From Streptomyces hygroscopicus (lineage in GTDB: Bacteria > Actinomycetota > Actinomycetes > Streptomycetales > Streptomycetaceae): DNA of 64,000 nt. Of the stretch, positions 1-64,000 are shown piece after piece. The DNA lies in the NCBI GenBank assembly GCA_002021875.1, contig CP018627.1, forward strand, positions 3,100,001 to 3,164,000, read 5' to 3'. Within the stretch, counting starts at the first letter, position 1. Each line of letters opens with the position of its first letter. Position numbers and translations under genes: made by a program. The notes beneath the pieces are model-generated. The model was not told the DNA's origin. It did not search any database and worked only from the letters and a program-made list of their open reading frames with translations.

Positions 1-3000
1 CGTGCATCGCCCGTGCGGCGCTCTGCACCACCGGGAGGGCGAGCAGCGCCCCGGTGCCCTCGCCGAGCCGCAGATCCAGGTCGACCAGGGGGCGCAGACC
101 CAGCTTGTTCAGGGCCGCCACATGGCCCGGCTCGGCGCTGCGGTGGCCCGCGATGCAGGCCGCCAGCACCTCGGGCGCGATGGCCCGGGCGACCAGCGCG
201 GCGGCGCCCGCGCTCACCCCGTCCAGGATCACGGGCGTACGCAGCGAGGCGCCGCCCAGCAGCAGCCCGGTGATCGCGGCGTGCTCCAGGCCGCCGATCG
301 CCGACAGGACGCCGATGGGGTCGGCCGGATCGGGCTGGTGCAGCTCGAGACCGCGCCGTACGACATCGATCTTGCGCGCGTGCATCTCGTCGTTGATGCC
401 CGTGCCGCGCCCGGTCACCTCGGCCGGGTCGGCGCCGGTGTAGATGGAGACCAGGGCGGCCGACACGGTGGTGTTGGCGATCCCCATCTCTCCGGTGAGC
501 AGCGCCTTGTTCCCGGCGGCCACCAGATCGCGGGCCGTCTCGATGCCCACCTCGATGGCGCGCAGCACCTCCTCGCGGGTGAGCGCGGGGCCGACCGTGA
601 AGTCTCCGGTGCCCGCCCGCACCTTGCGCGGCAGCAGCCCGGGGGTGCTGGGCAGCTCGCTCGCCACCCCGACGTCCACGACGCACACCTCGGCGCCCAC
701 CTGGGCGGCGAAGGCGTTGCAGACCGCGCCGCCGCCCAGGAAGTTGGCCACCATCTGGCTGGTGACCTCCTGCGGCCAGGCGGTGACGCCCTGGGCGTGC
801 ACCCCGTGGTCGCCCGCGAAGATCGCGACGGCCGCGGGCTCCGGGATCGGCGGCGGGCACTGCCGGGACAGCCCGCTCAACTGGGCGGAGATGATCTCCA
901 GCATGCCGAGCGCACCGGACGGCTTGGTCATCCGCTTCTGCCGCTCCCACGCCTCGCCGAGTGCCTTGGCGTCCAGCGGGCGGATGCCCCGCAGGGTCTC
1001 CTGGAGCAGGTTGTGCGGATCGCCGCCGGGCAGCGTGCGGCGGCCGTACGTCTCCTCGTGGACGACCCAGGACAGCGGGCGGCGCTTGGACCACCCGGCC
1101 TTCATCAGCTCCGGCTCCTGCGGGAACTCGTCGACGTACCCGACGCACAGATACGCCACGATCTCCAGATGGTCGGGCAGCCCGAGCTCCCGCACCATCT
1201 CGCGCTCGTCGAAGAAGCTGACCCAGCCGACGCCGAGGCCCTCGGCACGGGCGGCGAGCCACAGGTTCTCCACCGCGAGCGCGGAGGAGTACGGCGCCAT
1301 CTGCGGCTGGGTGTGCCGGCCGAGGGTGTGGCGGCCACCGCGGGTGGGGTCGGCGGTGACGACGATGTTGACCGGGGTCTCGAGGATGGCCTCGATCTTC
1401 AGTTCCTTGAACTGCTTGGCCCGGCCCTTGGGGAGGGACTTGGCGTACGCGTCCCGCTGGCGCATGGCCAGCTCATGCATGGCGCGCCGGGTCTCCGCAG
1501 AGCGGATGACGACGAAGTCCCACGGCTGGGAGTGTCCGACGCTGGGCGCGGTGTGCGCCGCTTCGAGAACGCGCAGCAGCACCTCGTGCGGGATGGGGTC
1601 GGGCCGGAAGCCGTTACGGATGTCCCGGCGCTCGCGCATCACGCGGTGGACGGCGGCTCGCTCGGCCTCGTCGTACCCCTCGGCGCGGGGGCCGATGGGG
1701 ATGGGGATCGGCTCGGGCTCGAGTTCGGTTTCGGCGTCGGTGTCGGTGTCGGCCTCGGGCTCCGGTGTGGATTCCTGGGCCTCGTCCGCTACGGGCTCGG
1801 TGGCCATTTCGGGATCCGTTTGGGGCTCGGGCTCCGGCACGGAGGCGGTCGCCTCGGGCTCGGCGGCTTCCGGGGCTGTGGGCTCTGGTTCGGCGGTCCC
1901 GGCCTCGGGCTCGGGAGCTTCGGTCGCGCCGGCCTCGGGCCCGGCGGCTGCGGGCTCGGGCTCGGTGGCTACGGGCTCGACGGCTGCGGGCTCGGTGGCT
2001 ACGGGCTCGACGGCTGCGGGCTCGGCGGCTGCGGGCTCGGTGGCTTCCGGGCTGTCGGCCTCAGCGGTACCGGGCTGCGGCTCCGTGGCTTCCTGCTCGG
2101 TGGCCTGCGGCTCGATGGCTTCGGGTTCGGGTTCGGCTTCGGGTGCCATTTCGGGCGTCGTGGCCTCGGGCTCGGTGGGCTGGGCTTCCGCCTCTGCCTC
2201 CGCCTCTGCCTCTGCCTCTGCGTCGGGCTCAGCGTCAGGCTCGGTGGCTTCGGCTCCGGCCTCCGGCGCTGCCTCGGGCGCCGCTTCCGCGTCCGGCCCG
2301 GCGGGCGCCGCCTCGGCCTCGGCGGTCTCGGGTGCCTCCGCCTCAGTGGCTTCGCTCTCGGTGGCCTCGGCCGCCGGGGTGTCCACCGCTTCGGCCTCGG
2401 GAGCCTGCTCCTCCGGGGACTGTTCCTCAGCCACGGCCTCGGCCACGGTCTCCGCCTCGGCGATCGGCTCGGCCGCCGCCTGCTCAGGCGTCTCGGCGGG
2501 CTCCTCCGACGCCGCTGCCGCCGCCTCCGGTACGACCTCCGCTTCGGGCGCGGCCTCGGCCTCCGGCTCGACGGGCGCCTCCTGCTGAGGCGTCTCGGCA
2601 GCGGCTGGCTCCTCAGCGGCTGCCTCCTCGCTCTGAGGCGGCTCGTCTGCCACTTCGGCCACTATCGAGAGCGCCGGGTCCACGGCGGTCTGCTCCACCG
2701 TTTCGGCGGGCTGATCCGGGAGTTCGGCCGTGACCGGCTCATGGGCAAGCTGCGCCGGGATCTCCGGTACGGCCTCCGCGACCGGGGCGGGGGCGGGCTG
2801 GGCCTCGGGCTGTTCGGTGACGGGCTCGGTCTGGGCCTGGGCCGGGATGTCGAGGACCTGCTCCTCGGCCACGGCGGCCTCTGGGGCGGGCTCCATGACG
2901 GGCTCCCCGGCCTGGGCCGGGATGGTCACGCCCATCTGGTGCGGGTCCGCGACCGCCGGGTCCCCGTACGCCTGGTCCATCGTGACCGGCTGCGCCTCCG

Positions 3001-4144
3001 GCGCCATCGCCTCGGGCCGGGCGAACTGCTGGGGAGCGGGCTCCGCTTCGGGCCCCTCCGCGACCGGAGGCTCCTCGGCCGTACCGACCGTCTCCGCGGG
3101 AGCGGGAGCGGGCGCGGGCGCAGCGGTCTGCGCGGCCTGCTGCGCAGGCGGCGTGGAGTCCCAGGCGTCCCCCGGCTGCGGGGCGTCGACCATCTGCGGG
3201 AGGTCCGCGAGCTGGGGCCCGGGGAGCCGACTCAGGTCGTCGGGCTGCGGGGTGAAGTACTGCGGCCCGGCGGCGTACTGGGGCGCGGTGGAGTAGTCGG
3301 CCGCCAGAGGCTGCTCGAGCATGACCGGCTGCTCGGGAACGACGAACTGCTCAGGCGTGGCAAGCTGCTCAGGCGCGGCGAACTGCTGCTCGGCCTCGGC
3401 AAACTGCTCAGGAGCGGCGAACTGCTGCTCCGCCTCGGCGAACTGCTCGGGCTCCGCGAACTGCTGCTCGGGCCCGGCAAAGTGCTCGGGCCCGGCGAAC
3501 TGCTGCTCCGCCATCCCGCCCTGCTCAGGCGCCGGAACGCCCTGCTGCGGCCCCGCCCCGTACTCGGGCTGGGCCCCGACCTGGTGCGGCACCTGCGGAT
3601 GTGGCTCCGGCAGGGCCTGCGGCTCGGGCTCCGGCTGGCGTACGGGCGCGGCGTGCCGGCCCGCGGCCGGGCCCCGGTCGGCGAGCGAACGCACCACGCC
3701 GTTGGAGCTGTCGGGCACCGGCGGGCCCATGTGGAGCGGTCGCCGGGCGGGGGCCGCGGGCGCCGCGTACGCGGCCTGGGCGGGGGCCGACTGCGGTACG
3801 GGCTGCTCCGCCACGGGCTGCGGCTCGGGCATCTGGGTCTCGGCGTACGCGGCGGCGCCTGGGTCGAGCACCCCCGCCTCGTATGCCCCGGTCTGGTACT
3901 GGGCCTGCTGCTCGCTCCAGGCGCCCTGGGCGCCCGGCATCAGCAGCAGATCGTCCTCCTCGCCGACGTGTTCGGGCCCGTCGAGGAAGGTGTAGGCGGC
4001 GCCGGGAGGGGCACCGGGATGCGGCTGCTCGATGTAACCGGCGTCGGCAGGCGGGGCATGGACATCCGCCGGGTGCGGATGTCCGAGTCGTCCGCCTGCG
4101 TTCTCCGGCAGTCCCTCTCCCGGGACCTGGCCGGTGTCGGTCAT
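1..4144 (-). CDS. cobT: BluB-CobT fusion with long disordered N-terminus (3' end cut by window)
   Basis: Lower-ligand activation for cobalamin. The C-terminal part (from about residue 1040) is nicotinate-nucleotide:dimethylbenzimidazole phosphoribosyltransferase, with family stretches such as GDHGVHAQGVT, NTTVSAALVS and GGLEHAAITGLLLGG. Before it, about residues 820-1030 form a flavin nitroreductase-fold BluB-like domain (RDIRNGFRPDPIP, APSVGHSQPWDF), the family that makes 5,6-dimethylbenzimidazole from FMN. Residues 1 to about 815 are low complexity: first Q/P/G-rich with repeated QFA(E/A)PEQ units near residues 208-270, then a long Ala/Glu/Pro/Thr tract. The start ATG is preceded by GAGGGG and overlaps a mini-ORF stop. 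The frame is open to the left window edge, so roughly the last 15-30 residues are missing. Domain calls are firm; the role of the tail is unknown. Confidence 0.9.
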   Translation of the reverse strand, partial: MTDTGQVPGEGLPENAGGRLGHPHPADVHAPPADAGYIEQPHPGAPPGAAYTFLDGPEHVGEEDDLLLMPGAQGAWSEQQAQYQTGAYEAGVLDPGAAAYAETQMPEPQPVAEQPVPQSAPAQAAYAAPAAPARRPLHMGPPVPDSSNGVVRSLADRGPAAGRHAAPVRQPEPEPQALPEPHPQVPHQVGAQPEYGAGPQQGVPAPEQGGMAEQQFAGPEHFAGPEQQFAEPEQFAEAEQQFAAPEQFAEAEQQFAAPEQLATPEQFVVPEQPVMLEQPLAADYSTAPQYAAGPQYFTPQPDDLSRLPGPQLADLPQMVDAPQPGDAWDSTPPAQQAAQTAAPAPAPAPAETVGTAEEPPVAEGPEAEPAPQQFARPEAMAPEAQPVTMDQAYGDPAVADPHQMGVTIPAQAGEPVMEPAPEAAVAEEQVLDIPAQAQTEPVTEQPEAQPAPAPVAEAVPEIPAQLAHEPVTAELPDQPAETVEQTAVDPALSIVAEVADEPPQSEEAAAEEPAAAETPQQEAPVEPEAEAAPEAEVVPEAAAAASEEPAETPEQAAAEPIAEAETVAEAVAEEQSPEEQAPEAEAVDTPAAEATESEATEAEAPETAEAEAAPAGPDAEAAPEAAPEAGAEATEPDAEPDAEAEAEAEAEAEAQPTEPEATTPEMAPEAEPEPEAIEPQATEQEATEPQPGTAEADSPEATEPAAAEPAAVEPVATEPAAVEPVATEPEPAAAGPEAGATEAPEPEAGTAEPEPTAPEAAEPEATASVPEPEPQTDPEMATEPVADEAQESTPEPEADTDTDAETELEPEPIPIPIGPRAEGYDEAERAAVHRVMRERRDIRNGFRPDPIPHEVLLRVLEAAHTAPSVGHSQPWDFVVIRSAETRRAMHELAMRQRDAYAKSLPKGRAKQFKELKIEAILETPVNIVVTADPTRGGRHTLGRHTQPQMAPYSSALAVENLWLAARAEGLGVGWVSFFDEREMVRELGLPDHLEIVAYLCVGYVDEFPQEPELMKAGWSKRRPLSWVVHEETYGRRTLPGGDPHNLLQETLRGIRPLDAKALGEAWERQKRMTKPSGALGMLEIISAQLSGLSRQCPPPIPEPAAVAIFAGDHGVHAQGVTAWPQEVTSQMVANFLGGGAVCNAFAAQVGAEVCVVDVGVASELPSTPGLLPRKVRAGTGDFTVGPALTREEVLRAIEVGIETARDLVAAGNKALLTGEMGIANTTVSAALVSIYTGADPAEVTGRGTGINDEMHARKIDVVRRGLELHQPDPADPIGVLSAIGGLEHAAITGLLLGGASLRTPVILDGVSAGAAALVARAIAPEVLAACIAGHRSAEPGHVAALNKLGLRPLVDLDLRLGEGTGALLALPVVQSAARAMH

Positions 4145-4161
4145 GCGTACCCCTCGCCCAT
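4141..4161 (-). CDS. Six-codon mini-ORF overlapping the cobT start
   Basis: ATG GGC GAG GGG TAC GCA TGA reads MGEGYA and its stop overlaps the cobT ATG in an ATGA. A good ribosome site, GGAAGGAG, lies 8 nt upstream of this ATG, better placed than for cobT itself, so ribosomes could terminate and restart on cobT. It could equally be chance; no peptide function is implied. Confidence 0.3.
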   Translation of the reverse strand: MGEGYA

Positions 4162-4424
4162 CGTTAGTGCTCCTTCCAACCGCCTACCGCCGAGAGCAAG
4201 CCCCCTGAGCAAGAACGAGCATGCGCCGTGCGCGGCACGTAGACACGCCCGAGGCTTGCCTACCGCCACCCCTTCAAGGAAGGGGCATTTTCCGGCCTTT
4301 GGCCAATAAAGCACCGAACGCCGGGCAGCGGTACAGGCAGTACAACGATCCGCCAGCCTACCCCGCGCGGTGCCCGGGGCAGGTCACCGGGGCGAAGCTC
4401 GGGGCGAACGTCACAAGGACAAAA

Positions 4425-5678
4425 TCACTGGTGCGGGCGGTGGCCGCAGAGCATGAAGGCGACCGCGCGCTCCCGTTCGGTCCAGCCCCGCGTGTCCAAT
4501 TCGACGGACTGCAGCAGCACGCATTCGACGGCGTAGCCGCCGTCCTCCAGCGCCTGGCCGATGGCCTCCGCCTCGTCGCGAGTCGCGGCGTGGGTGACGA
4601 TGCGCTCGGGGCGGCGCGCGGCGCACGCGGCGACCACGGACGCGCCCCCTCCGCCGATCCGCACCACATCCGGCTCCGGCAGGTCCTCCAGCACCTCGGG
4701 GGCGACGCCCTGGACGACCTGGAGCTGTACGCCGAAGCGGCGGGCCAGGGTGTCGGTGCGCTCGCAGGCGTCCGGGTCGCGGTCGACGGTGATGACGGCG
4801 GCGCCGAACCCGGCGGTCTCGACGGCCGCCGCGCCGCTGCCCGCTCCGATGTCCCAGACCAGGTCGCCCAGGCGGGGGCCGATGCGGGCGAGTTGGAGGG
4901 CGCGCAGCTGCGGGGACTCGCTCTCGCCCAGCACGGTCCCGTACGCGGGGCCGGGCAGCGCCCAGCCGCGGACGGCGCCCGGGTAGCCGGGGTCGCGTCC
5001 GGCGATCCAGCCGCCGCTCTGCAGCGCGCCGCGGGCGGCACCGCCCGCCGGGCCGCCGCGGACGGGAGTTATGCCGGAGCCGCCGATGACGATGACGACA
5101 TTGGGGTCGCGCCAGGCGTGGTCGGCGGCCTTGTCGGAGGTCAGGACGGTGACCTGCTCGCGTTCGGTGCCCAGCGCCTCGCAGATGACGAAGGTGCGGT
5201 GCACGGGGCCGAGCAGCAGTGCGAGTTCGGCGGGGCCGGCGCCGGGCGAGGTGAGGACGGCGACCTTGGTGTGGGCGCGGCAGACGTTGACCGCCCGGCG
5301 CAGATCGCGGCTGTGGGCGACGACGACCTGGGCGTCGTCCCAGGGCATCCCGGCCCGGGCGAAGGCGGTGGCGACCGAGGAGACGGCGGGGACGACCTCG
5401 ACCTCGAGTCCGTGCTCGGGGGCGCGCAGGGCGCGGACGACGCCGAAGAAGCCGGGGTCGCCGTCGGCCAGGACCACGGCGGAGCCGCGGTGCTGGGCGA
5501 TCCTGCGGGCCGCGAGGTCCACGCTGCCGAGCCGGATCCGTTCGGCGCCTGGCGGGACTTCGGGCAGCGCCAGGTGGTGGGCGGCGCCGGCCACGAGAGT
5601 GGCCGCCGCGAGGGCGGAGCGGGCCGCGTCCGTGAGCGGGGTGCCGTCCCAACCGATCACCGTGACGCGGTCGGCCAT
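4425..5678 (-). CDS. cobL: Precorrin-6Y C5,15-methyltransferase (decarboxylating)
   Basis: Bifunctional SAM-dependent enzyme of the aerobic corrin pathway that methylates C5 and C15 and decarboxylates the C12 acetate side chain. At 417 residues it has the usual CobL (CbiE-CbiT) fusion length. The N-terminal CbiE half has the tetrapyrrole-methylase loop DGDPGFFG (residues 72-79); the CbiT half has the SAM motif DIGAGSG (276-282) followed by an acidic strand. An AAGGA just before the ATG supports the start. It lies beside cobT on the same strand but about 280 nt apart, so it may have its own promoter. The 291 nt upstream (5679-5969) show no gene and no B12-box-like riboswitch that I could recognise. 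Confidence 0.92.
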   Translation of the reverse strand: MADRVTVIGWDGTPLTDAARSALAAATLVAGAAHHLALPEVPPGAERIRLGSVDLAARRIAQHRGSAVVLADGDPGFFGVVRALRAPEHGLEVEVVPAVSSVATAFARAGMPWDDAQVVVAHSRDLRRAVNVCRAHTKVAVLTSPGAGPAELALLLGPVHRTFVICEALGTEREQVTVLTSDKAADHAWRDPNVVIVIGGSGITPVRGGPAGGAARGALQSGGWIAGRDPGYPGAVRGWALPGPAYGTVLGESESPQLRALQLARIGPRLGDLVWDIGAGSGAAAVETAGFGAAVITVDRDPDACERTDTLARRFGVQLQVVQGVAPEVLEDLPEPDVVRIGGGGASVVAACAARRPERIVTHAATRDEAEAIGQALEDGGYAVECVLLQSVELDTRGWTERERAVAFMLCGHRPHQ

Positions 5679-5969
5679 CGTCCTTGTTCTCCCCTATGTG
5701 TGGCGGGTCGGGTCTGTCGGTGCGTCGCGGTGGGCCGTGTGCGTCGCGTGGTGTGCCTGTGAGGGTTCACGGGCGGGTCGCGGCCGATGTGCCGCGGCTG
5801 CGCGGGGCGCGGTCCTGGACGCGGCCAAGGCGCGGGTGTTCGGCGCGGACGAAGAGTACCCCGGCTGGTCCGGACCGCCGGAGCGGGGGCGGGCGTGAGG
5901 GTGGTGCGCCGGGGGCGCGGACGGCGCGGATGCGCCGGATCTCCGCCCCGGGCGGGGCGCGGTGGGGCG

Positions 5970-6617
5970 TCAGCCCCAGTCGGAGTAGGTGGGATAGACG
6001 CCGAAGCCCTCGGGCCCGGAGATCCGGTCGGGGGTGCCGTCGAGATCCTCGGCGAGCAGACTCCAGACGATGAGGTCGGTGCGCATATCGGTCCAGCCGC
6101 CGTCCTCCGTCTGGGTCCGGGCTATCCAGGCGTTGCGCAACACACCCTCGCTGATACAGCCGACCTTCTGGGCGACCTGCTGGGCGGCGGTGTTCCCGGC
6201 GGCGGTGCGCAGCTCCAGGCGCTCGAACTTCTGGTCCTGGAACAGCCAGCGGGCCACGGCCAGCACGGCCTCCGAGGCATAGCCCTCACCGCGCGCCCAG
6301 GGGGCGACGATATAGCTGGCCTCGGTGGCCAGCAATCTCCAGTCGGTATGGCTCAGATGCACGATGCCGACCAGCCGCTGGGTGAGGAATTCGGCGACCG
6401 CGAAGACGATTCCCCGGCCCGTGGTCCGTTCCGCCGGGGCGAGCCGCAGTGCCTGGTCGCGGGCGTCGGCGGGGCTGTACGGATTGGGCGCCCGGGTCCA
6501 GGCGATGATGTGTTCGTCGTTCATCATGTCCGCGAGCGCGGGTATGTCCGCTTCCTCGAACGGGCGCAGCACCAGCCGTTCCGTGCTGATGGAGATGTCC
6601 GGGAAGGTGGATGTCAT
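5970..6617 (-). CDS. GNAT family N-acetyltransferase (RimJ/RimL type)
   Basis: 215 residues beginning MTSTFPDISI. The STERLVLRPFEEADIPAL opening and the acetyl-CoA loop region (ARGEGYASEAVLAVARWLF) place it in the RimJ/RimL-like group that acetylates protein N-termini or small amines; the substrate cannot be told. An earlier ATG 26 codons upstream is in frame, but ATG 6617 has GGAG six bases ahead and begins at the domain edge, so I prefer it. Stand-alone gene with no informative partner. Confidence 0.8.
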   Translation of the reverse strand: MTSTFPDISISTERLVLRPFEEADIPALADMMNDEHIIAWTRAPNPYSPADARDQALRLAPAERTTGRGIVFAVAEFLTQRLVGIVHLSHTDWRLLATEASYIVAPWARGEGYASEAVLAVARWLFQDQKFERLELRTAAGNTAAQQVAQKVGCISEGVLRNAWIARTQTEDGGWTDMRTDLIVWSLLAEDLDGTPDRISGPEGFGVYPTYSDWG

Positions 6618-6711
6618 GCGCCGCTCCGTAACGGGGGTCGTTTCAGGGCCGTAGAGAGGCCCAGCATGCAGCATCACGCAGGGAGAATGCAGCACGGGGG
6701 GTGAATCGGAA

Positions 6712-6746
6712 GGCCCCGCATCCGGTTGTGGTCCGGATGCGGGGCC
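6712..6746 (-). terminator. Strong hairpin downstream of metQ
   Basis: A perfect 14-bp inverted repeat (GGCCCCGCATCCGG and its complement) around a 7-nt loop, about 80 nt past the metQ stop. It is U-poor, as usual for Streptomyces terminators, and probably ends the metNIQ transcript. Confidence 0.7.
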
Positions 6747-6825
6747 CTGGGGATCCGCTGGTGGGCGGGAAGGTTGGCGCGATCGTTGCGGTGGTGTCGC
6801 GGGGGTGTCGCGGTGCGCCGCGAAA

Positions 6826-7647
6826 TCAGAAGGACGCCAGCACGGAGCCCTGGTACTGGTCCTTGATGTACTTCTTCACCTCGGGGGAGGTGAGGAGCTT
6901 GGCCAGCTTCTTGACGCGCGGGTCGTCCTCGTTGCCCTTCTTCACGGCCAGGAAGTTGGCGTACGGGTTGTTCTTGGGCGATTCGAGGAGGATGGCGTCC
7001 TTGGCGGGCTTGAGGTGCGCCTCGATGGCGTAGTTGCCGTTGACGACCGCGGCGTCCACGTCGTCGAGCGACCGCGGCAGCTGGGCGGCCTCCAGTTCCT
7101 TGAACTTCAGGCCCTTGGGGTTGGTGACGATGTCCTTGGGGGTGGCCTCGTTGCCGACGCCGCTCTTGAGCTTGATGACCCCATTGGCGTCCAGCAGCTT
7201 CAGCGCGCGGGCCTCGTTGACCGTGTCGCTCGGGACGGCCACGGTGGCGCCCTTCTTGAGCTCGCCGGCCTTCTTCACCTTGTGCGAGTAGAGGCCGAGC
7301 GGCTCGAGGTGCACGGTGACGACGGGCACGATGTCGGTGCCCTTCTTCTTGTTGAAGTCGTCCAGGAACGGCTGGTTCTGGAAGTAGTTGGCGCCGACCG
7401 AGCCGTCCTGGGTGGAGAGGTTCGGCGTGTTGTAGTCGGTGAACTCCTTGACCTCGAGCTTGAGGCCCGCCTTTTCGGCCAGGTGGTCCTTGACGTAGTT
7501 GAGTATCTCCGCGTGCGGGACCGGGCTCGCGGCGACGACCAGCGCGCCGTTCTTGTCGTCGGAGGACGAGGGGCTGCAGGCGGCGGCGCCGAGGGCGAGC
7601 GCGCCGGCGGCGAGGACGGTGGTGACGGTCTTGGAGGTGTTACGCAC
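6826..7647 (-). CDS. metQ: MetQ/NlpA-type substrate-binding lipoprotein
   Basis: Extracytoplasmic binding lipoprotein of a MetNIQ importer, 273 residues. Signal peptide with lipobox-like GAAAC, then the NlpA-family body (VVAASPVPHAEIL, ANYFQNQPFLDDF, FKELEAAQLPRSLDDVDAAV). The family carries methionine and its derivatives; some members bind other sulfur amino acids. I chose GTG 7647 (VRNTSKTV), which has AAAGG just upstream; a longer ATG start at 7674 lacks a good ribosome site. Third gene of the metN-metI-metQ operon, 96 nt after metI. The cysteine-codon-rich leader ahead of the operon suggests control by sulfur amino-acid supply. Confidence 0.88.
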   Translation of the reverse strand: MRNTSKTVTTVLAAGALALGAAACSPSSSDDKNGALVVAASPVPHAEILNYVKDHLAEKAGLKLEVKEFTDYNTPNLSTQDGSVGANYFQNQPFLDDFNKKKGTDIVPVVTVHLEPLGLYSHKVKKAGELKKGATVAVPSDTVNEARALKLLDANGVIKLKSGVGNEATPKDIVTNPKGLKFKELEAAQLPRSLDDVDAAVVNGNYAIEAHLKPAKDAILLESPKNNPYANFLAVKKGNEDDPRVKKLAKLLTSPEVKKYIKDQYQGSVLASF

Positions 7648-7743
7648 GAAAAGTGCCTTTCTTCGAGGGCGCACGAATCCGCCGCGGGTGCGGAAGCGGA
7701 ATGACGGGCGGGTGGTAAGGGGGGTACGGAGGTGGGTGGGGGC

Positions 7744-8532
7744 TCAGGGGACCTTGGTCGGCTCCACGGACTCGATCTCGGCGGGCGCGGCCTGCGGCTC
7801 CGGGGCCGGAGCGGGCTTCCCGGCCCGGGACGCGCCGCCGCGCAGCAGCACCAGCCGCGGGGCGACCGAGGAGCGGCCGCGGTGCGACAGGCCGCGGGCG
7901 GCGAGATCGCCCGCGAACTGGATGACGGAGATGACCACCGCGAGGATGGCGACGGTGATCCACATCAGCTTGGTCTCGAACCGCAGATAGCCGTAGCGGA
8001 CCGCCAGGTCACCGAGGCCACCGGCGCCGACCGTGCCGGCCATCGCGGAGTAGCCGATGAGCGCGACGATCGTGGTGGTCGCGCTGGAGATCAGCGCGGG
8101 CAGCGACTCGGGCAGCAGCACCTTGCGGACGACGGTCCAGGTGGAGCCGCCCATCGACTGCACGGCCTCGACCAGCCCGCCGTCCACCTCGCGCACCGCG
8201 GTCTCCACGAGCCGGGCGTAGAAGGGGATGGCGCCGATGGCCAGGGGCACGATCGCGGCCTCGGGGCCGATGGTGGTGCCCACGATCGCGCGGGTGAAGG
8301 AGATCAGGGCGACCATCAGGATGATGAACGGCATCGAGCGGGCGACGTTGACGATCTGCCCGACGACCTTGTTCACCACGACGTTCCGCAGCACTCCGCC
8401 GCGGTCGGTGAGGACCAGCAGCACACCGAGCGGCAGTCCGCCGACGACGGCGATCACCGCCGACCAGCCGACCATGTAGAGGGTGTCCCAACATGCCTGC
8501 TCCAGCAGGGGCTCCATCTCGGACCAGGTCAC
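7744..8532 (-). CDS. metI: MetI-type ABC transporter permease
   Basis: 262-residue inner-membrane permease with about five hydrophobic segments and the coupling region EAVQSMGGSTWTVVRKVLLPES, which docks with the ATPase. The C-terminal 45 residues are an Ala/Pro-rich cytoplasmic tail not needed for the fold. The GTG start overlaps the metN stop (GTGA), indicating translational coupling. Pairs with MetN and MetQ to import methionine or a related sulfur amino acid. Confidence 0.9.
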   Translation of the reverse strand: MTWSEMEPLLEQACWDTLYMVGWSAVIAVVGGLPLGVLLVLTDRGGVLRNVVVNKVVGQIVNVARSMPFIILMVALISFTRAIVGTTIGPEAAIVPLAIGAIPFYARLVETAVREVDGGLVEAVQSMGGSTWTVVRKVLLPESLPALISSATTTIVALIGYSAMAGTVGAGGLGDLAVRYGYLRFETKLMWITVAILAVVISVIQFAGDLAARGLSHRGRSSVAPRLVLLRGGASRAGKPAPAPEPQAAPAEIESVEPTKVP

Positions 8533-9584
8533 TTGGCGCCCTCCTTGAGCAGCGGGGCCGGGTTCGCGCGCGGGCCGTCGGCGATGGCCGCCACGTCGAC
8601 CTGCAGGCCCTGCTCCCGCAGGAAGCCGATCGGGACGACGTTCTCCTCGAACCGGCCGGGCAGCTCGATCCGCATCCGGCCGACCTGGTGGCCGCCGACG
8701 GTGTCCATCGCCGCGCCCAGGATCGAGATGTCGATGTTGTACGTACGGGAGAGCTGGGAGATGACCGGCTTGGTGGCCGCCTCGCCCTGGAAGGTGACGT
8801 CCACGACCGTACGGTCCTCGCCCGAGGGCACCCCGCCGACCGGGAAGAGCTCCTGGGCCAGCTCGGAGCCGGGCGTCGCCAGCAACTCGCTGACCTGGCC
8901 GGACTCGACGACCCGGCCGTCGCGCATCAGCGCGGCCGAATCGCAGATCGTCTTGACGACGTCCATCTCGTGCGTGATGAGCAGCACGGTCAGGCCGAGC
9001 TGCTCATTGAGGTCGCGCAGCAGCCGGAGGATCGAGCGGGTGGTCTCGGGGTCGAGCGCGGAGGTCGCCTCGTCCGAGAGCAGCACCTTGGGGTCGCCGG
9101 CGAGCGCGCGGGCGATGCCGACGCGCTGCTTCTGGCCGCCGGAGAGCTGCGCGGGGTACGCCTTCGCCTTGTCGCTGAGGCCCACCAGCTCCAGCAGCTC
9201 CAGGGCCTTGCGGGTGCGCTCCTTGCCGGAGACGCCGAGGATCTCCAGGGGCAGCTCGACGTTGTCCCGCACGGTGCGCGAGGAGAGCAGGTTGAAGTGC
9301 TGGAACACCATGCCGATACGGCTGCGGGCCTGGCGCAGCGCGGAGCCGGCGCTCTGGCGGCGCCCGGCGAGGGCGGTCAGGTCCTGGCCGGCCACGGTGA
9401 CCGTGCCGGAGGTGGGGCGCTCCAGGAGGTTGACGCAGCGGATGAGGGTGGACTTCCCGGCGCCGCTCTGGCCGACGACGCCGTACACCTCACCCTCGCG
9501 GACATGCAGATCGACGCCGTCGAGGGCGGTGACCTCGCGGCCTCGTGAGCGGTAGACCTTGGTCAGGTCCGTGGTGGTGATCAC
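8529..9584 (-). CDS. metN: MetN-type ABC transporter ATP-binding protein
   Basis: Cytoplasmic ATPase of the importer, 351 residues from GTG 9584 (VITTTDLTKVYRSRG). Walker A is GQSGAGKST, the signature LSGGQKQRV, Walker B followed by DEATSALDPETT. The C-terminal 90 residues form the NIL regulatory domain (VVDVTFQGEAATKPVISQL onward) that in characterised MetN proteins binds methionine and shuts the pump down. Upstream in-frame codons extend to 9743 but are Arg/Pro/Ala-rich non-domain sequence, so the shorter start is used. First structural gene of the operon. Confidence 0.92.
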   Translation of the reverse strand: MITTTDLTKVYRSRGREVTALDGVDLHVREGEVYGVVGQSGAGKSTLIRCVNLLERPTSGTVTVAGQDLTALAGRRQSAGSALRQARSRIGMVFQHFNLLSSRTVRDNVELPLEILGVSGKERTRKALELLELVGLSDKAKAYPAQLSGGQKQRVGIARALAGDPKVLLSDEATSALDPETTRSILRLLRDLNEQLGLTVLLITHEMDVVKTICDSAALMRDGRVVESGQVSELLATPGSELAQELFPVGGVPSGEDRTVVDVTFQGEAATKPVISQLSRTYNIDISILGAAMDTVGGHQVGRMRIELPGRFEENVVPIGFLREQGLQVDVAAIADGPRANPAPLLKEGAK

Positions 9585-9747
9585 AGGGTTTCCGTCACTG
9601 TTGAGTGCACGGCGGTTGGTACCGCCGGGCACGGCTCGTTCATTTCGGAACGCGGCAGGGCGGACCCGAGGGGATGCGCGATGTGTGGGCGCGTTTCGGG
9701 TTCCGGTGACGCGGGGCGGCGCGGCCCGGCGCGCTGGGCGCACGGGT

Positions 9748-9779
9748 CCGGCTCAGCCGGTCTCGCTTCGGGGCGCGAG
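9748..9779 (-). promoter_or_regulatory. Tandem hairpins in the metNIQ leader
   Basis: Between the cysteine-rich mini-ORF and metN the transcript can fold two adjacent stems: CTCGC/GCGAG (9762-9779, 8-nt loop), then CCGGC/GCCGG (9748-9760, 3-nt loop). They begin 17 nt after the leader stop codon, where a stalled ribosome would alter folding. Attenuator role inferred. The rest of 9585-9987 shows no other gene. Confidence 0.35.
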
Positions 9780-9795
9780 GCTCAGGCAGGGGCCC

Positions 9796-9882
9796 TCAGC
9801 AGTCACACATTCGACACCGACAACGAGCACCGGGCGTGGGGTTCGCCTCGGTCGCAGGGATGCGGCAGCTCGTCGTGGTCAT
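9796..9882 (-). CDS. Cysteine-rich leader peptide of the metNIQ operon
   Basis: 28-codon ORF from ATG 9882 to TGA 9796, same strand as and 211 nt ahead of metN. It starts MTTTSC and ends CRCRMCDC, so five of 28 residues are Cys (6, 21, 23, 26, 28), four of them in the last eight, with a Met between. There is no Shine-Dalgarno; a TTTACT/TTACTT stretch 7-13 nt upstream could be a -10 element for a leaderless transcript. Known precedent: short leaderless polycysteine ORFs in mycobacteria act as cysteine-responsive attenuators of sulfur genes. Here low charged tRNA-Cys would stall ribosomes at the C-terminal codons and change metN expression. Function inferred from position and composition. Confidence 0.7.
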   Translation of the reverse strand: MTTTSCRIPATEANPTPGARCRCRMCDC

Positions 9883-9987
9883 GGCCGCAAGTAAAGCAGA
9901 CACGCGTACGGACCCATCAAGCATGTCCGTATAGCGGACGTTCTTGACCAGTCCGTGGACAGTGGGAGGGGGTCGCCGGGGTCCGGC

Positions 9988-10635
9988 TCAGACCCGGCAG
10001 GTGATCTCCACGCCCCCGTCGAGGAGCCGTGCGGACACGGCCGACAGGTCCTCGACCACGATGTCGGCGACCAGCTCCTCGCGGGCGGTCGTTGTGGTCA
10101 ATGCCACGGTCCGCATCCCGGCCGCGCGGCCGGCCGCGAGCCCGGCCGGGGCGTCCTCGAAGACCACACAGCGTGCCGGGTCGACTCCCAGCCGCTCGGC
10201 CGCCAGCAGGAACGGCTCGGGGTCGGGCTTGCCACGGGTGATGTCGTCGGAGGTGATCAGCGTTCCGGGGCGTATCGCCACCTCGGCCAGGCGGGCCTCG
10301 GCCAGCGGGCGGTTGGCGGAGGTCACCACGGCCCAGCGCGCGGCGGGCAGCCCCGCCAGCAGCTCGGCGGTGCCGGGGAGCAGCTTCACCCCGCCCGGTA
10401 CGTCCTCCAGCTCCAGCTCGTCGATGCGCGCCCGGGCCCGCGGGGCGCGGTCGGCGGGGAGCAGATCGGCGATGATGTCGTCGGCCGGGCGGCCGTGCAG
10501 CTCGACCCGGGCGAAGTCCTCCGCCGGAATCCCCTGCTCCTCGGCCCAGCGGGTCCAGCAGCGATGCACCGAGTCCAGGGAGGAGACGAGCGTTCCGTCG
10601 TTGTCGAACAACAGCGCGTCAGCGGAGATCTTCAT
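9988..10635 (-). CDS. HAD-superfamily phosphatase (subfamily IA)
   Basis: 215-residue haloacid-dehalogenase hydrolase. Motif I is LLFDNDGTLVSS (nucleophile Asp and general-acid Asp), motif II VVTSANRP, motif III lysine in GKPDPEPFL, and the metal-binding acidic pair in VFEDAPAG. This layout is typical of sugar-phosphate and glycerol-phosphate phosphatases such as the 2-deoxyglucose-6-phosphatase group; the substrate cannot be fixed. Transcribed alone, divergent from the membrane-protein pair at 10784. Confidence 0.85.
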   Translation of the reverse strand: MKISADALLFDNDGTLVSSLDSVHRCWTRWAEEQGIPAEDFARVELHGRPADDIIADLLPADRAPRARARIDELELEDVPGGVKLLPGTAELLAGLPAARWAVVTSANRPLAEARLAEVAIRPGTLITSDDITRGKPDPEPFLLAAERLGVDPARCVVFEDAPAGLAAGRAAGMRTVALTTTTAREELVADIVVEDLSAVSARLLDGGVEITCRV

Positions 10636-10783
10636 GAGCCGCAGCGTACGTGGGGGTCGCGGGCGCCCTTGGGCGCGGGGCCGAGCGCAGCGCGGCCGGG
10701 CGGGCCGATTACCCTCGTCCCATGCTTGTCACTCCCTGTGTGCGCCGCCCTCGGGTGCGCCGCCGCACCGCGCGGAGGTCCCG

Positions 10784-11152
10784 TTGATCGACGCGCTGAC
10801 GGTCGCGCTCGGTGTGACCGCGCTCCTCCTCGCCGCGTGGTGCGGCTTCGCCGCCTACCGGGACCAGCCGACCAAGGACTGGCACTTCATCGGCATGGCC
10901 GTGGTGGCACTGCTGGCGATCGTGCAGCTGGCCATAGGAGTGGTGCGGCTGGCGGGCGGCGCCGACCCGCAGCAGGGGGTGGCCATCTTCGTGGCCTATC
11001 TCATCGGCTCGGCGCTGGCGGTGCCGGTCGCGGCGTTCATGTCGCTCACGGAGCGGACCCGCTGGGGTTCGGCGACGGTCTCCGCGGCGGCCGTGGTGCT
11101 GGCCGTGCTCGAGGTGCGGCTGTACGACATCTGGGGAGGCGTCGGTGGCTGA
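10784..11152 (+). CDS. Small four-helix membrane protein
   Basis: 122 residues with about four hydrophobic helices and short charged loops (RDQPTKDW, TERTRWG). I use TTG 10784 because GGAGG lies five bases upstream and the coding pattern begins there. Family not recognised beyond 'integral membrane protein'. A 21-codon ORF (10722-10787, ATG six bases after TACCCT) ends in a TGA overlapping this TTG, suggesting coupled initiation. Its 3' end overlaps the next gene by 8 nt, so the two are co-translated. Confidence 0.7.
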   Translation: MIDALTVALGVTALLLAAWCGFAAYRDQPTKDWHFIGMAVVALLAIVQLAIGVVRLAGGADPQQGVAIFVAYLIGSALAVPVAAFMSLTERTRWGSATVSAAAVVLAVLEVRLYDIWGGVGG

Positions 11153-11212
11153 TTCACGGGAGGCACGGGAGGCACGGGAGACACGGGGAGCACGGGAGGC
11201 GTCGGTGGCTGA
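11134..11212 (+). repeat. Duplicated start region and 9-bp tandem repeats
   Basis: The 19-mer GGGAGGCGTCGGTGGCTGA at 11134-11152 recurs exactly at 11194-11212, 60 nt (20 codons) later. Between them run imperfect 9-bp units of CACGGGAGG type. Each 19-mer carries a ribosome site plus a GTG start in the same frame. Confidence 0.85.
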
Positions 11213-11672
11213 GGACCCGGCGGCCGGGAAGACGGCCGGAAAGACGGAAACGGCCGCGCGCACCGGACTGGGCCAGGGCCCCGGGCGGCTGCTGGTGCTG
11301 CTCTACGGGGTCTTCACCGTGGCCGCCGCGTCCCGCTCGATCTACCAGCTGATCGCCCAGTACCAGGAGGCCCCGCTCGCCTACATCCTCTCGGCGGTCT
11401 CCGCCGTGGTGTACGCGTTCATCACGGTCTCGCTGGTGCGCGGCGGCGAGGGCGCGCGCAAGGCGGCGATGGTCTGCTGTGCGGCGGAGCTGGTGGGGGT
11501 GCTGACGGTAGGGACCTGGACCCTTGCCGACCCCTCGGCCTTCCCCGACCAGACGGTGTGGTCCGACTACGGGATGGGCTATCTGTTCATCCCGATCTTC
11601 CTGCCGGTCACGGGCCTGCTGTGGCTGCGCAAGGCCCGCCGGGGCGCACCGGATACGGCGTCGCCGGCCTGA
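11145..11672 (+). CDS. Integral membrane protein of unknown function
   Basis: 175 residues from GTG 11145, or 155 from the duplicated GTG at 11205; both have GGGAGG five bases upstream. The first ~40 residues are charged and repetitive (REAREARETRGARE) and cytoplasmic-looking; then come four hydrophobic segments (LLVLLYGVFTVAAA, YILSAVSAVVYAFITVSLV, AAMVCCAAELVGVLTVG, YLFIPIFLPVTGLLWL). No catalytic motif is seen. Overlaps the preceding membrane-protein gene by 8 nt, so the pair may form one complex. Confidence 0.75.
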   Translation: MADSREAREARETRGAREASVAEDPAAGKTAGKTETAARTGLGQGPGRLLVLLYGVFTVAAASRSIYQLIAQYQEAPLAYILSAVSAVVYAFITVSLVRGGEGARKAAMVCCAAELVGVLTVGTWTLADPSAFPDQTVWSDYGMGYLFIPIFLPVTGLLWLRKARRGAPDTASPA

Positions 11673-11709
11673 CCGAGGCCGCGGGTCTGCCGGGGCTCCG
11701 CCCCTGAGC

Positions 11710-11753
11710 CCGGTCGCCGGGCGGACCGGCAGTCCAGCCCGCCCGGCGACCGG
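11710..11753. terminator. Bidirectional terminator
   Basis: Perfect 15-bp stem (CCGGTCGCCGGGCGG and complement) with a 14-nt loop, placed between converging genes that end at 11672 (+) and 11771 (-). Confidence 0.75.
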
Positions 11754-11770
11754 CCGCGTCAGGCCGCGGC

Positions 11771-12274
11771 CTAAGCGCTGGCCGCGTACGCGGCGGCCGT
11801 GGCGTCCTTCTCCAGGGTCACCAGGCTCAGCCGGCGGTTGACCTCCTCGGTGCCCACCTGGGCGTAGCCGTAGCGGCGGTATAGCCGCAGATTGCCCTCG
11901 CTGCGGTGGCCGGTGAACAGCCGGTACCGCTTGGCGGCCCGGTCCTCGGTCAGCCGCCCCTCGATGGCCGCGAGCAGCCGTCCGCCCAGGCCGTGCCGCT
12001 GCATCCGCGGGTGGACGATCAGCTTGCCGATGGCGGCGGTCCCCTTGTCGTCGACGACTCCGCGGACCGAGCCGACGACCTCCGCGCCGAGCCGGGCGAC
12101 GAGCACACAGCCCCCGCTCAGTTCGGCGCGCAGGTCGTCGAGCGACTGCGTCAGCGGTTCGATCGAGTAGTCGCCGTAGAGCTCCGCCTCGCCCTGGTAG
12201 CACAGATATTGCAGCTTCAGGATCTGCTCGGCGTCGTCCGCGGTCGCCGCGGAGATGGTCACGCTCATGCCCAT
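11771..12274 (-). CDS. GNAT family N-acetyltransferase
   Basis: 167 residues with a full GNAT fold: central strands (CVLVARLGAEVVGSVRGVV), the acetyl-CoA pyrophosphate loop HPRMQRHGLGGRLLAAIE, and a C-terminal NLRLYRRYGY motif. This arrangement is common in small-molecule acetyltransferases; no substrate can be assigned. The very start (MGMSVTISAATADDAEQ) offers two close ATG codons. Monocistronic between a terminator and the sigma-like gene. Confidence 0.82.
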   Translation of the reverse strand: MGMSVTISAATADDAEQILKLQYLCYQGEAELYGDYSIEPLTQSLDDLRAELSGGCVLVARLGAEVVGSVRGVVDDKGTAAIGKLIVHPRMQRHGLGGRLLAAIEGRLTEDRAAKRYRLFTGHRSEGNLRLYRRYGYAQVGTEEVNRRLSLVTLEKDATAAAYAASA

Positions 12275-12395
12275 GTGCGCATGCCTCCCCTATTCTCAGT
12301 CCCCCGGCCGCGGTGAGGGTAGGAGTGCGACCGAGGGTTCATGGCCTGGGTGGAGGCGCCGCATGGTGGGCGTCCGCCTCCGAGGCGCCGGTTGT

Positions 12396-12917
12396 CTATC
12401 GCTCCTTTCCCCATGGTTCAGGAGCCGCAACCTCCGCCATGAGCATTCTGCGCAGGCAAGCCAGACATCGGGAACGTACCGGGCCCAGACTGCCCTGTGA
12501 CATTCCCAACTGGTGCGCGATCTCGCGGTACGTGAGGTCGGAGCGGGAGAGCATCGCCGCGAGCAGCGCGGGGCAGCGGCCGGGCAGCCGCCGCACCGCC
12601 GCGCGCAGCGTCCGGCGGGTCTCCGCGGTCAGTACGGCGTGTTCGGCGGGGTGGGGCTCGGGGCCGCTGAGCGGGCCGCCGGCCATCGGGTCGTACGGCA
12701 CCTCACGGCGCGCCCGGCGCCTGGCCCCGCGCACCTCGGCCCGTACGGCGCAGCGCAGCCAGCGGGCGGGGTGGGGCGGCGGTCCGGTGTCCCGGGTGCG
12801 TTCCAGCAGCCGTAGCCAGACGGCCTGTTCGAGTTCGGCGGGCTCGACGCCGACGCCGTATGCCTCGGCCGCCGCTTCGGCGGCCAGCAGCGGGCCCAGT
12901 CGCTTCACAAGGTCCAT
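12396..12917 (-). CDS. Sigma-70 family (ECF-like) sigma factor
   Basis: 173 residues. The C-terminal half is a recognisable region 4: a helix bundle (LRAAVRRLPGRCPALLAAML) and the -35-binding helix-turn-helix LTYREIAHQLGMSQGSLGPVRSRCLACLRRML. The N-terminal half fits a diverged region 2 (ELEQAVWLRLLERTRDTG, HPARWLRCAVRAEVRGARRRAR). No anti-sigma gene adjoins it. Such short sigma proteins are common in Streptomyces; the regulon is unknown. Confidence 0.78.
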   Translation of the reverse strand: MDLVKRLGPLLAAEAAAEAYGVGVEPAELEQAVWLRLLERTRDTGPPPHPARWLRCAVRAEVRGARRRARREVPYDPMAGGPLSGPEPHPAEHAVLTAETRRTLRAAVRRLPGRCPALLAAMLSRSDLTYREIAHQLGMSQGSLGPVRSRCLACLRRMLMAEVAAPEPWGKER

Positions 12918-12985
12918 GCCGGGCGGGACGAGGCCAGGTCGTGGGGTGGTTGCCGGGTGACCGTGGTCTCACCCGACCGGGGAAG

Positions 12986-13023
12986 CGGCGGGGCCGCGCG
13001 TTGACGCTCGCGCGGCCCCGCCG
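12986..13023 (-). terminator. Terminator of glpQ
   Basis: 15-bp perfect GC stem (CGGCGGGGCCGCGCG and complement) with an 8-nt loop, about 30 nt past the glpQ stop on the minus strand. Confidence 0.75.
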
Positions 13024-13052
13024 TCACCCCCTGCGTGCGGACTCCGTGCGGA

Positions 13053-14219
13053 CTACTTGCGGAAGTCCGCCGCCGCGAGAAGGGCGGTGTCCGCGTTGTC
13101 GGAGAAGATGCCGTCAATTCCGGTCGCGAAGTATGCCTTGAACGCCCCGAAAGCGTCACCGTAGGCGTTGGGGTCGGTGCCGCGGCGGAACTCGGCCGGG
13201 AGGAAGGTGTTCTCGTTGCGCATGGTGTACGGGTGCAGGACCAGCCCCGCCGCGTGCGCGTCCTTCACCACGCTGGTCGGCGTGCCCAGCTTGCCGTCCG
13301 GCGTCCGCGGGATGATGACCGACAGATCGGGGCCGATGCCCTGGGCGTAGCTCGCGATCCACTTGAGCCCCTCGGGCTTGACCAGGTCCGCGACCGTACG
13401 CGGGTCGTTCGCCTCGACGAAGTCCCAGGGCCGGCTGTCGATGGTGGACAGCAGCACGACGGACGGGGTGCCGACCAGCTTGCGCAGCCGCTGGATGCTG
13501 CTCGGCTCGAAGGACTGGAGGAACAGCGCCGCGTCCTTCTTGTGGCGGCCGTACCGGCGCAGCAGCTTGGCCAGCGGCTCCTCGAGGCCGAGGCCCAGCT
13601 TGCGGAAGTAGGTGGGGTGCTTGGTCTCCACGTACAGCCACACGCGGCGACCGCGCTTGCGGCCCTCGCGCTCGGCCCACTGGAGCACCTCTTCGAAGGT
13701 GGGCACCTCCCAGCGTCCGTCGTAGAGGGTGTTGCGCTGACGGTTGCCCGGGATGCGCTCCTTGGCGCGCAGCGTCTTCAGCTCGGCGAGAGTGAAGTCC
13801 TCGGTGAACCAGCCGGTGAGCTTGGTGCCGTCGACCGTCTTGGTGGTCTTGCGGTCGGCGAACTCCGGGTGCGCGGAGACGTCCGTGGTGGCCGTGATGT
13901 CGTTCTCGTGGCGGCAGACCAGATGGCCGTCCTTGGTGGGGACCAGGTCCTGCTCGACGATGTCCGCGCCCATGTCCAGGGCGAGCTGGTAGGAGCCGAG
14001 GGTGTGCTCGGGCCGGTAGCCGCTGGCGCCGCGGTGGCCGATCACGGTGGGAACCGGCAGCTCATGGCCCCGGCCGGACGTCCCCGCGGCAGCCGCCGCG
14101 CCCGGCGCCGACTGTGTGCCCGCGGCCGTCGCCGTGCCACCGCTCAGCGCCACCGCTCCCGCACCGAGGGCCGCGGCCCCCAGAAGGGCGCGCCGTCCGG
14201 GCTGTTGCTCCCGCTCCAT
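13053..14219 (-). CDS. glpQ: Secreted glycerophosphodiester phosphodiesterase
   Basis: 388 residues. Hydrolyses glycerophosphodiesters to glycerol-3-phosphate and an alcohol outside the cell, scavenging phosphate from phospholipid or teichoic-acid debris. A signal peptide of Tat type (QPGRRALLGAAALGAGAVA) is followed by the family hallmark VIGHRGASGYRPEHT with the catalytic His, then VEQDLVPTKDGHLVCRHE and the ETKHP metal-binding region. AAGGAG lies five bases before the ATG. A PHO box upstream indicates PhoP control under phosphate starvation. Strong terminator downstream, so monocistronic. Confidence 0.93.
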   Translation of the reverse strand: MEREQQPGRRALLGAAALGAGAVALSGGTATAAGTQSAPGAAAAAGTSGRGHELPVPTVIGHRGASGYRPEHTLGSYQLALDMGADIVEQDLVPTKDGHLVCRHENDITATTDVSAHPEFADRKTTKTVDGTKLTGWFTEDFTLAELKTLRAKERIPGNRQRNTLYDGRWEVPTFEEVLQWAEREGRKRGRRVWLYVETKHPTYFRKLGLGLEEPLAKLLRRYGRHKKDAALFLQSFEPSSIQRLRKLVGTPSVVLLSTIDSRPWDFVEANDPRTVADLVKPEGLKWIASYAQGIGPDLSVIIPRTPDGKLGTPTSVVKDAHAAGLVLHPYTMRNENTFLPAEFRRGTDPNAYGDAFGAFKAYFATGIDGIFSDNADTALLAAADFRK

Positions 14220-14330
14220 CTGTGCTCCTTGATGTGGTGTTCAACACCTGTCAAATCCAGTCAGAAGATGGGCTGATGGTAGGCGTGGGCAGCTTTCGTA
14301 CGGGAGACATCGGACGAAACACGGAGGGAA

Positions 14331-14363
14331 CGCGGGTCAACACTGCGTACCAGGTGGGTGAAC
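14331..14363 (-). promoter_or_regulatory. PHO box (PhoP operator) upstream of glpQ
   Basis: Three consecutive 11-nt units on the minus strand: GTTCACCCACC (14353-14363), a degenerate middle unit, then GTTGACCCGCG (14331-14341), i.e. GTTCACC-type repeats in exact 11-nt register, the Streptomyces PHO-box layout. It lies about 110 nt upstream of the glpQ ATG and a similar distance from plsC on the other strand, so PhoP could affect both. Confidence 0.7.
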
Positions 14364-14480
14364 CTGGTGTGCGCCGGGGCGCAACCGGCGAGTATCGTCC
14401 TCATCGGCGCTCCGGTGCGGTACGAGGTTGACGGACCGTACGACGGTGCGCCCCAGACCTTGACCCCGACCGGAGGGCCC

Positions 14481-15155
14481 GTGTCCCGATTCGCGTTTCT
14501 GAAGGCAGTACTCGGTCCGCTGATGCGCCTGATGTTCCGCCCACGGGTCGAGGGGGCCGAGGGCATTCCGGGCTCGGGCCCGGTGATCCTCGCCGGAAAC
14601 CATCTCACCTTCATCGACTCGATGATCCTGCCGCTGGTCTGTGACCGTCAGGTCTTCTTCATCGGCAAGGACGAGTACGTCACGGGCAAGGGCCTCAAGG
14701 GCCGGCTGATGGCCTGGTTCTTCACCGGCGTCGGCATGATCCCGGTGGACCGGGACGGCGGACGCGGCGGCGTCGCGGCGCTGATGACGGGGCGCCGGGT
14801 GCTGGAGGAGGGCCGGGTCTTCGGCATCTACCCCGAGGGCACCCGCTCCCCCGACGGCCGCCTCTACCGCGGCCGTACCGGCATCGCCCGCCTCGCGCTG
14901 ATGACCGGCGCGCCCGTGGTGCCGTTCGCGATGATCGGGACCGACCGGATCCAGCCGGGCGGCAAGGGGCTGCCGCGGCCGGGCCGGGTGCGGGTCCGTT
15001 TCGGCGAGCCGCTGGAGTTCACCCGCTACGAGGGCATGGACCGCGACCGCTATGTGCTGCGGGCCGTGACCGACGAGGTGATGAGCCACGTGATGCGGCT
15101 GTCGGGTCAGGAGTACGTGGACATCTACGCCACGAAGGCGAAGGCGGCGGCCTGA
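14481..15155 (+). CDS. plsC: 1-acyl-sn-glycerol-3-phosphate acyltransferase
   Basis: 224 residues from GTG 14481, which has GGAGG four bases ahead (an upstream ATG at 14358 has none). Transfers an acyl chain to lysophosphatidate to give phosphatidate at the membrane. Block I is NHLTFID (the NHX4D catalytic motif) and block III is YPEGTRSPDG, binding the glycerol phosphate. Hydrophobic segments near the start (FLKAVLGPLMRLMF) could anchor it. Divergent from glpQ across the PHO-box region. Confidence 0.92.
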   Translation: MSRFAFLKAVLGPLMRLMFRPRVEGAEGIPGSGPVILAGNHLTFIDSMILPLVCDRQVFFIGKDEYVTGKGLKGRLMAWFFTGVGMIPVDRDGGRGGVAALMTGRRVLEEGRVFGIYPEGTRSPDGRLYRGRTGIARLALMTGAPVVPFAMIGTDRIQPGGKGLPRPGRVRVRFGEPLEFTRYEGMDRDRYVLRAVTDEVMSHVMRLSGQEYVDIYATKAKAAA

Positions 15156-15170
15156 CGTTTCGGGCGCATC

Positions 15171-15197
15171 GCGGCGGTCCGGTGCTCGGGCCGCCGC
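15171..15197 (+). terminator. Probable plsC terminator
   Basis: GCGGCGG ... CCGCCGC inverted repeat with a GC-rich interior 16 nt past the plsC stop. The rest of the 322-nt gap to 15478 is GC-rich and shows no gene that I can support. Confidence 0.45.
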
Positions 15198-15477
15198 GGT
15201 GGTGTGTCGGGGGGCCGAGGTTCCGCGGGCGGGCGGCGGCGGTCCCGTCTCCGGTGAACCGCCGGACATGTGTCCCGCGGCGAGCCGCCACCCCCGCACG
15301 TTCGGTCGAATCCGCCGTCCCCGCTCCGGCGGAACCGCCGTCGCATGGCGTTCCGGCCAACCCGTCGGGCGCGGCGAGCTGTCGGCTCCGGTCGGCGTCG
15401 CCCGTCGCCATCGTGGCGGAAGATCAGATTCCGCTACCCGCTGGTCACCACCGGGCCCGGGCACTATGGTGCCGCGG

Positions 15478-16293
15478 GTGACCACAGTGACCGTGCCCTC
15501 CCCCGACTTCCTGACGCTGCGCGGTCGGCGATTCGCCCTGACCGATTTCGGCGGACCGGGCGACCCGGTGCTGGCCCTGCACGGCCACTTCGGCCGGGGC
15601 AGGATGTACGCGCCCCTGGCCGCCGCCCTCGCCCCGGAACGGCGGGTGATCGCTCTCGATCAGCGGGGGCACGGGCTGACCGGCGGCGGTGGCCCGTTCA
15701 CGCTGGACGAGTACGTGGCCGACGCCGCCGCACTCCTGCGGGAGCTGCGTCTGGGCCCGGTCCCGGTCGTCGCCCACTCCACCGGCGCGGTCGGCGCGTA
15801 CGCCCTGGCCGCCCGCCATCCGGACCTGGTGAGCGCGCTCGTCGTCGAGGACATCGGCGCGGTGACGGACCGTCCGGTGGTCAGCCATCCGGTGCTCGAC
15901 GTCTCGGGGTGGCCGACCTGGGCCGTGGACCGGGAGAAGCTGCGCTCCGACATCGAGTCCCGGGGCATCCCGGACGCCTCGTACTTCCTCGACAGCGCCG
16001 AACGGGACCCCCAAACGGGCGGCTGGCGGCTGCTGTTCGAGCCCAGCCATATGATGGCGTCCCAGCAGGCCATGTGCGGTGACTTCTGGGACGACTGGCT
16101 GGGCTCCTCCTGCCCCGCGCTGCTGATGCGCGGCGAGCACAGCTCGCTGCTGCCACCGGGCCACGCCCACGAGATGGCCGCCCGCCGCCCCAACACGAGG
16201 CTCCGCGAATTCGCCGGGTGCGGTCACTGGATCCACGACGACGCGCCCCGGCCGTACGCCCGCGCGGTCCGTTCGTTCCTGAGCGCGTTGTAG
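15478..16293 (+). CDS. Alpha/beta hydrolase
   Basis: 271 residues from GTG 15478 (VTTVTVPSPDF). Fold markers: oxyanion HGHFGRGRM, LDQRGHG after strand 4, nucleophile elbow AHSTGAVGAY with Ser, and terminal CGHWIHDD with the catalytic His. A TATGGT ending seven bases before this GTG fits a -10 element of a leaderless mRNA; an in-frame ATG at 15466 is the alternative. Substrate unknown; this group includes esterases and C-C bond hydrolases. Confidence 0.82.
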   Translation: MTTVTVPSPDFLTLRGRRFALTDFGGPGDPVLALHGHFGRGRMYAPLAAALAPERRVIALDQRGHGLTGGGGPFTLDEYVADAAALLRELRLGPVPVVAHSTGAVGAYALAARHPDLVSALVVEDIGAVTDRPVVSHPVLDVSGWPTWAVDREKLRSDIESRGIPDASYFLDSAERDPQTGGWRLLFEPSHMMASQQAMCGDFWDDWLGSSCPALLMRGEHSSLLPPGHAHEMAARRPNTRLREFAGCGHWIHDDAPRPYARAVRSFLSAL

Positions 16294-16301
16294 CCGCGTC
16301 T

Positions 16302-16366
16302 TCCCCGTCCCCCCGCACGCCCTTCGGGCGTGGCCTCAATCGCCGGCCGGGCTGGAAGTAGCCGAC
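16302..16366. repeat. Dispersed intergenic repeat
   Basis: Contains the CGCCCTTCGGGCG hairpin followed by CCTCAATCGCCGGCCGGGCT, a close match to a short intergenic repeat often seen in Streptomyces chromosomes. It separates two convergent genes (15478+ and 16437-). Confidence 0.5.
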
Positions 16367-16436
16367 TCACCCCATGCCCAACCGGCGGCGCCGAGAGCAC
16401 CGCACCTGCCAGGGGACCCGACGGCCCCGCGAGCGG

Positions 16437-17426
16437 TCAGGACCAGGGCAGCTCGGAGCGGTGGTGCCAGTAGGTCTCCGGGGTTTCGGCCGGCCGCTCC
16501 AGCTCGGTGAGCTGACGCTCGTCCAGGCGGAGGTCTGCGGCGGCCAGGTTGGAGCGCAGTTGGGCCGTGGTGGCGGCGCCGGAGAGGACGACGCCAACCC
16601 AGGGACGGTGCAGGACCGCGGCCAGCGCGACGGCGTCCGGAGTCGCGCCCGTCTCCTCGGCCACCTGGCGCAGGGCCGCCGGGAGCCGCTCGGCCGCCTC
16701 GGTGAGCCGGCCGTTGGCCACGGCTTCCTTGACGATGACCGCCCGGCCCGCCGCATGGGCCTCGGCCAGCGCCGCCCCGGCCGAGGGCTCCAGCAGGTTG
16801 TAGGTGGACTGGACGGTACGGAAGAGCGGGCGCCCTTCGACCTCCACGGCCAGCGCCGCGCGGATCGCCTCGGCCTGGCGCGGACCGCTGGTGGACACGC
16901 CGACCGTCACCCCCTCGGCGGCCAGCTCCGCCAGCCGCGCCTGCAGTTCGCGGTCGGTGAGGGCGGGGCTTTCGGGGGTCACCGAGTGGATCTGGTACAG
17001 GTCCAGCCGGTCGCCGAGCAGCGCGTCGGTCAGCCCGCGCTGCCGCTCGAAGGTCTGGACGCCATGGTCCTTGACCTCGTGCGTCTCGGCGTCGGTACGC
17101 CAGTCCGCGACATACGTATAGCCCCACTTGGAGCCGACCACCACATTCCGCGCGGCGTCCGGGCGGTCGCGCAGCCAGTCGGCGAGGAACTCCTCGGCCC
17201 GGCCGTAGGAGCGCGCCGCGTCCAGATAGCGCACCCCGGCGGCGTACGCGGCGTCCAGCAACTCCTGGCTGCGCTGCCGCATCACCTCGACCGGGCGCTC
17301 GGCCGGGAGGTCCCGGTCCCGGCCGAGGTTGATATAGGCGGGGCGGCCGACCGCGGCCAGGCCGAGCCCGATCCGGGCCGCCCCCGCCCCGGGGGTCGCG
17401 ATCTTCGCGAGTCGTTCGAAACCCAT
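16437..17426 (-). CDS. Aldo/keto reductase
   Basis: 329-residue NADPH-dependent oxidoreductase of the AKR barrel family. The catalytic Asp-Tyr appear in LDAARSYGRAEEFL, the Lys in VVVGSKWGY and the His in LYQIHSV. VGVSTSGPRQ and VVLSGAATTAQLRSNLAA match the strands flanking the cofactor phosphate site. It follows argH by 24 nt on the same strand and may be read through from the argG-argH transcript, though no link with arginine is known. Natural substrate unknown. Confidence 0.88.
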   Translation of the reverse strand: MGFERLAKIATPGAGAARIGLGLAAVGRPAYINLGRDRDLPAERPVEVMRQRSQELLDAAYAAGVRYLDAARSYGRAEEFLADWLRDRPDAARNVVVGSKWGYTYVADWRTDAETHEVKDHGVQTFERQRGLTDALLGDRLDLYQIHSVTPESPALTDRELQARLAELAAEGVTVGVSTSGPRQAEAIRAALAVEVEGRPLFRTVQSTYNLLEPSAGAALAEAHAAGRAVIVKEAVANGRLTEAAERLPAALRQVAEETGATPDAVALAAVLHRPWVGVVLSGAATTAQLRSNLAAADLRLDERQLTELERPAETPETYWHHRSELPWS

Positions 17427-17450
17427 GGCTTACGTCCCCACCTCTCCGTT

Positions 17451-20219
<2,769 letters not shown>

Positions 20220-20250
20220 TTACGCTCCATTGACGATCCATGCGTGCTTA

Positions 20251-20285
20251 GGCATAAGTATGCACTGGGCCGCATGGTTCGTCAA
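20251..20285 (-). promoter_or_regulatory. argG promoter with ARG box
   Basis: On the minus strand: -35 TTGACG (20280-20285), 17-nt spacer, -10 CATACT (20257-20262). The near-palindrome TGCATACTTATGCC (20251-20264), of ArgR-operator form, covers the -10 element. Confidence 0.75.
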
Positions 20286-20360
20286 AGCGGAAGGCGGGAG
20301 GGCGTCAGGCAGCGGCACTACGATGCCGGTATCAGGTGCCCGAAAGGGGAGGTAACCAGC

Positions 20361-20903
20361 ATGAGCGGCCAGGACGACATCCTCCGGCAAACGGCTGAGC
20401 GCGCCGCAGCACAGTTCGAGGGCTTCAAGATCGAGGTCGTGGGGGGCCACATCGTCATGACGCCGCAGAGCAGCATTCAGAGCTGGACCATCCTCGACGT
20501 CCAGATGGCCGCCATGGCGGCCGGAATCGACAAGTCCCGCCTGCTGTCCGACGTACTGATCCAGTTCCCCGGAGAGCCCCCTCGCGTACCGGATGTCACG
20601 ATCCTCGAGGAGGGCGCGGCCGAGCCTTATTCGTACGAGGACATCCTGGCCGCCGTCGAGATCGTCTCCACCAAGAACGACGGCAACGATGACGCGGTCA
20701 AGGTGCGCCAGTACGCACACTTCGGCGTTCCGATCTACCTGATCATCGACCCCTTCACCGGTCAGTGCACGCTGCTGACGCGCCCGAAGGACGACAGCTA
20801 CGCATCGCGGGACGAATACACCTACGGCGAGACCGTCACGCTCCGTCTGAGGGATGGCAGCACGGTCGACATCCCCACGGGCGATTTCAAGCGCAGGACC
20901 TGA
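20361..20903 (+). CDS. Uma2 family (DUF820) putative endonuclease
   Basis: 180 residues from ATG 20361 with GGGGAGG eight bases upstream. PD-(D/E)XK-like core: VPDVTILEEG, then AAVEIVSTKNDGNDDAVKVRQYAHFGVPIYLIIDP. The usual Lys of the E-x-K pair sits within VEIVSTKN. The family is abundant in Streptomyces and cyanobacteria with no agreed function. Divergent from argG, sharing its upstream region. Confidence 0.85.
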   Translation: MSGQDDILRQTAERAAAQFEGFKIEVVGGHIVMTPQSSIQSWTILDVQMAAMAAGIDKSRLLSDVLIQFPGEPPRVPDVTILEEGAAEPYSYEDILAAVEIVSTKNDGNDDAVKVRQYAHFGVPIYLIIDPFTGQCTLLTRPKDDSYASRDEYTYGETVTLRLRDGSTVDIPTGDFKRRT

Positions 20904-21043
20904 GGTCCGGCACCCCTGGCACAACCGGCCCGCGTGACGACGAGGTCGCCATGCTGCCGGACGGCTCGTATGGCTGATGCGGTGATGTCACCATGGTCGG
21001 TACGGGGGAGACACAGCTGCGGACCGAAGGGGAGTCGGGGCCG

Positions 21044-21286
21044 GTGCAGAAGAAGCAGACGATGATACTCGGCGCGATCGTGGTGGGGGTGTTGGTGATC
21101 AACAACCATGGTGACGGCAACACCCGCGACGGCAAGTCGCCGAATCCGCATCAGACGGCCCGGTACCCGGTCCACTTCGAGAAGAAGAAGGACGACGGGA
21201 AGGGCACCAAGAACGGGAAGGGCGGCAAGAAGCAGCCCATACCTCGCTCTACGGTGTCCTACCCGATCAAGTTCGACCATCGGTGA
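21044..21286 (+). CDS. Small basic single-anchor protein, unknown
   Basis: 80 residues from GTG 21044 (an ATG at 20993 is possible but has no ribosome site). A hydrophobic helix (MILGAIVVGVLVI) follows a short QKKQT start; the rest is hydrophilic and lysine-rich (EKKKDDGKGTKNGKGGKK). Two related segments, RYPVHFEKKK and SYPIKFDHR, end each half. Third-position GC is high, supporting coding. Probably membrane-anchored with an external basic tail. Family not recognised. Confidence 0.55.
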   Translation: MQKKQTMILGAIVVGVLVINNHGDGNTRDGKSPNPHQTARYPVHFEKKKDDGKGTKNGKGGKKQPIPRSTVSYPIKFDHR

Positions 21287-21396
21287 CATCGTTCGCGGTT
21301 CCCTGGTGGGTGGAACGCGACGACGACTCCCGCCCGCCCAGGGCCGTTCATGGCGCCGTGGGACGACGTTCGGAACCGGAACGCACGCTGACCGCC

Positions 21397-22257
21397 ATGA
21401 ATCACCTGAATACTGCCCCCAGTCGACGCAGATTCCTCGCCGTGGCGGCCGGCCTCGGCGCCACGGCCGCCGCCGGGACGTCCGGGGTGGCGGCCGCCGC
21501 CACGGGTCCACGGCGGCTGCGCGTGGCCACGTTCAACATCCACCACGGCGCGAGCCCCGCCGACGTACTGGACCTGGAACGCGTCGCCCGGGTGATCGAG
21601 GACCTGCGGGTGGACGTCATCGGCCTGCAGGAGGTCGACCGGTACTGGAAGCGCAGCGGCTTCGTCGACCAGCCCGCCTGGCTGGCCGAACGGCTGGGGA
21701 TGCATCACGTCTTCGGCGCCAACCTCGACTTGGACCCGGAGGAGCCCGGGCGGCCGCGCCGTCAGTACGGCACCGCGGTGCTCTCCCGCGGGCCGATCCG
21801 GTCGTGGACCAACACCCACCTTCCGCTCGTCCCCGGCCATGAGCAGCGCGGCCTGCTTAAGGCCACCGTGGACGTGCGCGGCACCTGCGTCGACTTCGCC
21901 GTGACGCATCTGCAGCACGACGACAACAAGGAGCGCGAGCGGCAGGCCGCCCGGATCGTCGAGCTCCTCGGGCCCTCCCCCGAACACACCGTCCTGGTCG
22001 GTGACCTGAACGCCACGCCCGAGACCCCGGAGATCGGGATCCTGACCGGCGCGCTCGACGACGTGTGGCCGCGGGCCGGCAGCGGCGACGGCTTCACCTA
22101 CGACGCCCTCAACCCGCACGCCCGCATCGACTTCCACCTCGCCTCCCGCGACCTGCGCCCGCTCACCGCCCAGGTGGTCACGGCGGACCCGGCGGCGTCC
22201 GACCATCTGCCGGTGGTGAGCGACCTGCGGATGCCCGTACGCCGCCACCACCGGTGA
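21397..22257 (+). CDS. Secreted endonuclease/exonuclease/phosphatase-family protein
   Basis: 286 residues. A Tat signal (PSRRRFLAVAAGLGATAAA) directs export. The mature part is a DNase I-like fold: VATFNIHHG, IGLQEVDRYW (metal-binding Glu), VLVGDLNATPETPE and the C-terminal SDHLPVV with the catalytic His. Such proteins cleave phosphodiesters in nucleic acids, inositol phosphates or sphingomyelin; the substrate is undetermined. The start was chosen to put the Tat motif near the N-terminus; no clear ribosome site is seen. Confidence 0.82.
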   Translation: MNHLNTAPSRRRFLAVAAGLGATAAAGTSGVAAAATGPRRLRVATFNIHHGASPADVLDLERVARVIEDLRVDVIGLQEVDRYWKRSGFVDQPAWLAERLGMHHVFGANLDLDPEEPGRPRRQYGTAVLSRGPIRSWTNTHLPLVPGHEQRGLLKATVDVRGTCVDFAVTHLQHDDNKERERQAARIVELLGPSPEHTVLVGDLNATPETPEIGILTGALDDVWPRAGSGDGFTYDALNPHARIDFHLASRDLRPLTAQVVTADPAASDHLPVVSDLRMPVRRHHR

Positions 22258-22322
22258 ATCCCGGAACCTGTGATTCCGGGCCCGAACCTGTGAACCCCGA
22301 CCGAAACCTGTGAATCCCGGCG
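22254..22322 (+). repeat. Degenerate ~19-bp tandem repeat spanning a stop codon
   Basis: Four imperfect units of the type AACCTGTGAATCCCGG, the first fused to the stop codon of the preceding gene (CCGGTGAATCCCGG). Each unit repeats the TGA. Confidence 0.75.
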
Positions 22323-22390
22323 GCCTTTGAGTCATCCCGCGCTCGCGGCCGTATTCCCTTGCGCCGGAGCCCAAGGGAAGGGGACAGGCC

Positions 22391-23761
22391 GTGACGACGC
22401 TACTGAACAGCCGGGCCGGGCGGCGGCAGGCCATGCGCCGCATCCAGCCTCGCCGTTCGCCAGCCGTGCCGTTGATCCTGCTCAGCTGGGCGGGCGCGGC
22501 GGCGGTGCTGTCGCTGTGGTGGCAGAACACTCCGAACGTCGAGGGCACCGCGCAGTGGCTGACCCACGCCGGGCGGCTCAGTGGGCTGCTCGGCGGCTAT
22601 GTCCTGGCCCTCGTCGTCCTGCAGATGGCGCGCGTTCCGGCGCTGGAGCGGCGGGTGGGATCGGACCGGGTGGCGCGGTGGCACGCGATGAGCGGGCGGT
22701 ACGCGCTGTGCCTGATCGTGGCGCATGTCGGGCTGATCATCGCCGGATACGCCGAGCAGGCCGGCACCGGCTTCGTCGACCAGTCCGTGACCGTGGTCAC
22801 GGACTACCCGGACATGATCAAGGCGACGGTCGGCACCGCGATCCTGGTGGTGATCGGCCTGATCTCGGCCGGGATGGTGCGCCGCCGGATGCCGTACGAG
22901 GTCTGGTACTACCTGCATCTGCTCACCTACGCCGCGGTCTTCCTGACGTTCTGGCACCAGCTCGCCACCGGCGCGGAGTTCGTCGGGAACAAGACCGCGG
23001 AGACCGCCTGGTACGCGCTGTACGGCACGGTCACCGCGCTGGCGGTCTGGTACCGGCTGCTGGTGCCGCTGCGGCTGAATCTGCGGCACCGGATGCGGGT
23101 GGAGGCCGTCGTGCCCGAGGCACCCGGGGTGGTGTCGGTGCTGATCAAGGGGCGCAAGCTGCACCGGATCGGGGCGCAGGCCGGGCAGTTCTTCCGGTGG
23201 CGGTTCCTGGCTCCGGGCATGCGCTGGGGCTCCCATCCGTACTCGCTCTCCGCGCCGCCCCGGCCGGAGCTGCTGCGGATCACGGTGAAGGCGGTGGGCG
23301 GCCACAGCACCGGGCTGGCCTCGCTGCGGCCGGGGACGCGGGTGTGGGCGGAGGGGCCGTACGGCGCGATGACCGCGGCGCGGCGCAGCCGCGGCAAGGT
23401 GCTGATGATCGCGGGCGGGGCCGGGATCACCCCGATCCGGGCGCTGTTCGAGACGCTGCCGGGCAAGGGCAGCGACCTCACTCTGCTGTACCGGGCCCGC
23501 AGCGTCGGGGATCTGGCGCTGTGGAGCGAGCTGAAGCAGATCGCGACCGAGCGCGGGGCCCGGCTGCTGTACGCCGTGAACGGCCCGGACGGCGCCCGGC
23601 CGGAGATCACCGCGGAGCGGCTGGGCCATCTGCTCCCCGATATCGAGGACCACGACGTGTATCTGTGCGGCCCACCGGGCCTGGCCGAGCACGCGTACGG
23701 CGCGCTGCGTGAGGCGGGCGTTCCGGATCGCCGGATCCACCACGAATCCTTCGAGCTGTGA
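22391..23761 (+). CDS. Ferric-reductase-like heme membrane protein with FAD/NAD(P)H reductase domain
   Basis: 456 residues. The N-terminal half has about six hydrophobic helices with paired histidines suited to two b hemes (RWHAMSGRYALCLIVAHVGL; WYYLHLLTYAAVFLTFWHQ). The C-terminal half is a ferredoxin-reductase module: HPYSLSAPP (FAD), GHSTGLASLRPG, AEGPYG, and the NAD(P)H motif MIAGGAGITPIRALFE ending CGPPGL. It should move electrons from cytoplasmic NAD(P)H across the membrane. Followed by an FMN-binding protein and ApbE in one operon, which are the likely acceptor and its maturase. Confidence 0.9.
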   Translation: MTTLLNSRAGRRQAMRRIQPRRSPAVPLILLSWAGAAAVLSLWWQNTPNVEGTAQWLTHAGRLSGLLGGYVLALVVLQMARVPALERRVGSDRVARWHAMSGRYALCLIVAHVGLIIAGYAEQAGTGFVDQSVTVVTDYPDMIKATVGTAILVVIGLISAGMVRRRMPYEVWYYLHLLTYAAVFLTFWHQLATGAEFVGNKTAETAWYALYGTVTALAVWYRLLVPLRLNLRHRMRVEAVVPEAPGVVSVLIKGRKLHRIGAQAGQFFRWRFLAPGMRWGSHPYSLSAPPRPELLRITVKAVGGHSTGLASLRPGTRVWAEGPYGAMTAARRSRGKVLMIAGGAGITPIRALFETLPGKGSDLTLLYRARSVGDLALWSELKQIATERGARLLYAVNGPDGARPEITAERLGHLLPDIEDHDVYLCGPPGLAEHAYGALREAGVPDRRIHHESFEL

Positions 23762-23866
23762 CCGAGACGTCCGAGCCGTGACCGGACGTCCGAGCCGTGA
23801 CCGAGACGTTCACGCCGTGACCGAGACATTCGAGCCGTGACCCAGTCGTTCGAGCTGTGACCGAGG
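23748..23866 (+). repeat. 20-bp tandem repeat copied from a gene end
   Basis: Five units of TGACCGAGACGTTCGAGCCG type (one of 19 bp), plus the start of a sixth, fill the 112-nt gap. The unit equals the last codons and stop of the preceding gene (TTCGAGCTGTGACCGAG), so the array looks like repeated duplication of that 3' end. Confidence 0.9.
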
Positions 23867-23873
23867 GGAAGCC

Positions 23874-24362
23874 ATGAAGAGGAAGCATCCGCTGCGCCGC
23901 ATCGTCCTGGGCACGGCCGCCACCGTCTCCGGTGTGGTGCTGCTGCTCGCACTGAAGCAGCCGGGTTCGGGGGGCGGTGAGGCCGTCGCCCAGAACCAGC
24001 CGGGGCAGGCGCCCCCGGTCGCGGCCACGGCACAGCCGGGCGGGGGCGGCGCGGGGGCCGGGGCGGGGGCCGGGGCGGGTGCGGGCGGCGCCCGTACCGT
24101 CACCGGCGACGTCGCGCAGACCCAGTACGGCCCGGTCCAGGTGAGCCTCACCGTCAGCGGCGGGAAGATCACCGCCGCGCAGGCGGTCAAGACGCCGAAC
24201 TCCGGTCCGCAGAGCGACCAGATCGCCAAGGACTCCATCCCGAAGCTCAATCAGCAGGCGGTGGCCGCGGCGAAGGTGGACACGGTCTCCGGTGCCACCT
24301 ACACGAGCGAGGGCTATGCCAAGTCCTTGCAGAGCGCTCTCGACAAGGCAGGTGCCCAGTGA
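23874..24362 (+). CDS. Membrane-anchored FMN-binding domain protein
   Basis: 162 residues. N-terminal anchor (IVLGTAATVSGVVLLLAL), a Gly/Ala-rich flexible linker around residues 58-70, then an FMN-binding domain of about 85 residues. DTVSGATYTSEGY carries the (S/T)GA(S/T)xT motif whose last Thr is the ApbE flavinylation site in related proteins. GAGGGGAAGCC precedes the ATG. Its neighbours, a transmembrane reductase and ApbE, fit an extracytoplasmic electron carrier with covalent FMN. Confidence 0.88.
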   Translation: MKRKHPLRRIVLGTAATVSGVVLLLALKQPGSGGGEAVAQNQPGQAPPVAATAQPGGGGAGAGAGAGAGAGGARTVTGDVAQTQYGPVQVSLTVSGGKITAAQAVKTPNSGPQSDQIAKDSIPKLNQQAVAAAKVDTVSGATYTSEGYAKSLQSALDKAGAQ

Positions 24363-25150
24363 CGTACCAGAGCTACGAACCCGGGCCGCTGCGCCATGTC
24401 GAGCACGTCATGGGCACGGTCTTCTCCTTCGACGTACGCGAGGTCGCGGCCACCGACCGGCCCCGGGTGCAGGCCGCGCTGGACGGGGCCGTGGTGGGGC
24501 TGCACCGGGTGGACGAGCTGTTCTCCACCTATCGCCAGGACAGCCAGATCAGCCGGCTGGGGCGCGGTGAGCTGACGCTGTCGCGGTGCGACCCGGAGGT
24601 CCGGGACGTGCTGCGGATGTGCGAGGACGCCGAGCACCGCAGCGGCGGCTGGTTCAGCGCCCGCTACGCCGGTGGCCAGCCCGACCCGACGGGCCTGGTC
24701 AAGGGCTGGGCCGTGGAACGCGCCGCCCGGATGCTGGTCTCCTCGGGCGCCGGGTCGGTGTGTGTGAACGGCGGCGGCGACGTCCAGGTCCACGGCGGCC
24801 CGTGGCGCGTGGGCATCGCCGATCCGCTGCGCCGGGGCGAGCTGGCGGCGGTCGTGGAGGCACACGGCGAACTGGCCGTGGCCACCTCCGGCCCGGCCGA
24901 GCGGGGCTGCCACATCCTGGACCCGCGCACCGGACTCCCCCCGGCACAGGGCCTGGCCTCGGTCACCGTGATCGCCACCAGCCTGGCCGACGCGGATGCC
25001 TGGGCCACGGCCGCCTGCGCCATGGGCGCCGACCGCGCCCGCCCCTGGCTGGGACGGCTCCCCGACGCCGAGGCATTCGTCATCACCGCCGACGGCGCCA
25101 CCTGGCACACCAGCGGCTTCGCCCGCTATACGGCGGGGCTGTGCGTATAG
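24359..25150 (+). CDS. apbE: FAD:protein FMN transferase
   Basis: 263 residues; transfers FMN from FAD to a Thr of the partner flavoprotein. Family motifs: MGTVFSFDV near the start, YRQDSQISRLG, the GGQPDPTGLVKGWAVERAA region, VNGGGDVQVHG and ATSGPAERGCHILDPRTG. The GTG start overlaps the preceding stop (GTGA). No obvious signal peptide, so it may act before export or on a Tat-independent route. Functions with the FMN-binding protein at 23874. Confidence 0.92.
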   Translation: MTYQSYEPGPLRHVEHVMGTVFSFDVREVAATDRPRVQAALDGAVVGLHRVDELFSTYRQDSQISRLGRGELTLSRCDPEVRDVLRMCEDAEHRSGGWFSARYAGGQPDPTGLVKGWAVERAARMLVSSGAGSVCVNGGGDVQVHGGPWRVGIADPLRRGELAAVVEAHGELAVATSGPAERGCHILDPRTGLPPAQGLASVTVIATSLADADAWATAACAMGADRARPWLGRLPDAEAFVITADGATWHTSGFARYTAGLCV

Positions 25151-25156
25151 GGCCGC

Positions 25157-25173
25157 GGCTGGTCTGACCAGCC
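25157..25173. terminator. Palindrome after apbE
   Basis: GGCTGGTCTGACCAGCC is a perfect 8-1-8 palindrome 6 nt past the apbE stop. It could be a compact terminator or an operator for the next operon. Confidence 0.4.
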
Positions 25174-25183
25174 CACCGACACG

Positions 25184-25201
25184 CTGAGTAGGAATACTCA
25201 G
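25184..25201. promoter_or_regulatory. CTGAGTA-GGAA-TACTCAG operator candidate
   Basis: 7-bp perfect inverted repeat with a 4-nt spacer, 70 nt upstream of the three-gene cassette at 25272. It looks like a dimeric regulator site; the binding protein is not known. Confidence 0.5.
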
Positions 25202-25271
25202 GCGCCCGCCCCCTGACCTCTCTAGACTCCACGTGGTTTTTCCATCACAAGCCCGGGGGGGGGCAGAGGTC

Positions 25272-25760
25272 GTGACGGCCTTCGAGCAGGAGTGGGCGCG
25301 CATCAAAGAAGGTGCCTCAACGGACGTGAGCACCAGACTTGCGAGCGCTGACGGATGGAGCAAGGGCGGTGACTCGGGTGGCCTCCGGTCCGACAAGAAA
25401 GCATGGACCGCGGCGGCGAGCGGAGTCGGAACGCTCAAGGAGATCGTCAAGACCGCGCTGACGGAGCTGGAACGGGGGCAGAAGAGCCCCGAGGGCTTCG
25501 ACCCGCTGGCGGTGATCCCCGTGATCGGTCCCACTGCCGCTCCGGGCTCGCAATGCGTCGCCGCTCAGCGGGAGGTCTACCGGTCGTGGAAGCGCTACCT
25601 GGACGACGTGAGTGGTAGATGCGCCGCACTCAAGGGGCGGCTGGAGAAGGCGGGCCAGAACCACTACAAGAACGACAAGGCCGTCCAGGACGCGTTCGAG
25701 GCGCTGGAGAAACGCTACGAAGACACCCCTCAGGTGGGCGGCCAGAGCCGGGGCCGGTGA
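25272..25760 (+). CDS. Helical protein of unknown function, partner of the DUF1023 gene
   Basis: 162 residues from GTG 25272 (VTAFEQEW). No signal peptide or membrane helix. Mostly predicted alpha-helix with amphipathic stretches (KAWTAAASGVGTLKEIVKTA; YLDDVSGRCAALKGRLEKAG), resembling the size and character of type VII (WXG/ESX-like) helical partners, but no WXG tripeptide. It ends 9 nt before the next gene. I infer it pairs with the helical N-terminus of that product; this is not shown. Confidence 0.65.
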   Translation: MTAFEQEWARIKEGASTDVSTRLASADGWSKGGDSGGLRSDKKAWTAAASGVGTLKEIVKTALTELERGQKSPEGFDPLAVIPVIGPTAAPGSQCVAAQREVYRSWKRYLDDVSGRCAALKGRLEKAGQNHYKNDKAVQDAFEALEKRYEDTPQVGGQSRGR

Positions 25761-25769
25761 TCCGAGCCG

Positions 25770-27647
25770 ATGGACTACGCGGCGTTGAAGGCTCTCGAGC
25801 CCGCCGAGTTCGAGGATGCGGCGGCCGGGTACCGCGCTACCAGGGATCTGGTCAGCGGGGCCAAGGACATCCTGGAACAACGGATCGCGGGCAGGATGCA
25901 GGCCGATCTCGAGGGCGAGGCCGCGAGTGCGGCCCTCAAGCAGTTACGGGAGCTGTGGCAGAACTTCCACTACGTCCAGGTGGAGTGCGGCCTGGTCACC
26001 ACGGCCCTCACAGCGCTGTTCTCCGAGATGCAGGCCGCCAAGAAGAAGCTCGAGGCCGCCGTCGAGGACGCCCGTGCCGACAAGATGACGGTGAACGCGG
26101 ACGGCTCGGTCAGCTACCCGGCGGGGGGCGAGAAGGTCGGCGGCAAGGTACCGGAAGGCGGCAGGGTGACCGGCAGCGCCGGGGGTGACAGGGGCGACAG
26201 TCCACTCGACCCCGTCGACCACTCGTCCCTCGCCGACGCACTGGACCGACAGGCGGGGGCACAGCATCCCAACCCCTACTTCGGCCGGGCCGTCGAGTAC
26301 GCCAACCGGATAGCCGAGGCGGTCGATGAGGCGACGGAGGCTGACGAACTGTGGGCCCCGAAACTGCGGCGGCTCAAAGCGGATGACGACCTGACCGTCT
26401 CGGCCAAGGACTGGATCGACGTCCAAAAGGACACCGGCGGTGTCCGCAAGGCCGCCAAGAGCTATCTGGACGACATACAGCCCCCTCCCAAACACGGTGA
26501 TCCGATAGCGAACGCCGTCTGGTGGCGGGGCCTCACACCGGAAGAACAGGACGCGTACCTCGCTTTGCACCCCGCCCGTGTGGGTGACCTGGACGGGGTC
26601 CCCGCCGAGGTCCGCGACGAGGCGAACCGTACCGTCCTCGCGGAGTCCCGCGCCCGGGTCACGGAGGAACGCACTCATCTGCTGGCGCAGGAGCCCCAGA
26701 AGACCAAGGTGCTCTACGACCCCGAGACCGGGCAACCGGTGGGGAAAGTGGATACGGTGGAGTGGACCAAGTGGAACGACCGGAAGAAAAAGCTCGACAA
26801 CGCGATATCCGGTATGGACATCATTCAGCGGCGCTTCGAGCAGACGGGAACCGAAGACCTGCCGAAAGCGTATCTACTCGGCTTTGACCCCTTCGCGAAC
26901 AACGATGGAAGGGTCATCATCGCCAACGGCAACCCGGACACCGCCGACCACACGGCGGTGTTCGTGCCAGGCACCAAAACGGTGCTGGGGAATATCGACG
27001 ACGAAATGGACAAGAGCGATCGCCTGTGGCGGCAGAGCAATAAGCTGGCCCCTGGGGAATCCACATCGACCATCACCTGGTTCGACTACGACGCACCGCT
27101 CTCGGCGAAGCCCGGTGACGCCGGACACATCGACCCCGAGGCGCGGCACGACTCATATGCGAGCAAGGCCGCGCCCACACTCCGGCACTTCCTGGACGGC
27201 GCGGAGGCGGCCCATCGGTCGGCCACCGGGGACACCTCGCACACAACCCTCATCGGCCACAGCTATGGCAGTACAGTCATCGGCGACACCACCAAATACC
27301 CCAGCGATTATCGCGTCGCCGATGACATCATCGCCGTGGGCAGTCCCGGAATGCAGGTGGACCGTGCCGCGGATCTCGGTCTCAACCCGAAGCACGTATG
27401 GGCCATGGCCGGCGGTGGCGACGACAAATGGGTCAGGGAAGGGGGGCGGCTCGCCGGTCTTGGCGATAACCGAGTCATTCCCACGGACGAGGCGTTCGGC
27501 GCGAATCTCATGAAAAGCGACTCCCCCAGTCACGGCGGCTTCTGGGCCGAGGAGAACGATAGGCCGTCCGTCAGTCTGGAAAACCAAGCCAAGGTCATTG
27601 TCGGGAGATACGACGATGTCAAACTGGACAGGGAAGCCCATTGGTGA
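25770..27647 (+). CDS. DUF1023-type alpha/beta hydrolase with WXG-like helical N-terminus
   Basis: 625 residues. Residues 1-105 are a coiled-coil helical domain (LRELWQNFHYVQVECGL) followed by VNADGSVSYPAGG, as in ESX-type substrates. A charged middle region leads to the hydrolase: YLLGFDP, DHTAVFVPGT and the nucleophile elbow LIGHSYGSTV, with a late AMAGGGDD and terminal His-rich part. Codon 59 is TTA (25944), so translation should depend on the bldA tRNA and be tied to development. No signal peptide, which fits type VII-like or non-classical export. Its stop overlaps the next start. Confidence 0.82.
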   Translation: MDYAALKALEPAEFEDAAAGYRATRDLVSGAKDILEQRIAGRMQADLEGEAASAALKQLRELWQNFHYVQVECGLVTTALTALFSEMQAAKKKLEAAVEDARADKMTVNADGSVSYPAGGEKVGGKVPEGGRVTGSAGGDRGDSPLDPVDHSSLADALDRQAGAQHPNPYFGRAVEYANRIAEAVDEATEADELWAPKLRRLKADDDLTVSAKDWIDVQKDTGGVRKAAKSYLDDIQPPPKHGDPIANAVWWRGLTPEEQDAYLALHPARVGDLDGVPAEVRDEANRTVLAESRARVTEERTHLLAQEPQKTKVLYDPETGQPVGKVDTVEWTKWNDRKKKLDNAISGMDIIQRRFEQTGTEDLPKAYLLGFDPFANNDGRVIIANGNPDTADHTAVFVPGTKTVLGNIDDEMDKSDRLWRQSNKLAPGESTSTITWFDYDAPLSAKPGDAGHIDPEARHDSYASKAAPTLRHFLDGAEAAHRSATGDTSHTTLIGHSYGSTVIGDTTKYPSDYRVADDIIAVGSPGMQVDRAADLGLNPKHVWAMAGGGDDKWVREGGRLAGLGDNRVIPTDEAFGANLMKSDSPSHGGFWAEENDRPSVSLENQAKVIVGRYDDVKLDREAHW

Positions 27648-28189
27648 CGCGCATCGGTCGACGTCGTATCCGGATGGCTCTGGTGCTGCCATGTGCCCTG
27701 CTACCGATGGTGGGATGTTCCTCCGTGGACAGTGACGAGAACAAACTCGGTTACGAGCCCGCGGTGCGGGACAAGCAGGAAGTCGAGGACGAAGTCGGCT
27801 CGCTGTCCAGTAGGGTCCTGGAGATGCTCCGGGTCAAAGGCCAGGTGACCGAACCCGGGCCCATGACCAACTTCTGTGACACCGGTGGTGATGACACACC
27901 GCGCTACCGGGTCGTGGCCCATCCATGGTCACTGTACGGCGTGGACAACACCGCCCTCGGCAAAGGGATGGACCGCCTCGCGGACCAACTGCCGAAGAAG
28001 GGCTGGAAGGTGCTGCGGCGCGGGCCGGACAGCAGCAAGAACCGAAACCTGGAGATCGTGGCGGTCCATACGAAGACGCATACCCATCTCGAGGTCACCT
28101 GGATGAAGGGCCTGGACGGCCATGAGCCGCTGATCTCCGTCGATGTCACCTCCCGGTGCTTCCACGACGGCGACACGCCAAGCGGCTGA
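27644..28189 (+). CDS. Lipoprotein of unknown function
   Basis: 181 residues from GTG 27644, overlapping the preceding stop (GTGA). A basic N-terminus (RIGRRRIRM) and hydrophobic core end at an imperfect lipobox MVGC, so it is probably lipidated at Cys 25 or so. The mature part has two more Cys and a small alpha/beta pattern (RYRVVAHPWSLYG; VDVTSRCF). Last gene of the 25272-28189 cassette, perhaps an immunity or docking protein for the hydrolase; that is inference. Confidence 0.75.
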   Translation: MTRIGRRRIRMALVLPCALLPMVGCSSVDSDENKLGYEPAVRDKQEVEDEVGSLSSRVLEMLRVKGQVTEPGPMTNFCDTGGDDTPRYRVVAHPWSLYGVDNTALGKGMDRLADQLPKKGWKVLRRGPDSSKNRNLEIVAVHTKTHTHLEVTWMKGLDGHEPLISVDVTSRCFHDGDTPSG

Positions 28190-28201
28190 CCGTCACGGCG
28201 C

Positions 28202-28603
28202 TCAGCCGTCGTGGTCGCGGATCGCCTCGGCCAGGACCTGGACATGGCCGAGGTCGAGGTCCTTCACGGCCGTGAGGAGGGTCAGGGGGCCGGAGGTGGC
28301 CAGTGCGTGGAGGTGGTCGACGGCCGTCTGGCGCTCCGGGGTGGTGAGTTCGGCGCGGTAGCGGCGGGTGAATTCGGGGAAGCGGTCCGGTTCGTGGCCG
28401 TACCAACGGCGCAGTTCGGTGGAGGGGGCGGCGTCCTTGGCCCATTCGTCCAGGTGGGCGTCGGCCTTGGCGAGGCCGCGGGGCCAGACGCGGTCCACCA
28501 GGACACGGGTGCCGTCGTCCGGGCCGGGGGTGTCGTACACCCGGCGGATGCGGATCGCGGGCCCGGTCTCGGACGCTCGCGCGGAGGCTTTCTTGGAGGC
28601 CAT
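28202..28603 (-). CDS. DUF488 family protein
   Basis: 133 residues starting MASKKASARA. Family features: IRRVYDTPGPDDGTRVLVDR, WPRGLAKADAHLDEW, and APSTELRRWYGHEPDRFPEF. The family is widespread in bacteria with no settled role. Convergent with the lipoprotein gene (12 nt between stops) and divergent from the PPOX-fold gene. No strong ribosome site is seen. Confidence 0.85.
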   Translation of the reverse strand: MASKKASARASETGPAIRIRRVYDTPGPDDGTRVLVDRVWPRGLAKADAHLDEWAKDAAPSTELRRWYGHEPDRFPEFTRRYRAELTTPERQTAVDHLHALATSGPLTLLTAVKDLDLGHVQVLAEAIRDHDG

Positions 28604-28654
28604 ACACCCATGGAAGCATCGCCCCGGCGGCCACCCCCGAGGATAATGCGCCAC

Positions 28655-29245
28655 ATGGGAAAGGTGTACGAACGCATCGACGGCAGACTCCGCACCTTCA
28701 TCGAAGAGCAGAAGATCTTCTTCACCGCGACCGCCCCGCTGGACGGGGACGGCACGGTGAACCTCTCTCCGAAGGGGCTGGCCGGCTCCTTCGCCGTACT
28801 CGACGAACTGACCGTGGGCTACCTGGACTTCGCGGGGAGCAACGCGGAGACCATCGCCCATCTGCGGGAGAACGGCAGGATCACCCTGATGTGGTGCGCC
28901 TTCACCGGCCCGCCGAATATCGTCCGGGTGCATGGCCGGGGCGAGCCGGTGTTCCGTGACGATCCGCGGTTCGGCGCGCTGCTGAAGCACTTCCCGGGCA
29001 TCGACGTGGACGCCCACGGGCTGCGGGCGGTGATCGTGGTGACGGCCGAGCTGATCCGGGACACCTGCGGCTTCGCGGTCCCCTTCATGGACTATCGCGA
29101 GGAGCGCACGCTGCACGGCGACCGCTTCCGGAGGGAGGACGACGCGTCGCTGGACCGCTACTTCCACAAGAAGGAGCACATCGCCAGCAGCATCGACGGT
29201 CTGCCGGGGCTTCCGCTGCCGCTGCCGCCTCTCGGCTCCCCCTAG
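28655..29245 (+). CDS. Pyridoxamine 5'-phosphate oxidase-fold protein
   Basis: 196 residues from ATG 28655 (MGKVYERIDG); ATG 28646 is three codons earlier. Split-barrel flavin-binding fold: FFTATAPLDGDGTVNLSPKG, the N(A)ETIAHLRENGRITLMWCAF stretch that binds the FMN phosphate, and RVHGRGEPVF. Members reduce or oxidise diverse small molecules with FMN or F420; substrate unknown. The C-terminal region is longer than in PdxH and lacks its PLP contacts, so it is not PdxH. Confidence 0.8.
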   Translation: MGKVYERIDGRLRTFIEEQKIFFTATAPLDGDGTVNLSPKGLAGSFAVLDELTVGYLDFAGSNAETIAHLRENGRITLMWCAFTGPPNIVRVHGRGEPVFRDDPRFGALLKHFPGIDVDAHGLRAVIVVTAELIRDTCGFAVPFMDYREERTLHGDRFRREDDASLDRYFHKKEHIASSIDGLPGLPLPLPPLGSP

Positions 29246-29272
29246 TGGGTGTAGTGACCACATAACGAGACG

Positions 29273-30328
29273 GTGTTGCGGAAGGTGCCTCCGGAAGCGT
29301 TCGATCACGCGGTGCGATCCGAATCGAAGAGCTCCGCTGCCGACCCCTCGACGACGGCGGCGCAGCCGCCCTCGCCGTCGCCGGAGTCCACCTCCACCGA
29401 CCGGGCGGCCCGGCGGGCCGTCACCGTCTTCCCCATCCTGGTCCTCGCCGCCGGGGCGGCGGGCCTCAGCACACCCGGCACCTTCAGCGGCTGGGCGCCG
29501 AACGTGCCCTATCTGCTCGGCGTGATCATGTTCTGTATGGGGCTGACCATGACCCCGCAGGACTTCTCCGGTGTGGTCAAGCGGCCGTGGGCGGTGGCCC
29601 TCGGGCTGGTCGCGCACTATGTGATCATGCCGGGGCTGGGGTGGCTGATCGCCAACGCCCTCGGTCTCTCCCCGCAGTTGGCGGCCGGAGTCATCCTGGT
29701 CGGCTGTGCGCCGAGCGGAACGGCCTCGAATGTGGTGACCTATCTGGCGCGCGGCGATGTGGCCCTGTCGGTCTCGGTCGCCACCGTCTCCACGGTGCTC
29801 GCGCCCCTGGTCACCCCGCCGCTGACGCTGCTGCTGGCCGGGGAGTTCCTGCCGGTGGACGCGGGGTCGATGGTCACCGACATCCTCAAGACCGTGCTGC
29901 TGCCGGTGGTCGGGGGGCTGGTCGTACGGCTGGTCGCCGGGCGGTTCGTCCACCGGGTGCTGGGGCTGCTGCCCTGGCTGTCGGCCGTCACGATCGGCGT
30001 GATCGTCGCGGTCGTGGTGGCGGCCAGCGCCGACGCCATCAAGTCGGCGGCGGCGCTGGTGCTGCTCGCCGTGGTGCTCCACAACGGGCTCGGCCTGGCA
30101 CTGGGATACGGGGCCGGCAAGGTGGCCCGGCTGGGCCCGCCCGCCAGCCGCGCCATGGCCTTCGAGGTCGGCATGCAGAACTCCGGGCTCGCCGCCTCCC
30201 TGGCCGCCGCCCACTTCAGCCCGCTGGCCGCCCTCCCGGCCGCCGTGTTCTCCGTCTGGCACAACGTCTCGGGCGCGCTGGTCGCGGCCTGGATGTCGTA
30301 CCGGGCGCGCAGGGCGACCGCCGGCTGA
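29273..30328 (+). CDS. BASS-family (bile acid:sodium symporter-like) transporter
   Basis: 351 residues with nine or ten hydrophobic helices after a 45-residue Ser/Pro/Thr-rich N-tail. Hallmarks are GVIMFCMGLTMTPQDF and VGCAPSGTASNVVTYLARGDVALSVS, the sodium-site helices, plus FEVGMQNSGLAASLA. Bacterial members move organic anions such as pyruvate, pantothenate or keto acids with sodium. GTG 29273 is the first start but has a weak ribosome site; GTG 29312 is possible. It converges on adenine deaminase with 20 nt between stops. Confidence 0.88.
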   Translation: MLRKVPPEAFDHAVRSESKSSAADPSTTAAQPPSPSPESTSTDRAARRAVTVFPILVLAAGAAGLSTPGTFSGWAPNVPYLLGVIMFCMGLTMTPQDFSGVVKRPWAVALGLVAHYVIMPGLGWLIANALGLSPQLAAGVILVGCAPSGTASNVVTYLARGDVALSVSVATVSTVLAPLVTPPLTLLLAGEFLPVDAGSMVTDILKTVLLPVVGGLVVRLVAGRFVHRVLGLLPWLSAVTIGVIVAVVVAASADAIKSAAALVLLAVVLHNGLGLALGYGAGKVARLGPPASRAMAFEVGMQNSGLAASLAAAHFSPLAALPAAVFSVWHNVSGALVAAWMSYRARRATAG

Positions 30329-30348
30329 CGGCGGTCATCCGACCGTTG

Positions 30349-32037
30349 TCATATGACGGCCGGCTCCCAGGCCCGGTCGACCACCCGTACCAGGCCCATG
30401 TCGGTGAGCTTGACCTGCGGCGACACCGGCAGGGTCAGCGTCGAGACGCTCATGAAGGCGTTGCGGTGGCGCCAGCCCCACGCGTGCAGCGCCTCCCGTA
30501 CGGCCCCCGCGCCATCGGCGACCTCGGGAGCGGGGGCCGCGGACATCACGCCGCCCACCGGCAGCGGGAGATGGACGGCCGGACGGCCGGTGACGGCCAC
30601 ACAGATGCCGCCTTGTGAGCCGATGACGCGATTGGCCGCGTGACGCAGCGCGGAGGTGTCGGTGGCGATGACGGTGAGGTTGTGGCTGTCGTGCGCGTAG
30701 GTGGTGGCGACGGCGCCCTCGGCCAGGTCGAAGCCGACCACGGGCGCCATGGCCCGGCGGCCGCTGCCGTGATGGCGCTCGTACACGGCGAGCAGGGCCG
30801 TGCGGCCCTCCCACTCCACGATGCCGTCCCGCACGGGCAGAGCGATCTCGGCCGGTTCGGTGTAGGTGTCGACGGGGTTCACCCGGAGCGCCCGGAAGGT
30901 GTGCTCACCGTCGGGGAGGTCGACCCGCCAGCGGCAGTCGTCCTCGTCGAGGGGCGCGAGGCGGACCGAGTCTGCGAAGGGGTTGGCCGCCGGAGCCGCC
31001 GGGGCGCCGGAGTCCTCGACCACCCGCCCGCCGCAGACGACGGTCACCGGCGTCGGGTCCTCCAGGGCGCGCAGCAGGACGAGGTCGGCGCGCTTGCCCG
31101 GGGCCACCACTCCCCGGTCGTCGAGGCCGAGGCGCCGTGCCGGGTGCAGGGTGAGGGCGCGCAGGACGGTCAGCGGGCCCAGCCCGGCGTCCAGCGCGAC
31201 CCGCGCGATGTGGTCCAGGTGCCCGCGCTCGAGGATCGCATCGGCCGCCAGGTCGTCGGTGACCAGGCAGAAGTCGGGCAGGACGGGGAGCTCGTGGAGG
31301 CGCCCGACGAGCTCGGGGGTCAGGCACTTCTCCTGGAGCATGAGCAGCATCCCCAGCCGGGCCTTCTCGACGGCCACCTCGGGAGTGTTCTTGGTGTGGT
31401 CGGAGTCGATCCCGGCCCACAGATACTCGCCCAGGTCGTCGCCGGAGAGGCCCGGGCAGTGGCCGTCGAGGCGGACGCCCTTACGCCGGGCGGCGTCGAC
31501 GATGGCCCGCATGCGCGGGGAGCCCGCGACCACGGCGCGGTAGTCCATGACCTCTCCGAGGGTGGTCACCCCTTCCCAGCCGAGCATCTCGGCGATGTCC
31601 TCGGCGGTCAGCCGGGATCCCGCGGTCTCGAAGCCTTCGAGCGCGGGCACACAGGAGGGCACGGCCCACAGCATGGTCTGTGAGGGGGAACGGCCCTGCT
31701 CGATCATCCACGCCATGGCCTCGCGCCCCGCCACATTGACGATCTCGTGCGGGTCGGCGAGCACCGTCGTCGTACCGCGCCGCACGGTGATCCGGGCGAA
31801 CTCGGCGGGCGTGAGCAGCGAGCTCTCGATGTGCATATGCGCGTCGATGTATCCGGGTGCGAGGAGCAGCCCGTCGGCGTCCAGGACACGGCCGGCCTCG
31901 ATCCGTACACCGGGCGCGGTGACGGCGCGGATGAGGTCGCCGCTCACCACCACGTCCGCCGGGACGATCTCGCCGGTGTGCACCGAGACGACGCCGGCAC
32001 CACGGATGAGGAGGTCGCAGTGGCTGGGTATCGGCAT
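30349..32037 (-). CDS. ade: Adenine deaminase
   Basis: 562 residues; converts adenine to hypoxanthine and ammonia in purine salvage. Amidohydrolase barrel with metal-binding PGYIDAHMHIESS, the DPHEIVNV and LDGHCPGLSG sites, and the C-terminal adenine-deaminase domain with AHDSHNLTVIATD. AGGAGA precedes the ATG. It lies 235 nt downstream of the nucleoside hydrolase on the same strand. With that enzyme it would turn adenosine into adenine plus ribose and then hypoxanthine. Confidence 0.95.
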   Translation of the reverse strand: MPIPSHCDLLIRGAGVVSVHTGEIVPADVVVSGDLIRAVTAPGVRIEAGRVLDADGLLLAPGYIDAHMHIESSLLTPAEFARITVRRGTTTVLADPHEIVNVAGREAMAWMIEQGRSPSQTMLWAVPSCVPALEGFETAGSRLTAEDIAEMLGWEGVTTLGEVMDYRAVVAGSPRMRAIVDAARRKGVRLDGHCPGLSGDDLGEYLWAGIDSDHTKNTPEVAVEKARLGMLLMLQEKCLTPELVGRLHELPVLPDFCLVTDDLAADAILERGHLDHIARVALDAGLGPLTVLRALTLHPARRLGLDDRGVVAPGKRADLVLLRALEDPTPVTVVCGGRVVEDSGAPAAPAANPFADSVRLAPLDEDDCRWRVDLPDGEHTFRALRVNPVDTYTEPAEIALPVRDGIVEWEGRTALLAVYERHHGSGRRAMAPVVGFDLAEGAVATTYAHDSHNLTVIATDTSALRHAANRVIGSQGGICVAVTGRPAVHLPLPVGGVMSAAPAPEVADGAGAVREALHAWGWRHRNAFMSVSTLTLPVSPQVKLTDMGLVRVVDRAWEPAVI

Positions 32038-32272
32038 GGGGTCTCCTGCTCGTTTCCATTTTTTTGCGGCTCGGTTCGCCTCCGGGGCGCTCAAACCTCC
32101 CCGAGTCCTCGGCGGGGGTGCCCCGTCGACGGTCGAGGGTGCTCGGCCCTCCACGCGGCGGTAGCCGCATATCGACGAGAGCCCGAGGGGCCTGCGCGCG
32201 CTCTCCCTTTCGACAGCGGCGCGCCCTTTCGCTCGCCGCCGGCTACCGCTGGGAGGTGCCCCCAGCCGGGGG

Positions 32273-33253
32273 TCAGTGGGACGACGCGGCGCCGGCCGCA
32301 CCGTAGCGGCCGCGCAGCCGGGACATCAGGAAGGCTCGGAACGCGTCCGCGTCGACGCCCGTCGCGACCTTCGCGTTGGCCGGCCGCCCGGTGCGCCCGT
32401 GGACGTCGGCGACCAGGGCACCGCGGGTGAACTCGCCCGCGCACTCGACGGTCACCCATGCCGGTGTCCACTCCAGGAGTTCCGGTCGGACGACGGCGGC
32501 GACGGCGAGCGCGTCGTGCACGGCGCAGGCGCGCACCAGGTGGCGGCTCGCGTACCGCTCGATGAGGTGGCTCAGCATGTGCCCGGCCGCGGCGGTCACC
32601 GGGGCGCCGTCGGCGATGAGCGCCTGGGCGTCGGCGAGCGGCGTCAGGGCCCGGCGGGTCACATCCAGCCCGACGATGCGCAGCGGCACACCGGCCTCGG
32701 TGACATACCGGGCGGCCTCGGGGTCGGCGTGGAAGTTGAACTCGGCGGCGGGCGTGGTGTTCCCCGGGGCGAACGCGGCTCCGCCCATGACGACGATCTC
32801 CTTGAGCCGCGTCCGGGTGTCGGGGTGGGCGTGCAGCAGCGCGGCGACATTGGTGAGCGGCGCGGTCGCGATCAGGGTGATCTCACCGGGGCGGTCGCGT
32901 ATCTGGTCGGCCGTCCAGTCCACGGCATGGCCCGGCTGGGCGGCCCGGCCGGCCGCGGGCAGTTCCACGCCTCCCAGGCCGTACGCGCCGTGCACCGGTT
33001 CATCGGGGTGGCGCGGCACCCGGGCCAGCGGCCCGGCGTATCCGCGGAGCACCGGGGTGTCCGCCGCCGGGCCGCCGATCAGGTCGCACAGCCGCAGGGC
33101 GTTGTCGACGACCTGATCGAGTCCGACGTTGCCCGCGACGGTGCACACGCCCGCGATGTCGAGCTCCGGCGACGCGTACGCCAGCATGAGCGCGATCGCG
33201 TCGTCGATGCCCGGGTCGCAGTCGATGATGACCCGTGAGGGGGCCTCGCTCAT
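32273..33253 (-). CDS. Inosine/uridine-preferring nucleoside hydrolase
   Basis: 326 residues; hydrolyses N-glycosidic bonds of ribonucleosides. Calcium/ribose motif VIIDCDPGIDDAIALMLA at the N-terminus, TNVAALLHAHP, the conserved EFNFHADPEAA and the late VHDALAVAA with the base-protonating His. The ATG overlaps the binding-protein stop (ATGA), so it is translated with the ABC importer. This coupling suggests that the importer brings in nucleosides. The 235 nt downstream (32038-32272) hold only degenerate repeat sequence. Confidence 0.93.
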   Translation of the reverse strand: MSEAPSRVIIDCDPGIDDAIALMLAYASPELDIAGVCTVAGNVGLDQVVDNALRLCDLIGGPAADTPVLRGYAGPLARVPRHPDEPVHGAYGLGGVELPAAGRAAQPGHAVDWTADQIRDRPGEITLIATAPLTNVAALLHAHPDTRTRLKEIVVMGGAAFAPGNTTPAAEFNFHADPEAARYVTEAGVPLRIVGLDVTRRALTPLADAQALIADGAPVTAAAGHMLSHLIERYASRHLVRACAVHDALAVAAVVRPELLEWTPAWVTVECAGEFTRGALVADVHGRTGRPANAKVATGVDADAFRAFLMSRLRGRYGAAGAASSH

Positions 33254-34302
33254 CCGGAGACCTCTCGCTGGAAGCGGTCCACCCACTCGTCGTTGTGGTC
33301 GACCGCGTAGCCGAGGTCGGGTGAGGTGAAGCCGGCGGCGGACGGGTCGCTCGCGGCCTTGCCCGACACCTTGGTGATCGCGGCAGGCACCTTGGCGTCC
33401 TTGTTGACCGGCTTGTCGCTGAAGGAGGCGGCCGCCTTCTCCTGGACGTCCGCGGAGAGCAGATAGTTGATGAACTTCTCGGCGCCGGCCTTGTTCTTAC
33501 CGCCCTTGACGATCTGGGCGGTGTTGGCGGCGACATAGCGGCCCTTGTCGAACGGCGCCCAGCCGATCGGCTTTCCGGCCTTGGCCGGGTCCACCGCGAA
33601 CAGGTCCAGACCGGGGGCCATGTCGACCTCGCCGCGGTCCAGGAGGCTCACCAGCTCGGTGCTGCGGTTGAAGAACTTGAGCACGTTGGGCTTGAGGTCG
33701 GAGAGCTTCTTGAAGGCGGTGTCGGTGTCCTTCGGCCCGGAGCCGTAGGTCGCGGCAGTGGCCTGGAGGAACGGGGCGCCGGCGCTGGTGGACAGGTCGG
33801 GGACGGCGACCTTCCCCTTGTGCTTGGCATCCCACAGGTCCTTCAGCGTCGGCGGCTGAGTGAACTTGTCGGTGCGGTAGAGCATGCCGAGCAACTGGTA
33901 GGTGTAGGCCGGTCCATAGCCGTCCGTGCTCTTGGCGAAGTCATAGATCTTCGAGACGTTGGGGACCTTCTTCGGGTCGATCTTGTCGAAGAGGCCCTGC
34001 TTCTGGCCCATGGCGGCGAAGAGGTCGGAGATCATCACGACGTCCACGGTGGGGTCGGCCTTGTTGACGCGCAGCTTGGTCAGCCGGTCGGCGTTGGCTC
34101 CGGCCTCCACGGTGACGTCGATCCCGGTCTTCTTCTCGAACGGCTTGACGACGGTCTTCTCGAACTGGTCGGCGCCGAAGCCGAAGGTACTGACGGTCAG
34201 CTTCTTGGGATCGGCGCCGGCGGATTGGGCACAGCCGGAGAGGGAGAGGGAGACAAGGGCGGCGGCCGCGGCGCCGCCTATGAGTCGGGTGGTGCGCATC
34301 AT
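33250..34302 (-). CDS. ABC importer substrate-binding lipoprotein (PotD-like fold)
   Basis: 350 residues from ATG 34302 with AGGAG eight bases upstream. Lipobox LSGC, then a class II periplasmic-binding fold of the spermidine/putrescine, iron and thiamine group (VSTFGFGADQFEKTVVKPFEKKTGIDV; DVVMISDLFAAMGQKQGLFD; FINYLLSADVQEKAAASF). Ligand residues cannot be assigned by eye. The genetic link to nucleoside hydrolase and adenine deaminase argues for a nucleoside or purine-like ligand rather than polyamine. Coupled to both neighbours by ATGA overlaps. Confidence 0.88.
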   Translation of the reverse strand: MMRTTRLIGGAAAAALVSLSLSGCAQSAGADPKKLTVSTFGFGADQFEKTVVKPFEKKTGIDVTVEAGANADRLTKLRVNKADPTVDVVMISDLFAAMGQKQGLFDKIDPKKVPNVSKIYDFAKSTDGYGPAYTYQLLGMLYRTDKFTQPPTLKDLWDAKHKGKVAVPDLSTSAGAPFLQATAATYGSGPKDTDTAFKKLSDLKPNVLKFFNRSTELVSLLDRGEVDMAPGLDLFAVDPAKAGKPIGWAPFDKGRYVAANTAQIVKGGKNKAGAEKFINYLLSADVQEKAAASFSDKPVNKDAKVPAAITKVSGKAASDPSAAGFTSPDLGYAVDHNDEWVDRFQREVSG

Positions 34303-35333
34303 GCGGGGCACTCCTGCTGTTCGGGGGGTTCGAGCCGGGCGTCAGCGTCGTCGCCGGGCAGGGGGACGGCCCGCGCCAGGGGCAGATGGAGCCGTATCGA
34401 CGCGCCGGGGCGCAGGGCCTCGTCGGTGCTGACGGCCTGGAGGGTGCGGTCGCCGACGGTGACGGTGACCGCGAAGTCCGTACCGCGGAACCGGACCGCG
34501 GTGACGGTCGCGTCGACCACCTCGCCGCCGGCGGGCGGCTTCTGGGCGGGAGCGAGGATCTCGATGTGCTCGGGCCGGATGGTGACCCGGCCCCGTCCGG
34601 GCAGGTCGAGGAAGTTCTCGTAGCCCAGGAACTGAGCGACGAAGCGGGTCGCGGGCGCCCGGAACACCTCGCGCGGATGGCCCTGCTGCACGATCCGGCC
34701 GCGGTCGAGGATCACCATGGAGTCGGCGAGTTCGAGCGCCTCCTCCTGGTCGTGGGTCACCAGGATGGTGGTCAGCCCGGTCTCGCGCTGGACGCGCAGC
34801 AGCTCCTGCCGCATCTGGATCCGCAGCCGCGCGTCCAGGTTGGACAGCGGCTCGTCGAGCAGCAGCACCGAGGGCCGGATGGCCACGGCGCGGGCCAGCG
34901 CGACCCGCTGCTGCTGGCCGCCGGAGAGCTCCTTGGGCTTGCGCCGTGCGAGATGAGCGAGCCCGACCAGCTCCAGCGCCTCGCCCACCCGGGTGCGGAT
35001 CCCGGCGGCGGGCACCCCCCGCATCCGCAGCCCGAACGCGACGTTCTTCTCCACGGTCAGATGCGGGAAGAGGGCGTACGACTGGAAGACCATGCCGATG
35101 TTGCGGCGCTCGGGCGGCAGGTGGGTGGCGTCCTTGCCGTCGAGCAGGATCGTGCCGCCGCTGGGGGGCAGAAATCCCGCGATCATCCGCAGCGTCGTCG
35201 TCTTGCCGCAGCCGCTCGGGCCGAGGAGGGCGGTGAACTGTCCGCGCTCCACGGTCAGATCGATGGCATCCACGGCCACCGACCCCGAAAACTCCCGGGT
35301 GATGGCCTGGAGCTGGACCACAGGCGTCGTCAT
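34299..35333 (-). CDS. ABC importer ATP-binding protein (PotA-like)
   Basis: 344 residues from ATG 35333 (an ATG three codons earlier is also in frame). Walker A GPSGCGKTT, Q-loop FQSYALFPHLTV, signature LSGGQQQRVALARA, Walker B LLLDEPLSNLD and switch His in VTHDQEEALELAD. The C-terminal 100 residues are a TOBE regulatory domain (VTIRPEHIEILAP). Energises uptake with the two permeases encoded just upstream. Confidence 0.93.
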   Translation of the reverse strand: MTTPVVQLQAITREFSGSVAVDAIDLTVERGQFTALLGPSGCGKTTTLRMIAGFLPPSGGTILLDGKDATHLPPERRNIGMVFQSYALFPHLTVEKNVAFGLRMRGVPAAGIRTRVGEALELVGLAHLARRKPKELSGGQQQRVALARAVAIRPSVLLLDEPLSNLDARLRIQMRQELLRVQRETGLTTILVTHDQEEALELADSMVILDRGRIVQQGHPREVFRAPATRFVAQFLGYENFLDLPGRGRVTIRPEHIEILAPAQKPPAGGEVVDATVTAVRFRGTDFAVTVTVGDRTLQAVSTDEALRPGASIRLHLPLARAVPLPGDDADARLEPPEQQECPA

Positions 35334-35344
35334 CTGGCGCATCC

Positions 35345-36130
35345 CTACTTGCTGAAGACCTTGTTGAAGCCGACGAGCCGCTCCGTGACCACGGCGACCA
35401 GCACGGTCGCCGCCAGCAGCAGCGTGCTCACGGCCGCGACGACCGGGTCGAAGGAGAATTCGACGTAGTGGAGCATCTCGACCGGGAGGCTGGAGACTCC
35501 CGGGCCGTTGAGAAGCAGCGAAAGCGGCACGTTGTTGAAGGAGGTGAGGAAGGACAGCACGGCCGCGGAGACGATGCCGGGCGTCATCACCGGCAGGGTG
35601 ATGTGAAGGAACGTCCTGAGCGGGCCCGCGCCCAGACCGCGTCCCGCCTCCTCCAGGGCGGGGTCGGCCATGGCGAGCGACGCCCCGGTCACCCGTACCG
35701 CGTACGGGAGCAGCAGCACGGTGTGGCCGATCAGCAGCGCGCCCAGGGCGGTGATCCGCAGGGTGACCATCAGCTGCTGGAACAGCGCGAAGCCCAGGAC
35801 CAGTTCCGGAACGATCGCCGGGGACAGGAACAGCGCCTCGACCGCCTTGCGACCGCGGAACCGCCGCCGCTGGATGGCCAGCGCGGCCGGTATGCCCACC
35901 AGCAGGGCGAGGACCGTGGCCCCGGCCGCGACCAGCAGACTCGTGCCGAGCGCGGCATGGAAGGGCTGGTAGGACAGCGCCTTGCCGAACCACCTGCCCG
36001 ACAGGCCCGGGGGCGGGAACTCCACCGTGTCGCCGGAGGAGAACGCGATCGCCACGACGAGCAGGATCGGTCCCAGCAGGAACACCATCGCCAGCGCGGA
36101 CAGCGCGGTGAGCACCGGACGGCCGCGCAT
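35345..36130 (-). CDS. ABC importer permease (PotC-like)
   Basis: 261 residues, six hydrophobic helices, and the EAA coupling loop EEAGRGLGAGPLRTFLHITLP. Its ATG overlaps the stop of the preceding permease in a TGATG. It forms a heterodimeric channel with that protein. Ends 11 nt before the ATPase start. Confidence 0.9.
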   Translation of the reverse strand: MRGRPVLTALSALAMVFLLGPILLVVAIAFSSGDTVEFPPPGLSGRWFGKALSYQPFHAALGTSLLVAAGATVLALLVGIPAALAIQRRRFRGRKAVEALFLSPAIVPELVLGFALFQQLMVTLRITALGALLIGHTVLLLPYAVRVTGASLAMADPALEEAGRGLGAGPLRTFLHITLPVMTPGIVSAAVLSFLTSFNNVPLSLLLNGPGVSSLPVEMLHYVEFSFDPVVAAVSTLLLAATVLVAVVTERLVGFNKVFSK

Positions 36131-36951
36131 CAGACCGCCCCCACCTTGGACAGCCGGCCCGAGACCACGCTCGCGGCGAGCACCAGGGCCGTCATGATCA
36201 GGGCGACTGCGCTGGCCGCGCCCCAGTCGAGCTTCACATTGGCGTAGTCGTACAGCAGGGTGGCCAGGGTGCGGTTACGGGTCCCCCCGAGCAGCAGCGG
36301 CGTGGTGAACGCGGTGACCGCGCCGGCGAACACGAGCGTCGCGCCGACCAGCACCCCGGGCAGCGCGAGCGGCAGCACCACACGCCGGAAGGCCCGGCCC
36401 GAACTCGCGCCCAGTCCGCGGGCCGCCTCCTCCAGCTTCGCGTCGACATGGGACAGCGAACTGTACGAGGTCAGGATCATGATCGGGGTGAAGAGCTGGG
36501 TGAGCCCGGCGACCAGGGCGAACTCGGTGTACAGCAGCTGAGTACCGCCGTCCGCGAGCCCCAGGTCGACCAGCAGGGAGCTGATCAGCCCATTGCGGCC
36601 GAGGATCACCAGCCACGAGAAGGTGCGCACGACGGTGGACAGCAGCAGCGGGAAGACCGCCAGGGCCAGCAGCAGTCCCTGGCGGCGCGCGGGCGCCCGG
36701 GATATGAGGTACGCCACCGGGAAGCCGAGCAGCAGGCAGATCGCCGTGGTGAGGGCGGCCACCCTGACGGTGCGGGCCGCCACCTCCAGGACATAGCCGT
36801 CCCCGAGCATGGAGCCGAGTTTGCCGAGGACATCCGGATCGTCGGCGGCGGGCGGCGCGAACAGCGTGATGCCGAAGGGATAGAGAAAGCCGAAGGCGAG
36901 AAGCGCCATGCCCGGCAGGAGCAAGAGGCCTGATACCGCTCTGCGTGACAC
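36130..36951 (-). CDS. ABC importer permease (PotB-like)
   Basis: 273 residues from GTG 36951, with AGGGGGA upstream. Six hydrophobic helices and the EAA loop EEAARGLGASSGRAFRRVVLP. First gene of the LacI-controlled importer operon (permease, permease, ATPase, binding protein, nucleoside hydrolase). The operators at 36984-37010 lie 33-59 nt upstream of its start, over the likely promoter. Confidence 0.9.
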   Translation of the reverse strand: MSRRAVSGLLLLPGMALLAFGFLYPFGITLFAPPAADDPDVLGKLGSMLGDGYVLEVAARTVRVAALTTAICLLLGFPVAYLISRAPARRQGLLLALAVFPLLLSTVVRTFSWLVILGRNGLISSLLVDLGLADGGTQLLYTEFALVAGLTQLFTPIMILTSYSSLSHVDAKLEEAARGLGASSGRAFRRVVLPLALPGVLVGATLVFAGAVTAFTTPLLLGGTRNRTLATLLYDYANVKLDWGAASAVALIMTALVLAASVVSGRLSKVGAV

Positions 36952-36983
36952 GGGCCGGTCCCCCTTGAGTGCGATCGGATGTC

Positions 36984-37010
36984 TGCAACCGGTTGCAGCA
37001 ACCGGTTGCA
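36984..37010. promoter_or_regulatory. Double LacI-type operator
   Basis: The 12-bp perfect palindrome GCAACCGGTTGC occurs twice (36985-36996 and 36998-37009) separated by one base, with TGCA flanks. This is the classical LacI/GalR-family site (central CG, GCAA half-sites). It lies between the divergent importer operon and the lacI-family gene, so the regulator probably controls both. Confidence 0.85.
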
Positions 37011-37089
37011 GGCAAGCTACGCTAAGCATGGGGAGGCCGTCAACGGTGGCCGGTTAAAACCGTGTAACCAGCAAGGAAAGCAGGGGCGG

Positions 37090-38079
37090 ATGGTTCGGCT
37101 GGCAGATGTCGCACGCGCGGCGGGCGTGTCCACTTCGACGGCGTCGCGCGCCCTCAGCAGGCCCGATATGGTCGCGCGGGAGACCCGGGAGCGGGTCTCC
37201 CGCGCGGCCGCCGAGATGGGATTCCGGCTCAACGCCACCGCGCGTGCGCTGACCACCGGCCACACCGGCCTGGTGGGGGTCATCGTCCCCACCCTCGCCA
37301 ACCCCTTCTTCCCGCCCATCGTCACAGGGGTTCAGCAGTCCCTCACCGAGGCGGGCGGCAATGTGCTCCTCGGGGTCTGCGACCACTCGGCCGAACGGGA
37401 GCGGGAGCTGGTGACGCAGCTGGGATCCCAGGTCGACGGGCTCATCCTGGTCGCGCCGGTCAACGCCGACGCGACACTGCGCGCCTTCGCCGAGCGGCTG
37501 CCGGTGGTGACCGTGGACCGCACGGCGCCGGGGCTGCCCGGAGTGGTGGTGGACACCCCCGGCGGCGTACGGAAGCTGACGGCGCATCTGCTCGACCTCG
37601 GCCACCGCCGCATCGCCTACCTCGGTGGCCCGCCCGGCTCCTGGATGGACCGGCAGCGCCGGAAGGCCGCGCTGGACTCGGTGGCGGACAGCGGGGGCGA
37701 GCTGACCGTACTGGACCCCGTACCGCCGCAGTTCGACGCCGGGCTCGCCGCGGCGGAGCATCTGGTACGACACGAGGCCCAGGTCACCGCCGTCATGGTC
37801 TACAGCAGCTATGTGCTGCTCGGGCTCTTCATGGGGCTGGGCAGAGCCGGGCTGCGCGTGCCTGCGGACATCAGCCTCGCCGCCTCGGACGACCTGACCG
37901 TCATCGGCATGACCCAGCCGGGCAGCACCGCGCTGCATGTGCCCCTCCAGGAGGCGGGCAGCGCGGCGGGCCGGCTGGTGAGGGAGACCCCGTCCCCGGG
38001 CGGGCGGCCGCCACGGATCCGTATCCCCACCCATCTCGTGGTGCGCGACTCCACGGCGGCGCCGCGGAGCGACGGCTGA
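37090..38079 (+). CDS. LacI-family transcriptional regulator
   Basis: 329 residues. N-terminal helix-turn-helix VRLADVARAAGVSTSTASRALSRP with hinge helix (ATARALTTG), then a periplasmic-binding-like sensor domain (GLVGVIVPTLANPFFPPIV; LVAPVNADATLRAF; LDLGHRRIAYLGGPPGS). AGGGG lies just before ATG 37090. The divergent importer and the double palindrome in between make it the likely local repressor. Effector unknown; the operon suggests a nucleoside, base or ribose derivative. Confidence 0.92.
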   Translation: MVRLADVARAAGVSTSTASRALSRPDMVARETRERVSRAAAEMGFRLNATARALTTGHTGLVGVIVPTLANPFFPPIVTGVQQSLTEAGGNVLLGVCDHSAERERELVTQLGSQVDGLILVAPVNADATLRAFAERLPVVTVDRTAPGLPGVVVDTPGGVRKLTAHLLDLGHRRIAYLGGPPGSWMDRQRRKAALDSVADSGGELTVLDPVPPQFDAGLAAAEHLVRHEAQVTAVMVYSSYVLLGLFMGLGRAGLRVPADISLAASDDLTVIGMTQPGSTALHVPLQEAGSAAGRLVRETPSPGGRPPRIRIPTHLVVRDSTAAPRSDG

Positions 38080-38143
38080 ACCTCAGCGCTCCGCTGGAAG
38101 CCCGGTGCGTCGCCCGCGGGTCCATCGTGGCCGGTCGCACCCC

Positions 38144-38195
38144 GCGGCGGAGCCGCATATTGAGCCGCATATCGATACAGCCCCGCGCCCCTTCG
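38144..38195. repeat. Dispersed Streptomyces intergenic repeat (copy 1)
   Basis: GCGGCGGAGCCGCATAT followed by CGATACAGCCCCGCGCCCCTTC, with AGCCGCATAT duplicated inside. An inverted copy of the same consensus lies at 51598-51636 and a degenerate one near 32155-32185. Confidence 0.7.
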
Positions 38196-38232
38196 GTCGC
38201 TGCCGAACCGCACCGGACCTCACCAGACCCGC

Positions 38233-38799
38233 CTAGCGCTCCTTCTGGGCCAGGCGCAGCAGATGGTCCGCGAGCTGCTGGCCGCCCACCGGGTCGCGGC
38301 TGATCAGCATGAGGGTGTCGTCGCCCGCGATGGTGCCGAGGATGTCGTGCAGCTCCGCCGAGTCGATGGCCGAGGCGAGGAACTGGGCGGCGCCCGGCGG
38401 CGTGCGCAGCACCACGAGGTTGGCCGAAGCCTCCGCCGAGATCAGCAGCTCGGCCGCCAGCCGGGCCATCCGCGCCTCGCTCGCCGACTCGCCGAGCGGG
38501 GCGCGCGGCGTGCGGTCGCCGCCCTCGCTCGGCACCGCGTAGATCAGCTCACCGCCGGTGTTGCGGATCTTCACCGCGCCCAGCTCGTCCAGGTCCCGGG
38601 AGAGCGTCGCCTGGGTGACGGAGAGCCCGTCGTCGGCGAGCAGCTTGGCGAGCTGACTCTGGGAGCGCACGGCCTGCCGGTTCAGGATGTCCACGATCCG
38701 GCGGTGGCGTGCGGTGCGGGTCTGCGGCACGGCCGGTCCGCCGTGGTTGGCGTCCTGCACGTCGGTGTGCTGCGCGTCGGTGTGCTGCGCCTCGGTCAT
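38233..38799 (-). CDS. argR: Arginine repressor
   Basis: 188 residues; hexameric winged-helix regulator that uses arginine as corepressor. DNA-binding domain [24 protein letters not shown] and [18 protein letters not shown]-terminal core with [23 protein letters not shown]. The first 25 residues hold a small duplication ([12 protein letters not shown]) and look disordered. Starts 8 nt after argD, so it is the last gene of argCJBDR. Likely acts on the ARG boxes at argC and argG. Confidence 0.95.
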
Positions 38800-38807
38800 C
38801 GGTGTCG

Positions 38808-40010
38808 TCAGTCTCCGGCTCGTCGTTCCCCGTCACCCTCGCGTGCGGCGTCCAGAACGGCGGGCAGCTCCCGGAGGAAGGTGTCCACCTCCTCGTCGGC
38901 GATGACGAGCGGCGGGGCGAGCCGGACCACATCCGGCGCGACCGCGTTCACCAGGAGTCCCGCGTCCTGAGCCGCCTGCTGCACCTGCGGTGCGAGGGAC
39001 TTAGTGAGCACGATACCGAGCAGCAGCCCGGCGCCGCGGACCCGGGCTACCAGAGAGTGGTCGAGCGATTCGATTCCGTTACGCAGCCGCTCCCCCGCCC
39101 GCTTGACCCGGTCCAGGATGCCGTCGGCGGCGATCGTGTCGAGGACGGCGAGAGCGGCGGCGCAGGCGACGGGGTTTCCGCCGAAGGTGGATCCGTGCTG
39201 ACCCGGGGTCAGCAGGTCAGCCGCGGGCCCGAAGGCGAGGGTGGCGCCGATGGGCAGCCCGGCGCCGAGCCCCTTGGCGAGGGTGACGACATCGGGCTCG
39301 ACGCCCTGCGCCTGGTGCTCGAACCAGTGTCCGGTCCGCCCGATCCCGGTCTGGATCTCGTCGAGCACCAGCAGGGTGCCGGTGGCCCGGGTGATCTCCC
39401 GCGCCGCAGCCAGATAGCCGGCCGGCGGCACGATGACGCCGTTCTCGCCCTGGATGGGCTCCACGATGACAAAGGCGGTGTCGGTGGTGACGGCCTCGCG
39501 CAGCGCCGCCACGTCCCCGTACGGCACATGCGTGACGTCGCCCGGCAGCGGGAGGAACGGCTCCTGCTTGGCGGGCTGGCCGGTCAGCGCGAGCGCGCCC
39601 ATGGTGCGGCCGTGGAAGCCGCCGGTGGTCGCCACCATATGGGTGCGCCCGGTACGCCGCCCGATCTTGACGGCGGCCTCGACCGCCTCCGCGCCGGAGT
39701 TGGAGAAGTACACGCGTCCGGAGCGGCCGAAGAGCTGGAGCAGCCGCTCGGCGAGTGCCACCGGGGGCTCGGCGACGAAGAGGTTGGAGACATGGCCGAG
39801 GGTGGCGATCTGGTCGGACACGGCCCGTACGACGGCGGGGTGGGCATGGCCGAGGGAGTTGACGGCGATACCGCCGACGAAGTCGAGGTATTCGGTGCCG
39901 TCCGCGTCCCAGACCTTGGTGCCCTTGCCGTGGGTGAGCGGGAGGCGGGGGGTGCCGTAGTTGTCCATGAGCGCCCCCTGCCAGCGCTGCTTCAGCTCCA
40001 CGTTGCTCAC
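38808..40010 (-). CDS. argD: Acetylornithine aminotransferase
   Basis: 400 residues, PLP-dependent; turns N-acetylglutamate semialdehyde into N-acetylornithine. Class III aminotransferase motifs: [17 protein letters not shown], the [16 protein letters not shown] stretch, and the PLP lysine in [15 protein letters not shown] start overlaps the argB stop (GTGA), with GGGAGG upstream. Fourth gene of the arg operon. Confidence 0.96.
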
Positions 40011-40962
40011 TGGTCCTCCCCCTTGTCGCCCTGGTTGTCCTGGTGTCCCTTGTCGCGCTGGTCGATCACGGTCCCGTCCGGCAGGACCATCGTGCCGATG
40101 CCCTCGTCGGTGAAGATCTCCAGCAGAATGGCGTGCGGTACGCGTCCGTCCAGCACCCGGGCGGTGGTGACCCCGTGGCGCACGGCGTACAGACAGCCCT
40201 CCATCTTCGGCACCATGCCGCTGGCCAGCTCCGGCAGCAGCTTCTCGAGCTGGCTCGCGGTGAGCTTGCTGATCACGTCGTCGCTGTTGGGCCAGTCGGC
40301 GTAGAGGCCCTCGACATCGGTGAGGACCACGAGCGTCTCGGCGCCGAGCGCGACCGCGAGCGCGGCGGCGGCCGTATCGGCGTTGACGTTGTAGACATGG
40401 CCGTCGTCGGCGCTGCGGGCGATGGAGGAGACGACCGGGATGCGGCCGTCGTCCAGCAGGGCCTGGACCGCGCCGGTGTCGATCTCGGTGATCTGGCCGA
40501 CCCGGCCGATGTCCACCTGCTCGCCGTCGATCTCGGCGAAGTGCTTGGTGGCGGACATCAGATGCGCGTCCTCGCCGGTCATGCCGACGGCGAGCGGGCC
40601 GTGCCGGTTGAGCAGCCCGACCAGTTCGCGCTGGACCTGTCCGGCCAGCACCATCCGTACGACGTCCATGGCTTCGTCGGTGGTGACCCGCAGCCCGGCC
40701 TTGAACTCGCTCACCAGACCGTGCCGGTCGAGCTGCGCGCTGATCTGGGGGCCGCCGCCGTGGACGACGACGGGGCGCAGGCCCGCGTGGCGCAGGAAGA
40801 CGACGTCCTGGGCGAAGGCGGCCTTCAGCTCGTCGTCGACCATGGCGTTGCCGCCGAATTTGATCACCACGGTCTTGCCGTGGTGCCGGGTCAGCCAGGG
40901 CAGCGCCTCGATGAGGATGCGGGCCTTGGGCAGGGCGGTGTGTTTACGGGCGGTCGGCTCGC

Positions 40963-40966
<4 letters not shown>
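40007..40966 (-). CDS. argB: Acetylglutamate kinase
   Basis: 319 residues; phosphorylates N-acetylglutamate. Amino-acid kinase motifs: [21 protein letters not shown], and the ATP-site [17 protein letters not shown]. Arginine-sensitive hexameric members carry an N-terminal helix, and this one has the matching extension ([15 protein letters not shown]). The ATG overlaps the argJ stop (ATGA) with no Shine-Dalgarno of its own, so it relies on coupling. The last 20 residues are an Asp/Gln/Gly/Lys tail. Confidence 0.96.
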
Positions 40967-43157
<2,191 letters not shown>

Positions 43158-43172
43158 TCACACGATGGCATG

Positions 43173-43201
43173 ACTATACGATTGATCGCAGCTTTATGCA
43201 A
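43173..43201 (-). promoter_or_regulatory. argC promoter with likely ARG boxes
   Basis: Minus strand: -35 TTGCAT (43196-43201), 17-nt spacer, -10 TATAGT (43173-43178). TTGCATAAAG and TATAGTCATGCC around it match degenerate ArgR half-sites, giving two adjacent candidate boxes over the promoter (about 43169-43203). Confidence 0.65.
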
Positions 43202-43350
43202 AGCCCGCCCGCCGCTCGCGGTTCGTTCGCGGGACGTGAGTGAGGCGTGAGTGAGGCGTTTCCAGAACGTCAGCGGCCCCGGGAAAAGTGGTGTCCACAC
43301 CGCGGGACGCCGAAGAAGACTCCCGCACGAGACGCAGGGGAAACCTGATC

Positions 43351-44040
43351 ATGCGTACTTCCCGGATTCGCACCGCCGCCCTGGCCACCGTCACCGCCGC
43401 GCTGGCGCTGGGCCTGACCGCCTGCGGCGGCGCCGACGGCGACTCGAAGGCGGCGGGCGGCGACAAGGCCGCCGGTACCTCGCAGAGCCGGTCCGCGTCC
43501 AACGGAGACGCCAAGGGCGGCGCGGAGCAGGCCAAGAGCGGCGGTGACGCCAAGACGGGCGAGCGCTCGACGACCGCCTCGGGCGGGTCGGACGAGGTCG
43601 CGAACAAGGCCGCAACGGCCGCCCAGCAGTGCCGCGGCGACGAGATGATGGTCACCGCGGTGCACCAGCTCGCCGACCAGCAGGGCGACCACCTGCTGAT
43701 CACCGCGTCGAACGAGGGCGACAAGCCGTGCTGGGTCACCTCGTACCCGTCCGTGAAGCTCGGCGACGACGACGCCGTACTGCCGCTCTCGAAGAAGGAC
43801 GACACTGGCGGCGACAAGCGCATCACGCTCCAGCCCGGCAGCACGGCATACAGCGCGGTGAACCTCTTCGACTACGGCTCGAAGAACCAGACGGCGCAGT
43901 CGTTCGCCATCGCGCTGCGCGGCGCGGACGGCCAGGACGGCCCCTTCTACTCCGTCGACAGCAAGGGCGAGAAGCCGCAGTTCAGCTGGAACGAGGCCGA
44001 CGTGCTGAACTGGAGCACCGAGAAGCCGTACGACTTCTGA
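43351..44040 (+). CDS. DUF4232 lipoprotein
   Basis: 229 residues. Signal peptide with lipobox LTAC, then a 60-residue Gly/Ser/Lys-rich linker, then a DUF4232 domain: CRGDEMMVTAVH at its start, LLITASNEGDKPCWVTSYPSVKL, and a C-terminal beta-rich end. The two domain Cys could form a disulfide. Such surface lipoproteins are common in actinomycetes with no known activity. AGGGGA lies 11 bases before ATG 43351. Divergent from argC. Confidence 0.85.
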   Translation: MRTSRIRTAALATVTAALALGLTACGGADGDSKAAGGDKAAGTSQSRSASNGDAKGGAEQAKSGGDAKTGERSTTASGGSDEVANKAATAAQQCRGDEMMVTAVHQLADQQGDHLLITASNEGDKPCWVTSYPSVKLGDDDAVLPLSKKDDTGGDKRITLQPGSTAYSAVNLFDYGSKNQTAQSFAIALRGADGQDGPFYSVDSKGEKPQFSWNEADVLNWSTEKPYDF

Positions 44041-44129
44041 CAGCCCGTCGACCGGTGACACGTCATCCCGGGACGTGCCCGCTCACCCGCTCAACCGGCC
44101 GACTACGACGCTCGGTCACACCGCTCCGC

Positions 44130-44930
44130 TCAGCTCGGGCGCCTCGCGTCCACCGGGCCCAGGTCCGGGCGCTTGGCGGTGTGGCCGTCGCCGGAGGAAC
44201 GGCCGCGGAGTCGCCGGGTGAGCCAGGGGCCGAGGAAGGTGGCGGTCCAGCGCAGTTCGCCGGGGGCGGCGCGCCATCCGGTGGGCACGGGTGTCGCCGG
44301 CGGGGGCAGGGGGTGGGTCCAGGTGTCGTCGGTGCCGGGCAGGCTGAGGGCGTGCGCGAGGGCGGCGGCGATGCGCTGATGGCCGAGGGGGCTGGCGTGC
44401 AGGCGGTCGCTGCTCCACAGACGAGGATCGGCCACGACGGGGTGCCGGCTGGTTTCGGCGACGGTGACACCGTGACGACCGGCGGCTTCGCGGATGCGCT
44501 GATTGAGGGCGACGACGCGCGGGGCGAGGGGACGCGCCAGCGGGGTGATGCGGGCGGGGTCGGGGAAGGTGAGCGTGGCCACGCGGGCGCCCTGGGCGGT
44601 GAGCGCGACGAACATCGCCTCCAGGTGGTGGGCGGCATGGTCGGCGTCGAAGCGGGGGCGCAGCAGGTCGTTGACCCCGGCGACGACGGTGGCCAGGTCG
44701 GGGCGGAGGGACAGGGCGGGTGCGAGCTGCTCGGTGTGGACCTGCGCGGCGAGGCGGCCCCGCACGGCGAGGTTGGCGTAGGAGAGGCCGGGGTTGTGGT
44801 GGGCGAGGTGTTCGGCGAGGCGGTCGGCGAAGCCGCGCAGACCGGTGGCCTCGTCGCCGTCGCCCAGCCCCTCGGTCTGGCTGTCGCCCAGCGCGACGTA
44901 GCGGCTGTAGGGCGCGTCAGTGCCGGGCAT
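44130..44930 (-). CDS. SGNH/GDSL-family esterase
   Basis: 266 residues, no signal peptide. SGNH blocks: YVALGDSQTEG (nucleophile Ser), Gly of NLAVRGR, GVNDLLRP (Asn of block III) and DRLHASPLGHQ (Asp-x-x-His). Hydrolyses ester or acetyl groups; substrate unknown. Its start overlaps the PadR gene end by 14 nt, so the regulator and enzyme are cotranscribed. Confidence 0.9.
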   Translation of the reverse strand: MPGTDAPYSRYVALGDSQTEGLGDGDEATGLRGFADRLAEHLAHHNPGLSYANLAVRGRLAAQVHTEQLAPALSLRPDLATVVAGVNDLLRPRFDADHAAHHLEAMFVALTAQGARVATLTFPDPARITPLARPLAPRVVALNQRIREAAGRHGVTVAETSRHPVVADPRLWSSDRLHASPLGHQRIAAALAHALSLPGTDDTWTHPLPPPATPVPTGWRAAPGELRWTATFLGPWLTRRLRGRSSGDGHTAKRPDLGPVDARRPS

Positions 44931-45486
44931 GGGTGTGCTCCCTCTGTCGCAGGACCGTGATCGTGCGCTCGCACCAGTCGCGGTTGCCCTGTTCGAGGGC
45001 CAGGCCGCGCAGGCAGGTCAGATACGGGCCGATGGGGCGGCCGTGGCGAAGGAACTCCTCCTCCGTAAGGTCACCGCGGATTTTGCGCAGCAGCTTGCCG
45101 AAGAGGTGGATCTTGGCTTGGGCGAAGGCGGCCCGCTCGGTGAGCTGGGCGATCAGGGTCTCGGTGTCGACGTGGTCGGCGGCCTGGACCTTGACGAGCA
45201 GGTCGTCGCGGATGAAGGAGGGCTTCGCGAAGGCGGCCGTGAACTCCTCCAGTTCCGCCAGCCCGGCATCGGTCACCTGGAACAGACGCTTGGTGGGGCG
45301 GGTCTCCTGGGCCACCTCCCGGCCCGCGATGAGCCCGTCCTTCTCCAGGCGGGTCAGCTCGGCGTAGAGCTGCTGCGGCTGGGCGTGCCAGAAGTTCGCC
45401 ACGCCGATGTCGAACGCCTTGGTCAGCTGGTATCCGCTGAGCTCCCCCTCGAGCAGCGCTGCCAGCACGGCGTGCCTCAGGGCCAT
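44917..45486 (-). CDS. PadR-family transcriptional regulator
   Basis: 189 residues. Winged helix in ALRHAVLAALLEGELSGYQL and HAQPQQLYAELTRLEKDGLI, then a helical C-terminal dimerisation domain typical of the Vir-like PadR-s2 group. Divergent from the SnoaL-like gene at 45614, with a clear TAGTCAT inverted repeat in between, its likely operator. Ligand unknown; PadR proteins often sense phenolics or drugs. Confidence 0.9.
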   Translation of the reverse strand: MALRHAVLAALLEGELSGYQLTKAFDIGVANFWHAQPQQLYAELTRLEKDGLIAGREVAQETRPTKRLFQVTDAGLAELEEFTAAFAKPSFIRDDLLVKVQAADHVDTETLIAQLTERAAFAQAKIHLFGKLLRKIRGDLTEEEFLRHGRPIGPYLTCLRGLALEQGNRDWCERTITVLRQREHTHARH

Positions 45487-45562
45487 GGGATCGCCTCCTT
45501 CATGCCGCTGTCTTCATGCCTCTGCCGCCGGAATGCCTCTGCCGCCGGACACGGAACCATGG

Positions 45563-45596
45563 TAGTCATGAAAATGACTAATCACATCCATGACTA
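45563..45596. promoter_or_regulatory. Candidate PadR operator
   Basis: TAGTCAT (45563-45569), 4-nt spacer, ATGACTA (45574-45580): a perfect 7-bp inverted repeat. A third half-site ATGACTA sits at 45590-45596. Located between the divergent PadR and SnoaL-like genes. Confidence 0.7.
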
Positions 45597-45613
45597 GCGA
45601 AGGTGGGGCCGCG

Positions 45614-46045
45614 ATGAACGCTGCCGACCGTTTCCGTGCCGCCGTCGACAACAAGGACCTGACGGCCCTGGACGACCTGTTCACCGAGGACATCCGCCTC
45701 TACAGCCCCGTCAAGTTCACCCCCTTCGAAGGCAAGCCGATGGTGCTCGGCCTCTTCGGGGTCCTGCTGCGCACGTTCGAGGACTTCCGTTACGTCGGCG
45801 ACTGCACCGGCACCGCGCAGACCAGCACCGACGGCACCTCCGCCGCGTCGGCGGTGCTGGTCTTCCGTGCCCGGGTGGCCGACAAGGAGATCCACGGCAT
45901 CGATCTGCTGCACTTCGACGACGACGGCCGGATCAAGGAGTTCACCGTCATGGTCCGGCCCCGGTCCGCCGTCCACGCCCTCGGCGAAGCGGTCCTCGCC
46001 GGGCTGGTCGAGGACGGCCTCGCACCGGCGCCCGCGGGCCGGTAG
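45614..46045 (+). CDS. SnoaL-like (NTF2-fold) protein
   Basis: 143 residues from ATG 45614 (MNAADRF). An ATG at 45590 is in frame but lies inside the PadR operator repeat. NTF2-like cone fold: AVDNKDLTALDDLFTEDIRLYSPV, VLVFRARVADKEIHGIDLLHFDDDGRIKEF. Members act as small-molecule isomerases, cyclases or binding proteins. Probably the main target of the divergent PadR regulator. Confidence 0.8.
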   Translation: MNAADRFRAAVDNKDLTALDDLFTEDIRLYSPVKFTPFEGKPMVLGLFGVLLRTFEDFRYVGDCTGTAQTSTDGTSAASAVLVFRARVADKEIHGIDLLHFDDDGRIKEFTVMVRPRSAVHALGEAVLAGLVEDGLAPAPAGR

Positions 46046-46090
46046 ACGCACGTCCTGCCCGTCGTCGCAGGGGCCACGCGGGCAGCACGC

Positions 46091-46124
46091 GATGTGGGGC
46101 CCCAGCCTGCTGGAGCCCCACATC
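46091..46124. terminator. Bidirectional terminator
   Basis: 10-bp stem GATGTGGGGC/GCCCCACATC with a 14-nt loop, between the converging ends at 46045 (+) and 46148 (-). Confidence 0.65.
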
Positions 46125-46147
46125 ACCTCATCGTCCGGCGGAACGGA

Positions 46148-47728
46148 TCAGAAGCCGTTCGTCGTACCCGGGAGTCCCGAAGGCGCGGGAAGGGGCAACT
46201 TCTTGAAACCCCGCTCGCGCTGTGACGCGGGCGTACGGCACGTCAGGTCCTTCGCCGGGAGACGGCCGGTGGACAGATAGCCGGTGGCCGGCTTGTCCGC
46301 GCACGACTTGGTGTAGCCGTAGATACCGTGGCCCTCGCCTCCGGCGACGGTGACCATCCGCGAGCCCTTCATCGCCCGGTGCATACCGCGACCGCTGGCG
46401 AGGGGCGTCTGCGAGTCCCACTCGTTCTGCAGGATCAGCGCGCCGACCTTGTTGTCGACCTTGGTGGCGGGCTCGCTGCCGTCCTTCTTCCAGAAGGCGC
46501 ACGGCTTGATGGTGGATCCGAAGTCGCCGTACAGCGGATACTTCGCCTTCGCCCGCAACGCGTCGCTGCGGTACCGCTCGGGGTCGCGCGGCCAGTCACG
46601 GGTGTCGGCGCACACGACGGACCAGAAGGCGGCGGTGCCGTTGTCCGGGGCCGCGGCGCGGCCGAAGGCCGGCTGGGCGGGACGGCTGGGCGCCGTGGAC
46701 TCGCCGGTGCGGTCCGGAGCCCCGTCGGCCGCCTTCTTCAGCCTGGCGATGGCCTCCGCGCCCTCGCGCACCGTGAACAACGAGGCGCGGATGCCGCCGC
46801 GGATGTCGTCGCCGGTCAGCTTCTGGCCGTCGAGCTCGATCGGCTCACGGTCGGCCTGGGCGACCAGGTCCCAGAAGGTCTTGCGAACGGCCTCGGGGGT
46901 CTTGCCCAGTTTGTACGTGCTGTGCCGCTGGGCGGTCCACTCGCTCCACCGCGTGAAGGCGGGTTCGGCGCCCTCGGCCCAGATCTGGATCATGCCGCGC
47001 CATATGCGTGCCGGGTCCACGGAGCTGTCCAGGACGAATCGGTCGGCGCGCCGGGGGAACAGCTGCGTGTAGACGGCGCCGAGGTAGGTGCCGTACGAAT
47101 ACCCGAGGTAGGAGATCTTCTTCTCGCCCAGCACGGCCCGGATGACATCCATGTCGCGAGCCGTGTTCCGGGTGGTGATGTGGCGCAGCTTGTCGCCCTG
47201 TTCGGTGTCGCACTTCTCGGCGACGGTGCGCGCCCACTTCACGTCCCGGGCGAGCGTCTCGTCCCGGTAGGGGCGTTCCCAGCTCTCCTCGACGCCGGTC
47301 AGACCACAGGTGACAGGGGAGCTCCGGCCGACGCCCCGGGGGTCGAAGCCGATGAGGTCGTACTTCTCCGTCACCGACTTCGGCAGCTCAGTGGCCAGCG
47401 AGAGCGGCATGCCGATGCCCGGACCGCCCGGTCCACCGGGGTTGAGCAGCAGCACACCGCGGCGCTCCGCCGCGGTGCTGGTCTTCATGCGCGATATCGC
47501 GAGATCGGTCTTCTTGCCGTCGGGGCGGCTGTAGTCCAGCGGGACCTTGATGGTGGCGCACTGGTAGGAGGCCGGAGTGTCGCCGGCGCAGCGGTGCCAG
47601 GCCGGCTTCTGACCGAGGTACGGCTCCAGGGGGTTGCCGGCGGCGGAGGCGCTGGCCGGGGCGAGGGCCGGTACCAGGGCCGCGAGAGTGCTCGCCGCCA
47701 GGACATGGACGAATGGTCTGGTTCGCAC
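46148..47728 (-). CDS. Secreted tripeptidyl aminopeptidase (SlpD/Tap family)
   Basis: 526 residues from GTG 47728. Sec signal (FVHVLAASTLAALVPALAPASASAA), then an alpha/beta hydrolase peptidase of family S33: LLLNPGGPGGPGIG (oxyanion), FDPRGVGRSSP, nucleophile elbow YLGYSYGTYLG, LQNEWDSQTPLASG with the Asp, and GEGHGIYG with the catalytic His. Cys residues after the elbow suggest disulfides. Removes N-terminal tripeptides from extracellular peptides and secreted proproteins. AAGGA upstream supports the start. Confidence 0.9.
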   Translation of the reverse strand: MRTRPFVHVLAASTLAALVPALAPASASAAGNPLEPYLGQKPAWHRCAGDTPASYQCATIKVPLDYSRPDGKKTDLAISRMKTSTAAERRGVLLLNPGGPGGPGIGMPLSLATELPKSVTEKYDLIGFDPRGVGRSSPVTCGLTGVEESWERPYRDETLARDVKWARTVAEKCDTEQGDKLRHITTRNTARDMDVIRAVLGEKKISYLGYSYGTYLGAVYTQLFPRRADRFVLDSSVDPARIWRGMIQIWAEGAEPAFTRWSEWTAQRHSTYKLGKTPEAVRKTFWDLVAQADREPIELDGQKLTGDDIRGGIRASLFTVREGAEAIARLKKAADGAPDRTGESTAPSRPAQPAFGRAAAPDNGTAAFWSVVCADTRDWPRDPERYRSDALRAKAKYPLYGDFGSTIKPCAFWKKDGSEPATKVDNKVGALILQNEWDSQTPLASGRGMHRAMKGSRMVTVAGGEGHGIYGYTKSCADKPATGYLSTGRLPAKDLTCRTPASQRERGFKKLPLPAPSGLPGTTNGF

Positions 47729-47940
47729 GTGGGGGGTCCTTATGGGCAGTCTGTGTTGTGACGCAATCACCCTTTCTCATGGGGCAGTTGGGGAGAAACC
47801 CTCGATGGGATGGGATGCCCTACGCCGCTGGGAGTACAGGTCGGCGGGCAGGTGGCTCTGAAGTCTTACGCCATCGGCCCCCACGCACGTTGGCTTCCGC
47901 GGTGGTCGCCCCGGACAGGAGCCGTAGCGGACAAGACGAA

Positions 47941-47972
47941 GCGCCCCGGCCGGAGGGTACCGGCCGGGGCGC
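47941..47972 (-). terminator. Terminator of icd
   Basis: 13-bp perfect stem GCGCCCCGGCCGG and its complement, 6-nt loop, 18 nt past the icd stop. Confidence 0.75.
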
Positions 47973-47989
47973 AGTGGTGCGCCAGGGCG

Positions 47990-50862
<2,873 letters not shown>

Positions 50863-50871
50863 GCGCTCCTG

Positions 50872-51444
50872 TCACGCCCCGCCCACGCGCAGCCGCCATT
50901 CGCCCGCCCGGCCGGTGAGGGTGACCGTGGAGAGCGGGCGTATGTCGACGTTCCAGTAGCAGTGCGGCGGCGCCTTGATCGCGTACATCAGGGCGGCACG
51001 GACCACCCCGGGGTCCGCGACGGCCACCATCTTGGCGTGGTCCTCGGCCGGGCGGGTGTCCAGCCAGCCGCCGATCCGCATGATGAAGGCGTGCAGCGAC
51101 TCCCCGCCGTGCGGTACCGAGCGCGGATCGCCGAGCCAGGCGTCCACCTCGCCCGGTTCGCGCGCCATCACATCGGCGAGGGAGCGGCCCGCCCAGCGGC
51201 CCATGTCGCAGTCGCGCAGGGCGAGTTGGACCAACGGGGTGAAGCCCAGCGCATCGCCGGTCTCCCGGCTGCGGGCCGACGGCGAGCAGTAGCGCAGCTC
51301 CGCCGCGGCCAGCGGTACGAGCGCGGGGGCCGCGCGCTCGGCGGCGAGCCGGCCCTCCGGATCCAGCGGCCGGTCGTCACCGAAGCGCTCCCCCAGCCGG
51401 GAGGAGCTGCGGCCGGCGGCGACCAGCGTCAGCCGAAACGTCAT
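50872..51444 (-). CDS. Histidine-phosphatase-like protein lacking catalytic histidines
   Basis: 190 residues with the phosphoglycerate-mutase-like layout: PLDPEGRLAAERAAP, YCSPSARSRETGDALG, a middle CDMGRWAGRSL and a C-terminal VVAVADPGVVRAALM-type strand. The RHG motif that should open the fold is replaced by AAGRSSS, and the second catalytic His (normally SHGG) is ADPG. Both key histidines therefore appear missing, so it is probably not a phosphatase. May be a ligand-binding remnant. Not a frameshift; the frame is intact. Confidence 0.75.
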   Translation of the reverse strand: MTFRLTLVAAGRSSSRLGERFGDDRPLDPEGRLAAERAAPALVPLAAAELRYCSPSARSRETGDALGFTPLVQLALRDCDMGRWAGRSLADVMAREPGEVDAWLGDPRSVPHGGESLHAFIMRIGGWLDTRPAEDHAKMVAVADPGVVRAALMYAIKAPPHCYWNVDIRPLSTVTLTGRAGEWRLRVGGA

Positions 51445-51597
51445 CCCGGCATCGTACGGTCACGGCCACGGCTCCAGGACCCGTAACCACGAGAAGAGCA
51501 GGGCCTTTCGGTGTGCGCCGGGTCACCGGGCGGCTCGAAGCGGCCGTCTCGTGAACACCGCGCGCATCGTGGGTGGCGGGCAGGATGCGGACGCCCT

Positions 51598-51636
51598 GAA
51601 GGGGCGCGGGGCTGCGTCGATGTGCGGCTCCGCCGC
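51598..51636. repeat. Dispersed intergenic repeat (copy 2, inverted)
   Basis: GAAGGGGCGCGGGGCTGCGT then CGATGTGCGGCTCCGCCGC, inverse of the 38144 copy. The surrounding 300-nt gap (51445-51746) also has small hairpins (GGGGCTTTGCCCC, GGGGCGAGCCCC) and no gene I can support. Confidence 0.65.
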
Positions 51637-51746
51637 GTGGCAGGGGCTTTGCCCCGTGACGCCGGGGTCTGGGGCGAGCCCCAGTCGTGGGAAGGGGCGG
51701 GGAGGGGAACAGCCCGCCGCAGGCGGCAAGCCCCGTCGGGCACCCG

Positions 51747-53201
51747 CTACGCCCGCCCGAGCACCTCGTCCCACGCGGTGCTCAACCTCCGTACACCCTC
51801 GGCCAGTTCGCCGACGCCCGCCACCGACGCGAAGCTCAGCCGCACATGCGGCGCGGGCGGTTCGGCGCAGAAGTACGGGCCGCCGGGGGCGACGGAGACC
51901 CCGGCGCGCAGCGCGGCGGAGTCCAGCGCGGTCTCGTCGGTGCCCTGGGGCAGCCGCAGCCACAGGTGGTAGCCGCCGGGCGGGACATAACGCAGCTCCA
52001 GGGCGGGCAGTTCGCGCCGTACGGCGGTGACGAGCACGTCGCGGCGGGTGCGCAGCTCAGCGGCGACGTTGCGCAGATGACGGGGCCAGGATGGGGCACC
52101 GACGAGTTCCAGGGCCGCCTCCTGGAGCGGGCGGGGCACGAAGAAGCTGTCGACGACCTGGATCGCGCGCAGCCGCCCCAGCGCGGGGCCGCGGGCGGCG
52201 AGCGCGCCCACCCGCAGGCTGGGCGAAGTGGGTTTGGTGAGCGAGCACACATGGACCACCACCCCGTCGGGGTCGTCGGCGGCGAGCGTGGGGGCCAGCG
52301 GGGGCGCGTCCTCGTGGACGAGCCGGCGGGCGAAGTCGTCCTCGACCACGAACGCGCCCGCCTCACGGGCGATCCCGATCACCTCTCGGCGCCGCTCGGG
52401 GGCGAGCATCGCCCCGGTGGGGTTCTGGAACAGCGGCTGGCAGACGAAGACCCGGGCGCCGGTCGCCCGCAGCGCCTCGGCGAGCAGCTCGGGCCGGACC
52501 CCCTCGGTGTCCACCGGCACCGGGACGGGGCGCAGCCCGGAGGCGCGGGCGGCGGCGAGCACCCCGGGGTAGGTCGGGGATTCGACGAGGACGGGCGCGC
52601 CGGGCGGGGCGAGGGCGCGCAGCGCGCAGGTGAGCGCGGACTGGCCACCCGCGGTGATCAGCACGTCGGCGGCGCCGAGGGTCCCACCCGGGCCGCCGAT
52701 CTCGCGGGCGAACCAGGCGCGCAGCTCCGGGAGCCCTTCCACCGGGGGGCGCTCCCACGCCCCGGGCCGCCGTCCGGCGCGGGCCAGGGCGGCGGACAGC
52801 GCCCGCTCCGGCTGGAGCGAGGAGTGCAGATAGCCGTTGTTGAATTCCAGGATGCCGTGCGGCGGGGCGGCGAGCGTGGCCAGGACGCCGGAGGCGTCCA
52901 CCGAGCGCCGCACCGGCTCGCCGACCGTCTCCACGCTCAGCGCGACCTCCTGCCAGGAGGTGTCGCCCGGCCGTGGCGCCGCGGCCCCGGGGCGGTCGGC
53001 GCGGAAGGCACCGGCGCCGGGGCGGGTGACCACCAGCCCTTCGGCGGCGAGTGCGGCGAGGGCGCGGGAGACGGTGACCGGGCTCACCCGGTGGCGCTCG
53101 ACCAGGGCACGACTGGACGGCAGCTTCTCTCCGGGTGAGTAGCGGTCCAGCTCCTTCCGCAGCGAATTCGCGAGTTCGGCCACACTGCTACGCTGTTCCA
53201 T
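51747..53201 (-). CDS. MocR-family (GntR-aminotransferase) regulator
   Basis: 484 residues from ATG 53201. N-terminal GntR winged helix (GEKLPSSRALVERHRVSPVTVSRALAALAAEGLV), linker, then a fold-type I aminotransferase domain: ITAGGQSALTCALRAL, QPLFQNPTGAML, and the PLP lysine in SLTKPTSPSLRVG. It probably senses PLP or an amino acid. Divergent from the EamA exporter, whose ATG shares the same CATG, so this regulator most likely controls it. No 5' leader is possible if both ATGs are used on standard transcripts. Confidence 0.92.
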   Translation of the reverse strand: MEQRSSVAELANSLRKELDRYSPGEKLPSSRALVERHRVSPVTVSRALAALAAEGLVVTRPGAGAFRADRPGAAAPRPGDTSWQEVALSVETVGEPVRRSVDASGVLATLAAPPHGILEFNNGYLHSSLQPERALSAALARAGRRPGAWERPPVEGLPELRAWFAREIGGPGGTLGAADVLITAGGQSALTCALRALAPPGAPVLVESPTYPGVLAAARASGLRPVPVPVDTEGVRPELLAEALRATGARVFVCQPLFQNPTGAMLAPERRREVIGIAREAGAFVVEDDFARRLVHEDAPPLAPTLAADDPDGVVVHVCSLTKPTSPSLRVGALAARGPALGRLRAIQVVDSFFVPRPLQEAALELVGAPSWPRHLRNVAAELRTRRDVLVTAVRRELPALELRYVPPGGYHLWLRLPQGTDETALDSAALRAGVSVAPGGPYFCAEPPAPHVRLSFASVAGVGELAEGVRRLSTAWDEVLGRA

Positions 53202-53215
53202 GACAGCACAGGATA
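53189..53215. promoter_or_regulatory. Overlapping divergent leaderless promoters (candidate)
   Basis: TACGCT (53189-53194) ends five bases before the plus ATG (53200). On the other strand TATCCT (53215-53210) ends eight bases before the minus ATG (53201). Both fit -10 TAnnnT elements for leaderless transcripts. GATAGCG repeats nearby (53212-53218, 53234-53240) may be regulator sites. Confidence 0.45.
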
Positions 53216-54351
53216 GCGCTACCGATGACAGCGCGATAGCGGTGAGCACCGGGGGCGGGGACGACACCACCCGGGGCCGGGACAACTCCCCGCCGCCGTC
53301 CGCCGCCCGTACCGGCACCGTGCTCGCCATGCTCGGCGTGGCCGCCTTCTCCCTGACCTTCCCCGGCACCGCCTGGGCGCTCACCGGCCTCGGCCCCTGG
53401 TCCGTGACCACGTGCCGGGTGGTGCTCGCCGCGCTGATCGCGGGCGGCGCGCTGGCCGCCCTGCGGGTGCCGGTCCCGGCCCGCCGCCACTGGCCGGGGC
53501 TGCTGGTCGTGGCGGCCGGGGTCGTCGTGGGTTTCCCGCTGCTGACCACGCTCGCCCTGCAGACCTCCACCACGGCGCACGCGGCGGTGGTGGTCGGCCT
53601 GCTGCCGCTCACCACCGCCGCCCTCTCCGCCGTACGCACCGGGGTGCGGCCCTCGCGGACATTCTGGGCGGCGGCGCTGGCCGGGGCCGCGGTCGTGATC
53701 GCCTTCGCCCTGCAGCAGAGCGGCGGCGCACCCACCGCCGGTGATCTGTATCTGTTCGCCGCGCTGCCGGTGTGCGCGGCGGGCTATGCCGAAGGCGGAC
53801 GGCTGGCCGGCCATATGCCGGGCTGGCAGGTGATCGGCTGGGCGCTGGTGGGCTGTCTGCCGCTGTCGGTGCCGGGCGCGGTGCTCGCGCTGTCGTCCGA
53901 GGACGTCCACCTCGGCGGCCGCGCGGTGGCCGGGCTGCTGTGGCTGGCGGTGGGCTCGCAGTTCGTGGGCATGGTGGTCTGGTACCGGGGGATGGCCGCC
54001 ATCGGGGTGACGCGGGCCAGCCAGCTCCAACTGGCCCAGCCGCTGCTCACGTTGGTGTGGTCGGTGCTGCTCCTCGGCGAGGAGCTGACCCCCGCCGCCC
54101 CGATCGCCGCCGTGGCGGTGCTGGTGTGCATCGGGGTGACGCAGCGGGCGCGGGTCCCGGCGGCGAGGGCCGTACGGACCCCGGCGGCGGCGGGCCGGAC
54201 ACAGGGAACCACGGCGGTGGAGCGGGCCCCCGAAACGGCGGGCCGGGCTCCCGAGGTGGCGGAGCGGATCCCCGAAGCGGCGAGCCGGATCCCCGAAGCG
54301 GGGGACCCGAATCACCCCCCGGCTGGGGCAAACCAGAACAATCGGCCATAG
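53200..54351 (+). CDS. EamA/DMT-family exporter
   Basis: 383 residues. A 35-residue hydrophilic start precedes ten hydrophobic helices in two EamA repeats (AAFSLTFPGTAWALTGLGPWS; GLLWLAVGSQFVGMVVWYRG; RASQLQLAQPLLTLVWSVLLLGEELT). The last 60 residues are repetitive and polar (TAGRAPEVAERIPEAASRIPEA) and cytoplasmic. Exports amino acids or other small metabolites. ATG 53200 overlaps the MocR start; an internal GTG at 53242 without a ribosome site is the alternative. Regulated presumably by the divergent MocR. Confidence 0.88.
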   Translation: MTAQDSATDDSAIAVSTGGGDDTTRGRDNSPPPSAARTGTVLAMLGVAAFSLTFPGTAWALTGLGPWSVTTCRVVLAALIAGGALAALRVPVPARRHWPGLLVVAAGVVVGFPLLTTLALQTSTTAHAAVVVGLLPLTTAALSAVRTGVRPSRTFWAAALAGAAVVIAFALQQSGGAPTAGDLYLFAALPVCAAGYAEGGRLAGHMPGWQVIGWALVGCLPLSVPGAVLALSSEDVHLGGRAVAGLLWLAVGSQFVGMVVWYRGMAAIGVTRASQLQLAQPLLTLVWSVLLLGEELTPAAPIAAVAVLVCIGVTQRARVPAARAVRTPAAAGRTQGTTAVERAPETAGRAPEVAERIPEAASRIPEAGDPNHPPAGANQNNRP

Positions 54352-54419
54352 ACTGGCTGCAGGGATCGCATTGCCCTCAGCAGATCGCATTGCCCTCCAG
54401 CGGACAGGAGGTCACGCAC

Positions 54420-54626
54420 ATGGAGGCGACCGTAGGCGACAAGCTGCTGGTGCACGGCAGGGTTGTCGGGATTCACGATCGTGTAGCGGAGATCATCGAA
54501 GTGCTCGGGACCGACGGGGAACCGCCCTACCGCGTGCGTTACGAGGACGACGGACACGAGTGCCTGTTCTCCCCCGGGCCCGACTCGGTCGTCCGCCACC
54601 TGGCCGCCGGACCCGGGCAGCGTTAG
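54420..54626 (+). CDS. DUF1918 small protein
   Basis: 68 residues from ATG 54420, with AGGAGG upstream. Whole length is a DUF1918 beta barrel (GDKLLVHGRVVG, EPPYRVRYEDDGHECLFSPGPDS), common in actinomycetes and of unknown function. It follows the EamA exporter by 68 nt that contain a duplicated GATCGCATTGCCCTC(A/C)AGC sequence. Could be cotranscribed. Confidence 0.85.
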   Translation: MEATVGDKLLVHGRVVGIHDRVAEIIEVLGTDGEPPYRVRYEDDGHECLFSPGPDSVVRHLAAGPGQR

Positions 54627-54644
54627 CCGGCCCGGGGCCCCGGC

Positions 54645-55877
54645 TCAGCGGGGCGGACGGACCCGATGGGGATAGTGGTCGGCGACCACACGCGCCATGG
54701 CGCCGTTGCGGTCGGCGGCCACTTCCTTGGCCGAGAAGTACACATTGCCGCGCACCTGCGGAAAGCCCTGGTCGAAGGTGAGGTGCCGGGACAGCTCCGC
54801 CGGGTCCTGCCAGGGCGCGGGCTGCGCCGGATCGCCCGCCTTGTAGAGCGCCTCGCCGATGTAGAGGTTCACACCCGTGCCCCGGACCACCTCCGACCAC
54901 CAGGGGACGAGGGCGGCGTAATCGGCGGCGGCGAAGCCGATGTTCCAGTAGACCTGCGGGACGATGTAGTCGAGCCATCCCCGCCGCACCCAGCCGCGGG
55001 TGTCCGCGAAGAGGTCGTCGTAGGTCTGCACCCCTGCCGTGGTGGCGGAGCCGAGCGGGTCGGTGGCCTGGTTGCGCCAGACGCCGAAGGGGCTGATGCC
55101 GAACCGCACCCGCCGCTTCAGCCGCTTGACGCGCACGGCCGTCTCGTACACCAGCCGGTCGATGTTGTTCCGCCGCCAGGCCGCCCGGTCCGGGAAGCCC
55201 GCGCCGTAGCGCGCGTAGGCCGCGTCGTCGTCGAAGACCTGGCCGGCCACCGGATAGGGGTAGAAGTAGTCGTCCCAGTGGACGGCGTCGATGTCATAGC
55301 GCGCGACCGCGTCCAGCATGGCGTCCTGGACGAAGCGGCGGACCTCGGGCAGCCCGGGGTTGTAGTAGAGCTTCCCGCCGTACGGCACGACCCACTCGGG
55401 GTGCACCCGGGCCGGATGGGTGGGGATCAGCCGGGAGGGGTCGGTGTGGTTGGCGATCCGGTACGGGTTGAACCAGGCGTGCAGCTCGAGACCGCGCCGG
55501 TGCGCCTCGCGCACGGCGGTGCCCAGCGGATCCCAGCCCGGGTCCCGGCCCTGCACGCCGGTGAGGCACTCCGCCCACGGCTCGTACGGTGAGGGCCACA
55601 GCGCGTCCGCCGTCGGCCGCACCTGGAAGACCACCGCGTTGAGCCGGCGGCGCACGGCGGTGTCCAGGAAGCTCAGCAGCTCGGCCCGCTGCTCGGCCGC
55701 GGTGAGACCCGGTTTGGACGGCCAGTCGCGGTTGGCGACGGTGGCCAGCCACATCCCGCGGAACTCGGGCCGGTGCCCACCGCCCCGCCCCTCCGCCAGC
55801 GCGTCGCCCGCCGTGACGGTGGCGGCCAGGGCTCCGGCGGCCGCGGCCGTCAGACTTCTGCGCGTGATCCGACCCAT
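54645..55877 (-). CDS. Secreted GHL10/DUF187 glycosyl-hydrolase-like protein
   Basis: 410 residues. Tat-type signal (RITRRSLTAAAAGALAATVTAG), then a TIM-barrel of the YngK/YddW group: EFRGMWLATVANRDWPS, NAVVFQVRPTADALW, LELHAWFNPYR, VDAMLD-type helix, DIDAVHWDDYFYP and FGISPFGVWRN. The carboxylates in HWDDY are likely catalytic. Cell-wall or glycan substrate suspected from family context; not shown. Divergent from the GH74 gene, with a 343-nt gap between them. Confidence 0.88.
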   Translation of the reverse strand: MGRITRRSLTAAAAGALAATVTAGDALAEGRGGGHRPEFRGMWLATVANRDWPSKPGLTAAEQRAELLSFLDTAVRRRLNAVVFQVRPTADALWPSPYEPWAECLTGVQGRDPGWDPLGTAVREAHRRGLELHAWFNPYRIANHTDPSRLIPTHPARVHPEWVVPYGGKLYYNPGLPEVRRFVQDAMLDAVARYDIDAVHWDDYFYPYPVAGQVFDDDAAYARYGAGFPDRAAWRRNNIDRLVYETAVRVKRLKRRVRFGISPFGVWRNQATDPLGSATTAGVQTYDDLFADTRGWVRRGWLDYIVPQVYWNIGFAAADYAALVPWWSEVVRGTGVNLYIGEALYKAGDPAQPAPWQDPAELSRHLTFDQGFPQVRGNVYFSAKEVAADRNGAMARVVADHYPHRVRPPR

Positions 55878-56146
55878 GCCCAGCTCCTCGCCTCGGTCGT
55901 GTCGCCAACGTAGCGCCGCCGCCCGCCACCGGCCGGGACCGCGGCCCCAGGAGGCCGTTCTCCCTTCCGGCCCCGGGCAGGCATCGCGCCGGAGGAGGCA
56001 ACTCCCGCTGATGATGGGGCCCTTGTGGGGCGCCCGGCAATGCCTATCGCGAATCCGGGCCGCGCAAGCCCAACACCCCTTGAGGACCGCTTGACTTCAC
56101 CCTTCTCGCGCGGCCATCCGGCCGCTAGCATCGGATGACGCACGCA

Positions 56147-56160
56147 TGGGAGCGCTCCCA
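56147..56160. promoter_or_regulatory. CebR box upstream of the xyloglucanase
   Basis: TGGGAGCGCTCCCA, the exact 14-bp palindrome bound by the cellooligosaccharide repressor CebR in Streptomyces, 61 nt upstream of the GTG start. It implies induction by cellobiose or cellotriose. The rest of 55878-56220 shows no gene. Confidence 0.9.
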
Positions 56161-56220
56161 AACACCTCGCCCGCAGGGCCCGCACCCCTCACTACCCCCA
56201 CGTCCGGAGAGGAAGTTCCC

Positions 56221-58539
56221 GTGCGCAGCAAAGGCAGCAGACCGCTCGGCGCGCTCATGGCCGCGCTGGCACTCGTCGGCGGCTTACTCACCGCCGCCGC
56301 CTCCCCCGCGGCGGCCCGCCCCGAACCGGCCCCCGCCCGGGGCACCGCCCAGGCCGACGCCTACACCTGGAAGAACGTCCGGGTGGACGGCGGCGGCTTC
56401 GTCCCCGGCATCGTCTTCAACCGCAAGGAGAAGAACCTCGCCTACGCCCGCACCGACATCGGCGGGGCGTACCGCTGGGACCAGTCCGGCAAGCGGTGGG
56501 TGCCGCTGCTGGACTCGCTGGACTGGGACCACTGGGGCTGGACCGGGGTGGTGAGCCTGGCCAGCGACTCCGTGGACCCCGACAAGGTCTATGTGGCGGC
56601 CGGTACGTACACCAACGGCTGGGACCCGGGCAACGGCGCCATCCTGCGCTCGTCCAACCGGGGCGCCAGTTGGCAGTCCACCACCCTCCCCTTCAAGCTG
56701 GGCGGCAATATGCCCGGCCGCGGCATGGGGGAACGGCTGGCGGTCGACCCCAACAAGAACAGCGTGCTCTACCTCGGCGCGCCGAGCGGCAACGGGCTGT
56801 GGCGCTCCACCGACTCCGGTGTCACCTGGTCGAAGGTGACGTCCTTCCCCAACCCCGGCACCTACGTCCAGGACGCGAGCGACACCAGCGGCTATCTGAG
56901 CGACAACCAGGGCGTGGTGTGGGTGACCTTCGACGAGCGCACCGGTTCTTCCGGCAGCGCGACGAAGACCGTCTACGTGGGCGTGGCCGACAAGAACAAC
57001 ACCGTCTACCGCTCGACGGACGCGGGCGCCACCTGGTCGCGGGTGGCCGGACAGCCGACCGGCTATCTCTCCCACAAGGGCGTCCTCGATACGAAGAACG
57101 GCTATCTGTACCTCACCACCAGCGACAAGGGCGGCCCGTACGACGGGGAGAAGGGCCAGGTGTGGCGGTACACCACGGCGACCGGGGAGTGGAAGAACAT
57201 CAGCCCCATGACGGACGCCGACACCTACTTCGGCTACAGCGGGCTCACGGTGGACCGGCAAAATCCCGGCACGCTGATGGTGACCGGCTACAGCTCCTGG
57301 TGGCCGGACACCCAGATCTTCCGCTCCACCGACTCCGGCGCCACCTGGACCCGGGCCTGGGACTTCACCAGCTATCCCAACCGGTCCCTGCGCTACACCC
57401 AGGACGTCTCGTCCGTCCCCTGGCTGACCTTCGGCGCCAACCCCTCGCCGCCCGAAGTCACCCCGAAGCTGGGCTGGATGACCGAGGCGCTGGAGATCGA
57501 CCCGTTCGACTCCCGCCGGATGATGTACGGCACGGGTGCGACGGTCTACGGCACGGAGAACCTCGCGAACTGGGACACGGGCGGCACCATCACCATCACG
57601 CCCATGGTCAAGGGCCTGGAGGAGACGGCGGTCAACGATCTGGCGAGCCCGCCCACCGGCGCCCCGCTGCTCAGCGCGCTCGGTGACATCGGGGGCTTCC
57701 GCCACACCGACCTCGACGCGGTGCCCGCGAGGATGTACACCTCGCCGACGTTCACCACGACCACCAGCCTGGACTACGCCGAGACCAATGCGAACACCGT
57801 GGTCCGGGTGGGCAACAACGACTCCGCTCCGCGGATCGCGTTCTCGACCGACAACGGCGCCAACTGGTTCCAGGGCAGCGAGCCGTCCGGGGTCACGGGC
57901 GGCGGCACAGTGGCCGCGGCGGCCGACGGCAGCGGCTTCGTCTGGGCCCCGGAGGGCACCTCGGCCGTCTACCACACCACCGGTTTCGGCAATTCCTGGT
58001 CGGCGTCGAGCGGCATCCCGGCCGGGGCGGTCGTGGAGTCCGACCGCAAGAACCCGCAGAAGTTCTACGGCTTCAAGGCGGGCACCTTCTACGTCAGCAC
58101 CGACGGCGGCGCCACCTTCACCGCCAGGGCGTCCCTGGGGCTGCCGGCCGACGGCCCGGTGCGGTTCAAGGCGCTGCCGGGCGCCGAGGGCGACATCTGG
58201 CTCGCGGGCGGCAGCACGGCCGGGGCCTACGGACTGTGGCACTCCACGGACTCCGGCGCGACCTTCACCAAACTGAGCGGCGTCCAGCAGGCGGACACCA
58301 TCGGCTTCGGCAAGGCGGCGCCGGGCGCCTCGTACCAGGCGCTCTACACCAGCGCGAAGATCGGCGGGGTGCGCGGCATCTTCCGCTCCACCGACGCCGG
58401 GGCGAGCTGGACCCGGATCAACGACGACGCCCACCAGTGGGGCTGGACGGGCGCCTCGATCACCGGCGACCCACGGGTCTACGGACGGGTCTACGTGGCC
58501 ACCAACGGCCGCGGCGTCCTGCGCGGCGACGCCTCGTGA
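56221..58539 (+). CDS. GH74 xyloglucanase
   Basis: 772 residues, secreted, start GTG 56221 with AGAGGAAG upstream. Signal peptide followed by two beta-propellers marked by eight Asp-box repeats (e.g. RSTDSGVTW, RSTDAGATW, HSTDSGATF). The catalytic Asp pair of GH74 is present: D79 in TDIGGAYR and D489 in GDIGGFRH, 410 residues apart, the same spacing as in characterised enzymes (D70/D480). Hydrolyses the beta-1,4-glucan backbone of xyloglucan. No carbohydrate-binding module at the C-terminus, unlike many homologues. Codon 22 is TTA, giving bldA dependence in addition to CebR control. Confidence 0.93.
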   Translation: MRSKGSRPLGALMAALALVGGLLTAAASPAAARPEPAPARGTAQADAYTWKNVRVDGGGFVPGIVFNRKEKNLAYARTDIGGAYRWDQSGKRWVPLLDSLDWDHWGWTGVVSLASDSVDPDKVYVAAGTYTNGWDPGNGAILRSSNRGASWQSTTLPFKLGGNMPGRGMGERLAVDPNKNSVLYLGAPSGNGLWRSTDSGVTWSKVTSFPNPGTYVQDASDTSGYLSDNQGVVWVTFDERTGSSGSATKTVYVGVADKNNTVYRSTDAGATWSRVAGQPTGYLSHKGVLDTKNGYLYLTTSDKGGPYDGEKGQVWRYTTATGEWKNISPMTDADTYFGYSGLTVDRQNPGTLMVTGYSSWWPDTQIFRSTDSGATWTRAWDFTSYPNRSLRYTQDVSSVPWLTFGANPSPPEVTPKLGWMTEALEIDPFDSRRMMYGTGATVYGTENLANWDTGGTITITPMVKGLEETAVNDLASPPTGAPLLSALGDIGGFRHTDLDAVPARMYTSPTFTTTTSLDYAETNANTVVRVGNNDSAPRIAFSTDNGANWFQGSEPSGVTGGGTVAAAADGSGFVWAPEGTSAVYHTTGFGNSWSASSGIPAGAVVESDRKNPQKFYGFKAGTFYVSTDGGATFTARASLGLPADGPVRFKALPGAEGDIWLAGGSTAGAYGLWHSTDSGATFTKLSGVQQADTIGFGKAAPGASYQALYTSAKIGGVRGIFRSTDAGASWTRINDDAHQWGWTGASITGDPRVYGRVYVATNGRGVLRGDAS

Positions 58540-58575
58540 CCGTGGTGTGAGAGCCCCGTGCGCAAGACGGGGACG

Positions 58576-58615
58576 GGGGCGGGCCGGGGCCGGGAATCCG
58601 GCCCCGGCCCGCCCC
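58576..58615 (+). terminator. Terminator of the GH74 gene
   Basis: 18-bp perfect stem (GGGGCGGGCCGGGGCCGG and complement) with a GAAT loop, 36 nt past the stop. Confidence 0.85.
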
Positions 58616-58693
58616 TCGCCGATAACCGGAGGGTAACGTCTGGGGCGACAGGGGGACGGCACAACGGACAGTTGGACCAGCGAAAGGCACGAT

Positions 58694-59551
58694 GTGACCG
58701 ACATCGAACGCGTCGGAGTGGTGGGCTGTGGCCAGATGGGTGCGGGCATCGCGGAGGTGTGCGCCCGATCCGGCCTGGACGTCATGGTCGCGGAGACCAC
58801 GGGCGAGGCCCTGGAGATAGGGCGCACCCGGCTGACCAACTCCCTCGGCAAGGCCGCGGAGCGCGGCAAGATCACCGAGGAGCAGCGCGACGCGACGCTG
58901 GACCGGCTGAGCTTCACCACCGACCTGGGGGAATTCGCCGACCGTGACCTCGTGATCGAGGCGGTCGTCGAGAATGAGCAGGTCAAGACGGAGATCTTCC
59001 AGGTTCTCGACCAGGTGGTGACCCGCCCGGACGCGATCCTCGCCTCCAACACCTCCTCCATCCCGCTGGTCAAGCTGGCCGTCGCCACCTCCCGCCCGGA
59101 TCAGGTGATCGGCATCCACTTCTTCAACCCGGCGCCGGTGCAGGCGCTGGTGGAGCTGATCCCGGCGCTCACCACCGGTGACGAGACCATCAAGCGCACC
59201 GAGGCACTGGTCCACGACGTCCTGGACAAACACGCCATCCGCGCCCAGGACCGCGCGGGGTTCGTGGTCAACGCGCTGCTCATCCCGTATCTGCTCTCCG
59301 CCATCCGGATGTTCGAGTCCGGGATCGCCAGCCGCGAGGACATCGACAACGGCATGGAGATGGGCTGCGCCCATCCGATGGGCCCGCTGAAGCTGTCCGA
59401 CCTGATCGGCCTGGACACGATCGCGGCGATCGCCGACTCGATGTACGGCGAGTACAAGGAGCCGCTGTACGCCGCTCCCCCGCTGCTGCTGCGCATGGTG
59501 GACGCGGGCCGGATGGGACGCAAGTCGGGCTCGGGCTTCTACACGTACTGA
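58694..59551 (+). CDS. 3-hydroxybutyryl-CoA dehydrogenase
   Basis: 285 residues from GTG 58694, AAAGG six bases upstream. NAD-binding GVVGCGQMGAGIAEVCARSG, catalytic His in GIHFFNPAPVQALVELI, then the C-terminal helical domain with DRAGFVVNALLIPYL and GCAHPMGPLKLSDLIG. Oxidises or reduces (3S)-hydroxyacyl-CoA/acetoacetyl-CoA, for butyrate or polyketide precursor metabolism. Monocistronic. Confidence 0.93.
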   Translation: MTDIERVGVVGCGQMGAGIAEVCARSGLDVMVAETTGEALEIGRTRLTNSLGKAAERGKITEEQRDATLDRLSFTTDLGEFADRDLVIEAVVENEQVKTEIFQVLDQVVTRPDAILASNTSSIPLVKLAVATSRPDQVIGIHFFNPAPVQALVELIPALTTGDETIKRTEALVHDVLDKHAIRAQDRAGFVVNALLIPYLLSAIRMFESGIASREDIDNGMEMGCAHPMGPLKLSDLIGLDTIAAIADSMYGEYKEPLYAAPPLLLRMVDAGRMGRKSGSGFYTY

Positions 59552-59588
59552 GGCAGGCCGCCTGCGATCTCTGATTGTCAGCGTCCCC

Positions 59589-60107
59589 GTGGACTCGCTG
59601 AACCATCCGCTGGTCTTCGGCCAGCGGATGCAAGTCCTCCGGATACGCCGGGGCATGAGCCGGACCGTCTTCGCCGGTCTCCTCGGCATGTCGGCGAGCT
59701 GGGTCAAGCAGATCGAGAACGGCACTCTCCACACTCCCGCGCTTCCCATGATCTTGCGCATCGCCGAGGTGCTACGCGTCCGCGACCTCTCCGAGCTCAC
59801 CGACGAAACCACCCTCCTCGGCGTACCGCCCGCCTCCTGGGGGCCCGAGCACCGGACGCACTGGCGGATCTCCCTCAGTCCCGACCGGTATCTGACCGAC
59901 ACCAACCACCTGGCCCGCGCCCTGCGCCAGGCCGTTGACGAGGTCCTCGGCCCGGCACCGGACGGCCGCCGGCCACCAAGAGCGCGCCGTGCCCTCCCGG
60001 AGGGCGCCTTGACGGGGTGCCAGACCCTGAGGGCGAACCGCGCCTCGGCGGCGCCCACATCGGCGGGCCGCGCGATTACCGTGCGCCGACGTCGCCGATC
60101 CCGTTGA
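59589..60107 (+). CDS. Truncated XRE-family regulator
   Basis: 172 residues; only the first ~75 are a recognisable helix-turn-helix (GQRMQVLRIRRGMSRTVFAG, MSASWVKQIENGTLHTPALP, EVLRVRDLSEL). Full-length Streptomyces relatives continue for roughly 300 more residues with a TPR-like sensor part. Here the sequence after about residue 120 is Arg/Ala/Pro-rich and runs 32 nt into the opposite TetR gene. It reads as a shortened or decaying gene; the N-terminal domain could still bind DNA. Start GTG 59589 lacks a clear ribosome site. Confidence 0.5.
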   Translation: MDSLNHPLVFGQRMQVLRIRRGMSRTVFAGLLGMSASWVKQIENGTLHTPALPMILRIAEVLRVRDLSELTDETTLLGVPPASWGPEHRTHWRISLSPDRYLTDTNHLARALRQAVDEVLGPAPDGRRPPRARRALPEGALTGCQTLRANRASAAPTSAGRAITVRRRRRSR

Positions 60108-60699
60108 CCAGCAGGTCGAAGGCGTGGTCGATGACGCCGGGCTGGTCCGCGGCGACCGCGGCGGCAGCGTGGCCGGCGACCAGCCGCCTGATCGGCATGG
60201 TCACCGCTGTGGACACGGTGGTCAGCAGGAGGCCGCCGATCAGGGTGGCGCCGGCGGGGTCGCCGGTTTCCTCGGTGACGAGGGTGGCCACCGTCGCGGC
60301 GAGTTCGTCCCGCTGTTCCCGGGCGCGGGAGCACAGCGCGGGGCTGTCCGCGACCACCCGCCCGAACGGCGCCATGTGGGGCAGCGCCCCGGACAGCGGA
60401 TGCTTCTCGACGAGCAGCCGGTGCATCAGCGCCCGCACCGCCTCGGCCACCGGCTGGCCTGGCGGACGCCCGCGGATCGCGCCGACGAGCAGTTCCTCCG
60501 CCTCACTCTGGAGGTCCAGGAACATGTCCTCCTTGCGCGGGAAGTAGTTGAACACGGTCACCTTGGAGAACCCGGCGGCCTCCGCGACCTCCACCACCGT
60601 GACATTGTCGAATCCGTGTTCGATGAACAGGGCCGTGGCGACGTCGGAGATTCGCTGCCTGGCTTCCTGCTTCTTGCGCTCACGCAACCCCGATGGCAT
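60076..60699 (-). CDS. TetR-family regulator
   Basis: 207 residues. Helix-turn-helix RISDVATALFIEHGFDNVTV and VAEAAGFSKVTVFNYFPRKED, then a helical ligand domain. Faces the remnant of an FAD monooxygenase at 60761 across an unusually AT-rich 61-nt gap, so it was probably that gene's repressor. Ligand unknown, perhaps an aromatic antibiotic. Confidence 0.9.
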   Translation of the reverse strand: MPSGLRERKKQEARQRISDVATALFIEHGFDNVTVVEVAEAAGFSKVTVFNYFPRKEDMFLDLQSEAEELLVGAIRGRPPGQPVAEAVRALMHRLLVEKHPLSGALPHMAPFGRVVADSPALCSRAREQRDELAATVATLVTEETGDPAGATLIGGLLLTTVSTAVTMPIRRLVAGHAAAAVAADQPGVIDHAFDLLVNGIGDVGAR

Positions 60700-60706
60700 G
60701 CCTAAA

Positions 60707-60755
60707 CCATACCAGACTCAAATTTTGACTCGACTCAATATTTAGCTCAGTATGG
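60707..60755. promoter_or_regulatory. AT-rich TetR operator region
   Basis: Outer inverted repeat CCATAC (60707-60712) / GTATGG (60750-60755); inside it the 11-bp palindrome TCAAATTTTGA (60718-60728) and repeated GACTCAA elements. It is far more AT-rich than the surroundings and contains the divergent promoters. Confidence 0.55.
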
Positions 60756-60760
60756 TCATC

Positions 60761-61015
60761 ATGAACGCTGACGTAGTGGTGGCCGGCGGTGGTCCGGTCG
60801 GCTTACTGCTGGCCGCGGAGCTGCGGCTGGCCGGCGTGTCCGTCACGGTCAGCAGCCGGCCGGCCTTCGGCCTGTGTACGCACAGGCCGGTGCCGGTCGG
60901 TCGCAGTACGGTACGCAAGCTGCTCGGCGTCGCGTTCCCGGGCACGGCGGCAACCCGGTACACCACCGTCACCGACGTCGTCCTCGGCGCGGGGACCGCC
61001 GAGCCGCCGACGCGC
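60761..61015 (+). pseudogene. Internally deleted FAD-dependent monooxygenase
   Basis: The first 30 residues are a normal group A flavin monooxygenase start (ADVVVAGGGPVGLLLAAELRLAG, the FAD-binding GxGxxG). After about ten residues the frame jumps to GRSTVRKLLGVAFPG, which in family members lies about 120 residues later, next to the second FAD motif. Similarity fades near 61015 and the substrate domain is absent. A TTA codon sits at 60803. Full-length relatives hydroxylate aromatic compounds or rifampicin; this copy should be inactive. Confidence 0.72.
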
Positions 61016-61155
61016 TGGACGTCCATGCGCCGGACCAGGCGGTCAAAGCCGGATGGGTCGTTCGCGAGCGAACAACCCGAGTCGATGGACGAGCGAGCCG
61101 GTCCGCCGACCGGCCGCTCCACGCGCGGCGGGCGGGGCCGGCACCGCAAGGGCGC

Positions 61156-61944
61156 TCATTCGTCCGTGTCCAGGTCCCGCCCCGCGTCGGCGCCGAGGAC
61201 GCCGTCCAGCTCGGAGATCTCCCCGACCAGCCGGAGCACATCCCCGGTGCCCTCGAGGGCGAGCTGCACCTCGGCGACGCCCGTATCGGAGGGCCGGGCC
61301 TCCTCCTCGGCCCGGACGACCCGGGCGGTGCGGTTACGGCCCTTCCAGGGCGCCCGGTCCACCCGGACCTGCAGCACCCGGTACCCGGCCGCCGTACACA
61401 ACTCCAGGACACGTGGCAGCAGCCCGGCGCCCACCCGGTAGGCGAGCTGCAACTCCACCCGTTCGGCCGACCAGAGGGCCGGCAGCCGGTGGGTGAGCAG
61501 CGGATAGCCGCGGATCACCAAGAAGTGCACCGCGGTGACCGCGGTGGCAAGCAGGGCCAGACCACCGCCGCAGGCCATGCCCACCGCACAGGTGAGCCAG
61601 ACGGTCGCCGCGGTGGTCAGCCCGTGGACGGCATCGCGCCGGACGAAGATCAGGCCGCCGCCGATGAAGCCGATACCGGAGACGACCTGCGCCGCCACCC
61701 GTGAGGGGTCCAGGCCGACGTGGCCGCGCAGCAGCACATCGGTGAAGCCGTACTGGGAGACCTGCATGAACAGCGCGCTGCCCACGCCCACCAGGGTGTG
61801 GGTGCGCAGCCCGGCGCTCTTCTGCTGCACCGCCCTCTCGAGCCCGATCAGGGTGGACAGCACCAGCGCGACGCCGAGCTCGGCGAACTGCCGTACTCCC
61901 TGGTCGACACCGAATTCCCACATCGGAGCGGCGATCAGTCGCAC
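61156..61944 (-). CDS. MgtC/SapB-family membrane protein
   Basis: 262 residues from GTG 61944, AAGGGA five bases upstream (ATG 61968 is less favoured). Four to five helices with STLIGLERAVQQKSAGLRTHTLVGVGSALFM and SGIGFIGGGLIFVRRDAVHGLTTAATVWL, the family core. The C-terminal 90 residues form an ACT-like soluble domain. The family is linked to magnesium limitation and acid or phosphate stress; the exact transport role is disputed. Downstream of and convergent with the monooxygenase remnant. Confidence 0.9.
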   Translation of the reverse strand: MRLIAAPMWEFGVDQGVRQFAELGVALVLSTLIGLERAVQQKSAGLRTHTLVGVGSALFMQVSQYGFTDVLLRGHVGLDPSRVAAQVVSGIGFIGGGLIFVRRDAVHGLTTAATVWLTCAVGMACGGGLALLATAVTAVHFLVIRGYPLLTHRLPALWSAERVELQLAYRVGAGLLPRVLELCTAAGYRVLQVRVDRAPWKGRNRTARVVRAEEEARPSDTGVAEVQLALEGTGDVLRLVGEISELDGVLGADAGRDLDTDE

Positions 61945-62165
61945 ATCCGTCCCTTCTGTCCGGTCCATCCGGTCTGTCCACCCCCCGCGGTCCCTCCCTT
62001 CGACCGCCGTCCCCCATGCGTACCCGTTGAGTACCCGCGTTTCGCACGGGGTGTGCGCCGGTGACTCACACACCACCCCCACACACGCTCCCGCACTACC
62101 TGTGCATGCGCTTGACTCGGAGCGTTACCACTGCACGGACGTTACATCCGGAAGGGGATCAACCC

Positions 62166-62423
62166 GTGACCACCGAGCCCGAGCAAGCCGCGTTAGCCGT
62201 GGAGCTCGCGGAATTACGCCGGTCCGTCGACGTGGGCTTCACCCGCGTCGACGGCCGGCTCGCCCTGCTCGACCACCGAGGAGAACAGGCTGAGGAGGAC
62301 GTGAACCAACTGGGCGGGCGGATGCGGATCCTGGAGCACGGACGCTGGCCGCTGCCCTCCATCGCCGCCCTGACCGGGGTATCCGCCCTGGCCCTGGCGA
62401 TATGGCAGGCAGCGGGACACTAG
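62166..62423 (+). CDS. Small coiled-coil membrane protein with two TTA codons
   Basis: 85 residues from GTG 62166, GGAAGGGGA upstream. Residues 8-55 are an amphipathic coiled-coil stretch (ELAELRRSVDVGFTRVDGRL; EEDVNQLGGRMRILE), followed by one C-terminal helix (IAALTGVSALALAIW). The topology resembles XhlA-type phage accessory proteins and some actinomycete membrane microproteins, but no family is recognised. Codons 10 and 17 are TTA, so it should be strictly bldA-dependent. Divergent from mgtC. Confidence 0.7.
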   Translation: MTTEPEQAALAVELAELRRSVDVGFTRVDGRLALLDHRGEQAEEDVNQLGGRMRILEHGRWPLPSIAALTGVSALALAIWQAAGH

Positions 62424-62447
62424 CGCCGGTGCGGACGGCGGCCCGGC

Positions 62448-63011
62448 CTACCCGAGCCTGATGTGGTGGAGCAGCAGCAGCGCCGCCGCCATGTTGGCCG
62501 CGGGCACCTCACCGCGTGCGACCAGGTCGGGCACCATCTTCAGCGGCACCCACTCGCGGCGGTCCGACTCGAAGTCGTCCTCCGGGTGCCCGACGTACGA
62601 TGCCTCCTCGGCCCAGTAGATGTGGTGCCGTGCGTCGGTGAGCCCGTTGGACGGCTCGACGGAGAGGAGATGGCGCAGCGGGCCGGGGCGCCAGCCGGTC
62701 TCCTCCTCCATCTCCCGGGCCGCGGCGTCGGCGATGTCCTCACCGTCCTCGACGACGCCCGCGGCCAGCTCCCAGCCCCAGGCGTCGGTGATGAACCGGT
62801 GGCGCCACAGCAGCAGCACCTCGTTGGCCGCGTTCACCACCGTGGCCACGGCCACGGGACGGAGCCGGATCAGATAGTGGTCCAGATGGCGCCCGTCGGG
62901 GAGCCGGACATCGGCGAGGTTGACCCGGAACCATCGGTTCTCGTACACGGTCCGCTCCCTGAGGTTCTTCCATCGCACTGTCAGCCACCTTTCGTCGAAA
63001 CGGGAGGCCAT
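62448..63011 (-). CDS. NUDIX hydrolase
   Basis: 187 residues. A complete Nudix box is present in GVVEDGEDIADAAAREMEEE followed by TGW, matching GX5EX7REUXEEXGU. N-terminal half resembles ADP-ribose pyrophosphatases (ENRWFRVNLADVRLPDGRHLDHY). Cleaves nucleoside diphosphates linked to another moiety, substrate undetermined. Lies 48 nt downstream of the TPR regulator gene on the same strand, likely one operon. Confidence 0.9.
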   Translation of the reverse strand: MASRFDERWLTVRWKNLRERTVYENRWFRVNLADVRLPDGRHLDHYLIRLRPVAVATVVNAANEVLLLWRHRFITDAWGWELAAGVVEDGEDIADAAAREMEEETGWRPGPLRHLLSVEPSNGLTDARHHIYWAEEASYVGHPEDDFESDRREWVPLKMVPDLVARGEVPAANMAAALLLLHHIRLG

Positions 63012-63059
63012 GGTGGGCCACCCGCTGACGAGAGTGCGGACCGCGAGCGGAACCGCTGG

Positions 63060-64000
63060 TCACAGAGGAACGCGCAGTGCCCCGTCGATGAGCGCGGCGG
63101 CCTCGGCTGTCGCGGCGCTTCCGCTGGCCGCGAGGTGCTCCCGTACCGCCCGCAACCGGTCGCGTAACCGCTGGGACTCCATGCCCCGCGCGCGCTCGGT
63201 CATCTCCACCGCCGTGGCGCCCGCCCGGTCCACGTCCCCCTGACGCAGCTCGATATGGGTGAGCATGGCGAGCCGGTGCACCCGGCCCCGGTCGTGCGCG
63301 GGGGTGCCGACCGCGGCGGTGGCGTGCTCGCGGGCGCCGCCGAGGTCGCCGAGGCTCAGCAGCGCCTCGGCCACCTGGACGTTCACCAGACCCGGCTGCA
63401 CATAGCCGGTCTCGTCGGGCTCCTGGCCCGGTCTGATCCGGTCGGCGGCGGTCTCGGCGCGCCGGATGCAGGACAGCGCCCCGGCGCCGTCGCCGAGCCG
63501 GGCGTACGCCTTGGCCTGCATGGCGTAGAGGTCGGCGGCGAGCGCGGGGGTGATCTGGGAGCCCGCGGCGCGCAGCGCCGATTCGGCGAAGGCGACCGCC
63601 TGCCGGTACTCCTTCATGAAGAGGGACTGGTTGACCAGCAGCGCTATGACGTAGGCGCCCAGGCCCCGGTCGCCACTGGCCTTGGCGAGCCGCAGCGCCT
63701 GGTGGAAGTAGCGCTGAGCCAGGCCGTGCGTATTGGAGTCGTACGCGCAGATCCCGGCGATGGCCACCAGGCCGCCGGTCGCCCGGTGCAGTTGGCGGCC
63801 GGTGTCGTCGGCGTAGCTGCCGCGCAGCAGCGGTGCGGCCTCGGAGTTGAGGAACCCCACCACCCGGGTCCGGGTCGCGACGCCGCCGGCCTTGCGGTAC
63901 ATCTGCTCGTAGTGGGCGCGGGCGGCGCGCAGCGTCTCGATGTCGGTCATGCTGACCCGGGTCAGACCGCGCCGGGAGACATCGGAGTCCTCGGGAGGGT
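63060..64000 (-). CDS. TPR-type (XRE-family C-terminal) regulator, 5' end cut by window
   Basis: The frame is open to the right window edge; the internal ATG at 63950 is preceded by in-frame EDSDVSRRGLTRVS, so the real start lies outside. The 313 visible residues are helical repeats of TPR type (RATGGLVAIAGICAYDSNT, RYFHQALRLAKASGDRGLGAYVIALLVNQSLFM, AVAFAESALRAAG). In Streptomyces such regions follow an N-terminal XRE helix-turn-helix and bind small signals or peptides. A TTA codon lies at 63165-63167. Likely regulator cotranscribed with the NUDIX gene. Confidence 0.82.
   Translation of the reverse strand, partial: PPEDSDVSRRGLTRVSMTDIETLRAARAHYEQMYRKAGGVATRTRVVGFLNSEAAPLLRGSYADDTGRQLHRATGGLVAIAGICAYDSNTHGLAQRYFHQALRLAKASGDRGLGAYVIALLVNQSLFMKEYRQAVAFAESALRAAGSQITPALAADLYAMQAKAYARLGDGAGALSCIRRAETAADRIRPGQEPDETGYVQPGLVNVQVAEALLSLGDLGGAREHATAAVGTPAHDRGRVHRLAMLTHIELRQGDVDRAGATAVEMTERARGMESQRLRDRLRAVREHLAASGSAATAEAAALIDGALRVPL

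Follow-up and report, generated by a model that had tools for sequence, protein, structure and literature searches.

In attenuators of the trp type, leader codons and mutually exclusive RNA pairings are joined by a logic of ribosome position. Mycobacteria, as Canestrari reportedly described in 2020, carry leaderless polycysteine short ORFs (sORFs) ahead of sulfur genes. Cysteine leaders upstream of cys operons or cbs have also been listed for Mycobacterium, Propionibacterium (P. acnes) and Bifidobacterium (B. longum) (Seliverstov 2005; PMC1262725); the passages of that study devoted to them name no Streptomyces Cys leader and say that methionine operons are not preceded by conserved RNA structures. 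For Streptomyces, a reannotation of S. lividans TK24 (2021; PMC8079986) mentions the Rfam elements Streptomyces-metH, metK and SAM-IV as cis elements of Met metabolism, and its Table 4 places a leader, metL (MSTTSDRTPATEATTTPGARCMCRRMCAF), upstream of metNIQ. According to the passages on metL, its transcription start is leaderless and several hairpins follow it on the 3' side, a typical Rho-independent terminator being absent; metL is taken, without a test, for a Met/Thr leader (“several methionines and threonines”), and termination is left undecided. The leader is therefore already known from one species, and these passages do not establish its signal or its mechanism. No further publication recognisable as treating it came up in a literature search, “metN” is missing from the main texts of the Streptomyces Term-seq studies PMC6742748, PMC8269248, PMC8780764 and PMC8914203, and the regulation of Met uptake in Streptomyces is unsettled in the literature searched.

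What, then, does comparison across genomes add to metL? New here is the comparative anatomy: an invariant CGA-AUG near the stop, a Cys/Met tail that recurs in three or more families, a coding region whose evolution resembles that of an RNA, and a promoter palindrome in common with SAM-IV riboswitches. The comparison starts from a 64,000-nt stretch of Streptomyces hygroscopicus DNA (the window), in which the leader ORF occupies 9796..9882 of the minus strand (ATG 9882-9880, TGA 9798-9796) and encodes MTTTSCRIPATEANPTPGARCRCRMCDC in 28 sense codons. Five of these are Cys, four within the final eight codons, and a gap of 211 nt (9795-9585) leads to the GTG start of metN at 9584; frame length, Cys count and gap are as in a first-pass annotation of this DNA, which gave no strand. 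That annotation also held the Cys cluster to be beyond chance, and it is: Cys makes up 0.8% of residues across seven neighbouring ORFs, and the frame is intact in every relative compared (198/198 loci, see below). The result that it had named as refuting, a leader not conserved in front of metN, is not what the relatives show. The leader is not new, since S. lividans metL already appears in the table of PMC8079986; the printed S. lividans peptide (29 aa) is identical to the leaders of two loci in our collection, L091 and L101, and the window leader, an orthologue of metL, aligns with both.

Downstream on the same strand lie metN (8529..9584), metI (7744..8532) and a metQ-type lipoprotein gene (6826..7674), identified by ORF calling, Pfam and NCBIfam. 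Their Pfam domains (ABC_tran plus NIL, BPD_transp_1 and Lipoprotein_9) are consistent with MetNIQ; among the NCBIfam Met-importer models, MetI scores above its cutoff and MetN and MetQ match below theirs, and the best named record for MetN is from S. niphimycinicus (98% identity). Upstream, a -10-like TTTACT (9890..9895, minus strand) ends 7 nt before the ATG at 9882. An alternative in-frame ATG at 9924 would give a 42-aa version of the leader, but the position of TTTACT makes the short frame the one that suits a leaderless transcript; 168 of the 173 distinct leaders keep this distance at 6 or 7 nt, computationally the arrangement of a leaderless start. Profile searches recovered nothing for this region: Rfam gave no match at gathering score in the whole window, a permissive Rfam scan of 9540-10000 gave a single one, below cutoff and on the opposite strand, and NCBIfam leader-peptide HMMs gave no family for three versions of the peptide.

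MetN itself is present in 192/199 Streptomyces genomes (E ≤ 1e-80). A covariance model built from 45 leader regions matches 184/197 genomes order-wide at E ≤ 0.1 and, at E ≤ 1e-16, 176/181 sampled Streptomyces genomes, one of the others having a weak match and four none; the leader is thus directly testable in laboratory Streptomyces. A search of the window's own genome for second copies of the leader gave one strong match (E 1.7e-38; the next 0.013). Class-wide, 85/296 genomes match at E ≤ 0.1, of which 28 are Streptomyces and the rest are weak (best 2.8e-5); that best weak match (L170) lies upstream of metN, and another weak one (L171) has no metN-like frame in its ORF list. The core pattern alone is uninformative as a genome search, with 187 matches against 105 in a reversed control. 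The comparison rests on 198 loci (173 of them distinct when the ORF and a further 45 nt are compared), 47 picked by metN similarity and 151 by the covariance model, a sample in which some genomes occur twice, which is not independent of the query and in which selection by the model favours conserved cores. Among the 173 distinct leaders, lengths lie between 28 and 37 aa and differ in steps of whole codons. Sufficient metN for a tree was available for 91 of the 173; L208, L210 and L211 were left out (metN start not found), as were L012, L013 and L014 from the switch calculation below (no P5 motif).

The promoter carries a second conserved element. In 83/92 loci with enough upstream sequence, TGTCC-N7-GGACA (at most one mismatch) lies some 50 nt ahead of the leader's ATG; the window copy, the operator-like palindrome CGTCCGCTATACGGACA (9924..9940, minus strand), is centred at roughly that distance and has one mismatch to the consensus. 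A stricter form, TGTCCRNNATNYGGACA, has one exact copy in the same genome, the metN copy differing from it at one position. Between the end of the exact copy and a SAM-IV riboswitch (96.6 bits; L353:1341-1517) there are 41 nt, and behind the riboswitch lies an Aminotran_5 gene that resembles cysteine desulfurases but scores below the SufS cutoff; nine further loci of this genome with one mismatch, metN included, have no Rfam match. Exact copies occur in 32/41 Streptomyces genomes, with 1 in the reversed control. Among 30 exact loci, 13 precede a metN leader by 40-42 nt, one (that of the window's genome) precedes SAM-IV by 41 and 16 precede neither; at the Rfam cutoff, SAM-IV was found at 0/29 of the exact loci from other genomes. 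SAM-IV itself is present in 31/31 Streptomyces genomes, and in 30 genomes other than the window's, a looser palindrome lies 36-46 nt before its best copy in 0/30 with 0-1 mismatches, 8/30 with up to 2 and 18/30 with up to 3, the control stretch giving 0/30. From these positions, one regulator may serve both the metN-leader and the SAM-IV promoters, with the palindrome as its putative operator. Other neighbours of the palindrome were seen in passing: a Glycos_transf_3 gene, which we take to be trpD-like, upstream of the L353 riboswitch; related purple-acid-phosphatase-like genes behind exact copies in L377, L381 and L390, possibly a second target; and an mtnA-like frame in L370, with an exact copy inside it or at its edge.

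Which codons of the leader matter? Numbered from the stop, the Cys/Met-rich tail of the window peptide, ARCRCRMCDC (9799..9828, minus strand), contains Arg -5 and Met -4 (9808..9813), and this pair, with Arg always CGA, is found in 173/173 distinct leaders and unchanged on the 91-tip metN tree. The neighbouring sulfur residues are frequent and replaceable: Cys stands at -3 in 140, at -6 in 154 and at -8 in 149 of the 173, Met at -7 in 132, and at least four Cys or Met occur in the last 12 codons of 166/173. A conserved Cys run near the stop was not found in the 173 leaders; Cys is interspersed and no single position is conserved. On the tree, codons -3, -6 and -8 underwent 11, 12 and 12 nonsynonymous and 3, 4 and 4 synonymous events, although at -6 and farther up some changes reflect inserted codons and not every nonsynonymous event at these positions loses Cys (at -3, 10 of the 11 are TGC to CGC). 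An attenuator that senses Cys-tRNA alone, as a Streptomyces counterpart of the polycysteine sORFs known from mycobacteria, would account for leaders with up to six Cys (three in the commonest class, 95/173) and for the leaderless spacing, and Met can supply Cys through reverse transsulfuration. It is nevertheless unlikely, given the changes just listed, a leader reduced to a single Cys, the invariance of Met -4, and Met runs beside Cys in the tails of two of the other groups below (f3 and g2). As the comparison shows, a conspicuous group of Cys codons may be a misleading sign: what stays constant is Arg-Met. The parallel with mycobacteria drawn in the first-pass annotation holds for a conserved, leaderless metNIQ leader that is rich in sulfur codons and, with fair likelihood, of attenuator type; Cys-specific sensing is not supported, with Met equally part of the tail, and neither is the hint at a cyst(e)ine importer, as the proteins fit Met-importer models, the promoter palindrome is common to SAM-IV riboswitch promoters and no sign of cystine import was found.

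The fixed distance of Arg-Met from the stop in all 173 leaders would also be expected if the tail RM[C/R]xx-stop arrested the ribosome upon a metabolite. Such nascent-peptide arrest seems very unlikely to us: most changes in the front of the peptide and at residues -3 to -1 are nonsynonymous, and the constraint extends to the silent base of CGA. This codon is rare, 5 of 144 Arg codons in the seven neighbouring ORFs, and its invariance within a leader is an unusual, checkable clue that decoding speed may serve as a signal. The genome gave 67 tRNA matches, of which 65 were confirmed as genes (one weak match lay outside the regions read and one region gave none), and the Arg anticodons among them are ACG, CCG, CCT and TCT, with no TCG; CGA should therefore be decoded by tRNA-Arg(ACG) via inosine wobble, an established decoding rule. 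In a Salmonella his-leader assay, CGA was slower than CGU and CGC, according to the relevant passage of PMC4046918.

Leaders were also sought upstream of metN in another genus of the same family (g2) and in two further families (f3 and f19); metN is present in 7/14, 7/14 (4 with a usable metN start) and 27/61 genomes, respectively. At least five Cys or Met occur in the last 12 residues of the best upstream frame in 7/7, 4/4 and 6/27, whereas the antisense strand gave 0 for every group and Markov shuffles 0-0.2%; 21/27 of the f19 genomes with metN fall below this threshold. The clear leaders of these groups, such as MTANTTAHLTGAMPAGGRGMRCCRMCGC (g2) and MIDTQSSRTSAAILAPRMMCGMPMCRMCSC (f3), differ in sequence and have in common the Cys- and Met-rich tail and usually the core TGTCGAATGTG; CGAATG lies at a distance of 3-5 codons from the stop in 25 representatives, and in one of these a second copy stands farther up. 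Six other f19 loci (L194, L195, L198, L199, L201 and L203) have frames with scattered Met and Cys (e.g., ...CAMGGMPSMR) upstream of metN, and the core scan reported no leader in them.

Between these relatives, as we read the tails, Cys and Met swap positions while their density stays constant. Of all the evidence, the tails of these groups argue most strongly that both sulfur amino acids are sensed at the codon level, and for this reason the leader is not called a cysteine leader here. Within Streptomyces, codon selection is not proven, because no Cys is individually conserved and the tail has no synonymous excess. Should it be called a methionine leader instead, or a Met/Thr leader, as the S. 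lividans authors had it? An importer of the Met type, an invariant Met -4, a promoter palindrome common to SAM-IV and the published name metL (PMC8079986, in the passages on this gene) all speak for this, but in no group with clear leaders are the tails, in total, poorer in Cys than in Met, and Thr is encoded in the front part, where the pattern of change is that of an RNA. We regard a Met or Met/Thr attenuator as possible, if doubtful.

The front part is where the leader least resembles a protein-coding sequence. On the 91-tip tree the per-codon figures for metN are 8.8 synonymous changes and 3.3 nonsynonymous ones; leader codons have 0-4 synonymous changes, and codons 6, 8, 9, 14 and 15 changed 21-29 times nonsynonymously and 0-3 times synonymously, the other counted codons having 0-16 changes in total. 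So low a synonymous rate suggests constraint at the level of RNA, not of the peptide. The 165-nt leader RNA of the window folds better than most of its shuffles (z = -3.21; 2/200 equally good). Its single-sequence minimum free energy structure contains a predicted three-way junction within the ORF (9820..9876, minus strand), made of P1 (9876-9868/9828-9820), P2 (9864-9861/9856-9853, with a YCCY loop) and P3 (9852-9844/9836-9829). In the 173 leaders 96-99% of cells are paired in these stems, compared with 1-52% when partners are slid by 1 or 2; covariation support is weak because few double changes occur. In the RNAalifold consensus of 45 sequences, from an alignment with a gap within P1, the covariation term is as small as -0.34 kcal/mol, and of the junction just the inner part of P3 appears; the right arm of P1 is paired elsewhere, and P2 is missing save two pairs in another place.

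Could the RNA come first, with a ligand- or protein-binding or polymerase-guiding fold as the element and the Cys and Met codons as by-products of motifs such as UGUAUGUGUCGAAUGUG? The scarcity of synonymous change, the invariant CGA synonym and the restriction of codon -3 to TGC, TGT and CGC fit this. A frame that is never broken and lengths that change by whole codons do not, nor do the other groups, whose different RNA sequences still yield in-frame Cys/Met-rich tails; no Rfam family covers the element. We hold this reading to be rather improbable.

Behind the stop, the tail faces two predicted alternative structures. Hairpin P5 (CTCGC-loop-GCGAG; 9762..9779, minus strand) has 98.7% of cells paired, and its motif is present in 170/173 leaders with at most 3 substitutions; the distant f19 locus L181 has the compensated form CTCAC/GTGAG. 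P5 is short, and no U-tract or T-run follows it in the sequences examined. The alternative pairing (9773..9808, minus strand), which excludes P5, joins 9808-9804 to 9777-9773 (GTGYG:CGCGC) and 9795-9792 to 9781-9778 (GGGC:GCCT); the RNAalifold consensus of the 45 sequences prefers it to P5, and both of its arms use the left side of P5. A GAGG:CCTC register shares a base with the GTGYG:CGCGC arm, and its cell counts, like those for a stem P4, are unreliable, since leaders ending in TAG and in TGA are offset by one base in the alignment of the 173; the GGGC:GCCT register is used instead. GTGYG consists of the last base of Met -4, codon -3 and the first base of -2, and the codons allowed at -3 are the exact set that keeps pairing with CGCGC, so that the Cys-to-Arg changes there can be explained without an amino-acid role. 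This arm has 98.7% of cells paired, and 20% when slid by 1, but with 79% still paired when slid by 2 the count alone proves little.

Outside Streptomyces the structure behind the stop varies. L179-L181 (f19) and L016 (Actinomadura) have the P5 region as well; the g2 and f3 leaders share tail and core TGTCGAATGTG with Streptomyces but lack P5, and have other hairpins behind the stop, in obvious competition with nothing else. The Kitasatospora leaders L013 and L014 are without the P5 motif, L013 having the core CGAATG twice, and their expression platform may have been rebuilt. Two small hairpins just 5' of the metN ribosome-binding region (9596-9632, minus strand; one of them 9605..9632 in the centroid fold) are alike in most Streptomyces loci compared, with stems altered in some. 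A long-range pairing of UGUCGA in the core with UCGACA at the metN ribosome site was considered and rejected: the site reads UCAACA in the window's own clade, UCGACA is exact in 33/62 loci and it is absent from the g2, f3 and f19 loci read, though the core persists there.

To this anatomy, which is conserved, we add inferred stalling, switching and output steps: the leader would be a ribosome-mediated attenuator of metNIQ that senses shortage of charged Cys- and Met-tRNA, the reading towards which we lean, if only slightly. It overlaps with its rivals and they with one another, so the likelihoods worded here are not additive. Transcription would start on the leader ATG or immediately beside it, and the transcript would be read leaderless, as reported for S. 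lividans and suggested here by the -10 spacing. The ribosome would melt the folded coding region and arrive at the tail, with its codons for Cys and Met and its slowly decoded Arg codons, CGA at -5 serving as a built-in slow step beside the last Met codon, tRNA-Arg(ACG) being the sole fitting tRNA found. If charged Cys- or Met-tRNA is scarce, the ribosome would halt in the tail and free the RNA that stretches from the third base of Met -4 to GGGC behind the stop; this RNA would then pair with the left arm of P5, exclude P5 and let metNIQ be expressed. Translation that reaches the stop would cover the same RNA, so that P5 could form and metNIQ expression would drop. The output step may be Rho, termination at a U-less hairpin, or translation; 3' ends without U-tracts in S. 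clavuligerus are discussed as I-shaped or Rho-dependent termination in the passage concerned (PMC8269248).

A switch calculation over 170 leaders, with the leading edge of the ribosome assumed to lie 11 nt past the first base of the A-site codon, agrees with attenuation in its predicted direction. As long as the transcript stops short of the right arm of P5, the mean pairing probability of the alternative arm is 0.66-0.68 with the A site at -9 to -7 and 0.03 at -6, a drop whose place follows from the assumed footprint. Once P5 is complete, its mean probability is 0.80 with the A site at -8 and 0.96 at the stop, changing by more than 0.3 in 40/170. The modelled equilibrium effect is thus small, and weak in most species, where P5 forms regardless of ribosome position. 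More tentatively still, the leader may be a sulfur gauge for two amino acids, in which shortage of Cys- and Met-tRNA is read, the inosine-read CGA gates the last Met codon, and the tail has persisted in three or more actinobacterial families while the rest was rebuilt; if so, the speed of the ribosome at the last Met codon would decide between two RNA structures.

How does the metNIQ leader compare with the systems described before? Its nearest relative is S. lividans metL, which has the same operon, a leaderless transcript and the same sequence family; the description of metL, in the passages of PMC8079986 that concern it, does not include the RNA folds, the CGA-AUG core or the wider distribution found here. 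With SAM-IV it has in common the palindrome of the promoter, and the leader itself is without an Rfam match. The Cys leaders listed by Seliverstov (PMC1262725) likewise have Cys codons near the stop and lack a clear terminator, Rho being suggested in the passages on them, but belong to cys operons or cbs and not to a Met-type importer. As in the polycysteine sORFs said to exist in mycobacteria, a leaderless short ORF with Cys codons precedes sulfur genes; here, in contrast, the Cys codons are interspersed with Met and Arg and individually replaceable, and the operon is that of a Met-type importer. Leader codons, mutually exclusive pairings and ribosome-position logic would, as modelled here, ally it with trp-type attenuators, from which it differs in having no U-tract terminator, in the proposed use of two amino acids, in a coding region predicted to be structured, and in putative sensor codons that lie right at the stop.
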